In this document: one piece after another, positions 1 to 48,537 of the stretch
Numbering within the stretch: the stretch's first letter is position 1
Layout of the letters: each line of letters begins with the position of its first letter
Source: Thermoplasmatota archaeon
GTDB taxonomy: Archaea; Thermoplasmatota; E2; DHVEG-1
Length of the DNA stretch: 48,537 nucleotides
Direction: 5' to 3'
Assembly (NCBI GenBank): GCA_030619765.1
Contig: JAUXAU010000013.1
Location: 1 to 48,537, forward strand
The notes under the pieces: generated by a model
The model's input: only the letters and a program-made list of their open reading frames with translations
What the model was told of the DNA's origin: nothing
Databases searched by the model: none
Program-made: the position numbers and the translations under genes

Positions 1-160
1 ACACATCACATCGCTGTGATATGTTGGCTACCTCTACTGGGGTGTTAGAGCTTTTGACTCATCTTCGATTACTGCACTGATACAGGTAAACAGCGCAGAA
101 GGGACTTTCACCCTCTAGCCATGCTGGGATACTGGGCACACCAAAACCAATTGATACTAT
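1..160. other. Non-coding, possible mobile-element end
   Basis: No open frame of substance is seen. The stretch is less AT-rich than what follows, with short complementary blocks such as GGG...CCC around 108-117. Its style resembles the non-coding end of an insertion sequence, and a truncated gene starts just after it. That is an impression of sequence style, not an identification. Only a search for further copies of this segment in related genomes would settle it. Confidence 0.25.
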
Positions 161-163
161 ACT

Positions 164-173
164 TTTTTATACG
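164..173 (+). promoter_or_regulatory. TATA box of the truncated leaderless gene
   Basis: A T-run leading into TATACG lies 26 bases before the ATG at 194. The same TATACG-to-ATG distance of 26 occurs before the intact relative at 1967, so the two copies share promoter and start geometry. Confidence 0.55.
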
Positions 174-193
174 CCTTTTTCACCTCTTTATTG

Positions 194-259
194 ATGGCCA
201 AGAAAAAACCTCCATGTATTGAAGGAGAAGCATTGGAACTTATTAAACAACTGTTTTAG
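194..259 (+). pseudogene. Truncated copy of the basic protein gene at 1967
   Basis: ATG at 194 opens 21 codons ending in TAG. The peptide begins MAKKKPPCIEGEALELIKQL, matching the start of the protein at 1967 (MTKNKPCIKGEALELLKQL) almost residue for residue. The upstream bases (TTTTTATACG, then a CTCTTTA block before ATG) match as well. After the stop no further similarity to the intact gene is visible, so this looks like a 5-prime fragment left by deletion or insertion rather than a working gene. A short regulatory peptide is possible but unsupported. Confidence 0.6.
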
Positions 260-366
260 GGTATTTATATCAGTTTTTAATTAAAATCAATCAAATCGGG
301 AAAACTCCCGACATAGTATTATAAAGGTAAATATCAATTAGAATTTGGGAATGGAGGAATCTAAAA

Positions 367-807
367 ATGGGTATTAAAAAATATAAGTTTTATCTTGAGG
401 TAATTGTATCAATATTTGCTATTTTAGGATTTGTCTTTGGAGCAATTCCAAATCTCGTTGGATGGTGGCAAGATTTTTCTAAGAATCCTGCTATTGAAGT
501 TGATATACGATATATAAACATAGAAGATTCATGCAAAATAGTATTTTATAATTATGGCAACGAGAATGCCCGGGGATTAAGTATAACTACACAGGTTTTT
601 GATGAATATAACAAAATTATCGCCAAGAATGAATCAAAAGATTTTCCAATCTTATCAAAACCTTTGGAAGATGGCAGTATTGTCTGGGAAGAGATAATAG
701 TAAAATTTAATGAAAAGATTTTAGATGATAATTATATAGTTAAAGTCATAATTGAAGGAGAAAATTTCGAGCCAGTTGAAAAGGAAGCAACAATAGAAAT
801 TTTATAA
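367..807 (+). CDS. Small membrane-anchored protein with one N-terminal helix
   Basis: Encodes 146 residues. Residues 9-33 form one hydrophobic segment. The remaining ~110 residues are polar, with alternating short strand-like stretches (IEVDIRY, CKIVFYNYG, GLSITTQVF, YIVKVIIEG), which suggests a single beta-sandwich domain outside or beneath the membrane. A GGAGG ribosome site lies about 10 bases before ATG, supporting this start. I do not recognise the family. The gene stands between the truncated copy at 194 and the HEPN-like gene at 882, in the low-GC accessory block. A CARDB-like or other immunoglobulin-type fold is conceivable from the strand pattern only. Confidence 0.6.
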   Translation: MGIKKYKFYLEVIVSIFAILGFVFGAIPNLVGWWQDFSKNPAIEVDIRYINIEDSCKIVFYNYGNENARGLSITTQVFDEYNKIIAKNESKDFPILSKPLEDGSIVWEEIIVKFNEKILDDNYIVKVIIEGENFEPVEKEATIEIL

Positions 808-881
808 AATATAAATACTCAATTAAAGATTTGAAAATGGGGAGTTTAAATATTTGACTCTGTATTCGTGAGATATTTAAA

Positions 882-1925
882 ATGGAAAAAAAATCTACAT
901 TTAATAGAAAAAAATATACACTTATTAAAAAGATAATACAATCACTTAAAGATGAAATAGAAAAAAGAAAAATATATTGTTTTAAAAAAGAATTGACTGT
1001 TTATTATTCAAACTTCCATAATGCATACTATTTCAAAGTTTGTGACGAAGGGAAAAAAAGATTTTGTCTAATAAGAGAAAAAGAGGTAGTGGATAAAAAT
1101 ATAATTTTTAGTTTCTTTTTAAAAGAAGAAGTTTTAATCGATGATATTTCGGCTGAATCATTATATTTATCGCCTGAATTTATAGATTCAATAATTAGAC
1201 ATCGTGTTGGAAATATTTCTGTGGTTGATGCCTATACTCAAAATCTGAAAAGAATTGATAATTTAATTAAAGATCAACATTATTATGCCGCTCTTATTTT
1301 GATTGTGTCTGCTTTTGAGAATGCGGTTAAAAAATTATTTTTTGAAAATTCAAGTGTATGGGTATTTCCCTCAAATGAAATATTTGATTATGATTTAGCA
1401 AATAAATATGGATCACTTGAAAAAAAGGAAGAAACCATGTCAACAGTATATGCAACTGATAAAATAGTTTACTATTTTGATCACTATAATGGAAATGTTT
1501 TTAGTTCATTAGTAAAAATAAAACATAGGATGGAAATATATCAAATTGTAAAAAAAACAGGATTATTCAACGAATATTTTGAAAGGTTATCTTGCAACAA
1601 TTTTGAAGAAGTAGGTTTGGTTGAGATTTTAAGAAATTTGCTCGAAGAAGGATATAGACGTTCCAATTTAAATTTTCAGAAAATAAATGGAGAATGCGGA
1701 GTAAAATGGACAATGAAGAACTTTTTTTCTATAGATTTGAATCCTATTGAAAAAGAACTTAAAAAGTTGGACGAAATATTTTCAATTAGGCACAGAGTTG
1801 TTCATGGTTATGTACAAGACAGTGAAATCGATCCAAGAATAATAAACGAAAGTAAAGAAGATTTAAGAAAAGTGCTTCTATATTTAGATCATGAAATTAA
1901 TTATTTGTATCTTTGTTTAGATTAA
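882..1925 (+). CDS. HEPN-like domain protein
   Basis: Encodes 347 residues. The C-terminal third carries IRHRVVHGY (residues ~304-312), which fits the R-x4-H signature of HEPN ribonuclease/nucleotide-binding domains. The helix YYAALILIVSAFENAVKKLF (~132-151) resembles the first HEPN helix. HEPN proteins often act as RNases in toxin-antitoxin and antiviral systems, or as structural partners. No nucleotidyltransferase (MNT) partner is adjacent, so this is an orphan. The N-terminal ~100 residues are lysine-rich and not recognised. An AT-rich TATA-like stretch (TTTAAATATTTG, ~845-856) lies upstream of ATG. Codon use is very A/T-rich, in keeping with transferred DNA. The HEPN call rests on the motif and its helical setting only. 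Confidence 0.55.
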   Translation: MEKKSTFNRKKYTLIKKIIQSLKDEIEKRKIYCFKKELTVYYSNFHNAYYFKVCDEGKKRFCLIREKEVVDKNIIFSFFLKEEVLIDDISAESLYLSPEFIDSIIRHRVGNISVVDAYTQNLKRIDNLIKDQHYYAALILIVSAFENAVKKLFFENSSVWVFPSNEIFDYDLANKYGSLEKKEETMSTVYATDKIVYYFDHYNGNVFSSLVKIKHRMEIYQIVKKTGLFNEYFERLSCNNFEEVGLVEILRNLLEEGYRRSNLNFQKINGECGVKWTMKNFFSIDLNPIEKELKKLDEIFSIRHRVVHGYVQDSEIDPRIINESKEDLRKVLLYLDHEINYLYLCLD

Positions 1926-1936
1926 ATGACAATATC

Positions 1937-1946
1937 TTTTTATACG
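1937..1946 (+). promoter_or_regulatory. TATA box for the basic protein at 1967
   Basis: TTTTTATACG has its TATACG core starting 26 bases before ATG 1967, the spacing expected of a leaderless archaeal transcript. It matches the box at 164-173. Confidence 0.6.
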
Positions 1947-1966
1947 TCTTCCTCCGCTCTTTAGTG

Positions 1967-2419
1967 ATGACAAAGAATAAACCCTGTATTAAAGGTGAAG
2001 CCTTAGAACTTCTGAAACAACTCCTTCAATACGGATTCGTCTACACTGGAAAAAATAGAGCAAAACTACGTTTTCTTCAAAGAATCTTCCCAGTAATCAA
2101 ACGTTCTCAGTTCAAGAACAGATCCATTTATTATCTTGAAGATAAGAACAAGTTGGCTCTTCAAGCGATGATGAAACAGGATACTTCTAGAATCATTTCT
2201 TATCAAGAATTATCTCTTATGTCTAAGGTTTTTAACACGAACCTTGAAATTCAGCAGAAAAGACGGTTCCTTGGTAAATATCTAAAACCAAAGCGATTTA
2301 AAATCAAGAAATTTAAGCAGTATAGTCAGTCAGATTCTAAGGAGAAACAAACGATTTTAGATGATTTCCTTGGTAGATTTTTGCATTCGGAAGTACTGGA
2401 GTGGTACTGTGTAACGTGA
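1967..2419 (+). CDS. Small basic protein, unknown, intact paralog of the 194 fragment
   Basis: Encodes 150 residues from ATG 1967. This start is preferred over the longer in-frame opening at 1913 because a TATA box lies 26 bases before it and because the truncated copy at 194 starts at the same point. The protein is rich in Lys/Arg/Gln (for example KRSQFKNR, KYLKPKRFKIKKFKQ) and mostly helical in character, so nucleic-acid binding is plausible but not shown. No motif is recognised. It starts 41 bases after the HEPN-like gene with its own promoter. The truncated twin nearby suggests a duplicated or mobile-element-associated gene. Confidence 0.6.
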   Translation: MTKNKPCIKGEALELLKQLLQYGFVYTGKNRAKLRFLQRIFPVIKRSQFKNRSIYYLEDKNKLALQAMMKQDTSRIISYQELSLMSKVFNTNLEIQQKRRFLGKYLKPKRFKIKKFKQYSQSDSKEKQTILDDFLGRFLHSEVLEWYCVT

Positions 2420-2517
2420 GTGTGGGAATTTTAGTTTGGGAAATTTAGTGTGGTACTCCTATTAAACCTATCTATTAAAGAAATAAATGCCGAAATATTT
2501 AAGACGCTTACGTAAAG

Positions 2518-2525
2518 TTTATACT
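2518..2525 (+). promoter_or_regulatory. TATA box of RNA candidate 1
   Basis: TTTATACT is centred near 2521.5. An archaeal start ~26 bases downstream falls on 2547, the first G of the 15-bp stem. No coding frame begins within this unit, so the promoter appears to serve a non-coding transcript. Confidence 0.5.
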
Positions 2526-2546
2526 ATTGTTCATATTGGTTTTATT

Positions 2547-2660
2547 GGGGAGTGTAGAGTTTTAAGGGAGACATATATCCTTTTTCCATCCTTCTCCTCC
2601 TCATGTATGATAACAACTCTACATTCCCCTTCCATCAGTGATTGCCTTACTTTTCTTTAA
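2547..2660 (+). ncRNA. Structured RNA candidate 1, terminal stem with CUCCUCCUC loop
   Basis: Arms 2547-2561 (GGGGAGTGTAGAGTT) and 2615-2629 (AACTCTACATTCCCC) pair over 15 positions, one of them G-U, which points to an RNA fold. The 53-base loop contains CCTTCTCCTCCTC, which could pair with GGAGG ribosome sites, and a GGGAG near its 5-prime side that could mask it internally. A TATA box sits about 26 bases before the stem, and a T-rich stretch (CTTACTTTTCTTT, ~2644-2656) follows as a likely terminator. No good ORF is present. Function is inferred only: a small RNA acting on translation starts, or alternatively a mobile-element hairpin. Confidence 0.5.
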
Positions 2661-2800
2661 ATTATGTAATACTATTGTGTTTGAAATATTTTATGTTTTT
2701 TACAACTTTTATGTTCAATTAAGAAGAATGGTTGTAAGATTTATTTTTTTGACATTTTACCACGATAATTTTATATAACATTAGCAATAAAGTATAACAT

Positions 2801-3019
2801 ATGAAAACAGGGGAGAAGGTTTTACTTGGCAAAAAAAGAGACGATCCAGAATGGGTAAAAGAAATTGTATTTCAAATATCTATTTTTAAAAAACAAAAAA
2901 TAACAGATGAAGATAAAAAATTACTCCGAGACCTATATTTTGAATATCTAAGAGATGGACTGAAACCAAAAGATGCAATAGAAAAAGCTAAAAATATTAT
3001 GTTGAGTTTTGAAAAATAA
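2801..3019 (+). CDS. Small helical protein, unknown
   Basis: Encodes 72 residues, charged and helical, with no membrane segment and no cysteine. A TATA box (TTTTATATAA, ~2768-2777) lies about 26 bases before ATG, so the message is probably leaderless and this start well placed. The alternating charged/hydrophobic pattern (DEDKKLLRDLYFEYLRDG, then PKDAIEKAKNIM) suggests a compact three-helix fold. No family is recognised. It stands alone, after RNA candidate 1 and before the transposase remnant. Confidence 0.6.
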   Translation: MKTGEKVLLGKKRDDPEWVKEIVFQISIFKKQKITDEDKKLLRDLYFEYLRDGLKPKDAIEKAKNIMLSFEK

Positions 3020-3021
3020 AG

Positions 3022-3054
3022 GATTAACAGGGCATCCCTGCACTCTGTTTAATC
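3022..3054. terminator. Stem-loop after the 72-residue gene
   Basis: GATTAACAG (3022-3030) pairs with CTGTTTAATC (3045-3054) with one bulged base. An alternative inner hairpin CAGGG-CAT-CCCTG lies at 3028-3040. It begins 3 bases after the preceding stop codon and is followed by T-rich sequence, so termination is likely. A mobile-element scar is the alternative. Confidence 0.4.
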
Positions 3055-3124
3055 AGATTTTGTATTTTTACTTTACAACTGCTTTATTCTTTTGATGCCA
3101 CATAGCGGTTTTCACAAGCGTAAG

Positions 3125-3211
3125 TCACTTGTCTTTATTTTCTATTATTATCCCTGCTTCCTCACTTGGAGTTTTACCATTACGAGATTCATGTGGTTCT
3201 GTATCATACTG
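3125..3211 (-). pseudogene. C-terminal remnant of a DDE transposase
   Basis: Minus-strand frame ending in TGA at 3125 reads QYDTEPHESRNGKTPSEEAG and a further eight residues. The RPHxSxxGKTPxEEAG-type ending is typical of the C-terminus of IS transposases/integrases. Nothing before it in this frame is open, so only the tail survives. A second, more decayed copy lies at 4070-4135. Family assignment within the DDE group is not possible from so little. Confidence 0.55.
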
Positions 3212-3235
3212 TGGTGGTAGATTAGTGGTGTAACA

Positions 3236-3451
3236 TCAGTGGTGATAAATTCTTTTTAAATCAGTATGATATTGCGGGAAACACCATATACAACCATTAT
3301 AACCATAGTTTCTAATGTATTTTATTACTTCTCCAAGTGAATCCAAAGGCATCCTATGTTCTGGTTTAATCTCATTTATTTGACAATTTTCTTGCTCATT
3401 ATTCAAATCGTGGATTTCTTTTGTATTTTTATTTGCAAGATAACGTGCCAT
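3236..3451 (-). CDS. Small conserved-looking cysteine-containing protein
   Basis: Encodes 71 residues beginning MARYLANKNTKEIHDLNNE. Start ATG 3451 is chosen because GGGGGAG lies 3 bases before it and a TATATATA box lies at about 3483-3492. Cysteines occur at NCQI and in the terminal NGCIWC pair (GYNGCIWCF), which could bind metal. The pattern of an N-terminal RYxANxxTKEIHDL block, a central EH/D block and a final GY..C..C block matches small uncharacterised archaeal/bacterial proteins I have seen, but I know no function. Its 3-prime end lies just before the transposase remnant. Confidence 0.6.
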   Translation of the reverse strand: MARYLANKNTKEIHDLNNEQENCQINEIKPEHRMPLDSLGEVIKYIRNYGYNGCIWCFPQYHTDLKRIYHH

Positions 3452-3482
3452 ATTCTCCCCCAAAAAAACAAAAGACTTTGTG

Positions 3483-3492
3483 TTATATATAT
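3483..3492 (-). promoter_or_regulatory. TATA box for the 3236-3451 gene
   Basis: On the minus strand ATATATATAA lies about 31-41 bases before ATG 3451, leaving a short leader that contains GGGGGAG. Confidence 0.5.
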
Positions 3493-3662
3493 GTTTTTAA
3501 AATCTGAATATGGAATAAATTTTGTCCCATTAGCGTTTGCAAACAGTTCTAAGAGATAGCGTAGTGGAAAATTAGTGGCAGTCACTTAAATTACAGGTAT
3601 GCTTTTAAAGCTACTGTTGTTATAAAATTGTAGTAAAATACATATTGCGAGGAGATGAGGTA

Positions 3663-4016
3663 ATGAGTTGCCCAATGTATGAAGATCATACAAGTGGATG
3701 TGTTGAAAATTTTAAAGAAATCATCCAACTCACAAAATATGGTTTCTGTGAATCAGATAAATATGAAGAATGCCCGTTTTACCAACTTTTAAATGGGAAA
3801 GCTAAACCTTGTGAGTTTTTAAACCAATGTCAACAACATTTTAATAACCTGCCCAATAAATTTACAGAATTTATCACAGACGTGGTAGATGGTATGAATA
3901 AATATTGTCTCTCTGACAATAATGTAAACTGCGAAATATACAAACTAAGAAACGCAGGTAAAGATGTGCCAATGGTGTTATTGCCAAATGGAAAAATAAT
4001 TGAATTGAAAACATGA
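3663..4016 (+). CDS. Cysteine-rich protein with duplicated C-x-SD-x4-C motif
   Basis: Encodes 117 residues from ATG 3663 (MSCPMYED), preceded by GAGGAGATGAGG. An upstream in-frame ATG-like start would add only six residues. Two similar units are visible: FCESDKYEECPFYQLL (~30-45) and YCLSDNNVNCEIYKLR (~82-97), giving the pattern aromatic-C-x-SD-x4-C-x2-Y. Additional Cys lie at positions ~3, 13, 51 and 57. The internal repeat suggests duplication of a metal- or iron-sulfur-binding half, which is inference. No membrane segment is present. It is the last accessory gene before leuS. Confidence 0.6.
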   Translation: MSCPMYEDHTSGCVENFKEIIQLTKYGFCESDKYEECPFYQLLNGKAKPCEFLNQCQQHFNNLPNKFTEFITDVVDGMNKYCLSDNNVNCEIYKLRNAGKDVPMVLLPNGKIIELKT

Positions 4017-4069
4017 TTTTTCATTTGAGACTTCTTATATTTGATAGATTTTTTCATCAATGTTAGGTT

Positions 4070-4135
4070 TTTGTTGTCGCCCTCTATCGTTATCTCTGCT
4101 ACTTCATTTGGAGTTTTAACTTTTAAGCTTTTAAT
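4070..4135 (-). pseudogene. Second, more decayed transposase-tail remnant
   Basis: The minus strand reads SLKVKTPNEVAEITIEGDNK, which lines up with SRNGKTPSEEAGIIIENKDK of the 3125-3211 remnant. The DNA also aligns (TATCTCTGCTACTTCATTTG here, TATCCCTGCTTCCTCACTTG there). The conserved stop has been lost and the frame runs on. This is a molecular fossil; no gene is inferred. Confidence 0.4.
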
Positions 4136-4197
4136 GGAATCCAAAAAGACAAGAAACATTATATAAAACATTTCTTATTTCCCAACAGATTACAAAT

Positions 4198-7020
4198 ATG
4201 GTTACTAAAAATTATGACTATTTAAACATCGAAAAAAAATGGCAACAAAAATGGTTTGATGCAAAAATCAATATTGCCTCCAGAAAAAAACAAAAGAAAT
4301 TCTTCATACATTTTGCTTACCCTGGAGTCTCTGGATATCTTCACGTTGGACATATGAGAGGTTTTACCTACTGTGATATTATCGCGAGATATAAACGAAT
4401 GAAGGGATATGATGTATTGTTTCCAGCAGGATTCCACGCGTCGGGTATTCCCTCGGTTGGTTTTGCAAAAAAAGTAGAACGAAATGATGAAGAAACAATT
4501 GAATTGTTGAAAAAAAATGGATGCACTGATGACTTTATTAAAAAGTTAGTAGACCCAAAAGAAGTCGTAAACTATTTTAGCGGAGTATATGTCAATGACT
4601 ATTGGAAAAAATTTGGTTTTCTCATAGATTATACACGTTTAATGAATACAATTTCTGAAGGCTACAAGAGGTTTATTGAATGGCAGTTTCATAAACTAAA
4701 TGAAAAAAATCTTTTGGTTCAAAAACCTCATTTTGCTCCATTTTGTCCCAACTGTGGACCAGTAGCAGTGGATAAATCAGAAACCGATGTTTCCAAGGGT
4801 GGTTCTGCAGAAATTTTAGATTTCACTATTATCAAGTTTAAACTAAAAGACGGTACAATTCTTCCAGCAGCAACACTAAGACCCGAAACAATTTTTGGTG
4901 TCACTAACATGTGGGTGCATCCAGATATTGAATATCAAAAAGTCAAGATAAACAATGAAGTATGGATATGTTCCGAAGAATGCATTGAGAAATTAACCTA
5001 TCAATTTGAAACTGTAGAATTACTGCAAGAGAAGATACCTGGTAAAGAACTGATAGGTAAAACATGTGTAGTTCCAGAAATAGATAGAGAAGTTCCAATT
5101 CTCTCTGGAGTCTTTGCAGATCCCACCATTGCCACGGGAATTGTAATGTCTGTTCCAGCTCATGCACCTTATGATTGGATAGCCCTTGTAGAATCTAAGA
5201 AAGAAATACAGCCAATAAAAATAATTGATGTAAAAGGCTTTGGAGACAATCCTGCAAAAGAAGCATGTGATCAACTGAATATTATCAGTCAAACAGAAAC
5301 AGAAAAACTTGATGAAGCAACAGACATTGTCTACAAAAAAGAGTTTCATACAGGAGTTCTTAATGATAACTGTGGAAAGTATTCTGGCTTGCAAATATCT
5401 GAGATAAAAGATGCAGTAAAAAACGATCTTATCTCTAAAAAGTTAGCAGCTACTATGAGAGAATTTTCTGAAGAAGTCATCTGCAGATGTAAAGAAAAAG
5501 TTGTGATAAAACAAATTCCAGATCAATGGTTTATAAAATATAGTGATGAAGCGCTTACCCAAAAGTCAAAAGAATATACTGAAACAATGAACATATTTCC
5601 TCAGGAATATAAGAGTGAAATACCCAAAATATTGGACTGGTTTGATGATAGGGCAGCTATTAGAAAAGGCTCATGGCTGGGAACACCTTTTCCCTTTAAA
5701 AAAGACTGGATCATAGAACCCATATCTGATTCAACACTATATCCAGCTTACTATATATTATCAAACTATGTCAATCAAGGCAAAATTGCGGCAAAAGAAA
5801 TGACTGACAAGTTCTTTGACTATATCTTTTTAGGCTTAGGAGCCGCAAAAAACAAGATATGGGAGGACATAAAAGTTGATTTTGACTACTGGTATCCAGT
5901 TGACATAAATCTTGGGGGGAAAGAGCATAAAACTGTACATTTTCCTGTATATGTGATGAATCATGTTGCTATTATGCCCGAAGAAAAAAGACCGAAAGGC
6001 CTTTTTGTTCACTGGTGGATTACACAACAAGGAAGAGAAAAAATTAGTAAGTCCAAAGGTGGGGCAGAACCTATTTTAGAGGCTGCAACAACCTATGGTG
6101 TCGATGCGATGCGTCTCTATTATGCGCATGTTGGGTCTCCATTTGTCGATGTAGAGTGGAATTCAGATATAGTTACCAAATATAAAAATAGAATCGCAAA
6201 TCTCTGGAAGCTCATTCAGCAATTATCTGGTAAAGAAGATGTAGCAAATGAAAACCTTGATAACTGGTTGAAAAGCACTCTCAATAGGCGAATACAAAAA
6301 ATTGATGATGCCTTTAGAAACTTTGATTTACGTGTTGTATCCAATGAAATTTTCTTTGAATGTCAAAAAGATATTCAATGGTACATGAGAAGGGGAGGAG
6401 GTAACAAAAAACTACTAGAGAGATTTATTAGCACATGGATAACATTAATGGCACCAGTCACTCCTCACCTTGCAGAGGAATTATGGCATAGAAACAATGA
6501 CAACTTTGTCTCAACTGAATCGTATCCGAAATTTAAACCAAAAGAAATCTCTGAAAAGGACGAGGTTGGAGAATACCTTCTTTCGGAAGTCACAGATGAT
6601 GTTAATGAAATTCTAAAAGTGACTAAAATTACGCCTAAAAAGATACATATCTATGCTTCACCAGCTTGGAAGAGAGAAATATTTAGAAAGGCATTAGAAA
6701 TGGCTGATGAAAACAGGCTAAATATCGGTCTTATTATGAAGGATGTTATGTCTGATCCTAACAAGAAAGCTATTGCCAAGGAAGTTTCTCAATTTGTTGG
6801 CAAGTTTCCTGGTGAAATTAAAAAATTGAGTGATAGTGATAGAAATCGATATCTTGTTACCCTCAAAGAAGCAGACTTTCTAGAAAATGCAAGAGATTAT
6901 CTTAAAAAGGTATTTTCTTGTGATATTGAAATCTATAGTGCCGACGATAAAGATATCTACGATCCTGCTAATAAAGCAAGGTTTGCCATACCGCTACGAC
7001 CTGCAATATATATTGAATAA
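4198..7020 (+). CDS. leuS: Leucyl-tRNA synthetase, archaeal type
   Basis: Encodes 940 residues, the usual size for the archaeal/eukaryotic LeuS form. This class I synthetase charges tRNA-Leu with leucine in the cytoplasm. HVGH (49-52) is the HIGH signature, KISKS (615-619) is the KMSKS loop, and TLRPETIFGVTN (~227-238) marks the inserted CP1 editing domain. CPNCGP (~183-188) is part of a zinc-binding knuckle. The C-terminal anticodon-binding and extension domains are present, so the gene looks intact. A TATA box (TTATATAAAA, ~4158-4167) lies 30-40 bases before ATG, giving a very short leader. It converges on the PQQ surface protein. Confidence 0.97.
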   Translation: MVTKNYDYLNIEKKWQQKWFDAKINIASRKKQKKFFIHFAYPGVSGYLHVGHMRGFTYCDIIARYKRMKGYDVLFPAGFHASGIPSVGFAKKVERNDEETIELLKKNGCTDDFIKKLVDPKEVVNYFSGVYVNDYWKKFGFLIDYTRLMNTISEGYKRFIEWQFHKLNEKNLLVQKPHFAPFCPNCGPVAVDKSETDVSKGGSAEILDFTIIKFKLKDGTILPAATLRPETIFGVTNMWVHPDIEYQKVKINNEVWICSEECIEKLTYQFETVELLQEKIPGKELIGKTCVVPEIDREVPILSGVFADPTIATGIVMSVPAHAPYDWIALVESKKEIQPIKIIDVKGFGDNPAKEACDQLNIISQTETEKLDEATDIVYKKEFHTGVLNDNCGKYSGLQISEIKDAVKNDLISKKLAATMREFSEEVICRCKEKVVIKQIPDQWFIKYSDEALTQKSKEYTETMNIFPQEYKSEIPKILDWFDDRAAIRKGSWLGTPFPFKKDWIIEPISDSTLYPAYYILSNYVNQGKIAAKEMTDKFFDYIFLGLGAAKNKIWEDIKVDFDYWYPVDINLGGKEHKTVHFPVYVMNHVAIMPEEKRPKGLFVHWWITQQGREKISKSKGGAEPILEAATTYGVDAMRLYYAHVGSPFVDVEWNSDIVTKYKNRIANLWKLIQQLSGKEDVANENLDNWLKSTLNRRIQKIDDAFRNFDLRVVSNEIFFECQKDIQWYMRRGGGNKKLLERFISTWITLMAPVTPHLAEELWHRNNDNFVSTESYPKFKPKEISEKDEVGEYLLSEVTDDVNEILKVTKITPKKIHIYASPAWKREIFRKALEMADENRLNIGLIMKDVMSDPNKKAIAKEVSQFVGKFPGEIKKLSDSDRNRYLVTLKEADFLENARDYLKKVFSCDIEIYSADDKDIYDPANKARFAIPLRPAIYIE

Positions 7021-7060
7021 AAGAAGGAAAGGTATGTTCCTTCATTATTCCTTCTTTTTT
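7020..7060. terminator. Bidirectional terminator between leuS and the surface protein
   Basis: AAAGAAGGAA (7020-7029) pairs with TTCCTTCTTT (7048-7057) and is flanked by T-rich sequence on the plus strand. It lies between convergent genes and overlaps the last codons (KKKE) of the minus-strand gene. Confidence 0.45.
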
Positions 7061-10000
7061 CTCCATAATACAAATAATGCTGTAGTAATTATTAGCAACG
7101 CTACTACAAGGATAACCATGGCAACTACAAAAATCAAGGGGAATATATTTAAACCTGTAGAAAACACCCCTGATTCAGCAATGTTTCCTGCAGCATCTTC
7201 CGCCCTTATATAAAACTCGTAATACCCGTTTCCTTCTTCTGCTTGAAATTCCCATTCAAAGGGAGCGGATGTAAGTTCACCTTTATACTTAGTCCAGTTG
7301 CTCCATGTTATATTGTCTTCCGAATATCTGTAGAATAATTCTACTGATTTTATGCCGCTACCGTTCCTATCATCTGCAAATGCTGAAATATTAAATGTAT
7401 CATCCCAACTCCATTCGGCTTCTAAATCAGGGATCTCTAGATCTACATTTGGTACTGAGATATCTTTTGCTATTGTAAGTGCTTCATTTGGATCTTCAAT
7501 AATTTTTATATTGCCCAGTGAATCATTTACCCAAAAGTAAAGATAGTATTTTTCTCCCTCTTCCATTTGGTTCCAATATTCTTGGGGAAGTTCCCATTCA
7601 GCATCATAGGACTTTTCGCTTATATTTTGGGCAATTTTAGTCCAAATTGTTTCGAAGTTTGGACGGTATTCAATTGTATCTAATAGGAAATCGTCTTCGA
7701 ATTTTATGGAAAATCTAGGTGTTGTATTAAACCAGAGCGGGTCTGTGAATTCGGGTATGGTTGGTGGGTTTGGATCGTAGATGAATGATACGTCACCCTC
7801 TTCTTTCTCATCTTCGACATTATGTGCATTATCCTCTGCAATTGTACAAAGTTCATAGTATCCACCGTCTTTAACTGTAAAATTCCAGGTAGGTGATGTT
7901 CCATTTTTTTCCTCAAATAGTGTCCAACTGCCTGAAAAATCGGGTGTTGGTGAATACCTATATTTTAATTCAACTTTTAAAATTCCACTACCATCCCCAT
8001 CATCTGCTGTCGCGGTAATTTCCACATATCTATATTCAGAGTTATATCTCTCTTCGACATTCTGGATGATGTAAGAACTAGGTTTGTCGGTATCAAGGGT
8101 AAGAGGCATTGATAATGTAGCCTTATTTCCTGCAAGATCAAAAATGGAGATATTTATACTAGTTAATCCAGTAATATTCTGATAAAAATCTAATTTTGAA
8201 ATGTTTGCGGTGATTGTTTCTACATTTGGAGTCCCATCCTCTCCAGTACAATTAGCATCAAATGTACCAGTGTGCGTTTCATTTTTAATAGAATAAACTA
8301 AAACATATTTAGCTGAACTGACACTAAGTCCTGAGCCATCATCTTTAACCTCAACCGAAAAAACAGATGGTATTTCATTCATCCAGCCTTCTGAAGGAGT
8401 AAACGTTTCTTTATCAATTGAAGGAGAAGCTGAGTCCACTACAAATGTTACTCTCCAATCTCGTAATTGTGGATTTACTGACAAATTTTTTGCATAAAGG
8501 TCAGCACGTAATCTAATGGATCTTTCAATAGTTATATCTTCAATGATGTCGCTATATTTAATTTCTTTTATGAAATTCTTATCCTCATCTAAAATACTAA
8601 ATGTAATACTGTTATCCGTAGAGATGTTATCGCGTGTGTAGTAGAACCTATCCCACCAATAACCTTGAGGTATTTTAATGGGAATAGAGGTAATGCCGCC
8701 TTCTATTTCTTGATCTGGTTCTATAAAATCTCCTATACTGTATAATTTTCCATTATTATCACCGAAAAAAACGAGTCCGCTGGAGATTACCGGTGAGGTA
8801 ACTATTGGAGGAGTACTAAATGGTCTTTCTAAATCAAATGTATCAAAGTCCCATTTCTTATCTCCATCTGATGCATCTATTGCATAAAAGGTTCCTGATG
8901 GCGATCCAATATAAACGACTCCATCAGCATATGCTGGAGAACAATCAAGGAGTATATCATCACGCCAATTCTTTTTGTAAACTTCATAGGACCATTTCTC
9001 ACTTCCATTATTGACATCTAATGCAATTAACCATCCATCTGGAGAGGCAACATACAAATCATCGGCAAAAGCTGCGGGGGTGGAATCTGCAAGGGTGCGC
9101 ATGGGATCTAACAAGCCTTTCGCGATAGATAACATTTTTCTACCGATTGTACGCTCCCATAGAATACTACCGTTTTCGGCGATTAATGCCGTAACTTTGG
9201 CTCTTTCAGTAATCCCTAGGCTTTTATCTTCACTAACAACAAAAACGGTATCGTCATGAACCACAGGTGATGATCGACCGATTGCACCAACAGATTTATT
9301 CCAAAGAGAATCACCACTTTCTGCATCTAAAGCAAACAGACTGTTACCCTTTCCCTCATTACATCCGACAAATACCATATTCTTGTAAACAGCAGGTGTA
9401 GAAAAACTGCCAGCAGGAAGATCATACTCCCACAATTGAGAGCCATGTGATAAGTCTAATGCAATTACTTTATTATTTGTATTAGATTGAGAAAGATCTG
9501 GATCGCCACTCCAAGAAGTTACAAACACCTTATCATCATATATAACAGGTGAAGAGGAATAACATATATCTTCATCGTAGACAAATTTCCACTTTTCGGT
9601 AAAACCAGTTCTATCAAGAGCAATGACGTAGTTACTAGTCCCTTCAATGTCTGTTTTTCCTGTTGATATTATTATAGAGTCTTCAGTTATTGCTGGAGAA
9701 CTTACCAACCATTTATCATTACCAAAATCTTTATCATAATTAGGAGTTTGCCACTCTTCATCCCTTTTCACTTTTATATCAGGAATGTAATATAACCTAG
9801 TAGATGTTCGGTAACTAGTATAAAGTTTTCCGTCTCTAATCACAGGATTTAAAATTTCCTCATCTTTTTCATCTCCAATTATGCTGAACCAATTGAAATC
9901 ATCACCTACTGGACCTTTTCCTTCTGTAGATCTCGTATTTTGTGGATTTTGACCAAACATTGGCCAATCACCGGTAATAGGATCTATGCTAACATTTCCC

Positions 10001-11205
10001 CCTGAAACATTCACTTTGTTTTTTTCCACTCTAAAATCATAGTTGAACAAATCCTGCCACCTGGATGTGTCTGTCTGCCAGGTGACAGCCCAGCTAAAAA
10101 TCCTAGGAGATACTAAATGAGTATCGGTAGATAAATTCGCCATGATTTTTAATTTGTCATAGGGTTTAACATTAGGTATGGAGTTAAGATATACCGGGAA
10201 TTCTGTAAATCCGTCCTTGTTTCCAGCCAAATACGTATCTTCAACCAATATAGGGGGGTCAGTTTCATTTGTTTCATTCGCATCATATAAGACATGATAC
10301 TTTACTGATGCTTCTCCTCTTTCATAGTCATCCCAAGTTAGTACATCCCAATAAAATTCGGTAATGTTCGTCGAAATATTTCTTGGTTCTATATAGACAT
10401 TTGTGGTTGCAGTTCCATATCCTATCATATATCCTTCTTCTGTTTCAGATATAACTTCCACATAATCTGTGTATAACGTACAAGTTGTGGATTCAGGATT
10501 GGCGACAACACAGATATCTAAATAGTTGTCTTTGTTTACTGATAGTTCTATATTATCCTCAACTATAGTAGCAGAAAAATCTATATACGACCCTTGAGAC
10601 TGAGTATAATTTAAAGGATACCAAGATCCATGATTTTTATTCTCGGAAAAGTATCTCCAATAGAAAAGTTTTATCTGATCGTCATCGGTGGCTTTTCCAC
10701 TCCAATTTACGATCAAGTTGCCAATGTACTCTGCTTTTGCATCTAGCTTAAATCTGAAATGATGAACGACATATCTTTTCAACCCCGCAGAAGGTCTCGA
10801 ATAATATATTGGGGTAGGTTCTTTTATAGTATATCCTTTATATTTTATTTTATAAATTTCTCCAGTGTATTCTCTGAGTTTATATTCACTTTCAATGTGA
10901 TAGTCTGGACGGTAGAGCGGGAAGAAAAAATAAGCTACATAACTATATGCTTCATGTGATCTCCCATCTGCAAAATTGTAATCTATTTTATTTTTACTTT
11001 GTTTTAATTCAATGGCATTGTCTTCAATAGTGCAATTTTTTAGAGTGACATTTCCTTCGTCATTGGGTTCAAAATTGTCTGTCCATACTCCATCAGCAGC
11101 ATCTGTTTCTACTGAAGCTAATGTACTGGGAAACATCAATCCTATAGTTGTTAAGAAGATAATTCCTACAATAATTGATTTTTTAATCAAATGTTTTGCA
11201 TTCAT
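7045..11205 (-). CDS. Giant membrane-anchored PQQ-propeller / Ig-like surface protein
   Basis: Encodes 1386 residues. A signal peptide covers ~1-31. Residues ~50-390 are beta-rich. A PQQ-type (BamB-like) beta-propeller spans ~405-790, opening with GDWPMFGQNPQNTRS and repeating A/G-LD-x-x-(N/D)GS-x-LW units such as VIALDLSHGSQLWEYDL. About 800-1350 holds repeated Ig-like modules with LDTDKPSS, DDGDGSGI and DRNGSGIK linkers. One transmembrane helix followed by WRKKKE ends the chain, so the protein is anchored with its bulk outside. N-x-S/T sites are common. It probably binds polymers or partner proteins at the cell surface. Enzyme activity of the propeller is unlikely. ATG 11205 begins the signal peptide directly. 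Confidence 0.85.
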   Translation of the reverse strand: MNAKHLIKKSIIVGIIFLTTIGLMFPSTLASVETDAADGVWTDNFEPNDEGNVTLKNCTIEDNAIELKQSKNKIDYNFADGRSHEAYSYVAYFFFPLYRPDYHIESEYKLREYTGEIYKIKYKGYTIKEPTPIYYSRPSAGLKRYVVHHFRFKLDAKAEYIGNLIVNWSGKATDDDQIKLFYWRYFSENKNHGSWYPLNYTQSQGSYIDFSATIVEDNIELSVNKDNYLDICVVANPESTTCTLYTDYVEVISETEEGYMIGYGTATTNVYIEPRNISTNITEFYWDVLTWDDYERGEASVKYHVLYDANETNETDPPILVEDTYLAGNKDGFTEFPVYLNSIPNVKPYDKLKIMANLSTDTHLVSPRIFSWAVTWQTDTSRWQDLFNYDFRVEKNKVNVSGGNVSIDPITGDWPMFGQNPQNTRSTEGKGPVGDDFNWFSIIGDEKDEEILNPVIRDGKLYTSYRTSTRLYYIPDIKVKRDEEWQTPNYDKDFGNDKWLVSSPAITEDSIIISTGKTDIEGTSNYVIALDRTGFTEKWKFVYDEDICYSSSPVIYDDKVFVTSWSGDPDLSQSNTNNKVIALDLSHGSQLWEYDLPAGSFSTPAVYKNMVFVGCNEGKGNSLFALDAESGDSLWNKSVGAIGRSSPVVHDDTVFVVSEDKSLGITERAKVTALIAENGSILWERTIGRKMLSIAKGLLDPMRTLADSTPAAFADDLYVASPDGWLIALDVNNGSEKWSYEVYKKNWRDDILLDCSPAYADGVVYIGSPSGTFYAIDASDGDKKWDFDTFDLERPFSTPPIVTSPVISSGLVFFGDNNGKLYSIGDFIEPDQEIEGGITSIPIKIPQGYWWDRFYYTRDNISTDNSITFSILDEDKNFIKEIKYSDIIEDITIERSIRLRADLYAKNLSVNPQLRDWRVTFVVDSASPSIDKETFTPSEGWMNEIPSVFSVEVKDDGSGLSVSSAKYVLVYSIKNETHTGTFDANCTGEDGTPNVETITANISKLDFYQNITGLTSINISIFDLAGNKATLSMPLTLDTDKPSSYIIQNVEERYNSEYRYVEITATADDGDGSGILKVELKYRYSPTPDFSGSWTLFEEKNGTSPTWNFTVKDGGYYELCTIAEDNAHNVEDEKEEGDVSFIYDPNPPTIPEFTDPLWFNTTPRFSIKFEDDFLLDTIEYRPNFETIWTKIAQNISEKSYDAEWELPQEYWNQMEEGEKYYLYFWVNDSLGNIKIIEDPNEALTIAKDISVPNVDLEIPDLEAEWSWDDTFNISAFADDRNGSGIKSVELFYRYSEDNITWSNWTKYKGELTSAPFEWEFQAEEGNGYYEFYIRAEDAAGNIAESGVFSTGLNIFPLIFVVAMVILVVALLIITTALFVLWRKKKE

Positions 11206-11418
11206 GCTTTATCTCCTTATATAAATTTTTTATTAATTATATTAATTTTGCCAGCTTAAATACTTTAGGGTTCGTATTTAGCTATATTCCTACTATAATT
11301 TTTATCTTTAATCTTTATATATTGATTTTGGAGCAGTTTTTTGATTGATAGATATCTGAATGGTTAATATAAATACTACTTAATAAGGTTGACAGTTGTA
11401 GAGAAAATATAGTTAATC

Positions 11419-12750
11419 TTAAACTACGATCAACTGAATATCCATCACATTTGTACCTGAAGGACCGGTAATAAATAAATCATTTAGTTCTGAAAAAAAA
11501 CCATACGAATTGTTTTCTTCTAAAAATTTGTTGGGATGAAGTTCTTTTTCACAGGCTCTAGAAAAGGTAAAACCATCTGCTATTGCACCAGCAGCATCAC
11601 TTTTTCCATCAATACCATCTGTTGCAAATGATGCAATAACTATATCGGAATCGGCAATTCGTTCGACGCATCCTAAAATCAATTCTTGATTGCGACCACC
11701 TCTGCCCTCGCCTTTTATAGTAACAGTCGTCTCTCCTCCAGATACAACCACAGTTTTGCTCTTTGGATGATTTATTACTTTATCAATCAAGATATTACCG
11801 GCGTATTTAGCTTCTCCTCTTAAAGAGGTTGTTAGAAGTATTGTTTTATAACCCAAGTTTTTTGCTTTCTCTACTGCAGTTTTACATGCAATCTCATTGT
11901 TTGCTATAATAAAATTATACACGTTATTAAAAACAGGATCGTCTTTTTTTGGTGTTTCTAAAATACTTCCTTTAATCCCATCCTCAATTACTTTTCTAAC
12001 TTCTAGTGGAACTCTCGCCCATAAAAAGTATTTTTCTAAGATTTTTTTAGCATCAGAAAAAGTTGTGGAGTCAGGGCTGGTGGGGCCAGAAGATATAAAC
12101 TCAAGAGGATCATTAACTATATCTGATATTACTAATGATACTACCACCCCTTTAGCTAGTTGCACAAGCTGCCCTCCTTTTACATATGATAGATGTTTTC
12201 TAATAGTATTAATCTCGTTGATATTTGCCCCTGATTTTAATAATAAATTTGTTGCCTCTTGGAGACCTTCAAGGCTTACTCGAGGTTTGCATAAAAGAGC
12301 AGAACCACCACCAGATATTAACACAATCAAAAGATCGTTTTCACGGCACTTTTTAACGATTTCAGTTATTTTTTCGGCACCCTGGATACTTCGTTTGTTA
12401 GGGATCGGATGTCCTCCAACAATAACCTCTATTTTATCACATGTTAACTTGACAGAAAAATCATTAGAAGCAATAACGCCTTTAGTAACATTAACAAAGT
12501 CACACACAGCTTGAGCCATGCCAACACATGCTTTCCCGAAACCTACAACATATATATTTTCAAAACCTGAGGTGTCTATGCTCACAGCTTCAAAGACAAT
12601 CTTACCATCCTTAAATACACCCTTTACAGCATTATATGGATTAACAGAGTCTAGGGCAACAGTTAAAATATCGAGAATATCCTTTCTCTTCTTTTGTAGT
12701 TGAGGGGTTTGACCATTTGATACTATTTGATCATAATTTTTAAATAACAT
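11419..12750 (-). CDS. gckA: Glycerate 2-kinase, MOFRL family
   Basis: Encodes 443 residues. The enzyme phosphorylates D-glycerate to 2-phosphoglycerate with ATP, feeding lower glycolysis or serine/Entner-Doudoroff-type routes. Family marks visible are VGFGKACVGMAQA (~70-82), ISGGGSALLC (~145-154), SSGPTSPDS, and the C-terminal MOFRL stretch GEGRGGRNQELILG followed by ATDGIDGKSDAAGAI. GGGAGC lies just before ATG 12750. The gene starts 11 bases after srp54 stops, on the same strand, so the two are probably co-transcribed even though their functions are unrelated. Length is normal for the class. Confidence 0.92.
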   Translation of the reverse strand: MLFKNYDQIVSNGQTPQLQKKRKDILDILTVALDSVNPYNAVKGVFKDGKIVFEAVSIDTSGFENIYVVGFGKACVGMAQAVCDFVNVTKGVIASNDFSVKLTCDKIEVIVGGHPIPNKRSIQGAEKITEIVKKCRENDLLIVLISGGGSALLCKPRVSLEGLQEATNLLLKSGANINEINTIRKHLSYVKGGQLVQLAKGVVVSLVISDIVNDPLEFISSGPTSPDSTTFSDAKKILEKYFLWARVPLEVRKVIEDGIKGSILETPKKDDPVFNNVYNFIIANNEIACKTAVEKAKNLGYKTILLTTSLRGEAKYAGNILIDKVINHPKSKTVVVSGGETTVTIKGEGRGGRNQELILGCVERIADSDIVIASFATDGIDGKSDAAGAIADGFTFSRACEKELHPNKFLEENNSYGFFSELNDLFITGPSGTNVMDIQLIVV

Positions 12751-12761
12751 GCTCCCAAAAA

Positions 12762-14093
12762 CTATTTTCCAAATTGAAGCTGTCTCATCAGGTTTTTACG
12801 CATCTTTCTATCACTGGAAAAACCTTTCATCATCCGTTTTGTCATGTTGTAGTATTTTAACAATTCTTTCACGTTTTTATTTTCTACACCTGCCCCTCGC
12901 GCAATTCGTTTAATACGAGAAGATCTAATGACGTCTGGATTTTCTCTCTCCCCCTCCGTCATAGAATCCATAATGACCCTGAATCTTTTTAGTTTGTTTT
13001 GGGTTTCATCCATATCAACATCTTTTAACTTACCTGATTGACCAAAAGGAAGCATCTCAGCTACCTTTGAAAGAGGACCCATGCCAGACAACATATCCAT
13101 CTGATCGTACATATCGTTGAGGTTGAATTTCCCGGACATAAGTCTTCTAGCAGTTTTTTCTGCATCCTTCCCCTTTAAGGATTCCTCTGCCCTTTCAAGC
13201 AAGGATTTAATATCTCCCATACCAAGGAGTCTTGAGATAAAACCTGATGGGACAAACTTTTCAAAATCGGTTGGATGTTCGCCCGTTCCAACAAAAACAA
13301 TAGGCGCGCCAACTTCTGCTGCAGCGCTAAGAGCACCACCTCCCTTTGCAGTACCATCTAACTTGGTGAGGACAATGCCTGTAATGCCAATTGCATCGTT
13401 AAACGCCTTGGCTTGGGGGCCTGACTGTTGTCCCATAGCTGCATCCATGACGAGAAGTTTTTCATCTGGTTTCGAAGTTTTAAAAATGTCTTTCATTTCA
13501 GAAATAAGTTCATCTTCAAGCTTGTGCCTACCAGAAGTGTCAACAATAATCACATCGCTTGTTCTTTTGAATTTATTCATCCCTTCTTTGATAACTTTAA
13601 CTGCATCCTTCTCTTTATTGTCACCGTAAAAAGGGACTTCTACCTGATCAGCAATCTGTTTTAGCTGTTCATATGCAGCTGGCCTATGAACATCACCAGC
13701 AATTAATACGGGTCTAAGACCTTTCTTTTTAAAATAAATAGCAAGTTTTCCACAGCTGGTAGTTTTTCCCTGACCATAGAGGCCCACCATCATAATAATC
13801 TGTTTCTTTATTGACAGTTCTTTTGATTCACCAAGGATATGCACCAGTTCATCATAGACAATCCGGATAACATGTTCTCTGTTGCTCATACCAGCAGGAG
13901 GTTTTTCTTCAAGAGCGCGTTTTTCAATCTTTTTTGATAATTCTACAACTAGCTTTACATTGACATCTGCTTGTAAAAGAGCTCTTTGAATGTCTCTTAC
14001 CACTTCTTTTACAAGTTTTGCATCAACATGAACTGCATTTGCTATTTTCTTTATCGTTCTTTTTAGAGAGTCACCTAAATTATCGAGCACCAT
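12762..14093 (-). CDS. srp54: Signal recognition particle GTPase SRP54
   Basis: Encodes 443 residues from ATG 14093 (MVLDNLGDSLKRTIKKIANA). The longer opening from a TTG at 14120 is rejected, since a TTATATT box spans 14111-14117 within it. SRP54 binds signal peptides of nascent proteins with 7S RNA and SRP19 and docks at FtsY. The N domain is residues ~1-90. The G domain has GLYGQGKTTSCGK, DTSGRHKLEDEL (Ser in place of the more usual Ala) and TKLDGTAKGGG. The C-terminal ~140 residues are the methionine-rich M domain (YDQMDMLSGMGP). First gene of the srp54-gckA unit. Many secreted proteins in this window would be its clients. Confidence 0.97.
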   Translation of the reverse strand: MVLDNLGDSLKRTIKKIANAVHVDAKLVKEVVRDIQRALLQADVNVKLVVELSKKIEKRALEEKPPAGMSNREHVIRIVYDELVHILGESKELSIKKQIIMMVGLYGQGKTTSCGKLAIYFKKKGLRPVLIAGDVHRPAAYEQLKQIADQVEVPFYGDNKEKDAVKVIKEGMNKFKRTSDVIIVDTSGRHKLEDELISEMKDIFKTSKPDEKLLVMDAAMGQQSGPQAKAFNDAIGITGIVLTKLDGTAKGGGALSAAAEVGAPIVFVGTGEHPTDFEKFVPSGFISRLLGMGDIKSLLERAEESLKGKDAEKTARRLMSGKFNLNDMYDQMDMLSGMGPLSKVAEMLPFGQSGKLKDVDMDETQNKLKRFRVIMDSMTEGERENPDVIRSSRIKRIARGAGVENKNVKELLKYYNMTKRMMKGFSSDRKMRKNLMRQLQFGK

Positions 14094-14190
14094 ATGATAC
14101 CTTATCCCGAAATATAACAAGAGGCATTAAAATGTATCGTCATTTGGTTTTTATTAAACAAAACATTACTTTAACATTATATCAAACAAA

Positions 14191-14218
14191 AGAAAAAAAA
14201 GAGGGGGGGGGGTTTTGT
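14191..14218 (-). terminator. U-rich terminator with a run of ten C after C25 peptidase 1
   Basis: Read on the minus strand, the stop codon of the peptidase is followed by AAAAC, ten C (14203-14212 are G on plus) and TCTTTTTTTTCT. The pyrimidine run fits archaeal termination. The ten-base homopolymer is the longest G/C run in the window and may vary in length or be a sequencing artefact. Confidence 0.5.
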
Positions 14219-16411
14219 TTAGATATTTAGAAGTCCACTAATAATTGGTCTGGAGGCAAGTATCTGTTCCAATAATGGAAAACGCTCTAAGATTCTTTCT
14301 AGAATCTCTAGTAGAATTGAGTTGAAGAGAGCTTTGTTTCTTGGCATCGAGACGTCTAATGGATCTGACCAGATGCTAAGTTTGCCATGTTCGTCCTTTG
14401 CAACTACCTTTACTGTGTATTCTCCTTGACTTGTCCAGGTTTTTTTCGCAGAACCTGTTTGTCCACTGTTATATGGTCCAAGCCAGCCACTGGTTGTGTC
14501 GTCACCCCAGTCAAACATGTAGTACACATCATCTCCATCTGGATCAGTTGTAGACGTAGTATAGGTATGCTCTTGTCCAGTTGCCCCAGATGTAGGACCG
14601 TCAGGTTTATCTGGTTTATTAGGTGGATCTGATTCCTCTCCAATTGTAAGTGTTGGATCACCAAAAGGTTCCCATTCTGAAACTGTTTTAATGTCCTGGG
14701 CATCCATGCCTGGTGTTATGTATCTTTCAAGAGCTTTTGCCCACATTTCTCCAAAGGTTATCGCATCATCTAGCTTGTAAGCTCTGAATGTGTCTAGGCC
14801 CATTTTTCCAATTAATCCTTGTGATACGTAAGCTCCTGTATAGCCCCAGCCAAGTGCAGTTGCTCCAAATGATCCAATAGCTCCACCATTTGAATTATGC
14901 ATAAGCGCCCAATTGAAACAATTGGGATCTGTATTGAATTTACTTGTGGAACACGCTTCTACAGTAACAATTGGTAATTTATCCCCATTTGAAAGTGTTT
15001 GGATTTGCCAGTTGTAAATACCCAATGTGGGAGTTGGTACCCATGTGCCATGATCATTATGTGGATGTGTGGCCCAAGTCGATGGGTTACCATGTCCAGA
15101 GAAGTCAACAAATCCGCACCCGTCATTGATGGCATTTTTTATAGAATTAACGCCTGTTGGGGCAATGCCTGTTAATTTACCGTTAGTTACCCATTGTTTA
15201 TTAGGATTAAAACCAGCCATCATGTCTATTACTATTTGGTTAATATATTCCCCTTCATCAACATCATTATTGTCAGGAAATGAATCTCCACCAACAACTA
15301 CAAGATTTGTGAACCAATCTTCTTGATATGCCGGAGTATTTTCATAGGTTTTAATTTTATTTACCATTGTAGTCACCTCACCTGTATCTCTACAAGCAAG
15401 TCTCCCCAAGTATACATCTGGGTGGAGATCTACATCATCAGTTTCACCGTTCCAATCGTATTCTCCAAAGATGTTGTTTCCATTAGAATCCCAACTGCAA
15501 AATGCACCATATTCATCATAGATATCAGCATAATATAGATCGCTTACAAAGATTTCGCTACCAGGAGGGTCATCATTAATATGTACGGTTCTTGTTGGTA
15601 ACTTCGAACTGCTGCCTACCAATAGAATATTACCTGTAGCCCAATTTTCGAATGCATCTTTTATGAAATATTTTATTTTTTCTTGGTTATCTCGTCCTGT
15701 TGCTGGGAAGTAGGTTCCACTATAAATATCATTTAAACTTACAAATTTAGCTGTTACTCCTCTACCGATTTTATGGGTGATCAGAGGACTAAGTTGACTG
15801 CTAAATTCAGATGGACCAATAACAACAAGCTGGTAATCATCATTAAATGACATTGTTCCAACTGGTGGATCATATTCAATTACTATGTTTACTTCTTTAG
15901 TCCATTCAATTATCTTATCTACTGGATGATACTTAACTGGATTAACTTCTACCTCTACAAGTACACTCGGCTCTCCATTGTAACGTCCGTATCCAACATC
16001 GTATTCAAACCAATTTGAAGGATATGGTTCTGTTCCGTAATTAATAGATTCTGTTTGACTTGCAATAACAGTTTGACCTACTATTACTGCTTTTGGTGTT
16101 GGCTTTATATCCTTTGAAATAGTTTGCATTTGAATGTTAGCTGGCGTGCATGTTACACTGTTAATTTTTGTTCCAAAGGGATATGCAAACGTTTCAACAT
16201 AACTCGGAAGCATTGGTTTTCCTTGTTTCATGATAAAAGAATCGGCCTCATCAATTTTAACTGTTACAAATTGCTCCTCACTTTGAATTATTGGTTGGTT
16301 AAATGTAACAGTTAGTTTTTCGCTTTCAACATTTTCTTTTGATGTAGCAACAGCCCCGAGTCCACTTATAAGTAAGACTCCTACTATCAATATCGGTATA
16401 AACTTCTTCAT
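14219..16411 (-). CDS. Secreted gingipain-like C25 peptidase with PKD domain
   Basis: Encodes 730 residues. A signal peptide (MKKFIPILIVGVLLISGLGA...) covers ~1-23. A propeptide-like region is followed by the C25 caspase-fold domain, with catalytic His440 in FSGHGNPSTW and Cys487 in VEACSTSKFN. After PFGDPTL comes a PKD-type domain (~600-690; TTDPDGDDVYYMFDWGDD). The last ~45 residues form an MPRNK tail with leucine-rich helix (LLEILERILERFPLLEQIL). The enzyme probably cleaves extracellular proteins after Arg/Lys or similar residues; specificity is inference. An AGGGAT site precedes ATG 16411. Both ends are nearly identical to the downstream-oriented paralog at 16739-18925 while the centres differ. 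Confidence 0.85.
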   Translation of the reverse strand: MKKFIPILIVGVLLISGLGAVATSKENVESEKLTVTFNQPIIQSEEQFVTVKIDEADSFIMKQGKPMLPSYVETFAYPFGTKINSVTCTPANIQMQTISKDIKPTPKAVIVGQTVIASQTESINYGTEPYPSNWFEYDVGYGRYNGEPSVLVEVEVNPVKYHPVDKIIEWTKEVNIVIEYDPPVGTMSFNDDYQLVVIGPSEFSSQLSPLITHKIGRGVTAKFVSLNDIYSGTYFPATGRDNQEKIKYFIKDAFENWATGNILLVGSSSKLPTRTVHINDDPPGSEIFVSDLYYADIYDEYGAFCSWDSNGNNIFGEYDWNGETDDVDLHPDVYLGRLACRDTGEVTTMVNKIKTYENTPAYQEDWFTNLVVVGGDSFPDNNDVDEGEYINQIVIDMMAGFNPNKQWVTNGKLTGIAPTGVNSIKNAINDGCGFVDFSGHGNPSTWATHPHNDHGTWVPTPTLGIYNWQIQTLSNGDKLPIVTVEACSTSKFNTDPNCFNWALMHNSNGGAIGSFGATALGWGYTGAYVSQGLIGKMGLDTFRAYKLDDAITFGEMWAKALERYITPGMDAQDIKTVSEWEPFGDPTLTIGEESDPPNKPDKPDGPTSGATGQEHTYTTSTTDPDGDDVYYMFDWGDDTTSGWLGPYNSGQTGSAKKTWTSQGEYTVKVVAKDEHGKLSIWSDPLDVSMPRNKALFNSILLEILERILERFPLLEQILASRPIISGLLNI

Positions 16412-16550
16412 ATTTTATCCCTATTAGTATATTAATACAATCGACCATAAATAGTTTACTATTGATATTTTGAATAAAATAGTAGATTGATATAAACCAA
16501 AATTGGTAATGTACAATATTCTACCTACTTTGTTTCATTGAATTATTAGA

Positions 16551-16558
16551 TTATAAAG
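16551..16558 (+). promoter_or_regulatory. TATA box of RNA candidate 3
   Basis: TTATAAAG is centred near 16554.5. A start ~26 bases downstream falls at the first base (16580) of the 8-bp stem. There is no ORF to serve. Confidence 0.35.
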
Positions 16559-16579
16559 CCCTTTTTTCAATTAACTCTC

Positions 16580-16628
16580 AATCTGCCAGACATCTGTAAC
16601 AAAACCAATTATTGTTGGTGGGCAGATT
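16580..16628 (+). ncRNA. RNA candidate 3, two nested stems
   Basis: AATCTGCC (16580-16587) pairs perfectly with GGCAGATT (16621-16628). Inside, ACCAA pairs with TTGGT around TTATTG. The stem begins where the TATA box at 16551 would place the 5-prime end, the same geometry as candidates 1 and 2. Unlike them, the loop has no CCTCC-type sequence and no clear T-run follows. It could equally be a regulatory hairpin or operator-like site of the divergent peptidase gene. Confidence 0.3.
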
Positions 16629-16701
16629 TCAATTCTACAAATAATTTCTAATGGGGGGTTAAAAAACAAAGAAAATGCGTTAGAGGGTTGTTTGTGTCTG
16701 T

Positions 16702-16735
16702 TATGGAATTAAAAAAATAAAAAAAGAGAAGGTTT
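16702..16735 (-). terminator. U-rich terminator after C25 peptidase 2
   Basis: On the minus strand, the stop codon is followed by AAACAAAACCTTCTC and then a run of T broken by single A bases (TTTTTTTATTTTTTT). This is a typical archaeal pyrimidine-rich terminator. Confidence 0.55.
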
Positions 16736-16738
16736 TGT

Positions 16739-18925
16739 TTAGATATCTAGAAGTCCACCAATAATTGGTCTGGAGGCAAGTATCTGTTCCAATAATGGAA
16801 AACGCTCTAAGATTCTTTCTAGAATCTCTAGTAGAATTGAGTTGAAGAAAGCTTTGTTTCTTGGCATCGAGACGTCTAATGGATCTGACCATTCGCTAAT
16901 TTTGCCATGGTCATCCCTTGCAACTACCTTTACTGTGTATGTTCCTTGACTTGTCCATGTTTTTTTCGCAGAACCTGTTTGTCCACTGTTATATGGTCCA
17001 ACCCAGCCACTGGTTGTGTCATCACCCCAGTCAAACATGTAGTACACATCATCTCCATCTGGATCAGTTGTAGACGTAGTATAGGTATGCTCTTGTCCAG
17101 TTGCCCCTGATGTAGGACCGTCTGGTTTATCTGGTTTAGCAGGTGGATTTGATTCCTCTCCAATTGCAAGTGTTGGATCTCCAAATGGCTCCCATTCTTC
17201 AACCGTCTTATAATCATATTTATCCGGATTTGTGGGTATATAACTGTTGAGAGATTTGGCCCACATTTCTCCAAAAGTTAGTGCGCCTTCGTCTCTGTAT
17301 GCTTCAAATGTGGTCTTCGAGATTTTATCAATGCAAACAGTATATTGACCGCCTGCTGAATATCCAAATCCTGTTGCTCCGATTGATGCAATACCGCCAC
17401 CGTTTGAATTTGTGATAAATTTCCAATTGAAACAGTCGGAATCTGAATTGAATTTACTTGTGCTGCAAGCACTAATAACTACAATTGGCAGTTTATTTCC
17501 ATTTGAAAGACTGGAGACATGTGGTGAATTATAATATCCTTGTATGGGAGTTGGAAGCCATGAATGTTGCTGATATGGATGAGTGGCCCAGGCTGAAGGA
17601 TTTCCATGACCTGAGAAGAAAAGGAAACCGCTACCAGTATTAATTGCATTACTAATTTTTTGTGCCCCAGTTGGGGCGACTCCACTTAAATCACCCTCTG
17701 AAACCCAGAGTTTATCATGGACAAAACCGTCCATAATGTCTATTATTTGTTGGTTATGATACTCACCTTCATATATACCCTGAGTATCATCGGGCCATGT
17801 ATCCCCACCAACTACGATGAGATCGGTAAACCAACCCTGTGTATAGGCCTCATTATTTTCATAAGTTTTAATTTTATTGACAGCAGTTGTTACTTCATTT
17901 CCGTTGACACATGCAAGTCTACCAAGATAAACATCTGGATAAAGATCTACATCATCGGTTTCACCATTCCAATTATATTCTCCGAAGATATCGTTCCCAT
18001 TAGAATCCCAACTACAAAAATTAGTTGTCCCATCATAGTAGATATCTGCATAATACAAATCGCTTACGAAAACTTCTGGTTCAGGAGGATCGTCACTAAT
18101 AAAAACGTGGGTTTCTCTTGTTGGGAATTTTATACTACCGCCCACTAAAAGCACAGAGCTTGTTCCCCATGTTTCAATTGCGTTTTTAATGAAGTATTTG
18201 ATCTTCTCTTGATTATCACGTCCTTGTACTGGAAAATGAACGCCATTGTAAATATCAGTCAGACTTACAAAAATCGTTGATATACCTCTATTGATTTTAT
18301 GTGTAACAAGTGATGCTAGTTCATCACTAAATTCCGAAGGACCAAGGATGACAAAGTTGTATGTATCGCCAAAAATTACAGGTTGTTCTGGTTCTTTGTA
18401 TTGTATGTCGATCTCAATGTTTTCTGCCCATTCTATTATATTTTCTGATGAGTGATATTGTACAGGGAACGTCTCTACTTTTACAAAAACATTTATTTCG
18501 TTTTCGTGTATTCCTGTTCCAACATCATAGTCATACCAGACATTCATAGCCACAGGATTTACGTTGCTTTGAACTTTTTCGTTTAAAGCTGTTTGACCAA
18601 TAGCTCTGGGAGCTGGTGCAATCATTAATTCTTTAGTTACTCTTAGTGTGTGTATGTTTTTTGGAGTACATTGTACGCTTATAATTTCAGTTCCAAGTGG
18701 GAACATAAATGTTTCTATGCGCGTTGGTACTATATAATGATCCTTTTTCATTAATACCGAATTCGTTCCCTCTAAATCCAGCGTTATATAATTATCCTTT
18801 TCTTCTACTAATAGGTTTGAAAAGGACAACGGTACTTTTTTAAGGTCTCTTTCAGGGGTAGCAACAGCCCCGAGTCCACTTATAAGTAAGACTCCTACTA
18901 TCAATATGGGTATAAACTTATTCAT
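16739..18925 (-). CDS. Secreted gingipain-like C25 peptidase with PKD domain, paralog 2
   Basis: Encodes 728 residues. Same plan as peptidase 1: signal peptide ~1-23 (differing by one residue), C25 domain with His440 in FFSGHGNPSAW and Cys487 in ISACSTSKFN, PFGDPTLAIGEE junction, a PKD-type domain and the MPRNK...LLEILERILERFPLL tail. The catalytic middle has diverged clearly from paralog 1, whereas the signal peptide and the last ~135 residues are almost unchanged, in DNA as well as protein. This suggests different substrate ranges with a shared export and attachment route. ATG 18925 begins the signal peptide. Confidence 0.85.
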   Translation of the reverse strand: MNKFIPILIVGVLLISGLGAVATPERDLKKVPLSFSNLLVEEKDNYITLDLEGTNSVLMKKDHYIVPTRIETFMFPLGTEIISVQCTPKNIHTLRVTKELMIAPAPRAIGQTALNEKVQSNVNPVAMNVWYDYDVGTGIHENEINVFVKVETFPVQYHSSENIIEWAENIEIDIQYKEPEQPVIFGDTYNFVILGPSEFSDELASLVTHKINRGISTIFVSLTDIYNGVHFPVQGRDNQEKIKYFIKNAIETWGTSSVLLVGGSIKFPTRETHVFISDDPPEPEVFVSDLYYADIYYDGTTNFCSWDSNGNDIFGEYNWNGETDDVDLYPDVYLGRLACVNGNEVTTAVNKIKTYENNEAYTQGWFTDLIVVGGDTWPDDTQGIYEGEYHNQQIIDIMDGFVHDKLWVSEGDLSGVAPTGAQKISNAINTGSGFLFFSGHGNPSAWATHPYQQHSWLPTPIQGYYNSPHVSSLSNGNKLPIVVISACSTSKFNSDSDCFNWKFITNSNGGGIASIGATGFGYSAGGQYTVCIDKISKTTFEAYRDEGALTFGEMWAKSLNSYIPTNPDKYDYKTVEEWEPFGDPTLAIGEESNPPAKPDKPDGPTSGATGQEHTYTTSTTDPDGDDVYYMFDWGDDTTSGWVGPYNSGQTGSAKKTWTSQGTYTVKVVARDDHGKISEWSDPLDVSMPRNKAFFNSILLEILERILERFPLLEQILASRPIIGGLLDI

Positions 18926-19008
18926 ATTTTTCCCATAGAATAATTGTACAAGTATCTATTTAAATTTATCGATTGATTAATTAATGAGGTTTTAAGTATC
19001 ATTAATAG

Positions 19009-19341
19009 TTAAAAATTTAACATATGTTTTTTAACAAGAGAACGAATCGTACCAGAAGTAGCAATAGTTTCTATCTCTACCTTTTTCGATTGAATTTTTT
19101 TTATTGATTGCAAAAGCATTATTGCGTTTTCCTTTTCTAAATGATTGCATTTTAGTATACCAGCAGTTCCATCAAATCTAATAAGCCTTATACCCATTTC
19201 TTTACAATCTTTATTAAAAATATATTTACATTGTCTTTGAATTTCTCTTAACATTTCTGATTTGTTAAGATTTTTATTTAAAGTTTTTACAACAAAGCCT
19301 ATGTATCTCTGACGTCTATTGTCTTTTACTATAGTGTACAC
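19009..19341 (-). CDS. rnp2: RNase P protein component 2 (Pop5 family)
   Basis: Encodes 110 residues. It is a subunit of archaeal RNase P that helps the catalytic RNA remove 5-prime leaders from pre-tRNA, pairing with Rnp3 (Rpp30). Family features are RYIGFVVKTLN near the start, RLIRFDGTAGILKCNH in the middle and ATSGTIRSLVKKH at the end, the usual Pop5 layout. GTG 19341 is taken as start. It overlaps a GAGGTG sequence, and no later ATG fits before the conserved first strand. It lies 33 bases after pcn on the same strand, so the two form an operon. Confidence 0.9.
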   Translation of the reverse strand: MYTIVKDNRRQRYIGFVVKTLNKNLNKSEMLREIQRQCKYIFNKDCKEMGIRLIRFDGTAGILKCNHLEKENAIMLLQSIKKIQSKKVEIETIATSGTIRSLVKKHMLNF

Positions 19342-19374
19342 CTCAAAAAAACGAAAAAATTGGAATTAAAACGA

Positions 19375-20112
19375 TTACTCTGATTCAATGCGAGGTGCAA
19401 GTAAATAGGTAACATGTCCCTTTTTCTCTGCGATGTCGAAATCTACCCGTATCGGGTTATCATTACCCATAGAAATTGTTATTGGATCCTCACCTTTAAC
19501 AGGCTTAATCATATTGCTAAAGTAATCTATAGAAAACAGACTCTTGAATTTGCCGGGTGAATTTAACTTAACTAACAAATCTTTGGGAAGTTTAAGATTT
19601 ACAGTATCGGTATCCCCTTCCGCAAATAATTCAAACGAATCTTTATCGATATTTAATGCTAGATGATCTGAAACTGCTTCAGAAGCTCGCACCCCTTTAC
19701 TTAATTCAGATGCTTTTACAACTGCTGTTGCCGGCAAATCTAAATTTGGAACTTTTGAATCAGGCATTCCTGCAGTATCAATAAGCCCCATTTTTCTGAC
19801 AAGATTGCCGATCTTAACAATAAGACGGTTTGATTTTTCATCATATTCCAAAGAAACAATATCTCCTGAATTAGCGAGTCTCATTATCCCACTTAATTTG
19901 TCCAAATCAATTCCTAGTTCCATTTCGTCTGATTTATAATCTTCGAAAGCTGTTTTTTTGATCTCTAAGTCTACCATGGCCACATGTGCTGGATCAACAG
20001 CCCTTAAAGATATTCCCTTAGATGTAATATTAAATTTTGCTTCGTTAACTAATGGAGATGTTACATCAATTATTCCTTTTAAGATATCTGATTTTACCTT
20101 AGCATTGAACAT
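19375..20112 (-). CDS. pcn: DNA polymerase sliding clamp PCNA
   Basis: Encodes 245 residues, the usual length. It forms a trimeric ring that tethers DNA polymerases, FEN1 and ligase. The first strand block MFNAKVKSDILKGIIDVTS, SLRAVDPAHVAMVDLEI, the interdomain connector (~115-130) and the C-terminal TYLLAPRIESE are all recognisable. GGGGGAG lies a few bases before ATG 20112, and a TATA box (TATATATAC on minus, ~20160-20168) is further upstream. It heads the pcn-rnp2 unit. Confidence 0.96.
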   Translation of the reverse strand: MFNAKVKSDILKGIIDVTSPLVNEAKFNITSKGISLRAVDPAHVAMVDLEIKKTAFEDYKSDEMELGIDLDKLSGIMRLANSGDIVSLEYDEKSNRLIVKIGNLVRKMGLIDTAGMPDSKVPNLDLPATAVVKASELSKGVRASEAVSDHLALNIDKDSFELFAEGDTDTVNLKLPKDLLVKLNSPGKFKSLFSIDYFSNMIKPVKGEDPITISMGNDNPIRVDFDIAEKKGHVTYLLAPRIESE

Positions 20113-20308
20113 ATGTTATTCTCCCCCGAATACAATCTGATCATTGAATGAATGCAAATTGTATATATAATGATGACGGTATTTTTTATTTTTTAATTAT
20201 ATTACAGTAAAAGAGAAGACTTAATTATAAAACATTTCTAACTATAACTATAATTTATTTAAAAATACGTACTTGCTTTATATTAAATAAAAAGAGATGT
20301 AGTGTGGT

Positions 20309-20998
20309 TTATTGATTCCACACGTTGAAAGGAGAGAAATCAAAGCCTCTCACAACCGCAGCACGTCCCAACATAAACGTATACGTTTTATCAGTCAGAG
20401 TGCTGTGTCTGTAGATATAGATTCCAGCAAAGTTTCTCATGCAGCCGAATTGTCGTCCAGTGAGGGATTTGATGCTGAATGGATAGGGATCTACAATAAG
20501 TGTTCTGCTGTTTATAAGCAGATTTCCTCTGCCTTTATAATACCATGTCGTAATCGGGAGAAAGAGTGTGATTTTGTTTTGTTTAAATGGATTAAATTTA
20601 GGCCCAAATCCCCAGCTCATGATAAAGGCATTTTTTCTCAGTGGGCGGAGCTGGTTGAGATTGTGATTCAGCTTAAGTACCTTTTCGATTAACCCCAATA
20701 ATAATGTGAGGAATGGGAATCGCCCCCAGTCAAACTTGAAGCTTCTGATGGTATCCAAGAGTTGACCGTAATTATTTGCCGATTGCATTTTCTCCATTAA
20801 TTGTGCCAGTAGCCCATCGATTTCCTTGAGTTCATCCATGGATAGTTTAAAATTTTGCATGGAAATTTTTCCATCTTCACCAACTACCCCTAGCTCGAGT
20901 TTGTCTTTTAAGCTAACTTTTGCAGTTGCAGGGCTAAATGATAGCCCAACAAAGAGAAGTATTATTCCTACAGCAAGTAATGGTTTAATTTTTGACAT
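20309..20998 (-). CDS. Secreted protein of a local tandem family, copy 1
   Basis: Encodes 229 residues. A signal peptide covers ~1-26 (LLAVGIILLFVGLSFSPATA). The mature part has a helical N-terminal half with FPFLTLLLGLIEKVLKL, and a beta-rich C-terminal half with SWGFGPKFNPFKQNKITLF, YYKGRGNLLINSRTLIVDP and GIYIYRHSTLTDKTY. It differs at about ten positions from copy 2 at 21201-21890. No enzymatic motif or cysteine pair suggests a catalyst, so the family is unknown to me. It is probably an exported, possibly cell-surface, beta-sandwich protein. Confidence 0.75.
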   Translation of the reverse strand: MSKIKPLLAVGIILLFVGLSFSPATAKVSLKDKLELGVVGEDGKISMQNFKLSMDELKEIDGLLAQLMEKMQSANNYGQLLDTIRSFKFDWGRFPFLTLLLGLIEKVLKLNHNLNQLRPLRKNAFIMSWGFGPKFNPFKQNKITLFLPITTWYYKGRGNLLINSRTLIVDPYPFSIKSLTGRQFGCMRNFAGIYIYRHSTLTDKTYTFMLGRAAVVRGFDFSPFNVWNQ

Positions 20999-21200
20999 TT
21001 TTTATTCCCTCATTGTAAATATATTTTCTAATTTCTCTGTAATGTATATTATTCTGAATATTTATATAATTTTCTATAATGCTTTAAAAATAAACATTAT
21101 CGATAATAGCTCACTGTTGGCCCACTGATAAAGATATCAACATAATAAAAAAATTAACTATAAAATGTAAAGAGAAAATCGGGGAGTGAGTAGCTGTTGT

Positions 21201-21890
21201 TTATTGATTCCACACGTTGAAAGGAGAGAGATCAAAGCCTCTCACAACCGCAGCACGTCCCAACATAAACGTATAAGTTTTATCAGTCAGAGTGCTGTGT
21301 CTGTAGATATAGATTCCAGCAAAGTTTCTCATGCAGCCGAATTGTCGTCCAGTGAGGGATTTGATGCTGAACGGAAAGGGATCTACAATAAGTGTTCTGC
21401 TGTTTATAAGCAGATTTCCTCTGCCTTTATAATACCATGTCGTAATCGGGAGAAAGAGTGTGATTTTGTTTTGTTTAAATGGATTAAATTTAGGTCCAAA
21501 TCCCCAGCTCATGATAAAGACATCCTTTCTAAGTGGGCGGAGTTGGTTGAGGTTATGATTCAGCTTAAGTACCTTTTCGATTAACCCCAATAATAATGTG
21601 AGGAATGGGAATCGCCCCCACTCAAACTTGAAGTTTCTGACGGTATCCAAGAGTTGACCGTAATTAGTTGCCGATTGCATTTTTTCTATTAATTGTGCCA
21701 GTAACCCATCGATTTCCTTGAGTTCATCTATGGATAGTTTAAAATTTTGCATGGAAATTTTTCCATCTTCACCAACTACCCCTAACTCGAGTTTGTCTTT
21801 TAAGCTAACTTTTGCAGTTGCAGGGCTAAATGATAGCCCAACAAAGAGAAGTATTATTCCTACAGCAAGTAATGGTTTAATTTTTGACAT
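21201..21890 (-). CDS. Secreted protein of a local tandem family, copy 2
   Basis: Encodes 229 residues and is a near-identical partner of the gene 892 bases away (about ten amino-acid differences, most of them conservative). The similarity covers the whole coding region and the bases just past the stop, but upstream regions differ, so each copy has its own promoter. This fits a recent tandem duplication or gene conversion. Signal peptide and fold features are as in copy 1. Confidence 0.75.
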   Translation of the reverse strand: MSKIKPLLAVGIILLFVGLSFSPATAKVSLKDKLELGVVGEDGKISMQNFKLSIDELKEIDGLLAQLIEKMQSATNYGQLLDTVRNFKFEWGRFPFLTLLLGLIEKVLKLNHNLNQLRPLRKDVFIMSWGFGPKFNPFKQNKITLFLPITTWYYKGRGNLLINSRTLIVDPFPFSIKSLTGRQFGCMRNFAGIYIYRHSTLTDKTYTFMLGRAAVVRGFDLSPFNVWNQ

Positions 21891-22075
21891 TTTTATGCCC
21901 CCTTTAGTTTTGATGTTTTTTATTATAAATATTTGTTTTAATTATTTATAGTTTTAACTATATATATAATTTTTGTTTTCGATATAGTCGATAGACGATA
22001 TTTTTGTCTTAAATCTATCTGACGAAATAAAAACAATAAATCTTTTGATCAAAAATAGAAAATGTTGGAGAAGGT

Positions 22076-22087
22076 AAAAAAAAAAAA
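22076..22087 (-). terminator. T12 terminator of the third family member
   Basis: Twelve consecutive T on the minus strand lie a few bases after the stop of the 22092-22775 gene. Confidence 0.6.
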
Positions 22088-22091
22088 TAGA

Positions 22092-22775
22092 TTAGTTTGA
22101 AAAAGGAGATGTATCAAATGCTCTGATTCTGTTCGCACGCCCTATAAACAGGTTATATGAATTTCCCGTTAGTTTGCTCTCCCAATCAATGTGTAATCCT
22201 CTGAAACCTGTCATTACTCCTATCTGTGATCCAATTACTCGCTGTTTTATGCCAAAAGGATGTCTCTCTACGATCAATGTTCTCCCTTTGAATATTTTTG
22301 ATTTACCTGAATAACGCCAGAACTCAAATCCCTGTTTGAACAGTCTTATTTCATTTTCTTTGCGTGGGTTCCATCTGTTGTAGGTTCCATAGCTAAATAC
22401 AAAATAATATTTAGAACTATCTTTTAATATCCCTAAATTAAATCTTTCAAGTAAGGCATTTATGTTTTTACCGAAATAATAGTCTCTTTCTTTAGTCACC
22501 CAAGAAATTATTTTATCCAGAATAACTTTTAAAATTGGGAAAGTCTCAAAATCTTTATTTTTGAAAAGATCTCTGACAAGTTCTAAAAATTCCTGATAAT
22601 TATGTGCATTACATGCCGCTAATTCGATTTCATCAAACAATCTACCGACTGCATTGGATTCTTGTACACACAATCCAATTTTTTTAGATGTAACATTTGC
22701 AGAAGCTGGAGTCATGGATAATGCTAAAAATAGAAACGTTACTCCTACCGCAAGTATTGCTTTGTTTTTTAACAT
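22092..22775 (-). CDS. Secreted protein, diverged third member of the tandem family
   Basis: Encodes 227 residues with a signal peptide (~1-26, AILAVGVTFLFLALSMTPASA). It shares architecture with copies 1 and 2: signal peptide, a helical part with FPILKVILDKIISW, then FSYGTYNRWNPRKENEIRLF, FKGRTLIVERHPFGIK and GLHIDWESKLTGNSYNLFIGRANRIRAFD-type blocks that align with SWGFGPKFNPFKQNKITLF, NSRTLIVDPYPFSIK and GIYIYRHSTLTDKTY. Overall identity is low, so this is an older duplicate. GAGGTCGTTAAAA before ATG gives a good ribosome site. Function unknown. Confidence 0.72.
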   Translation of the reverse strand: MLKNKAILAVGVTFLFLALSMTPASANVTSKKIGLCVQESNAVGRLFDEIELAACNAHNYQEFLELVRDLFKNKDFETFPILKVILDKIISWVTKERDYYFGKNINALLERFNLGILKDSSKYYFVFSYGTYNRWNPRKENEIRLFKQGFEFWRYSGKSKIFKGRTLIVERHPFGIKQRVIGSQIGVMTGFRGLHIDWESKLTGNSYNLFIGRANRIRAFDTSPFSN

Positions 22776-22858
22776 TTTTAACGACCTCTTTAAGTTTTTC
22801 TCTTTTTACTATTGAGAATTGTTTTGTGTCATTTATATAATTTTCTATATTTATGTTA

Positions 22859-22888
22859 CCAATTAAAATATATCCAATTAAAATATAT
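22859..22888 (-). repeat. Tandem 15-base TATA-containing repeat
   Basis: CCAATTAAAATATAT occurs twice head to tail (22859-22873, 22874-22888). On minus, each copy reads ATATATTTTAATTGG, a BRE/TATA-like box, about 85-115 bases upstream of the 22775 gene. It may be a duplicated promoter or a regulator site. Confidence 0.5.
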
Positions 22889-22952
22889 TACAACAGTAGT
22901 ATCTAATTACAATATTCTTACCAAAACAGATACGAAGACAGCATTAAGATTT

Positions 22953-23252
22953 CTAATATGCTCTCCATCGATGTTCACATTTTGTACACGTAAAAATTCT
23001 TGTTTCAGGCTCGTCACTGCTTCTGGTTTGTCTGAGAACCCAAAAAGCCTCATTATGCCCACATTTCGGACACTCAACACGTGTTTTTGGGAGAATATCT
23101 ATTTTCTTCTCCAGTAGTACTGTTTCTTTTTCAATCTGTTTTTCTACAACTACAGCACTTCCTGCCCTCTTCTGCTCAAATTCGCATTTACCACAGACAA
23201 AAATATCGCCTTTTGGAAACATCAATGATTTACATTTTGGACAAAACACCAC
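22953..23252 (-). CDS. tfs: Transcription elongation factor TFS
   Basis: Encodes 99 residues. TFS rescues backtracked archaeal RNA polymerase by stimulating transcript cleavage, like TFIIS. The N-terminal zinc ribbon is FCPKCKSLMFPKG...CGKC. The C-terminal ribbon CPKCGHNEAFWVLRQTRSSD, then E, then FTCTKCEHRWR, shows the C-x2-C pairs. The acidic tip is SSDEPE; the second residue of the usual catalytic D-E pair is visible. Start GTG 23252 (or 23249) is chosen because AGAGGT lies 6 bases before it. The longer ATG at 23276 would precede this site. The start overlaps the end of the Nudix gene, so the pair is translationally coupled. Confidence 0.92.
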   Translation of the reverse strand: MVFCPKCKSLMFPKGDIFVCGKCEFEQKRAGSAVVVEKQIEKETVLLEKKIDILPKTRVECPKCGHNEAFWVLRQTRSSDEPETRIFTCTKCEHRWRAY

Positions 23253-23652
23253 GATAAAACCTCTGTAAAGCCTCATTAATTATTTTGCTATGATCAAATG
23301 ATAAGTCAGGTAATTTATTCACGTTAAAAAATTTTACATTAGAAGCATCATCACCTGCTACTAACTCGCCACCGATTATATCTAAGATATATACAATAGT
23401 TATAGTATGTCCTCTGGGATCTCTTTCTGGATCAGAATAAACTCCTGCAAGTTGATTTATCTTCGTTTTCAAACCAGTTTCCTCCAATACTTCCCTAATT
23501 ACTGTATCTTCTGTTTTTTCCCTGTATTCTACAAAACCACCAGGTAAAGCCCATTTTCCCTTAAATGGCTGATTTTTCCTTTGAATAAGAAGAATTTGGT
23601 GATTTTTTATTAGAATTCCATCGACGGTAATGCTTGGATTCTTATACTTCAT
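23230..23652 (-). CDS. Nudix hydrolase
   Basis: Encodes 140 residues from ATG 23652. The Nudix box is plain: GGFVEYREKTEDTVIREVLEETGL, where G, E, the REVLEETG core and spacing all match GX5EX7REUXEEXGU. It hydrolyses nucleoside diphosphates linked to another group, perhaps ADP-ribose or oxidised nucleotides; the substrate cannot be read from the sequence. On minus a TATA box at ~23674-23682 lies 26 bases before ATG 23652, so the message is leaderless and the in-frame ATG at 23685, which lies in the promoter, is not the start. It overlaps tfs by 23 bases. Confidence 0.9.
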   Translation of the reverse strand: MKYKNPSITVDGILIKNHQILLIQRKNQPFKGKWALPGGFVEYREKTEDTVIREVLEETGLKTKINQLAGVYSDPERDPRGHTITIVYILDIIGGELVAGDDASNVKFFNVNKLPDLSFDHSKIINEALQRFYRGVLSKM

Positions 23653-23673
23653 TGAACTAAGAAATAGTCTATC

Positions 23674-23682
23674 TATATAAAA
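23674..23682 (-). promoter_or_regulatory. TATA box of the Nudix-tfs operon
   Basis: On minus, TTTTATATAG has its centre about 26 bases before ATG 23652. It decides the start of the Nudix gene and probably drives tfs too. Confidence 0.6.
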
Positions 23683-23757
23683 CATTTGTACTAACCAGAA
23701 TTTATTAAATCAAAATTAGAATAGTATTTTGAATCTAGGTTTTAGTTTCAATGCTGG

Positions 23758-23868
23758 CTACTTTAAAAAATCATTCCAAAAGTTAGGTAATTCCTTTCCA
23801 AGTTCTTTTGCCCATAACTCAAAGAATTTGTCATCCTCAATATTTCGTATCCCTTCCAATTTGAACAT
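23758..23868 (-). CDS. Possible 36-residue protein
   Basis: ATG 23868 opens MFKLEGIRNIEDDKFFELWA plus 16 further residues ending in DFLK. GAGGAGATA lies 5 bases before the ATG, a strong ribosome site. The peptide is amphipathic and aromatic-rich (FW, FWNDFL), which looks more protein-like than a chance frame. It follows a decayed frame at 23843-24000 on the same strand and could be the second gene of a former small operon or the tail of a broken gene. No family is recognised. Confidence 0.4.
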   Translation of the reverse strand: MFKLEGIRNIEDDKFFELWAKELGKELPNFWNDFLK

Positions 23869-24019
23869 TTTTTATCTCCTCGTTTATTCTGTCATACATG
23901 GCAGGGTCTTTGTAAAAGGGAATTGCTTTTTAATCGAGCGAGCGTATTCTCTAATTTGCATCCCATATTTTCTTAGTAGTTGTTTTTCCCTAGCCGTAGG
24001 TTAAGTAACCAAAAAACAT
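23843..24019 (-). pseudogene. Decayed small reading frame
   Basis: On minus, PTAREKQLLRKYGMQIREYA and following residues (frame 24000-23884) read like protein, then end abruptly. In the next frame the text continues as PFYKDPAMYDRINEEIKN. Joining them needs a one-base shift near the TTTT at about 23923-23926. A TATA-like GATATATAAAATG near 24019 precedes it, but the ATG there meets a stop after nine codons. It is most likely a broken gene. Confidence 0.3.
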
Positions 24020-24276
24020 TTTATATATCTTTTTTGCAGATGCATAATCTGGTATATATGTAGATATGATTTTTATGTTCGTTAAAAATTTGATTTGCCA
24101 AATCTTAAAAATTTTAAAGATTTAAATGATATAATTTTATAACAAAGTTGGGATCAGATGCAATTTGCGAAATAGGAGGGAGATAACAGAAGGATCAGTA
24201 TATGCATAATATCATCAATTGTTCTGCTTTTACTCATTTTAAATGTCACAGGCGCCCCATAGTTAATTTAATAATA
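24020..24276. other. Intergenic region with an unexplained plus-strand promoter
   Basis: No convincing gene. On plus, GATATAATTTTATAAC (~24128-24143) is a strong TATA-like stretch, followed by GGGATCAG, ATG with a five-codon frame at 24158, and GGAGGGAGATAACAGAAGG. The next ATG (24202) opens a frame that runs antisense into mobB and does not look like protein. A short regulatory transcript is possible, but no stem comparable to the RNA candidates was found. Confidence 0.3.
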
Positions 24277-24873
24277 TTAGTTTTTGAAGCTGATTTCTAC
24301 TTCGTCAATTTTATCGACGCCTTTTAACGATTTTAGCATGCCAAGAATACCATTTTTAATGATATCTGCAGGAAACTCCGAAAGAGGCACGACTTTCTTA
24401 TTTACCCTCACGCTGATATCCTGATTATCAAAAACTGTTTTTTTATCAATCTCTTTTTTTATTAACTTGAAAATCTCTTCAAAATTATTTTGATAATAAC
24501 CAATTGTATTATCTCTTTCTTCTATATCTCCCAATCTTATTTTGGGAATGCTAGAATCACGGGCACCTTCAACGATGATGGCATCATAGCATCCCATCTC
24601 TGAAATGTTTTGAATGATATCATCGATTTCCATATTTTCTTTAACAATAAAATCAGTTTCATGGGATGAGGACAAAACAACGAGCCTGGCTCCTGCTTGA
24701 CCATGCCTCCAGGTATCTTTACCCTTTTTGTCAATGTCTATTTTCTTGTCAGTCTTTTTAATTGTTGCTACTTTGTATCCCTCGTTGGTGAGTTTTTCAA
24801 TTATTTTTACAATGAGTGTGGTTTTTCCTGTATTTGATCTGCCATAAAATCCAAAAATTGCGGGCTGAGACAT
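24277..24873 (-). CDS. mobB: Molybdopterin-guanine dinucleotide biosynthesis adapter MobB
   Basis: Encodes 198 residues. MobB is a GTP-binding adapter thought to help attach a nucleotide to molybdopterin or insert the finished cofactor. The P-loop GRSNTGKTTLI lies at ~11-21, followed by VATIKKTDK and DTWRHGQAGA, which are typical MobB blocks, and VEGARD near 120. A TATA box on minus (~24898-24903) sits about 26-30 bases before ATG 24873, so the message is leaderless. The cofactor link fits the nearby aldehyde:ferredoxin oxidoreductase, which uses a tungsten- or molybdenum-pterin. No other cofactor gene is in the window. Confidence 0.88.
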   Translation of the reverse strand: MSQPAIFGFYGRSNTGKTTLIVKIIEKLTNEGYKVATIKKTDKKIDIDKKGKDTWRHGQAGARLVVLSSSHETDFIVKENMEIDDIIQNISEMGCYDAIIVEGARDSSIPKIRLGDIEERDNTIGYYQNNFEEIFKLIKKEIDKKTVFDNQDISVRVNKKVVPLSEFPADIIKNGILGMLKSLKGVDKIDEVEISFKN

Positions 24874-25018
24874 GATACTCAGTAAGCATGAAAGTAGGTA
24901 TATGCTTTACGATGGAGAAAAAAATATCTCGGCTAGAGAATGATATCCAACTGTTAATAACATTAATTGAACTATAACAGAAAGTCAAATAGTATGATTT
25001 TATATTACTAGCTTTAAC

Positions 25019-25915
25019 ATGATAAAACCGTATACAGCTCTTTTCACTTCAATCGTTGCGGTTTCATTTGCAGCTATATTTATCGAAACTTTAATAGATA
25101 TATACAGTACACATCCTTTGTCCATCGCGTTTTACCGGTTGTTGTTTACCACGTTACTAATTTTGCCTTTTGTCATCTTACATAAAAAAACCAGGAGTGA
25201 ACTTAGGAATCTACCACGTTCGTCGTTGATGATTATGGTTGGTATTGGGGTAATTCTTGCTGCGCATTTTGCACTCTGGATCACTTCTCTTGAACTAACA
25301 TCTGTAGCAAGTTCAGTGTTGTTGGTTACTGCTCATCCGGTTCTTGTAGGACCGATTTCGCACTACTTCTTTAAGGAGAGACTTTCTACCATTAACACAG
25401 TTGGTATAATTTTATCGGTAATAGGGGTTAGCATACTAGTCATAGGCAACTATGGATTAGGTTCATTCACCCTGGATTCGTTAGAAGGAAACATATTAGC
25501 AATGCTTGGAGGGGTTGGAGCAGGTCTCTACATCCTCGGAGGAAGGAAGATGCGCAAGACTGTCTCTATAGCTTCGTATGCATTTGTTGTATACTCTGTT
25601 GGTACATTAGTATTATTTGTAATTTGTCTTCTTTTTAGTGCGCCTGTGCACAATTTAAATCTGCAGGTTTATGGAATTATATTAATTATGGCAGTAGTTT
25701 CAGGTATCTTTGGACATACCCTCTATAATTGGTCTTTGGAGTATGTTCGAGCTTCGGTGGCATCAGTCTTTCTCTTAGGAGAACCTATTGGTTCATCTCT
25801 TCTTGCATATGCAATTCCATGGATACATCAAATTCCGTCACAATTCACTCTCATGGGAGGAGGTGTTATTCTTTTTGGGATATATCTTACTGCGAGAAAA
25901 ACTAATGTAGTTTAG
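25019..25915 (+). CDS. DMT-superfamily permease (EamA family)
   Basis: Encodes 298 residues with ten hydrophobic segments arranged as two EamA repeats of five, the standard drug/metabolite transporter plan. Diagnostic stretches are FYRLLFTTLLILPF in the first half and LGEPIGSSLLAYAI near the end, matching the conserved LGEP-type motif. The substrate is unknown; family members export amino acids, nucleosides or metabolites. It is divergently arranged to mobB. The kinase-like gene starts 8 bases after its stop, so the two are probably co-transcribed. Confidence 0.85.
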   Translation: MIKPYTALFTSIVAVSFAAIFIETLIDIYSTHPLSIAFYRLLFTTLLILPFVILHKKTRSELRNLPRSSLMIMVGIGVILAAHFALWITSLELTSVASSVLLVTAHPVLVGPISHYFFKERLSTINTVGIILSVIGVSILVIGNYGLGSFTLDSLEGNILAMLGGVGAGLYILGGRKMRKTVSIASYAFVVYSVGTLVLFVICLLFSAPVHNLNLQVYGIILIMAVVSGIFGHTLYNWSLEYVRASVASVFLLGEPIGSSLLAYAIPWIHQIPSQFTLMGGGVILFGIYLTARKTNVV

Positions 25916-25923
25916 TTTCAATT

Positions 25924-26658
25924 ATGAGTGATGTAATAATGAAGGATATTGAAGAACTTATAAGAAACAGTACCAAATATGATGGTGCAATTGTCCAAAA
26001 GCAATTTGAAAGTAAAAAAAACACAGTAGGCTATGTGATTCTAAATGATAAACCCCGAGTATTAAAATGGTATGTACCCGGTCTCAAGACCAACATGGAA
26101 ATAGAATACACAATTTTAAAGAAAGGTTCATCCGAACTCAAAATGCCGACTCTTTTCAATAAAGATACAGATAATAACGTTATTGTAATGAGTTACATTA
26201 TTGGAAAGAACCTTTGCGACATCTTAAACGATGAAGATATTCCTTTTAATGAGAAAAACAGGATCGTATGTATGCTGGCAGAATGGTTTGTAAAATTTCA
26301 TAAACATTACCAAATTGAGGGTAGTTTTCGTATTCGTGGGGATTCTATGCTTCGAAATTTTATTCTCTCAGAACACGTGTGGGGAGTTGATTTTGAGGAA
26401 TCCCGAACTGGCAAACCTGTGGAAGATATCGCTGGAATGTGTTCCTCCATTCTTAGCACAGATCCAATGTTTACAGATGAAAAATTTCAACTTTGTAAAA
26501 ATTTTATCGAGTCATATAAAAAATCAGCCAAATGGGCTTTAGACAATATTAATGACGAAATAGCATATGCTCTTCTTGAAAAAATTCAATGGAGACCAGA
26601 GGAAGAAGAAACCCTGAGAAAGTATAACATGAGAATACGAGAACGGGGGTTACGATAA
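25924..26658 (+). CDS. Kinase-like protein (RIO/APH-type fold)
   Basis: Encodes 244 residues. RIRGDSMLRNFIL (~137-149) matches the HGDxxxxN catalytic loop with R in place of H, and GVDFEES (~156-162) stands for the DFG/DxE metal-binding segment. A lysine in RVLKWYV (~41-47) may bind ATP. Small soluble kinases of this kind occur widely in archaea, near RIO and Bud32 in relationship. The substrate is unknown. ATG 25924 and an in-frame ATG at 25939 are both possible; the first is kept because it follows the permease stop closely. Confidence 0.6.
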   Translation: MSDVIMKDIEELIRNSTKYDGAIVQKQFESKKNTVGYVILNDKPRVLKWYVPGLKTNMEIEYTILKKGSSELKMPTLFNKDTDNNVIVMSYIIGKNLCDILNDEDIPFNEKNRIVCMLAEWFVKFHKHYQIEGSFRIRGDSMLRNFILSEHVWGVDFEESRTGKPVEDIAGMCSSILSTDPMFTDEKFQLCKNFIESYKKSAKWALDNINDEIAYALLEKIQWRPEEEETLRKYNMRIRERGLR

Positions 26659-26706
26659 ACAACTTGGTCATAATTTTTAAATAGACCCGATTATATCCGT
26701 GGACCG

Positions 26707-27102
26707 ATGTTTATGGGGAAGCGAAAACTGATACCGATTTTTGCGTTGATTGTACTTTTAGTAGGCAGCCTATCTTCCATCTATGTCTACGCGACAACAA
26801 TTAATTCAGAATATATCAATGTAAACGACAGAGATTACACCATTGATCAATTATTGTTTATTGGTGAAGAAAGAACAATTGAGACCTATACGGGTATTGC
26901 TCTTGATGATCTTATAGTTAAAATTGGAGTTTCTAATCCAGAAAAACATGAATATACCATAATCGCAGCGGATGCATATCAAAAAACAGTGAAATGGGAA
27001 AATATGAAAAATGGTCTTTTAACAAAAAATAGGGAATCAATATTTTCTGATTTGCCGAAGTCATTTAGAGTTAGAGATATTGTAAAAATCGAGGTGATAT
27101 AA
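26707..27102 (+). CDS. Secreted small domain resembling the sulfite-oxidase molybdopterin fold
   Basis: Encodes 131 residues. A signal peptide or anchor spans ~7-29. The mature ~95 residues contain YTGIALDDLIVKIGVSNPEK, followed by a YTIIAADAYQKTV strand pair and SFRVRDIVKIEVI at the end. This order (TGV-L-DLL, then DxY/DGY, then V-x-I) resembles the oxidoreductase molybdopterin-binding domain in truncated form; no cofactor Cys is present, so it would be non-catalytic. A TTTTTAAATA box (~26677-26686) precedes ATG 26707 by about 26 bases. It is the first gene of the aldehyde oxidoreductase unit and stops one base before the next ATG. Assignment is tentative. Confidence 0.5.
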   Translation: MFMGKRKLIPIFALIVLLVGSLSSIYVYATTINSEYINVNDRDYTIDQLLFIGEERTIETYTGIALDDLIVKIGVSNPEKHEYTIIAADAYQKTVKWENMKNGLLTKNRESIFSDLPKSFRVRDIVKIEVI

Positions 27103-27762
27103 ATGGAGAAAATGAAACTAATAGCAGGAATACTTGTATTTGGTTCATTATGGGGATTTTCAGAATGCATTATCGGCTCTGCATTGCATGATGCTGGACT
27201 TCCTGCAGGCGCTATTATGACGGGTTTGTTTGCTGTTGTTTTAATGATGATGAGTAGAATGCTGTACAAGCAGCGTGGAATGCAGATTGGAATGGGTATA
27301 GTTGCAGGGACGCTACGATTGTTCAGCCCTTTTGGAGGTAATGTAGGCTATTTTATATGTTCGGCAATAGCAATAATGGCTGAAGGGATGATATTTGAAC
27401 TAATATGGTACAACATGTCCCTAGATTTGAATGAACTGAAACCTCTTAAGATAAGTAGTAGTATGGGTATCGTTACCGCCTATTGTTGTTATGTTGGTGG
27501 ATATATTGTTACTCAAATTCTGACACCAGTACTTTCTTCTGCAGGCTTCCATATTGTAAACCTTATTGTTTTCATACCCCAGATGCTAGCGACCGGACTT
27601 TTAGCAGCTCTAATTGGTGGAGTAGTGGTGCCCGTGATACTACTACTTAAAAAACTTGATATTACGGTCAAAGATCGCTTGTACTATCCAACAACTATTG
27701 GTGTTTCTATTTTGTGTTGGTTTATAGTCATTGCAAATACAATACTTATATCGAGCACTTAG
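27103..27762 (+). CDS. Membrane protein of the oxidoreductase operon, ECF S-component-like
   Basis: Encodes 219 residues with about six transmembrane segments. The first segment contains GSLWGFSECIIGS followed by a short loop, ALHDAGLPAGAIMTGLFAV, a layout reminiscent of substrate-binding components of ECF transporters, but this is not a firm match. GAGGTGATATAA provides a textbook ribosome site 4-12 bases before ATG, inside the end of the previous gene. Its place between a secreted Mo-fold-like protein and a ferredoxin suggests import of a metal oxyanion or vitamin for the oxidoreductase, or a membrane anchor. Function is inference. Confidence 0.5.
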   Translation: MEKMKLIAGILVFGSLWGFSECIIGSALHDAGLPAGAIMTGLFAVVLMMMSRMLYKQRGMQIGMGIVAGTLRLFSPFGGNVGYFICSAIAIMAEGMIFELIWYNMSLDLNELKPLKISSSMGIVTAYCCYVGGYIVTQILTPVLSSAGFHIVNLIVFIPQMLATGLLAALIGGVVVPVILLLKKLDITVKDRLYYPTTIGVSILCWFIVIANTILISST

Positions 27763-27774
27763 GGAAAAAATATT

Positions 27775-28224
27775 ATGGAAAGACCTACAACTGTCAAGAT
27801 ATTGAAATTCTACCCTGAGAAATGTAATGGATGTTTGGACTGTGAAAGTGCCTGCTCAATGATACATTTCAAGACAAAAAATGGTGGAGAACAATCAGCG
27901 ATCCACATCTTCAAAAAAGGGAGCAGTTATCAGATGCATGTCTGCGATCAACGGGGCCTCTGTCTTGATATGTGCCCTGTGAGAGCACTTGCGAGGAAAA
28001 AAAATGGTATTGTTTGGCTTGATAAAAACACCTGCATTGGTTGCCAAGCATGCGTAGGTTTCTGTCCCATTGGTGCAATGAGAAAATCAGATGTGAGAAT
28101 TGAGCCATTTAAATGTATCTCATGTGGTGCATGTGTTCGTGCATGCCCAGAGGGAGCACTTGAACTTGTCGAAAGGAAAATTGATGATATAAAAGAAGTG
28201 GTTTACCATAAACAGGGTGTGTAA
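27775..28224 (+). CDS. Polyferredoxin partner of aldehyde:ferredoxin oxidoreductase
   Basis: Encodes 149 residues. Four cysteine groups are visible: C17-x2-C-x2-C-x3-C (CNGCLDCESACS), CDQRGLCLDMCPVRAL, CIGCQACVGFCPIGAM and CISCGACVRACPEGAL. They can hold up to four [4Fe-4S] clusters and pass electrons to or from the oxidoreductase. It starts 12 bases after the membrane protein, and its stop lies 2 bases before the catalytic subunit start, so translation is coupled. The layout matches the HycB-like electron-transfer subunits that accompany long AOR-family enzymes. Confidence 0.88.
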   Translation: MERPTTVKILKFYPEKCNGCLDCESACSMIHFKTKNGGEQSAIHIFKKGSSYQMHVCDQRGLCLDMCPVRALARKKNGIVWLDKNTCIGCQACVGFCPIGAMRKSDVRIEPFKCISCGACVRACPEGALELVERKIDDIKEVVYHKQGV

Positions 28225-28226
28225 GC

Positions 28227-30548
28227 ATGGCAAAGGGACAGATTTCAATCGAAGACTACGATACAGGTAATACCCGACATAAATGGGACACAAATAAGTT
28301 AAAATCAGTACATAAAATTATAACTAAATATGATTACAAAAAAGGAGAAGTTCAGCGAGGTTATGCCAATCGCACACTTTATGTAAATCTTAGTACAGGT
28401 GCGATTAATGAAAAACCTGTTACCGAAGATATGAAAAAGAAATTCACAGGTGGTCGTGGTTTTGGATTAAAACTGTTGTGGGATTCTATTAAACCAACAA
28501 CAAGATGGAATAGTGAAGAAAATGAATTGATTATCACAACGGGGCCATTATGCGGGACTACACAATATCCTGGATCTGGTAAATCATTGTGTCTTACAAT
28601 TTCTCCATCCTCCAATATAATCTGTGATAGTAATGTCGGAGGGTTTTTCGGACCGTATCTTAAATTTTCAGGTTTCGATGCAATTGAATTACAAGGAAAA
28701 GCTAAAGAAGATGTTGTGGTGGTTATCGATGGTGAAAAAGGGAGAGTTACCGTTGAAACAGCTTCACTGGAAGAAACAAATTCACATTTACTTAATGAGC
28801 AACTTACGCATATGTATGCCTCTGAAGGCACTGATAAATCTCGGCAGAAGGTTTCGGTTATTTCTTCTGGAACCGGGGCTGAGCATAGCTGGTGGGGCTG
28901 TCTAAACTTTTCATTTTATGATATCCGGAGAAAAGTTCCACGAATGAAACAAGCAGGACGAGGGGGGCTTGGAACGGTACTAAGAGACAAGAAAATCAAA
29001 GCGATTGTTGTCAAGGTTGAGAAAATTGACGGCGTTTCAAATCATCCTGCCGATCCTTTAACTCTTGCCCAGATTGGCACTAAGATTCATAAGGAAATTA
29101 GGGATCTTGACAGATATCAATGTAATATGCGTACTGTGGGAACAGGGCATCTTGTGGAGATCATGGATGCGTATGACTTGCTCCCTACAGAGAATTACCG
29201 ATTCGGATCTTTTCCAAAGGCTTCAAAGATTTACTCACCAGAGTTTTACAAGCTTTTTACAAAAATTATTCCTGATGGTTGCTGGCATGGATGTACACTT
29301 GCCTGCTCTAAAACAGTTGATGGTTTCACGGTGAAGACTGGGCCATATAAGAGGCAAAAAGTAACAGTTGATGGACCCGAATATGAGACTATTGCCTGCG
29401 GGGCGAATATGGGCCTGTGGGATCCATTGTGGATTCTTGAGTTCAACTTTTATTGTGATACCTATGGTATTGATACCATATCAACTGGTACTGCCATCGC
29501 CTTCTACATGGAGATGTATGAGTATGATATACTAAATAAAGAACGTTGCGACGGATTAGAACTTTGTTTTGGAAATGCAGAGGCTGTCCTAGAATTTTTA
29601 CATAGAATGGCACGAGGTGATAAAGGAGAGTTTGTATCTGTTGCTGCAAAAGGAATTCGAAGAGTAAAAGATTGGCTTATCAAAAAAGGATGGGGAGATC
29701 CAAAACTTATTGAAGAATGTGGTATGGAAAGTAAAGGACTTGAATACTCAGAGTATGTTACAAAGGAGTCCCTTGCCATGCAAGGAGGATATGGTTTAAC
29801 ATTAAAGGGCCCTCAGCATGATGAGGCTTGGCTTATTTTCATGGACATGGTAAACAATGCTATTCCAACATTTGCAGATAAAGCAGAAGCACTCCATTAC
29901 TTCCCCATGTGGAGAACATGGTTTGGACTTAACGGTCTTTGTAAACTTCCATGGAATGATATAGAACCAGCAAATAATGCAGAAACCGATGAGCCGTCTA
30001 AAGTGCCCGAACACGTTCAAAATTATGTTGATTATCAAAACGCTGTAACAGGTTGGAATGTAGATAAGGAGGAAATAATACTGCAGAGCGAGCGATGTTA
30101 CAACTGGCAAAGAGCTATGAATGTATGGATGGGGCGAGGGCAGAGAAAGGATGATTGGATACCGTATCGTTCAATGGGGCCAGTTACTGAAATGGAATAT
30201 TTATCCAGAAAAGAGAGATATGACAAACAACTAATTGAAAAACTAGGAATAACAGAAAAAGAAGTAGAAAAGATGGATATGAAGGAAAAAATAAAGATTC
30301 TTTACGATTTTCGTCGAGATCAATATCAAAAACTAGCTGATGCTGTATACTATCGAAGAGGATGGACTCCCAATGGCGTTCCAACTCCACAGAAAATGAA
30401 ACAGCTTGGAATGGATGATCCAAAGATGTTGAAAATTCTTCAACAAAAGATAGATGAGGATGAAAAAACAGGTTTAAATGTATGGGGAGGAAACTACAAT
30501 AAAAGAGAAAAACCACCTAGCAAAGATCATAAATATTGGGAGAAGTGA
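28227..30548 (+). CDS. Aldehyde:ferredoxin oxidoreductase family, tungsten/molybdenum enzyme
   Basis: Encodes 773 residues, longer than the ~600 of classical AOR. The first ~50 residues are an extra basic segment. NRTLYVNLSTGAINEKPVT and GGRGFGLKLLWD (~74-85) begin the AOR N-terminal domain; GPLCGTTQYPGSGKS and GRGGLGTVLRDKKIKAIVV are family blocks. The proximal cluster ligands are Cys352, Cys356 and Cys360 (GCWHGCTLACS, spacing CX3CX3C rather than the usual CX2CX3C) with Cys572 (NGLCKLPW) as likely fourth ligand. The enzyme probably oxidises aldehydes or reduces acids with electrons exchanged via the polyferredoxin. Exact substrate is unknown; bispterin tungsten is inferred from the family. 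Confidence 0.85.
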   Translation: MAKGQISIEDYDTGNTRHKWDTNKLKSVHKIITKYDYKKGEVQRGYANRTLYVNLSTGAINEKPVTEDMKKKFTGGRGFGLKLLWDSIKPTTRWNSEENELIITTGPLCGTTQYPGSGKSLCLTISPSSNIICDSNVGGFFGPYLKFSGFDAIELQGKAKEDVVVVIDGEKGRVTVETASLEETNSHLLNEQLTHMYASEGTDKSRQKVSVISSGTGAEHSWWGCLNFSFYDIRRKVPRMKQAGRGGLGTVLRDKKIKAIVVKVEKIDGVSNHPADPLTLAQIGTKIHKEIRDLDRYQCNMRTVGTGHLVEIMDAYDLLPTENYRFGSFPKASKIYSPEFYKLFTKIIPDGCWHGCTLACSKTVDGFTVKTGPYKRQKVTVDGPEYETIACGANMGLWDPLWILEFNFYCDTYGIDTISTGTAIAFYMEMYEYDILNKERCDGLELCFGNAEAVLEFLHRMARGDKGEFVSVAAKGIRRVKDWLIKKGWGDPKLIEECGMESKGLEYSEYVTKESLAMQGGYGLTLKGPQHDEAWLIFMDMVNNAIPTFADKAEALHYFPMWRTWFGLNGLCKLPWNDIEPANNAETDEPSKVPEHVQNYVDYQNAVTGWNVDKEEIILQSERCYNWQRAMNVWMGRGQRKDDWIPYRSMGPVTEMEYLSRKERYDKQLIEKLGITEKEVEKMDMKEKIKILYDFRRDQYQKLADAVYYRRGWTPNGVPTPQKMKQLGMDDPKMLKILQQKIDEDEKTGLNVWGGNYNKREKPPSKDHKYWEK

Positions 30549-30673
30549 CCGGAAGGATTGATATAGCTTACTTAGTTTTGATTCAGTTTTTTCACATATA
30601 TTGAATCGTCTTTTACAATTTTCCGGAAGAAGATAATATTTGGATAATACAATATTAAGATAATATAATAAGA
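30549..30673. other. Spacer after the oxidoreductase operon
   Basis: No gene is seen. CCGGAAG occurs at ~30549-30556 and again at ~30622-30628. GATTCA and TGAATC around 30580-30607 could form a hairpin with a T-run (GTTTTTT) in the loop, which may terminate the operon. Confidence 0.35.
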
Positions 30674-30681
30674 TTTATATA
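30674..30681 (+). promoter_or_regulatory. TATA box of RNA candidate 2
   Basis: TTTATATA is centred near 30677.5. A start ~26 bases downstream (30703-30704) coincides with the base before the 12-bp stem at 30705. Confidence 0.5.
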
Positions 30682-30702
30682 CTGGTATGTACAATATGTA
30701 TA

Positions 30703-30787
30703 TCAGAGAATGGGGGAAAGAAATTTTTAAATCACATCTCCTCACCACCTCACTAAATCCCCATTCTCTCCTTAAATGATTTTTAAA
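30703..30787 (+). ncRNA. Structured RNA candidate 2, terminal stem with CTCCTC/CACCTC loop
   Basis: AGAGAATGGGGG (30705-30716) pairs with TCCCCATTCTCT (30758-30769): 11 standard pairs and one G-U. The 41-base loop (30717-30757) has a single G and contains TCTCCTCACCACCTCACT, so it should be unpaired; CACCTC is the core of the 16S anti-Shine-Dalgarno end and complements GAGGTG. The 5-prime end predicted from the TATA box coincides with the stem. After the stem CTTAAATGATTTTTAAAG may terminate. No ORF fits. The plan matches candidate 1 but the primary sequence differs. It could act by binding ribosome sites; a role with the upstream operon (which has a GAGGTGATAT site) is speculation. Confidence 0.5.
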
Positions 30788-30900
30788 GATTTAGTATTTG
30801 GAAGATATAGTTCTAGCCCTTTTATGTCTTTTCAAAAATTCAAAAGATAGACCTCATATCCATTATAAAAATCTTATATCAAAATTTAAAAAAAATGCCT

Positions 30901-32061
30901 TCATTGATAGGATGATTTCTCTGATTCTACAGTCCATGATCTCTCACACACATATAAGTTTACACCCACATGTGTTAAACATACTTTATAGACAACCTCA
31001 GGATCGGTTGGTACACGTGTTGAACAAAGCTCTATAGTATAAGAAAGAATCCCTCGTTTTCCATATAACCAATTCTCAGAAGTTCCAAGATTACCACCAT
31101 ATCGTGGAATAATATATTGCCTACCCGTGATGAGATCGTACTTATTTATCTTGGACATGTTTTCACCAATTGAAATGAAAAGATCTTCCTGCGGAGTAGG
31201 TTTACTTGTATGCGTCCAAGGATAAAACATAACTTCACTATACGAATGATAGGATAAGGAAATGTTAATATCCTGTGTCTCTACAAAATTTTTAACAGCA
31301 CGGGTTTCATTTTCAGAAAAGGGTCTTTCGCCTCGGTAGTTGGGGCTTGAATCTAGTATGTTAAATGCAAGATGATAACTTCTTGGAAAGATGTAGTATA
31401 AATACCATTTATATCCATAGTTTCTGTTTAAATTAACTCCATAGGATGTAATTTCTTTATTAAATCCAAAGGGACCATAATTAGGGGCACAATTTTTTCT
31501 TGTATTAGCCTCAACACCATCTGGACTGACCATAGGAATCAAAAAAATCTGAGTATTGTTGATAACTTCCCTCACTCTGTCTTCGGAAGGATCTTCATCA
31601 ACTAGGCCATCACCATCATTATCAAATCCATCAATCGGATCTTCATTTACAAACCCATCTCCATCATCATCGGTGTTTTCCTTACTATAGTTTTCAACCA
31701 TGTGCTGAATAAAAAAAATCAATATTTCAAAGGATGGCTTTTCATTACCGTGATGGGCACCCATAAGTAAAACACCAGATTCATCTTCGTTTTCATCTAC
31801 GTTATCTGAAAGTTTTACCATCCAAATATCTCTTCCTTCATATGTTTTGCCAATTGAATCGAGAGACATTATATCAGAATAACTATCTTTTAGATCATGA
31901 AGTAGATCTGTCATTTCTTGATAAGTGAAATAATGATATGGATCATTGGCATTACTACTATTAGATTGGGAAATAACCAAAATTGGAAATACAGCAGTTA
32001 GTAAAAATATGCAGAGTATTAAATAAATTAATCCTTTTTTAAGGAAGGAATTTTTATTCAT
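30901..32061 (-). CDS. Secreted M14 zinc carboxypeptidase with calcium-type insert
   Basis: Encodes 386 residues from ATG 32061, preceded by GGGGAT and a TATATATA box (~32095-32104); the frame opens earlier but those residues lie in the promoter. A signal peptide or anchor covers ~8-33. M14 features: HHGNEKPSFE (HxxE zinc ligands), SLSYHSYSE (third ligand His), and YTIELCS (catalytic Glu). An insert soon after the HxxE block holds two acidic runs, DDDGDGFVNEDP and DNDGDGLVDEDP, resembling thrombospondin type-3/EF-type calcium loops. It releases C-terminal amino acids from peptides outside the cell and fits with the C25 endopeptidases. Confidence 0.88.
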   Translation of the reverse strand: MNKNSFLKKGLIYLILCIFLLTAVFPILVISQSNSSNANDPYHYFTYQEMTDLLHDLKDSYSDIMSLDSIGKTYEGRDIWMVKLSDNVDENEDESGVLLMGAHHGNEKPSFEILIFFIQHMVENYSKENTDDDGDGFVNEDPIDGFDNDGDGLVDEDPSEDRVREVINNTQIFLIPMVSPDGVEANTRKNCAPNYGPFGFNKEITSYGVNLNRNYGYKWYLYYIFPRSYHLAFNILDSSPNYRGERPFSENETRAVKNFVETQDINISLSYHSYSEVMFYPWTHTSKPTPQEDLFISIGENMSKINKYDLITGRQYIIPRYGGNLGTSENWLYGKRGILSYTIELCSTRVPTDPEVVYKVCLTHVGVNLYVCERSWTVESEKSSYQ

Positions 32062-32139
32062 TACAGATATCCCCAAATATATTATTACAGATGTACCATA
32101 TATAAGTCTTTTGAAATCCGTGTTTAGAAATATTTCCAT

Positions 32140-32238
32140 TCAAAATAAAACTAGTTCACCTGCGAGTATCTTTGCGAGTATGATAAAAGTTGAAATAGCA
32201 ATGAGCAGAGCAATAAATTGTTTTAATCCTTCATTCAT
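32140..32238 (-). CDS. Small single-helix membrane protein, 32 residues
   Basis: ATG 32238 opens MNEGLKQFIALLIAISTFII then a further twelve residues to a TGA at 32140. Residues ~8-27 form one transmembrane helix. AGGTATG lies 4 bases before the ATG, and TATA-like boxes are at ~32255-32265 and ~32270-32278 on minus. The gene shares its promoter region divergently with the zinc-ribbon gene and precedes the carboxypeptidase. Too short for usual ORF calling. No family is recognised; a regulatory or assembly peptide is possible. Confidence 0.45.
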   Translation of the reverse strand: MNEGLKQFIALLIAISTFIILAKILAGELVLF

Positions 32239-32376
32239 TTTACATACCTATAGTATGATTATATAATTCTTAATTTATATACTGTGAGAAAACATTCGGA
32301 AATAACCAAACAATCATCAATAAAACATTCAATCAGAAAAATATAAATTGATAAATTTGTTGTATTAATCTTAAGG

Positions 32377-32562
32377 ATGGAAATTACTGCTTGTCCAAAA
32401 TGTGGTAGCAAAAATATCTCCCATGGAACAATAAGAGATGGGATACTGGACGGATATGTCAATAGATATGTATGTAGGGAATGTGGTTATCAGGGCATGC
32501 CGATTATCTTCGATTCAGAAAAAGAATACAAGGCCTTTTTAAAAAGTATTAGAGATAGCTAG
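32377..32562 (+). CDS. Small zinc-ribbon protein
   Basis: Encodes 61 residues. TACPKCGSKNISHGTI (~4-19) and VCRECGYQGMP (~32-42) carry two C-x2-C pairs that make one zinc ribbon, followed by a short acidic helix (DSEKEYKAFLKSI). A TATA box (AATATAAATTG, ~32339-32349) lies about 30 bases before ATG 32377. Such proteins are common in archaea; nucleic-acid or protein binding is likely but the partner is unknown. Confidence 0.7.
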   Translation: MEITACPKCGSKNISHGTIRDGILDGYVNRYVCRECGYQGMPIIFDSEKEYKAFLKSIRDS

Positions 32563-32620
32563 AGATCTACCATTAAATAAATATAAAAAAAGGATAGAAA
32601 AGAAGTAGTTTTTAATTATA

Positions 32621-33646
32621 TTATACTATATCGTAGTCTATTAGCTCCATATCAATATCAGAGATGAATGGAATAATATCTCCTAATTGTCCGGATATTT
32701 TGATTATGTTTTTCACTTCTGGAGCATAATAAATCCTTCCCAATCCCCCTGCAATAGATATATTGTACGCGTTAAATGTTTCAGGTGGTACAGTTGGTAC
32801 AGTTATATTCTCCATGTTAAAACAGGAAAATATAGATGGAATTTCTGGAACTTCAAAGATGTTACTCATGCCTTTCACTTCTAATGCATCTTTAATATTA
32901 ATAACTGGAAGAAGCTCTGATATTTCAGGAGGAAGTATTTGTAAACCAAAGGCGGTAGCAATTTGATCTATGAATTTAATAATATTGAACCATATGGATC
33001 TTATTTCGCCATTTAGAGAAAAGTTTGTAGCAGATAGACCCCACATTTTACTGGTATTTAACGGGAAATCAATGAGTACGTAGGGATCGCCGAGATCTAT
33101 AGTCACATCAATTGTAGCAGGTACTGGAATTGGAAATGGGATTTCTGAAAATGGTAAATCTTCCGGTAGTTCATTAATTTTTACTGTTAAGATACCAGAT
33201 AGTTCGACATCTATTTCTTTTATACCTAAGTCTGATTTTGTAAAGAATATATGACCCTCAATATTTGTTCCTATTAACTTTCCTTCAACATCGATTGTAG
33301 AATTATCTTGCTCAATTAAAACAGAATAGTCTCCGCTTATCTTTGCTGGCTTCAGATGTAAGTCATATGAGTCACCGGTATCATCTACAACCTCTAAGGA
33401 CAATTCTTCTATCTCTAAATGTGCATGTATCGATTTATTGTCTTCAATATCAACATTAATATCATCTATTTTGTATGTCCACATATCCCCAACTATCCAA
33501 GTGGGTACGTCATCATCAAATGAACTGGTAATTAACTTAGGATGTGATATCTTTTTAAATTCTAAGTTATCAACATTTGTTGCTACAGTTAAAAAAGTAG
33601 TTATCAGCATCATGCAAACTAAAATTCCAACAATTTTACTTTTCAT
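32621..33646 (-). CDS. Secreted protein of unknown function
   Basis: Encodes 341 residues from ATG 33646, chosen because GGGGGAAAG lies just before it and a signal peptide begins there (KIVGILVCMMLITTFLTVAT, ~4-23). The longer frame to 33739 has no such support. After TWIVGDMWTYKIDDINV (~50-66) the chain is largely beta strand with acidic loops; the WxVGDxWxY-type opening is common in archaeal secreted proteins of unknown role. No cysteine motif or active site is seen, and there is no C-terminal anchor. It is monocistronic, between the zinc-ribbon gene and the hexulose-phosphate synthase fusion. Confidence 0.72.
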   Translation of the reverse strand: MKSKIVGILVCMMLITTFLTVATNVDNLEFKKISHPKLITSSFDDDVPTWIVGDMWTYKIDDINVDIEDNKSIHAHLEIEELSLEVVDDTGDSYDLHLKPAKISGDYSVLIEQDNSTIDVEGKLIGTNIEGHIFFTKSDLGIKEIDVELSGILTVKINELPEDLPFSEIPFPIPVPATIDVTIDLGDPYVLIDFPLNTSKMWGLSATNFSLNGEIRSIWFNIIKFIDQIATAFGLQILPPEISELLPVINIKDALEVKGMSNIFEVPEIPSIFSCFNMENITVPTVPPETFNAYNISIAGGLGRIYYAPEVKNIIKISGQLGDIIPFISDIDMELIDYDIV

Positions 33647-33816
33647 GTCTTTCCCCCATTTTTTAATTTGACAATGTATACATGATTTAAATATATATCT
33701 GTTATCATTTTTATAAATATCATATACTACGACAGTCATTTGTGAAAAGCACGAAATCTACCTCCAACTTTGGGTATGCATTACTTTTTAAATAAGTAGA
33801 TATTTATTCGCTGTTC

Positions 33817-35109
33817 ATGAAAGCTATTTTGCAGGTGGCTTTGGATCTACTAAATGCACACCGTGCATTAAGTATCGCAAAAGATTCCGTAAAGGGTGGA
33901 GCAGACTGGGTGGAAGCAGGTACACCTCTCATCAAAAGCGAGGGTATGGATATTGTAAGAAAACTCAAACAAACATTTCCGGAAAAAACGCTTGTTGCTG
34001 ATATGAAAACTATGGATACCGGTGCACTTGAAACAGAAATGGCTGCAAAAGCAGGAGCAGATATCGTATGTATCCTTGCTGCATCAGACGATAGTACAAT
34101 ACTTGATGCGTTGAAATCTGCTCGAAGCTACGGAGCAAAAATCATGGTTGATCTTATCAGCGTCAAAGATAAGGTAAAACGAGCAAAAGAATTGGAGAAA
34201 CTTGGTATAGACTATCTATGCATGCATGTTGGAATTGATGAACAAATGATTGGGAAAAAACCTATTGAAATTCTTTCATCTCTTGTCAAAACTACTGATA
34301 TCCCAATTGCTGTTGCTGGTGGGTTGAATAGCGAGACCGTTGCCGATGTTGTCAAAGCTGGTGCAAGCATTATAATAGTTGGTGGGGCAATAACCAAAGC
34401 CAAAAATGTTGCAGAGGAAACAAAACGGATAAAAAAAGCGATATCTGAGAAAAAATCTATTGATACTACTCTTTTTAAAAAATATGATAAATCCCAACTG
34501 AAAGAAGCGTTTTCTATGGTTTCTACGCCAAACATCTCAGATGCAATGCATAAGAAAGGGGCAATGCAAGGGATCAGGCCAATCAGACTTGGTTTTCACA
34601 TGGTTGGTAGGGCTCTCACTGTTCGGACAATGGATGGAGATTGGGCAAAACCCATAGAGGCAATAGACAAGGCAGATAAGAACCAAGTAATAATAGTAGA
34701 TGTAAATGGTGGAAAAATGGCTATTTGGGGAGAGCTTGCTACTTGGAGTGCAAAACTCAAAGATCTTGCTGGTGTTGTAATAGACGGCGCAGTGAGAGAT
34801 TTAGATGATATCATAAAAATGGATTTCCCTATCTTCTGTAGGCATATTTCGTCTAATGCAGGAGAACCAAAAGGTTTTGGGGAAATTGGTGCGGAAATTA
34901 AATGTGGGAATCAAACAGTGCAAACCGGAGATTGGGTAATTGGTGATGATTCCGGAGTTGTTGTAGTGCCACAGAAGATATCTCAGGAGATCGCTAATCG
35001 AGCATTAGATGTCAAAGAACATGAGAACCGTATTCGTGAAGAGATAAAAAATGGCGGCTCGTTGGGCAGTGTCACTAAACTAAAGAAATGGGAGAAAATA
35101 GTAGGATGA
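33817..35109 (+). CDS. 3-hexulose-6-phosphate synthase fused to an RraA-like domain
   Basis: Encodes 430 residues. Residues ~1-210 are an OMP-decarboxylase-like barrel: LQVALDLLNAHRAL, WVEAGTPLIKSEG, VADMKTMDTGALE (DxKTxD) and MHVGIDEQ are standard HPS marks; it joins ribulose 5-phosphate and formaldehyde, or in archaea runs in reverse to make ribulose 5-phosphate. Residues ~225-430 are RraA/aldolase-like with DAMHKKGAMQGIRPI, DGAVRDLDDI and GDDSGVVVVPQ. The fusion is known in archaea. No isomerase (HPI) lies nearby. CTTTTTAAATA (~33783-33793) precedes ATG at leaderless-like distance. The stop overlaps the next start by ATGA. Confidence 0.9.
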   Translation: MKAILQVALDLLNAHRALSIAKDSVKGGADWVEAGTPLIKSEGMDIVRKLKQTFPEKTLVADMKTMDTGALETEMAAKAGADIVCILAASDDSTILDALKSARSYGAKIMVDLISVKDKVKRAKELEKLGIDYLCMHVGIDEQMIGKKPIEILSSLVKTTDIPIAVAGGLNSETVADVVKAGASIIIVGGAITKAKNVAEETKRIKKAISEKKSIDTTLFKKYDKSQLKEAFSMVSTPNISDAMHKKGAMQGIRPIRLGFHMVGRALTVRTMDGDWAKPIEAIDKADKNQVIIVDVNGGKMAIWGELATWSAKLKDLAGVVIDGAVRDLDDIIKMDFPIFCRHISSNAGEPKGFGEIGAEIKCGNQTVQTGDWVIGDDSGVVVVPQKISQEIANRALDVKEHENRIREEIKNGGSLGSVTKLKKWEKIVG

Positions 35110-36092
35110 AGAAGGTTATCTTTTTTTCAGATCTAGAAAAGCTTCATGAAGCACTAAAAAGTTTTAATATCCAGACCTTTGCTGGTAAAAAGGTTCCTGT
35201 AAAACTGCATATGGGTGAGATTAAAAACAAGTATTATTCTAAACCTGATTTTGTAAAGCTAGTAATTGATGAGTTGAAAAAGGACAATGTAGATCCCTAC
35301 CTTTTTGATACGACCGTGGCATATCCTGGACTGAGGCATTCCAAATCTGGCTATCATAAGCTAGCAAAGATGCATGGTTTTACCTTGGGGAAAGTTGGAT
35401 GTAACGTGGCAATAGATGATAAAGGCATTCCAATTACTGTAGAAAATAGGGATTATGAAGTTGCTGAGCATCTTGTTGAATCAACTCACATATTTGCGAT
35501 ATCCCATGTTAAAGGCCACGTTGCAACTGGCATGGGAGGTGCAATTAAAAACTTTGGTATGGGTGGTGTCACAAAAGAAACAAAAATAAAAATGCATCAC
35601 GGGAGTAAGCCTATGTATCAGAAGGATGCCTGTACTTATTGTGGCGTTTGTGCAGAGGTTTGCCCTTTTAACGCATTAAAAGTCAAAGAAAATTTTTGGA
35701 AATTAAATACGGGATCTTGTTTTGGGTGTGGAGTATGTGTTGATGCATGCAAGGATAACGCACTAACATACACGGATGCCGATTTTCAATATGTTCTTGC
35801 ATGTGCTGCAAAAGCATGTGTTCAAGATAAAAACGTGATCTATTTAAATGAATTAAAACGAATTTCTAGAAGTTGTGATTGTGATCCATTTGCAGATCCC
35901 ATTATATGTCCAGATATTGGTTATCTGGTATCAGATGATCCAGTTGCAATAGATAAGGCATCGCTTGATCTCATACATGATGTGAAAGAAAATGTTTTTG
36001 AAAAAGAAAATAAGGTAAGTCCGTTTAAACAAATAACATATGGTGAGGACATCGGGCTTGGATCCTCCTCATATGCGTTGATAGAACTATAG
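35106..36092 (+). CDS. DUF362 iron-sulfur protein
   Basis: Encodes 328 residues from ATG 35106, which overlaps the stop of the preceding gene (ATGA), a stronger choice than an ATG at 35088 inside it. The N-terminal ~170 residues are a DUF362 domain with KLHMGEIKNKYYSKPDFVK and GHVATGMGGAIKNFGMGG. Two ferredoxin motifs follow: CTYCGVCAEVCPFNAL and CFGCGVCVDACKDNAL, each able to bind one [4Fe-4S] cluster. Its function is not established in the family. Coupling to the hexulose-phosphate synthase fusion suggests a shared role in C1 or sugar-phosphate metabolism, which is inference. Confidence 0.85.
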   Translation: MKKVIFFSDLEKLHEALKSFNIQTFAGKKVPVKLHMGEIKNKYYSKPDFVKLVIDELKKDNVDPYLFDTTVAYPGLRHSKSGYHKLAKMHGFTLGKVGCNVAIDDKGIPITVENRDYEVAEHLVESTHIFAISHVKGHVATGMGGAIKNFGMGGVTKETKIKMHHGSKPMYQKDACTYCGVCAEVCPFNALKVKENFWKLNTGSCFGCGVCVDACKDNALTYTDADFQYVLACAAKACVQDKNVIYLNELKRISRSCDCDPFADPIICPDIGYLVSDDPVAIDKASLDLIHDVKENVFEKENKVSPFKQITYGEDIGLGSSSYALIEL

Positions 36093-36094
36093 TT

Positions 36095-36673
36095 TTATTT
36101 TATCGTTGGACTGCCTATAGGTAGAATAGTTTTTCCATAGGTTTCATTAATGACCTCAGCCATGGCAAGGTAAATGGCACTTAATCCACAGATAATACCC
36201 TCATATCCTGCAATCATTATAATTGTGGCATTTCCTGTAAACTCACCTAGAGCAAGAAGCCAGAACAAAATCGCTAGAGATATAAACACAAACTGTAGTG
36301 CCTTGTTTTTCTTCAATGTTGATATAAACATCATGAATGTGAACAAACCCCACATAAAGAAATATGCCGCCATTGCCTTTGAATCTGGGGCAGTAACACC
36401 TGGGATAATGTTTGGTAGTACAATCAACACCACTAGGCTTAACCAAAACAGACCATATGAAGTAAATGCTGTTACACCAAATGTGTTTCCTTTTCTGTAT
36501 TCTAAAACTCCAGCAATGACCTGTGCCATACCACCATAGAAAATTCCCATGGCAAGTATCATTGAACCCAGTACAAAGAAGCCTGCATTATGTATGTTTA
36601 ATAATACTGTGGTCATTCCAAAACCCATTAAACCGAGTGGTGCTGGATTTGCCAATAGATTTTTCTCTGTCAT
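36095..36673 (-). CDS. satP: Acetate/succinate transporter, GPR1/FUN34/SatP family
   Basis: Encodes 192 residues with six hydrophobic segments. [20 protein letters not shown] (~9-28) is the family signature, and [12 protein letters not shown] and [15 protein letters not shown] follow as usual. These channel-like proteins move acetate or succinate with protons. For an anaerobic degrader of peptides, acetate export is a reasonable job (inference). GGTG lies upstream of ATG 36673, with a TTTAAATATATG promoter box further up. It converges on the DUF362 gene, stop to stop 2 bases apart. Confidence 0.88.
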
Positions 36674-36730
36674 CTTAGATCACAGCACCGCCGAATAAAA
36701 CATATATTTAAAAACCTATCGAGAAAAAAA

Positions 36731-36838
36731 CTACTTCCAAAAGATAACAACAAAACCTGCAAAAATCAGAAATAATACGATAAGGATTGCAATAACTTTT
36801 ACGGCCCAACTCTTTAATGTTTTTTTATTAATTTTCAT
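36731..36838 (-). CDS. Small single-helix membrane protein coupled to valS, 35 residues
   Basis: ATG 36838 opens MKINKKTLKSWAVKVIAILI and fifteen more residues ending in IFWK and TAG. The basic N-terminus precedes one transmembrane helix (~14-33). The ATG lies 1 base after the valS stop, and the last valS codons GAGGAATAA supply the ribosome site (GAGGA, 5-6 bases before ATG), so the two must be translated from one message. It is followed by satP 58 bases on. Length excludes a full Sec61-beta or SecE. No family is recognised. Confidence 0.55.
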   Translation of the reverse strand: MKINKKTLKSWAVKVIAILIVLFLIFAGFVVIFWK

Positions 36839-36839
36839 A

Positions 36840-39548
36840 TTATTCCTCATGGAATTCCAAATAAAATCCATCGAAAGGAAGAATTGAAACATCTTTTTTA
36901 CCTTTGATCCTTGTTTCTTTTTTAATCTGGATATAACCTTTTTTGAGTAAACCCGCCTTTACATTAGAATCTGCAACTGAGATATCTGAAATGAGGATGT
37001 CTCCTTCTTCTTCTATTTTTTTAATAATTTCATCTTGATTATCATGTATCCATTTGACGATCTTCTGACTATCTTGCTTGAAAAACGGACCAAGCTTTGA
37101 ATAAACTGGAATTACTTCAGTGATCTTTTCCTCAATATCAGGTTTTCCTACAATAAAACTATGGCTGTCAGGATATTTCAATGTTGATTTAATTATTGAT
37201 CCGCTTGGTTTAAATTTTGAAATTAACTCTTCCGATGCATATGTTGCACTGGAATTCATAGGTGCATTTAATGCAATACCTTGTTCACTTTTCCACGCAC
37301 GAGCTTGTGAAATGTAATTTTTAACCATCTCTCCGGCATTTTCTTTTTCTTCGTCAATTAGTACTGGTTCTGGCCAATTGGAGATATGAATGCTGTTTTC
37401 CCCTTCAAAATTTTTATATTGATTCGAATAAATCTCTTCTGTTATATGTGAGACAAACGGTGCAAAAAGCTTAAGAATTCCAAGACCGACTGTATATAGT
37501 GTATACCGGATGCTGTCTACGTTTTTCTTTTCATAAATGGATGATTTAATCATTTCTATATAATGATCTGCAAGTTCATGCCAAAGAAAATACTCTACTT
37601 CTTTCATTGATTGTGAGTAGTCGAATACATCCATCTTCCTCGTACATTTCTTTACAAGTTTGCTATATTTCGAAAGAATCCATTTGTCTATATCTTGCAG
37701 TTCTGTTTTTTCAGGTTTACTGTCTTTTACAACATTTCCTATGAACTGTTGAACATTCCAAAGTTTTCTAAGAAGTTTAACTCCTCGGACAATATCTTTC
37801 TTTCTGAATGGATTGTCCTCTCCAAGGGCACAACTTGCAGCATAACATCGGAATGCGTCAGTACCATATTCATCTATTACCTTTAGTGGATCTATAACAT
37901 TACCAAGACTTGCATGCATGGGAGTGCCATCTTCCGATAATATGAATCCTCCCATCATGATATTTTCAAAGGGTTTTTCATCTGTTAAGAGTGTACATCT
38001 AAGTATTGTATAAAACGCCCATGTTCGTATGATATCGTGAGCTTGTGGACGGAGGGACATTGGGTAAAAATTTTTGAATTTTTCATCATCCCTATGCCAA
38101 AACGTGTTATATAAAGGGGAAATAGATGAATCCATCCATGTATCAAAGACATCTTCGCAACCTTTGAGAGGACCACCACATTTTGGGCAATTATCAACTG
38201 GCGGTTTATCTATTGTAGGATCAAGATAGCAATCCTCAGGTCGTGCTAGTACAACCTCCTTGCAGTTTTCACACTCCCAAAGAGGAATAGGAGTTGCAAA
38301 ATACCTCTGTCTGCTAATGACCCAATCCCATTCAAGTGAATTAACCCAATCTTCAAGTCGTATTTTCATGAACTCTGGATACCAATTCATTGCATCGCTT
38401 TCTTGCAGTACTTTTTTCTTAAAAGAAACAGTCTTCAAAAACCATTGTTCTGCATTAATATATTCCACAGGAGTTTTACATCTCCAACATACGCCAACAC
38501 TTTGATCTAAAGGTTCTTGTTTAATGAGAATGTTATTCTTTTTTAAATCGTCGATAACACCTTTTCTTGCATCTTCAATTTTCATTCCTTTGTATTTACC
38601 ACAGATTTCTGTCATCTTCCCTTCTTCGTCAATACTCATTTCGAGGGGAAGTTTATACTTGAATACCCAGTTTAAATCTTCTTTATCTCCAACTGTACAA
38701 ATCATTACGATGCCTGTACCAAAATCAGGATCAACAGCATCATCTTCAACAATTTTTACTTCTTTAGCAGTTGAAGGAACCTTAACAGTTTGATTAATCA
38801 GCCATGGTGTTCTTTCATCATTTGGATGTACTGCAACAATCTGACATGATGGGAGCATTTCTGGCCGAGTTGTTGCAATTTCAATATATGTACCGTTTTC
38901 ATCTTTTCCTATGCTATGATATTTCAAAATCTGTTCGTTCTGTTTCTCCTTAAAATAGAATTTTATCGTGTTAAGTTTAGTTGTCCTATCGCTATATACA
39001 ACTTCAGCATCGGCCATTGCAGTCATACAACGAGGGCACCAATTTACTGGAAACTTTCCTTTATAGATATGGCCTTTATTATAAAGTTCAATAAACGATA
39101 TTTGAGTAATTCTACGATAATATTCCGCATTTGTTTGATAGTATATTGTTGGGTCCATGCTTTCTCCCAGTCGTATAAACTGGTCAGTCATGGTTTTGAT
39201 ATTCTTTTCAGCAAAATCAGAACATATCTTTGTGAATTCATGTCTATCAATATCCTTTCTAGTTATGTTCAGCTTTCTTTCAACACGTTCTTCAATAGGT
39301 ATACCGTTGACATCATAACATAATGGAAAAAAAACATTGTAGCCTCTCATCCTTTTGTAGCGAGCGGTAAAATCTATATGAGTATAATGTACAGCATGAC
39401 CTGCGTGTAATGGACCAGAAGCATATCGAGGCGGGACATCTATACTATAAGGTTGTTTATCACTATCAAAATCGAAATTATAGATATTCATCTCTTGCCA
39501 TTTTTTCTGCCATTTTTTTTCCAAGGCTTTTTGATTGTATTCCGACAT
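36840..39548 (-). CDS. valS: Valyl-tRNA synthetase, with altered KMSKS loop
   Basis: Encodes 902 residues from ATG 39548, where GAGGAAG lies just upstream; a promoter box (TTTATAAG, ~39596-39603) excludes the earlier in-frame start. It charges tRNA-Val. HAGH (48-51) is the HIGH motif; NWCPRCMTAMADAEV marks the ValS zinc/editing region, and CPKCGG and CENC are zinc knuckles. The C-terminal anticodon domain is present (DHYIEMIKSS). At the KMSKS position the sequence is DGTPMHASLGNVIDP, so both lysines (K-M-S-K-S) are replaced by Pro and Ala. Despite this the gene is full-length. It is divergent from top6B. Confidence 0.93.
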   Translation of the reverse strand: MSEYNQKALEKKWQKKWQEMNIYNFDFDSDKQPYSIDVPPRYASGPLHAGHAVHYTHIDFTARYKRMRGYNVFFPLCYDVNGIPIEERVERKLNITRKDIDRHEFTKICSDFAEKNIKTMTDQFIRLGESMDPTIYYQTNAEYYRRITQISFIELYNKGHIYKGKFPVNWCPRCMTAMADAEVVYSDRTTKLNTIKFYFKEKQNEQILKYHSIGKDENGTYIEIATTRPEMLPSCQIVAVHPNDERTPWLINQTVKVPSTAKEVKIVEDDAVDPDFGTGIVMICTVGDKEDLNWVFKYKLPLEMSIDEEGKMTEICGKYKGMKIEDARKGVIDDLKKNNILIKQEPLDQSVGVCWRCKTPVEYINAEQWFLKTVSFKKKVLQESDAMNWYPEFMKIRLEDWVNSLEWDWVISRQRYFATPIPLWECENCKEVVLARPEDCYLDPTIDKPPVDNCPKCGGPLKGCEDVFDTWMDSSISPLYNTFWHRDDEKFKNFYPMSLRPQAHDIIRTWAFYTILRCTLLTDEKPFENIMMGGFILSEDGTPMHASLGNVIDPLKVIDEYGTDAFRCYAASCALGEDNPFRKKDIVRGVKLLRKLWNVQQFIGNVVKDSKPEKTELQDIDKWILSKYSKLVKKCTRKMDVFDYSQSMKEVEYFLWHELADHYIEMIKSSIYEKKNVDSIRYTLYTVGLGILKLFAPFVSHITEEIYSNQYKNFEGENSIHISNWPEPVLIDEEKENAGEMVKNYISQARAWKSEQGIALNAPMNSSATYASEELISKFKPSGSIIKSTLKYPDSHSFIVGKPDIEEKITEVIPVYSKLGPFFKQDSQKIVKWIHDNQDEIIKKIEEEGDILISDISVADSNVKAGLLKKGYIQIKKETRIKGKKDVSILPFDGFYLEFHEE

Positions 39549-39729
39549 TTCTTCCTCATAAGGAGTGGATTTTAGAAGGCAAAGTAAATTTTTACTTATA
39601 AACATTGCTTTATGTTCCTCGTCAAATTAAACACTTCTCTTCATTGAAATGCAAATATACAATAATTTTATAATTGTCCTAACAATTACGTCATCGGGTG
39701 CAATCTTATCCTAGCAAGGAGGAAACATT

Positions 39730-41661
39730 TTGCCAGAAGTAATTGCCCATAAATTAGCTGAAAAACAAAAGGAAATATCCGTAGCTGAATTCTTTGAAAG
39801 AAACAAACATATCCTAGGTTTTGGAAATCCAACAAGAGCTCTCCTCACAAGTGTTAAAGAGGGAGTCGATAATGTTTTAGATGCCTGTGAAGAGTCTGGC
39901 ATTCTTCCAGATATTTATGTTGAAATTAGAAATCATGAAGATGGTGAATGTAAACTTATTGTTGAAGACAACGGTCCAGGCATTGTAAAAAAACAGATCC
40001 CCCATATTTTTGGAAGGCTGCTTTATGGTTCACGTTTCCATGCTATCCAGCAAAGTAGGGGGCAGCAAGGAATAGGAATTTCTGCTGTTGTGTTATATGG
40101 TCAACTAACGACTGGCAAACATGCAAAAGTTATATCAAAAATACAAGAAGATAGACCTGCAACGGTTACAGAACTAGCTATTGATACCAATAAGAATCGC
40201 TCCGAGGTCATAAATCGAGATACTATGCATTGGGATAAACCATCTGGTACTAGATTTGAAGTAAGTATTGTTGCAGACTATAAACGCGGTAGACGTTTTG
40301 TTTGTGAGTATCTACAGAGCGTATCTATTGTTAATCCCCACGCACAAATCACTTTTAAAGAGCCTGACGGAACTGAGCATTTGTTCGAACGAATATCGGA
40401 CATGTTGCCAAGAAAAAGTGTCGAGATTAAGCCGCATCCTTATGGAGTTGAACTTGGGACATTAATAAAATTGGCTAAGAATACAAAAAGTAGAAAATTG
40501 TCCTCATTTTTGAAGAGTGAATTTAGCAGTATGGGAGACAGAACCACGAAAGCAGTATGTGAAAAGGCTCAGCTTGATAAAGATTTTAATCCAAAGAATA
40601 TGTCGAGAGAGCAATTCTTAGCGCTACATAAAGCATTTAAAAAAGTAAAAATCATGGCTCCTACAACTGAGTGTCTCTCCCCTATTGGTGAAACGTTAAT
40701 AAAGCGCAGCTTAAAGCATGAAACACAGGAAATCTCTCCAGAATTTATAGTTACAGCATCAAGACCTGCATCAGTTTATTCAGGTAATCCATTCCAGATC
40801 GAGGTAGGGATCGTTTACGGTGGTAGTCTACCTAAGGATAAAACCGTAAAATTAATGCGATTTGCCAATCGTGTCCCCCTCTTGTATCAACAGGGAGATT
40901 GTGTTTCCACTTCAGCAATATCTTCCATTGATTGGAGACGATATGGTCTAGAACAGCCTTCCGGCAAAGGTATACCTTCAGGCCCTGCGATGTTTTTAAC
41001 CCACATGTCTTCTACTCTCATTCCCTTCACATCTGAAAGCAAAGAAGCAATAGCAGATATACCTGAGATTGAAAACGAGGTTAAACTTGCGTTTAGAGAA
41101 TGTGCACGGAAAGTACAAAGTCACATAAATAAAAAAGTACGACGTGTGAAAACGAGGGAGAAATTTGAATTGATTACAAAGATTTTACCTGAAATAGCGA
41201 AAAAATCTTCAAAAATGCTGGATAAACCAGTACCTTCTCTCGATAAAGTGATAACGAAAATAATGGACGTTGTATGGATTGAAGATATAATAGAATATGA
41301 GACGACTTCTGCGAAACCTGCGCAATCTACCTTATTCGATGAATCTTCAGAAAAACGTGAGGAAGGCTGGATTACAAAAAGCACAGTCATGGTTGTTAAT
41401 TATAAAAATAAACCGCAGAAATTCAATCTCTATGCAGTTATTCCTGAAGATGCCGTTGTAGGAAGTGTAACACCTAAACCAACAAAAATCACTGATAATT
41501 ACATAAAATGGAATCTTGACACTATTCCACCAGCAGACAAAAGAGATATTTATTTTGAACTTGCTGGGCTAGATAAAGAAGATTTTGATGAAAATGATCT
41601 TTATGTCGAAAATATAAACCCATCATATGTGATAGGAGCAGATAAATGGGAGGGAGATTAA
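39730..41661 (+). CDS. top6B: DNA topoisomerase VI subunit B
   Basis: Encodes 643 residues. This ATPase subunit of the type IIB topoisomerase relaxes and decatenates DNA with subunit A. GHKL ATP-site motifs are [17 protein letters not shown] (~39-55), DNGPGI (~79-84) and GQQGIGISA (~111-119). A helix-two-turn-helix and the transducer domain follow ([17 protein letters not shown], ~374-390). TTG 39730 is the start: AAGGAGG lies 7 bases before it and [20 protein letters not shown] is the usual N-terminus. It is co-transcribed with top6A, 1 base apart. Confidence 0.96.
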
Positions 41662-41662
41662 A

Positions 41663-42760
41663 ATGTCGCGTGATTATACAAAGGTAATTAACAGTATAAA
41701 TTCAATTGCATCAAAGGTCTATAATGACCTTGAGAGCTCAGAAATACCAAATCTAAAACTTCCTACACGTACCAAATCTAACATTCAATTTGATGACAAA
41801 TTGAATGTGTGGAAATATGGAAAAAATATGACAGAAAGATCTGCAAAATCATTGGATGGCGCATATATGATGCTTCGTACGATGTACATGGTAGATTTCA
41901 TTAAAGATATGATAAAGGCCAATAAATCGTCGACGCTCAGAGAGATGTACTATATTTCTGAGGGGTGGGATCTTGCGAAATTCAATTCCCAGCCAGAATC
42001 TGATTCGCTTGCTGAAGATTTAGAAGTAATAACAAGCTGCATGAGAGAAGATTTTAAACTAAGGCCAGAGGAGGATGGCGCACGAGTGATTGGGAATCTT
42101 ACTATTGAAGAGATGACACGAAATAAAACCAAAAAGAAAATTCATTGCCAAGACGATGTTGGGGATTCAGGCTATTCCATTCCTTACAATGTCGAGCCGG
42201 AAAAGATATCATTTAAAGGGGCAGATGCTGATTTTATTCTTGCAATAGAAACTGGTGGTATGTTTGACAGGCTTGTTGAGAATGGATTTGATACATCAAA
42301 TAGAGCAATCCTCGTTCATCTAAAGGGACAACCCGCTCGATCAACGAGACGGTTCATTAAGCGTTTAAATGAAAAGGAAAAATTACCTGTCCTCGTTTTT
42401 ACTGATTGTGATCCTTGGAGCTATAGAATATTTGGAAGTGTTGCATATGGGGCTATTAAAACCGCACATATCTCTGAATATCTAGCAACACCTGCAGCTC
42501 AATATCTTGGTGTAACACCTTCAGATATTGAGAACTATAAGCTACCTACTGATAAACTAACAAAAGAAGACATCAACGCGTTAAAAAGTGAACTTTCAGA
42601 TCCTCGTTTTCAAGATTCTTTCTGGAAGCATGAAATTAAATTACAGTTGAGTCTGGGTAAAAAATCAGAACAGCAGGCACTTGCAAAATATGGTCTTGAT
42701 TACGTCACAGATACATATCTTCCAGAAAAATTAGCAGAGATGGGAATAATAAAAAAATAA
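41663..42760 (+). CDS. top6A: DNA topoisomerase VI subunit A
   Basis: Encodes 365 residues. It is the Spo11-like cleaving subunit. The 5Y-CAP domain has the catalytic tyrosine in [13 protein letters not shown] (~92-104). The Toprim domain carries [12 protein letters not shown] (Glu) and [12 protein letters not shown] (DxD) for metal binding. The family ending [14 protein letters not shown] is present. ATG 41663 lies 1 base past the top6B stop, preceded by GGGAGG inside top6B, so translation is coupled. It converges with the gene at 42763, with only 2 bases between stops. Confidence 0.96.
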
Positions 42761-42762
42761 TT

Positions 42763-43206
42763 TTATTCTTTTTTCCCCCGCATTTCATAAGGTGGAATCA
42801 TTTGAAATCGTAAATTAAGTATATTGTCCCCATCAATTTTTACATAGGTTTTGCTGAAAATTCCACCCTTGGAATCTGCTGGGAGGGTGTATAAATGTAA
42901 TTTTTTACCTTTATAGTATATTGGTTTTGGTTTTTCACTTTCAATTCTTTTCCTTTTAACCATGTAATGATGTAGGATAAATATTATATCTAGACCAACA
43001 AACACACCTAAAAGAATTATACTTGATATTATCCATTGATCCATTGTAAGAAACGCCAATTTGTAGATTCCAAGAAAATAGACACTTATTATAAGTATAG
43101 TAATCCAAAGAGCATATATCACGGCCAGTATTAGAATTATTTTAGATGTTTTTAGATATCTGATTTTCAGTATATCTTCATCCGTATTCTTTTCTACTGC
43201 AGACAT
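42763..43206 (-). CDS. Two-helix membrane protein, unknown
   Basis: Encodes 147 residues. Two hydrophobic segments (~23-46 and ~56-82) form a hairpin with both ends probably inside. The C-terminal ~60 residues are basic and strand-rich (PIYYKGKKLHLYTLP, FSKTYVKIDGDNILNLRFQM), a soluble domain of unknown role. No motif is recognised. ATG 43206 is the first reasonable start. It is monocistronic, with AT-rich promoter sequence upstream, and its 3-prime end touches top6A. Confidence 0.6.
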   Translation of the reverse strand: MSAVEKNTDEDILKIRYLKTSKIILILAVIYALWITILIISVYFLGIYKLAFLTMDQWIISSIILLGVFVGLDIIFILHHYMVKRKRIESEKPKPIYYKGKKLHLYTLPADSKGGIFSKTYVKIDGDNILNLRFQMIPPYEMRGKKE

Positions 43207-43378
43207 ATCCTTTCCTGTATGTTATATTATAAATGTACGTTTTTAAAACTTTCTATTTTTATATGCTTTGATATTTTATATTATTTTTGTTAAATAGAAC
43301 TATTGAATTATAAAAAGTAACAATGAAGTTAGACTGGGATGTTTACTAGTAATTTGTGTTTACTTCTCCCTAATATCT

Positions 43379-43936
43379 TTATTTTTCTTTTAAAAAATTA
43401 ATGAATTTGTCCAACGCTTTCCCTCGATGAGAAAATGTGTTCTTTTCTTCAGTACTCATCTCAGCAAATGTTTTTGTTTCAACGTTAGGAATAAATATTG
43501 GATCGTAACCAAACCCCCTCTCCCCTCTTTCTTTATTGGCTATCGTCCCTTGGCATTCTCCAATAAAAAACAGAGGCTTTTTATTGGATTCAGAATAAGC
43601 ATACACAGATTTGAAAATTGCTGTTCTCCTCTTTTTATCTTCCAAAAGTTTTAGAATGCCTTTGCAACCAATTGTAAAAAATACATATTTAGAATACACC
43701 CCAGGAAAACCATCCAACGCATCAACAAAAAGACCAGCATCCTCGATTATAAAAGGATGGGGGAATCTTTTTTTTATGTGTTCCACACCATATCCGGCCA
43801 CTTCTTTGAGAGAAGTTCCCTGTACTTCAGGGTATCCAAGATTTTCTTGGACTACTGTGATATCTAAACTTTTCAACTTTTCTTTTACCTCAGAAAATTT
43901 TCCTTTATTTCCAGTAATAAAATAGATTGTTTTCAT
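43379..43936 (-). CDS. XTP/dITP pyrophosphatase (RdgB/HAM1)
   Basis: Encodes 185 residues. It removes non-canonical purine triphosphates (ITP, XTP, dITP) from the nucleotide pool. TGNKGKFSEVKEKL (~8-21) is the substrate-binding N-terminus; FIIEDAGLFVDALDGFPGVYS (Asp/Glu metal site), GERGFGYDPIFIP and SHRGKALDKF complete the family set. The ATG overlaps the bud32 stop by four bases (ATGA), making it the last gene of the kae1-bud32 operon. Such a link is found in other archaea. Confidence 0.94.
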   Translation of the reverse strand: MKTIYFITGNKGKFSEVKEKLKSLDITVVQENLGYPEVQGTSLKEVAGYGVEHIKKRFPHPFIIEDAGLFVDALDGFPGVYSKYVFFTIGCKGILKLLEDKKRRTAIFKSVYAYSESNKKPLFFIGECQGTIANKERGERGFGYDPIFIPNVETKTFAEMSTEEKNTFSHRGKALDKFINFLKEK

Positions 43937-44556
43937 CTGTATCTTCCTCTTTTTACAATATCCTCAATTTTTTTAATTACTGTGCCTGCGTTTCCGCTAA
44001 ATTCTTTTTTGTACCCTTCGAGTACATAATCAAAGCAATCTGGATGCTGAGAATGGGTGGACTCAAAAGCTTCCATAAGAACATGCAAGTCAACTCCTTT
44101 TGTTTCAATTTCACCATTTTTACTACCCAGCCCAAAGTCAATAAAATGTATTCTGTCGTCTAGTAATATCATGTTTGAAGTTGTGATATCTCCATGGATA
44201 ATATCATTATTGTGAAGTTTCGCTATACTTTTTCCCATCATGTTACATATACGCTTTCTCTCTTTTTCATCTAAATCATTTAAAATATCTTTTATTCGTT
44301 TTCCTTCAAGATACTGCATTGTAATTACGCCTTCTTTGAGATCAACATCATAGATTATTGGAACTGACACTCCATGTAAACGTGCATCTGAGATTAGCTT
44401 TGCTTCTTCTTTCGTTCTAAAAGAAATAAGAAAAGAATCAATCTCTTTTATTCGATAGGATTTTGGTATCCTTCTCTTTTGAACTGCTTTTTCTTCCAAA
44501 TAACGAGACAAACAGATTTCTGCCTCTGCTCCTCTGTAAATTATCTTTTTATTCAC
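43933..44556 (-). CDS. bud32: KEOPS complex kinase Bud32
   Basis: Encodes 207 residues. It is the small RIO-like ATPase of KEOPS, which with Kae1 makes the t6A modification of ANN-decoding tRNAs. QKRRIPKSYR (ATP-site lysines), AKLHNNDIIHGDITTSNMIL (HGDxTTSN loop) and IHFIDFGLGS (metal) are all present. GTG 44556 is the start and overlaps the end of kae1 by 8 bases. In many archaea the two genes are fused; here they are separate proteins but strongly coupled. Confidence 0.95.
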   Translation of the reverse strand: MNKKIIYRGAEAEICLSRYLEEKAVQKRRIPKSYRIKEIDSFLISFRTKEEAKLISDARLHGVSVPIIYDVDLKEGVITMQYLEGKRIKDILNDLDEKERKRICNMMGKSIAKLHNNDIIHGDITTSNMILLDDRIHFIDFGLGSKNGEIETKGVDLHVLMEAFESTHSQHPDCFDYVLEGYKKEFSGNAGTVIKKIEDIVKRGRYR

Positions 44557-45544
44557 GCCAGCTCACATCCACCATATCTGTTCTAAAACGTTGGTCAATT
44601 ACACTTTCTTCAATACTCATTCGTATACCGCTATTGTACATTAAAAAGCCAAGCCATGCGATCATAGCGCCATTGTCAATACAAAGATCTTGTGAAGGAA
44701 CAAAAAAAGATGCATAGCGTTCTTGTGCCATTGTTTTAACCATATCTCTCAATCGTTTATTACTTGCAACACCACCTCCCAAAAGAACCTCATTTTTTTC
44801 AGTGTGAGCTATTGCCCGTTCAGTTACCTCAGTAAGTGCTGCGAATGTCGTTTCTTGAATTGAAAAGCATGTGTCTTCCAATTTTTCTCCTTTGCGAACG
44901 TATTGTTCTGCTGATGTCAATAAACCTGAAAAAGCAATGTCCATTCCTTTTATCGAATAAGGGAGTTTCAAATATTTTTGTCCCTTCTTTGCTAATTCTT
45001 CAATTTTAGGTCCGCAGGGAAATTCCATTCCCATAAATCTACCAAACTTATCAAGACAATTACCAATTCCCACATCAAGTGTTTCGCCAAATACGCGGTA
45101 TTTACCTTCTGCAAATGCAATAACCTGCGTGTTTGCACCTGAGACATATAGTAAAACGGGATCTTTGCAACCGTTAATAGTTCCCCTTCCGATCTCTAGA
45201 TGTGCAACGCAATGATTAACTCCCATAATCGGTTTATCAAGAGCTAATGCAAGAGCGCGGGCTGCAGTTGCTGCAGTTCTAAGACATGGTCCAAGTCCGG
45301 GTCCTTGTGAAAAAGACACCAAGTCAATATCAGAAAAATCAATTTGTGTTTTTTTAACGGATTCACTAATTAAATCTGCAATGTAGGTGGCATGATGGTT
45401 TGCAGCCTCTCTTGGATGTATACCTCCCTTCCCTGGGCTATATGTTTTGATGTTGTTGGAGAGGACATTGCATTTCCCTTTTACATCTTGGATAATGCCA
45501 ATGCCAATACTGTGAGCAGTACCTTCAATGCCTAAACTTATCAT
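44549..45544 (-). CDS. kae1: tRNA threonylcarbamoyladenosine synthase subunit Kae1
   Basis: Encodes 331 residues, the single-domain length. It transfers threonylcarbamoyl to A37 of tRNA within KEOPS. SFSQGPGLGPCLRTAATAAR (~80-99), NHCVAHLEIGRG (HxxxH iron ligands, ~109-120), VSGANTQVIAF (~134-144) and LLGGGVASNKRLRD (~258-271) are canonical; the third metal ligand is the Asp in LCIDNGAMIAW. A TTTTATATGA box on minus (~45561-45570) lies close enough to ATG 45544 for a leaderless message. It is the first gene of kae1-bud32-RdgB-like operon. Confidence 0.97.
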   Translation of the reverse strand: MISLGIEGTAHSIGIGIIQDVKGKCNVLSNNIKTYSPGKGGIHPREAANHHATYIADLISESVKKTQIDFSDIDLVSFSQGPGLGPCLRTAATAARALALALDKPIMGVNHCVAHLEIGRGTINGCKDPVLLYVSGANTQVIAFAEGKYRVFGETLDVGIGNCLDKFGRFMGMEFPCGPKIEELAKKGQKYLKLPYSIKGMDIAFSGLLTSAEQYVRKGEKLEDTCFSIQETTFAALTEVTERAIAHTEKNEVLLGGGVASNKRLRDMVKTMAQERYASFFVPSQDLCIDNGAMIAWLGFLMYNSGIRMSIEESVIDQRFRTDMVDVSWRE

Positions 45545-45626
45545 TAAGTGGTAATCGGATTCATATAAAATAAATTTGGTTTATTGGCTAACCAAAATTA
45601 ATTACAAAGCGTTAAAAGGATTTTAG

Positions 45627-45643
45627 AGAAAAAATAAGAAAAA
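45627..45643 (-). terminator. T-rich terminator of the FG-GAP gene
   Basis: On minus, CCTTTTTCTTATTTTTTCT follows the stop of the FG-GAP gene by a few bases. Confidence 0.5.
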
Positions 45644-45648
45644 GGTTA

Positions 45649-47565
45649 TTACGGAATTAGTATACATATTGCGAATAATACTATTGCGTTTTCTGTTCTT
45701 GTAACTTTCTCTGCATTTGATGCATCTGCTGTCACAATTATTTCGATTTTCCCCAATCTAAATAGAAGTATTCTCTCATGAATTTCTTTCTCAGGTTCAA
45801 GTAATGGAGTACCGCGTTCAAGTGATGCATTTATTAGACCCAATATTCCACCTTTTACAGAAACGCTCCATTCTACTTCAGTAGCATTTTCATCTCCAAT
45901 GTTTTTAATAATTACATGTATGCCAATACCACCTTTAATGTCTATTTTAAGTTCAGGTGCGAGTTGTATAATTGTTACAGATAATGGTTCAGACCAATTA
46001 CTTTCTCGATCGAAACTATCTTTGGCTTTTACTTTTATCATGTATACACCAGGTGTAGTCCAGATGTGAGATTCATAAACTACCACCTCAGAATCAAATG
46101 GTCCAATCCAATCTGTTACTTCGTCCCCAAAATCCCATTTGTACCATACTTGATCTCCATCTGGATCAGTCGTGCTAGTTGAAAATGTGAGTTCTTCTCC
46201 TACTTCGCCTTCAGTGGGTCCATTTATTTCTGGTGTATCTGGTGGTTGATTATCTTTCAAACAAGCACTATGTCTAAGGTCATGTCTAAACATAGGCCAA
46301 CCTGGGCCAGTACCTTCACCAGCAGCAATTGCATAAGCACGTCCATGATTATTGGTAGGTGGGGATGAGGTTCCATAGCCCCCTATAATAAAAACATCCA
46401 ACTTTCCATCGTTGTCAAAATCAGCGATGACAGGTGCATGGTTCATTCCATAGGTCTGTCCATAGTGAGCTTCTAAATCATATGTCCATACCTCACTCCC
46501 ATCGTTTCCTTGAAGGACTCTCAATATCCCATCGTCCGACCCAAATACAACATCAAGGATCCCATCATCATCTATATCTGCAATAGCTACACCACGGAAG
46601 ATAGAACCGCCTGTAGTATAACTCCAAAGTAAAGAACCAGTATAGGATAAAACTCCGAGCCTATTGTGCGAAGTAAAAACTATCTCAAGATGGCCATCAT
46701 TGTTCAAATCAGCAATTGATGTCGGTGCACCAATATAATAAGTCGCGGAATAATCCCACAAAGGACTACCATCTTCACCATTGACTACATAAACATGATT
46801 ATCATAGCAGCCAATCGCAATCTCTGGTTTCCCATCTTCATCAATATCTGCGAACGAACCTCCATGATACATGTGATCCTGAGGCTGATCAGAGAACCAA
46901 AGAACAGAAGCATCATCTCCTTTTAATGCATAAATCCGAAAATCACCGCTCCATTGAGCAACAACTATATCTAATTGTCCGTCTCCATCAAGGTCGAGAA
47001 TGTTTGGACCAGATTGAATATAACTATCAGTTCCTAAATTAGTTTGCCAACAAATACTACCATCTTCACCATTAAGACAGAAAACATAACCATAAAAAGT
47101 GCCTAGTATTACTTCAGGCTTATCATCATTATCGACATCAGCTACTGCAGGCGGCGAGTCAATACAGTTTGGATAGCCAGTGGATGTTGACCATTCTACT
47201 TGTCCTGTAGCTCCATTGAAACAATATACTCTATATGGAGAAGATGCTGGTACCACAACTTCTAAATCACCGTCTAGATCAACATCTGCTATAGCTGGTG
47301 AAGCATCATTACAACCACCAGTATTGTATTTCCAAAGAAGAGTGCCACTTTCCGCATTTAAAGCATAGATGTGCTCATCATTAAAATAGGTTCCAAAAAC
47401 AATCTCGAGATTACCATCCCCATCAATGTCATTAACTGCTGCTGATCCGAAAGAGGGTGCATCTAAATCATACCACCAAAGTATTTTGGGGAGCCATATT
47501 AACTGATTTTGAATACTCTGGAAGTGGAAGTATTCGGCCTTGATGAAACATAGGCTGCTGATCAA
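45649..47565 (-). CDS. FG-GAP/VCBS propeller surface protein with PKD domain (main frame)
   Basis: The open frame encodes 638 residues, but the first ~30 do not look coding; authentic sequence begins about LWWYDLDAPSFGSAAVND. Repeats of AxADxDxDGxxE-x-(V/I)-(V/F)-xG, each ~45 residues with calcium-binding DxDGDG loops, form a beta-propeller to ~415 (ending WPMFRHDLRHSA). A PKD-type domain follows (STTDPDGDQVWYKWDFGDE), then an immunoglobulin-like C-terminal part ending in a hydrophobic stretch. It has no signal peptide in this frame; that is found in the overlapping frame at 47468-47719, so the gene is split by a frameshift near 47484-47491. Confidence 0.75.
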   Translation of the reverse strand: MISSLCFIKAEYFHFQSIQNQLIWLPKILWWYDLDAPSFGSAAVNDIDGDGNLEIVFGTYFNDEHIYALNAESGTLLWKYNTGGCNDASPAIADVDLDGDLEVVVPASSPYRVYCFNGATGQVEWSTSTGYPNCIDSPPAVADVDNDDKPEVILGTFYGYVFCLNGEDGSICWQTNLGTDSYIQSGPNILDLDGDGQLDIVVAQWSGDFRIYALKGDDASVLWFSDQPQDHMYHGGSFADIDEDGKPEIAIGCYDNHVYVVNGEDGSPLWDYSATYYIGAPTSIADLNNDGHLEIVFTSHNRLGVLSYTGSLLWSYTTGGSIFRGVAIADIDDDGILDVVFGSDDGILRVLQGNDGSEVWTYDLEAHYGQTYGMNHAPVIADFDNDGKLDVFIIGGYGTSSPPTNNHGRAYAIAAGEGTGPGWPMFRHDLRHSACLKDNQPPDTPEINGPTEGEVGEELTFSTSTTDPDGDQVWYKWDFGDEVTDWIGPFDSEVVVYESHIWTTPGVYMIKVKAKDSFDRESNWSEPLSVTIIQLAPELKIDIKGGIGIHVIIKNIGDENATEVEWSVSVKGGILGLINASLERGTPLLEPEKEIHERILLFRLGKIEIIVTADASNAEKVTRTENAIVLFAICILIP

Positions 47566-47719
47566 TATCCTTTAAAAAAATGTAGCTATCGCCATTATTT
47601 TGACCAATATTATTCCTTTTTCCGATATTTCCATGGGCCCCTATTACAATACTGGCTCCAACACATAAAATTATTACAATTAATGCAATTTCTTTTCTAA
47701 ATGAGTTATTCTTGATCAT
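47468..47719 (-). pseudogene. N-terminal fragment with signal peptide of the FG-GAP gene
   Basis: Encodes 83 residues: a signal peptide (~9-27, EIALIVIILCVGASIVIGAH) and a linker ending MAPQNTLVV before a stop. Reading the next frame from the G4/T4 tract (47484-47491 on plus; CCCCAAAA on minus) gives MAPQ-ILWWYDLDAPSF, which joins smoothly to the FG-GAP protein. Skipping one base (+1) or deleting one C or A restores a single ~690-residue secreted protein. It could be a sequencing or assembly error, a real mutation, or programmed frameshifting. Confidence 0.65.
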
Positions 47720-47843
47720 TATTTTCCTCCCGATAATATAATATCTATAGAAAAGTATGATATATAAATTCTATCCTTTATCATTGATTCATTTTGGGTA
47801 AAATTGTGTTTTTTCAATTTTAAACAATAAATAATTCAATGGA

Positions 47844-48170
47844 TTATCCATGTATATTTACTAATTCACCCATTGAAATCCCGATGACGAAGTCCATTCC
47901 TCCAATCGGTATTATAAGGTAGGCATCTGGAAAGGTGACATTACAAAAAAAAACTGTTCCATAGGCACCTTCGGTGGTATTCCATTTTAAGTAATGCAGC
48001 CTAATTGCATAAGCATGGATTGTATTGTTCTCAATTTCAGAAATTTGAATAAATCCTCTAAGCCAAAGCTTACTTGTGTCTTGTGCAGGTACTATAGTTG
48101 CTGTTGATATTAATGGTATAATTGCGATTAGCAGAAAGACAACAAGTATGCTTATTATTTTTCTTTTCAT
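47844..48170 (-). CDS. Small secreted or membrane-linked protein, unknown
   Basis: Encodes 108 residues. A signal peptide spans ~4-29 (ISILVVFLLIAIIPLISTAT). The mature part is strand-rich (LWLRGFIQISEIENNTIHAY, GTVFFCNVTFPDAYLIIP) with one Cys and several N-x-T sites. No family is recognised. AAAGGTATATAAA precedes ATG 48170, and TATA-like boxes lie on minus at ~48189-48196 and ~48208-48217. It is followed after ~125 bases by the FG-GAP gene on the same strand. Confidence 0.6.
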   Translation of the reverse strand: MKRKIISILVVFLLIAIIPLISTATIVPAQDTSKLWLRGFIQISEIENNTIHAYAIRLHYLKWNTTEGAYGTVFFCNVTFPDAYLIIPIGGMDFVIGISMGELVNIHG

Positions 48171-48280
48171 TTTATATACCTTTCTTTATAAATATAATGC
48201 CATATCGCTTATATAAAGTTATATGCTAATCGATGTCGAATTAACATATAATCTGAATTACAGATTCTTCTGGACTAAGA

Positions 48281-48319
48281 TAAAAAAGAGAATAGAGAAG
48301 GTTGGGGGATGCCCTTCTC
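48281..48319 (-). terminator. Intrinsic-type terminator on the minus strand
   Basis: Read on minus, GAGAAGG (48319-48313) pairs with CCTTCTC (48301-48295) and is followed by TATTCTCTTTTTTATC. The strong hairpin plus T-run suggests that something upstream on minus (to the right, beyond or within the GC-rich end) is transcribed. Confidence 0.5.
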
Positions 48320-48404
48320 CACCCATATTTAGTGAATTCTATCTACTCATATTTACGTCAGGTCAAACTCTTCAAATTGACTAGTTCACAGATTACAAAG
48401 TGAA

Positions 48405-48537
48405 ATAGGGGTTTCACCCCTATAACCCCGTTCCGCCTTCGCTTCCTCGGCACGCCCTTCGGTCATGCCGCATCCCCGCTCGGCGGGAACACCTGCAATG
48501 TCTGCTGCCGATCATCAATCACTTTTACACCATGACG
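48405..48537. repeat. GC-rich hairpin-filled window end, probable dispersed repeat
   Basis: ATAGGGGT (48405-48412) pairs with ACCCCTAT (48416-48423) round TTC. CGGCA/TGCCG (48448-48452, 48466-48470) and CCCGC/GCGGG around 48476-48486 also pair. The segment is far richer in G/C than all sequence before it and shows no ORF. A break at a multi-copy repeat would explain why the window ends here. Identity is unknown. Confidence 0.35.

Follow-up and report, generated by a model that had tools for sequence, protein, structure and literature searches.

Within the window, the 48,537-nucleotide stretch of DNA analysed here, the interval 30674-30787 carries a hairpin locus that comprises a TATA box, a stem closing a large pyrimidine-rich loop, and a short tail ending in a T-run (Table 1). 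The anatomy described in the earlier note, i.e. the TATA box, a 12-bp stem with a single G-U pair, and a CU-rich loop of 41 bases containing one G, is exact by direct reading. Folding z-scores are only mildly unusual, -2.4 for 30705-30769 and -1.6 with flanks included, and because these values are weak, a single copy is insufficient as proof, which has to come from comparison. No match at the gathering score was obtained in the whole window with Rfam release 15, and no C/D family of Rfam matched on the plus strand; a sub-threshold match to SNORD123 (E 0.71) lies on the opposite strand. The RUGAUGA/CUGA pair of C/D box sRNAs is absent from 30703-30787 on inspection, and the locus was not assigned to that class.

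Table 1. Coordinates of the features of the hairpin locus and of a second candidate hairpin in the window.
Feature	Position	Strand	Basis
TATA box TTTATATA (archaeal promoter)	30674..30681	+	sequence; equal spacing upstream of most family copies
Putative transcription start zone, ~30 nt past the first T of the TATA box	30703..30708	+	inferred from promoter spacing in archaea and from the constant distance between TATA box and stem
Stem 5' arm AGAGAATGGGGG	30705..30716	+	sequence, folding, covariation (nine inner pairs modelled, 30708-30766)
Open loop, 41 bases, one G	30717..30757	+	sequence, folding
U-run within the loop's 5' half, shared by almost every family member	30724..30728	+	possible Sm-like protein site (inferred)
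Conserved core of the loop, CTCCTCACCACCTC; antisense seed proposed to pair with ribosome-binding sites	30738..30751	+	conservation, target complementarity
Stem 3' arm TCCCCATTCTCT	30758..30769	+	sequence, folding, covariation
3' tail with final T-run (TTTTT, 30780-30784), possible archaeal terminator	30770..30784	+	sequence; inferred
Candidate 1: TATA box 2518-2524, stem 2547-2561/2615-2629, CU-rich loop	2518..2629	+	sequence, folding, R2 score

A DNA search of the same genome, with a 151-base query spanning the element, identified three further places. There are three perfect occurrences of the loop core CTCCTCACCACCT in this genome, and copies C3 and C126 carry it with one mismatch. Among 40 relatives, the exact 13-mer was found in 24 genomes, up to six times each, whereas the reversed control occurs about once across all 40. 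Nearly all of these places follow a common plan, consisting of AAAATTTATATAC, a gap of ~25 nt, GRATGGGGGA, a U-run, UCUCUCCUCACCACCU, and CUUCCCCAUYC. A covariance model built on four own-genome copies (R1) matches 44 of the 45 genomes of the host's family, with a few marginal matches (E about 1e-4) elsewhere in the class. A second model, built on 76 copies (R2), matches all 44 host-family genomes at 1-12 copies per genome; for the own genome the number is ten. In a phylum sample of 293 genomes, 46 match R2 at E<=1e-5, all within the host's order, including rarer copies in the sister families of the host, and no strong-score copies were found elsewhere in the phylum. The invariant single-stranded motif spans at least 23 genera.

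A strict pattern search of 84,980 named genomes returned 62 places, 60 of which are archaeal and labelled nearly always as Thermoplasmata, Thermoplasmatota or Euryarchaeota; the remaining two are bacterial (Bacteroidaceae and Magnetococcales), and about one such place is expected by chance according to our own rough estimate. The same pattern had no matches in viral contigs, and a viral-element reading was dropped on this ground. The host of the window belongs to the Thermoplasmatota. The named hosts of the copies include SG8-52-3, SM1-50 and 3300003432D, which one study lists among the Thermoprofundales (Marine Benthic Group D, MBG-D), an order for which metatranscriptomes exist that were mapped to ORFs in the same study (PMC6461988). 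Among open-licence papers, neither the loop motif nor MBG-D together with noncoding RNA was found. Judged from these comparisons, the hairpin is a member of an uncatalogued small-RNA family of an order of uncultured sediment archaea, with about ten copies in this genome.

Across 73 distinct sequences, 97.6% of the pairings at the nine modelled stem positions are standard. Double-sided changes occur in eight of the nine pairs (42 cells), a result equalled by none of 500 shuffles and approached by none of the slid-alignment controls, the counts being somewhat favoured because the alignment was fitted to the covariance model. The TATA box was excluded from that model; the exact TTTATATA nevertheless lies upstream in the expected zone in 65 of 99 copies, compared with 2.2 expected by shuffling, and its distance to the stem is mostly 30-34 nt. 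This fixed distance suggests that transcription would initiate at the base of the hairpin. The downstream gene is convergent at 8 of the 10 own-genome copies and at 33 of 37 copies in relatives, with almost no ORF overlap, indicating stand-alone genes and not leaders; a cis-leader reading was therefore dropped. The family thus displays compensatory stem changes across homologues, as in conserved structured RNAs, together with the own promoter and the intergenic, non-leader position of trans-acting sRNA genes. The small-RNA class proposed in the earlier note is strongly supported, and the genome-wide search for further copies that the note called for succeeded with the loop core and with both models.

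A mobile or repetitive DNA element, or a terminator-like hairpin of a neighbouring gene with no RNA function of its own, would account for the multiple copies and their frequent location close to gene 3' ends. This explanation is nonetheless very improbable given the stem covariation, the fixed TATA distance, model scores that are strand-specific (67-77 bits, as against <=23 bits on the other strand), flanking genes that are mutually unrelated, and the lack of viral-contig matches. The probability that a CU-rich hairpin merely arose here by chance, within AT-rich intergenic DNA, as the single-copy z-scores of only -1.6 to -2.4 might suggest, is negligible, since the recurrence of CTCCTCACCACCT, the R1 and R2 matches and the covariation exclude it across the family.

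Two variations in the surroundings of the hairpin were also observed. Copies L094-L097 (G000 C12, C119, C68 and C110) and a relative's copy (L116) share the upstream sequence ATTACAAATGTTSTATT, an imperfect-to-perfect inverted repeat located just before the TATA box (TACAAATGTTGTA in C12 and C119); it is operator-like, and a single transcription factor may control all of these copies. In two sister-family loci (L035 and L036), a second CTCCTCACC(ACC/TC) immediately follows the hairpin, and some sister-family members may carry two seeds.

The present locus had been treated as one kind with another hairpin in the window, candidate 1 (Table 1). The general plan is indeed shared, the TATA box of candidate 1 being separated from its 15-bp stem by 29 nt, but the R2 score of this hairpin is only 15.4 bits (E 0.16), and sequence comparison would make it at best a remote relative of the family. 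Intergenic regions of at least nine genomes of four genera contain a second hairpin class with CU loops, in which the stems are longer and the loop CATCCTTTCCTCCTCTCCTCACCATCC is conserved (L259 in G020:C149, L260 in G001:C1:170664, and an identical 24-mer in seven further genomes). R2 picks up some of these hairpins (G057:C65 and G059:C216), and both candidate 1 and G000:C30 resemble L259 and L260.

The earlier note further stated that the loop holds the core of the 16S 3' end, and suggested either mimicry of that tail or titration or masking of GAGGTG ribosome sites. The 16S 3' end of the host genome is GGATCACCTCCTAA, and the longest string common to it and the loop is CACCTC, six consecutive bases, so that the first statement was too strong and CTCCTCACCACCTC is not the core of that end. 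Mimicry is unsupported as stated, since the conserved core differs from AUCACCUCCU and is a much closer match than the 16S tail to the ribosome-binding sites (RBSs) of the predicted targets. The titration or masking idea survives in a sharper form, in which the sites are the RBSs of specific conserved genes and the main sequence is not GAGGTG but GGUGAGGAGA or close to it.

Complements of the loop peak 8-20 nt upstream of start codons (52 6-mer matches, compared with 4-26 in other bins) and include the commonest Shine-Dalgarno (SD) 6-mers, AGGAGA and AGGTGA, as would be expected if the RNA were a general decoy, pairing with SDs indiscriminately and reducing translation as a whole. However, on average RBSs of the own genome, the real loop scored 54 at k=6 and the shuffles 38+/-9.5, and composition-matched shuffles reached the real loop in 16 of 300 cases at 6-mers and in 155 of 300 at 7-mers. 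This near-equality indicates that part of the complementarity is compositional and does not demonstrate a general SD decoy; the anti-SD mimic was rejected as such, the real loop being barely above shuffles on average genes. As two gene families also stand out sharply, a general decoy appears distinctly improbable.

The first of these families was identified by scanning for TGGTGAGGAG upstream of ATG across 44 genomes, which in two genera pointed to one and the same gene, encoding a glycosyltransferase (MKIVHFSWEFPP...) with the Pfam domains Glycos_transf_1/Glyco_transf_4 and a best NCBIfam match, below cut-off, to glgA_Coryne (GT4/glycogen-synthase-like). In most genera, its orthologs carry GGTGAGGAGA, TGAGGAGAG or related strings just before the start. 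At least nine contiguous complementary bases are present in 77% of the orthologs and in 0.9% of 898 background genes, and the orthologs mostly fall within the best 2-3% of predicted pairing relative to these background RBSs, a separation equalled by no shuffled loop in sets of 100 and 200; these values carry a look-elsewhere cost, as the target was discovered via a loop-complementary string, and the other orthologs are related and not fully independent tests. Gene starts were called mechanically, with a few glycosyltransferase starts placed by hand. The median duplex energy of the glycosyltransferase RBS, -20.0 kcal/mol, ranks first of the 39 ortholog families covered by the analysis (next, -14.4; overall median, -9.3 kcal/mol), and the same RBSs have a median of about -20 kcal/mol with the sRNA loop but only -8.8 kcal/mol with the 16S tail. 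Of four readable sister-family orthologs, two contain GGTGAGGA(G) and a third contains CTGAGGAGA; at this similarity, the gene is absent from 22 class members outside the order.

Pairing is weaker in the own genome, where drift has turned the glycosyltransferase site into GAAGGTAGGTAGA, with a longest exact complement of 7 nt; it ranks 15th among 389 RBSs for the 30738 loop and 7th for the C74 loop, and the near-exact complements in this genome include no single perfect mRNA target. Pairing of a loop is no stronger with the glycosyltransferase RBS from its own genome than with those of other genera (mean P 0.46), because the loop core is nearly invariant, and systematic loop-target co-evolution within genomes was rejected as null overall. 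In genus g4 (G007:C108 and G047:C137; L132 and L158 against L297 and L296), an sRNA copy lies ~2.8 kb from the glycosyltransferase on the same contig, and its loop CCATCCACCAT is an exact 11-nt complement of the altered glycosyltransferase RBS of that genus, ATGGTGGATGG; loop-target covariation is possible in this genus. In many genomes (L281-L310), a gene ending in ...YMNILQDLK precedes the glycosyltransferase and GGTGAGGAG lies in the short gap between the two genes, which places the site at an intercistronic position in an operon.

The second family encodes a 131-aa membrane protein without a Pfam match (G009:C99, L267; orthologs L362-L391), which was chosen from one genome (G009). It is present in 37 of the 44 family genomes, often as two paralogs, and its RBS is often GAGGAGAG. 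A complement of at least 8 nt is found in 65% of the orthologs, compared with a background of 1.9%, and 1 of 200 shuffles was as good. Loop complementarity of these RBSs is weaker than that of the glycosyltransferase RBSs.

The main rival explanation is that the loop is a protein-binding site and that the RNA titrates a C/U-binding protein in the style of the CsrB/RsmZ sponges, for example a KH-domain factor normally located on the 16S 3' end. The multicopy plan, the invariance of a single-stranded motif across at least 23 genera, the lack of a pairing advantage of own over foreign loops with the target, and the lack of a single perfect mRNA complement in the own genome are all in keeping with such a site. 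It does not predict, however, the strong, shuffle-resistant RBS complementarity at two unrelated orthologous genes, and the core differs from the 16S tail sequence; we regard protein titration as rather unlikely.

We consider it probable, on the basis of what sequence analysis recognizes, namely the family with its stem and promoter, its stand-alone position and the conserved RBS complementarity, that this locus belongs to a multicopy family of trans-acting antisense sRNAs that mask selected SD sites. Transcription, pairing in the cell, repression and a partner protein at the U-run are parts of the model that we infer. In this model, 30703-30787 would be the gene for a stand-alone small RNA of ~65-85 nt with its own TATA promoter, in which a stem of 9-12 bp closes a pyrimidine loop of 35-50 nt. 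The single-stranded loop core UCUCUCCUCACCACCU would pair over ~8-13 nt with the SD regions of selected mRNAs, the best-supported predicted target being the GT4/glycogen-synthase-like glycosyltransferase, with the RBS GGUGAGGAGA or UGAGGAGAG, followed by the 131-aa membrane protein. Once paired, the RBS would be inaccessible to the 30S subunit and translation would fall, several copies with different promoters could bring several signals into the same output, and the U-run may bind an Sm-like protein. Loop-RBS complementarity beyond chance at specific conserved mRNAs, the hallmark of CU-rich RBS-masking sRNAs, is present in the family, while the test on average genes gives a weak signal.

The closest functional analogue may be LhrC of Listeria monocytogenes, a multicopy, G-poor sRNA with CU-rich motifs (CUCCC...UUUU) and U stretches in its loops, which blocks translation of its target mRNAs by pairing with their G-rich RBS (PMC4132741). 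Both have several genomic copies, an exposed CU-rich loop and a U-run, with RBS masking being only proposed here. LhrC, however, is bacterial, and each RNA bears three UCCC motifs together with an intrinsic terminator loop. The present family has a TATA promoter and one large loop whose conserved core is longer, and no kinship with LhrC in sequence was detected; with a single loop core and no UCCC repeats, its copies are not members of the LhrC family by descent. In archaea, sRNA154 and sRNA41 of Methanosarcina mazei are intergenic and trans-acting; loop 2 of sRNA154 masks an RBS, and sRNA41 has been proposed to mask RBSs (PMC5867862). The present family resembles them in being archaeal, intergenic and putatively RBS-masking, but they are individual Methanosarcina sRNAs and this family is multicopy, order-wide and from another phylum. 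In RsaE, SprD and FsrA, Firmicutes sRNAs with C-rich (UCCC) motifs that are cited in the LhrC paper (PMC4132741), a pyrimidine loop is the antisense seed to the SD; the core here is CUCCUCACCACCU and not UCCC, and the host belongs to another domain of life. The 16S anti-SD tail is likewise pyrimidine-rich and complementary to SD-type purines, but only CACCTC is common to the two, and the sRNA loop is by far the better pairing partner of the proposed targets.

Targets are known for few trans-acting sRNAs of archaea, and we know of no multicopy sRNA family conserved across a whole archaeal order. MBG-D is among the commonest archaeal lineages of sediments, and the family described here combines a common sediment lineage, the lack of an Rfam entry, and a specific, conserved and testable target site. 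More tentatively, it is possible that the Thermoprofundales possess an order-wide RNA regulon, in which diversified multicopy open-loop sRNAs with their own promoters would exert shared post-transcriptional control over carbohydrate or envelope genes via non-canonical SDs. Such a regulon would have arisen independently, would be comparable to multicopy regulators of the LhrC or CsrB type, and might include the second CU-loop class (L259, L260 and candidate 1) in the same network.
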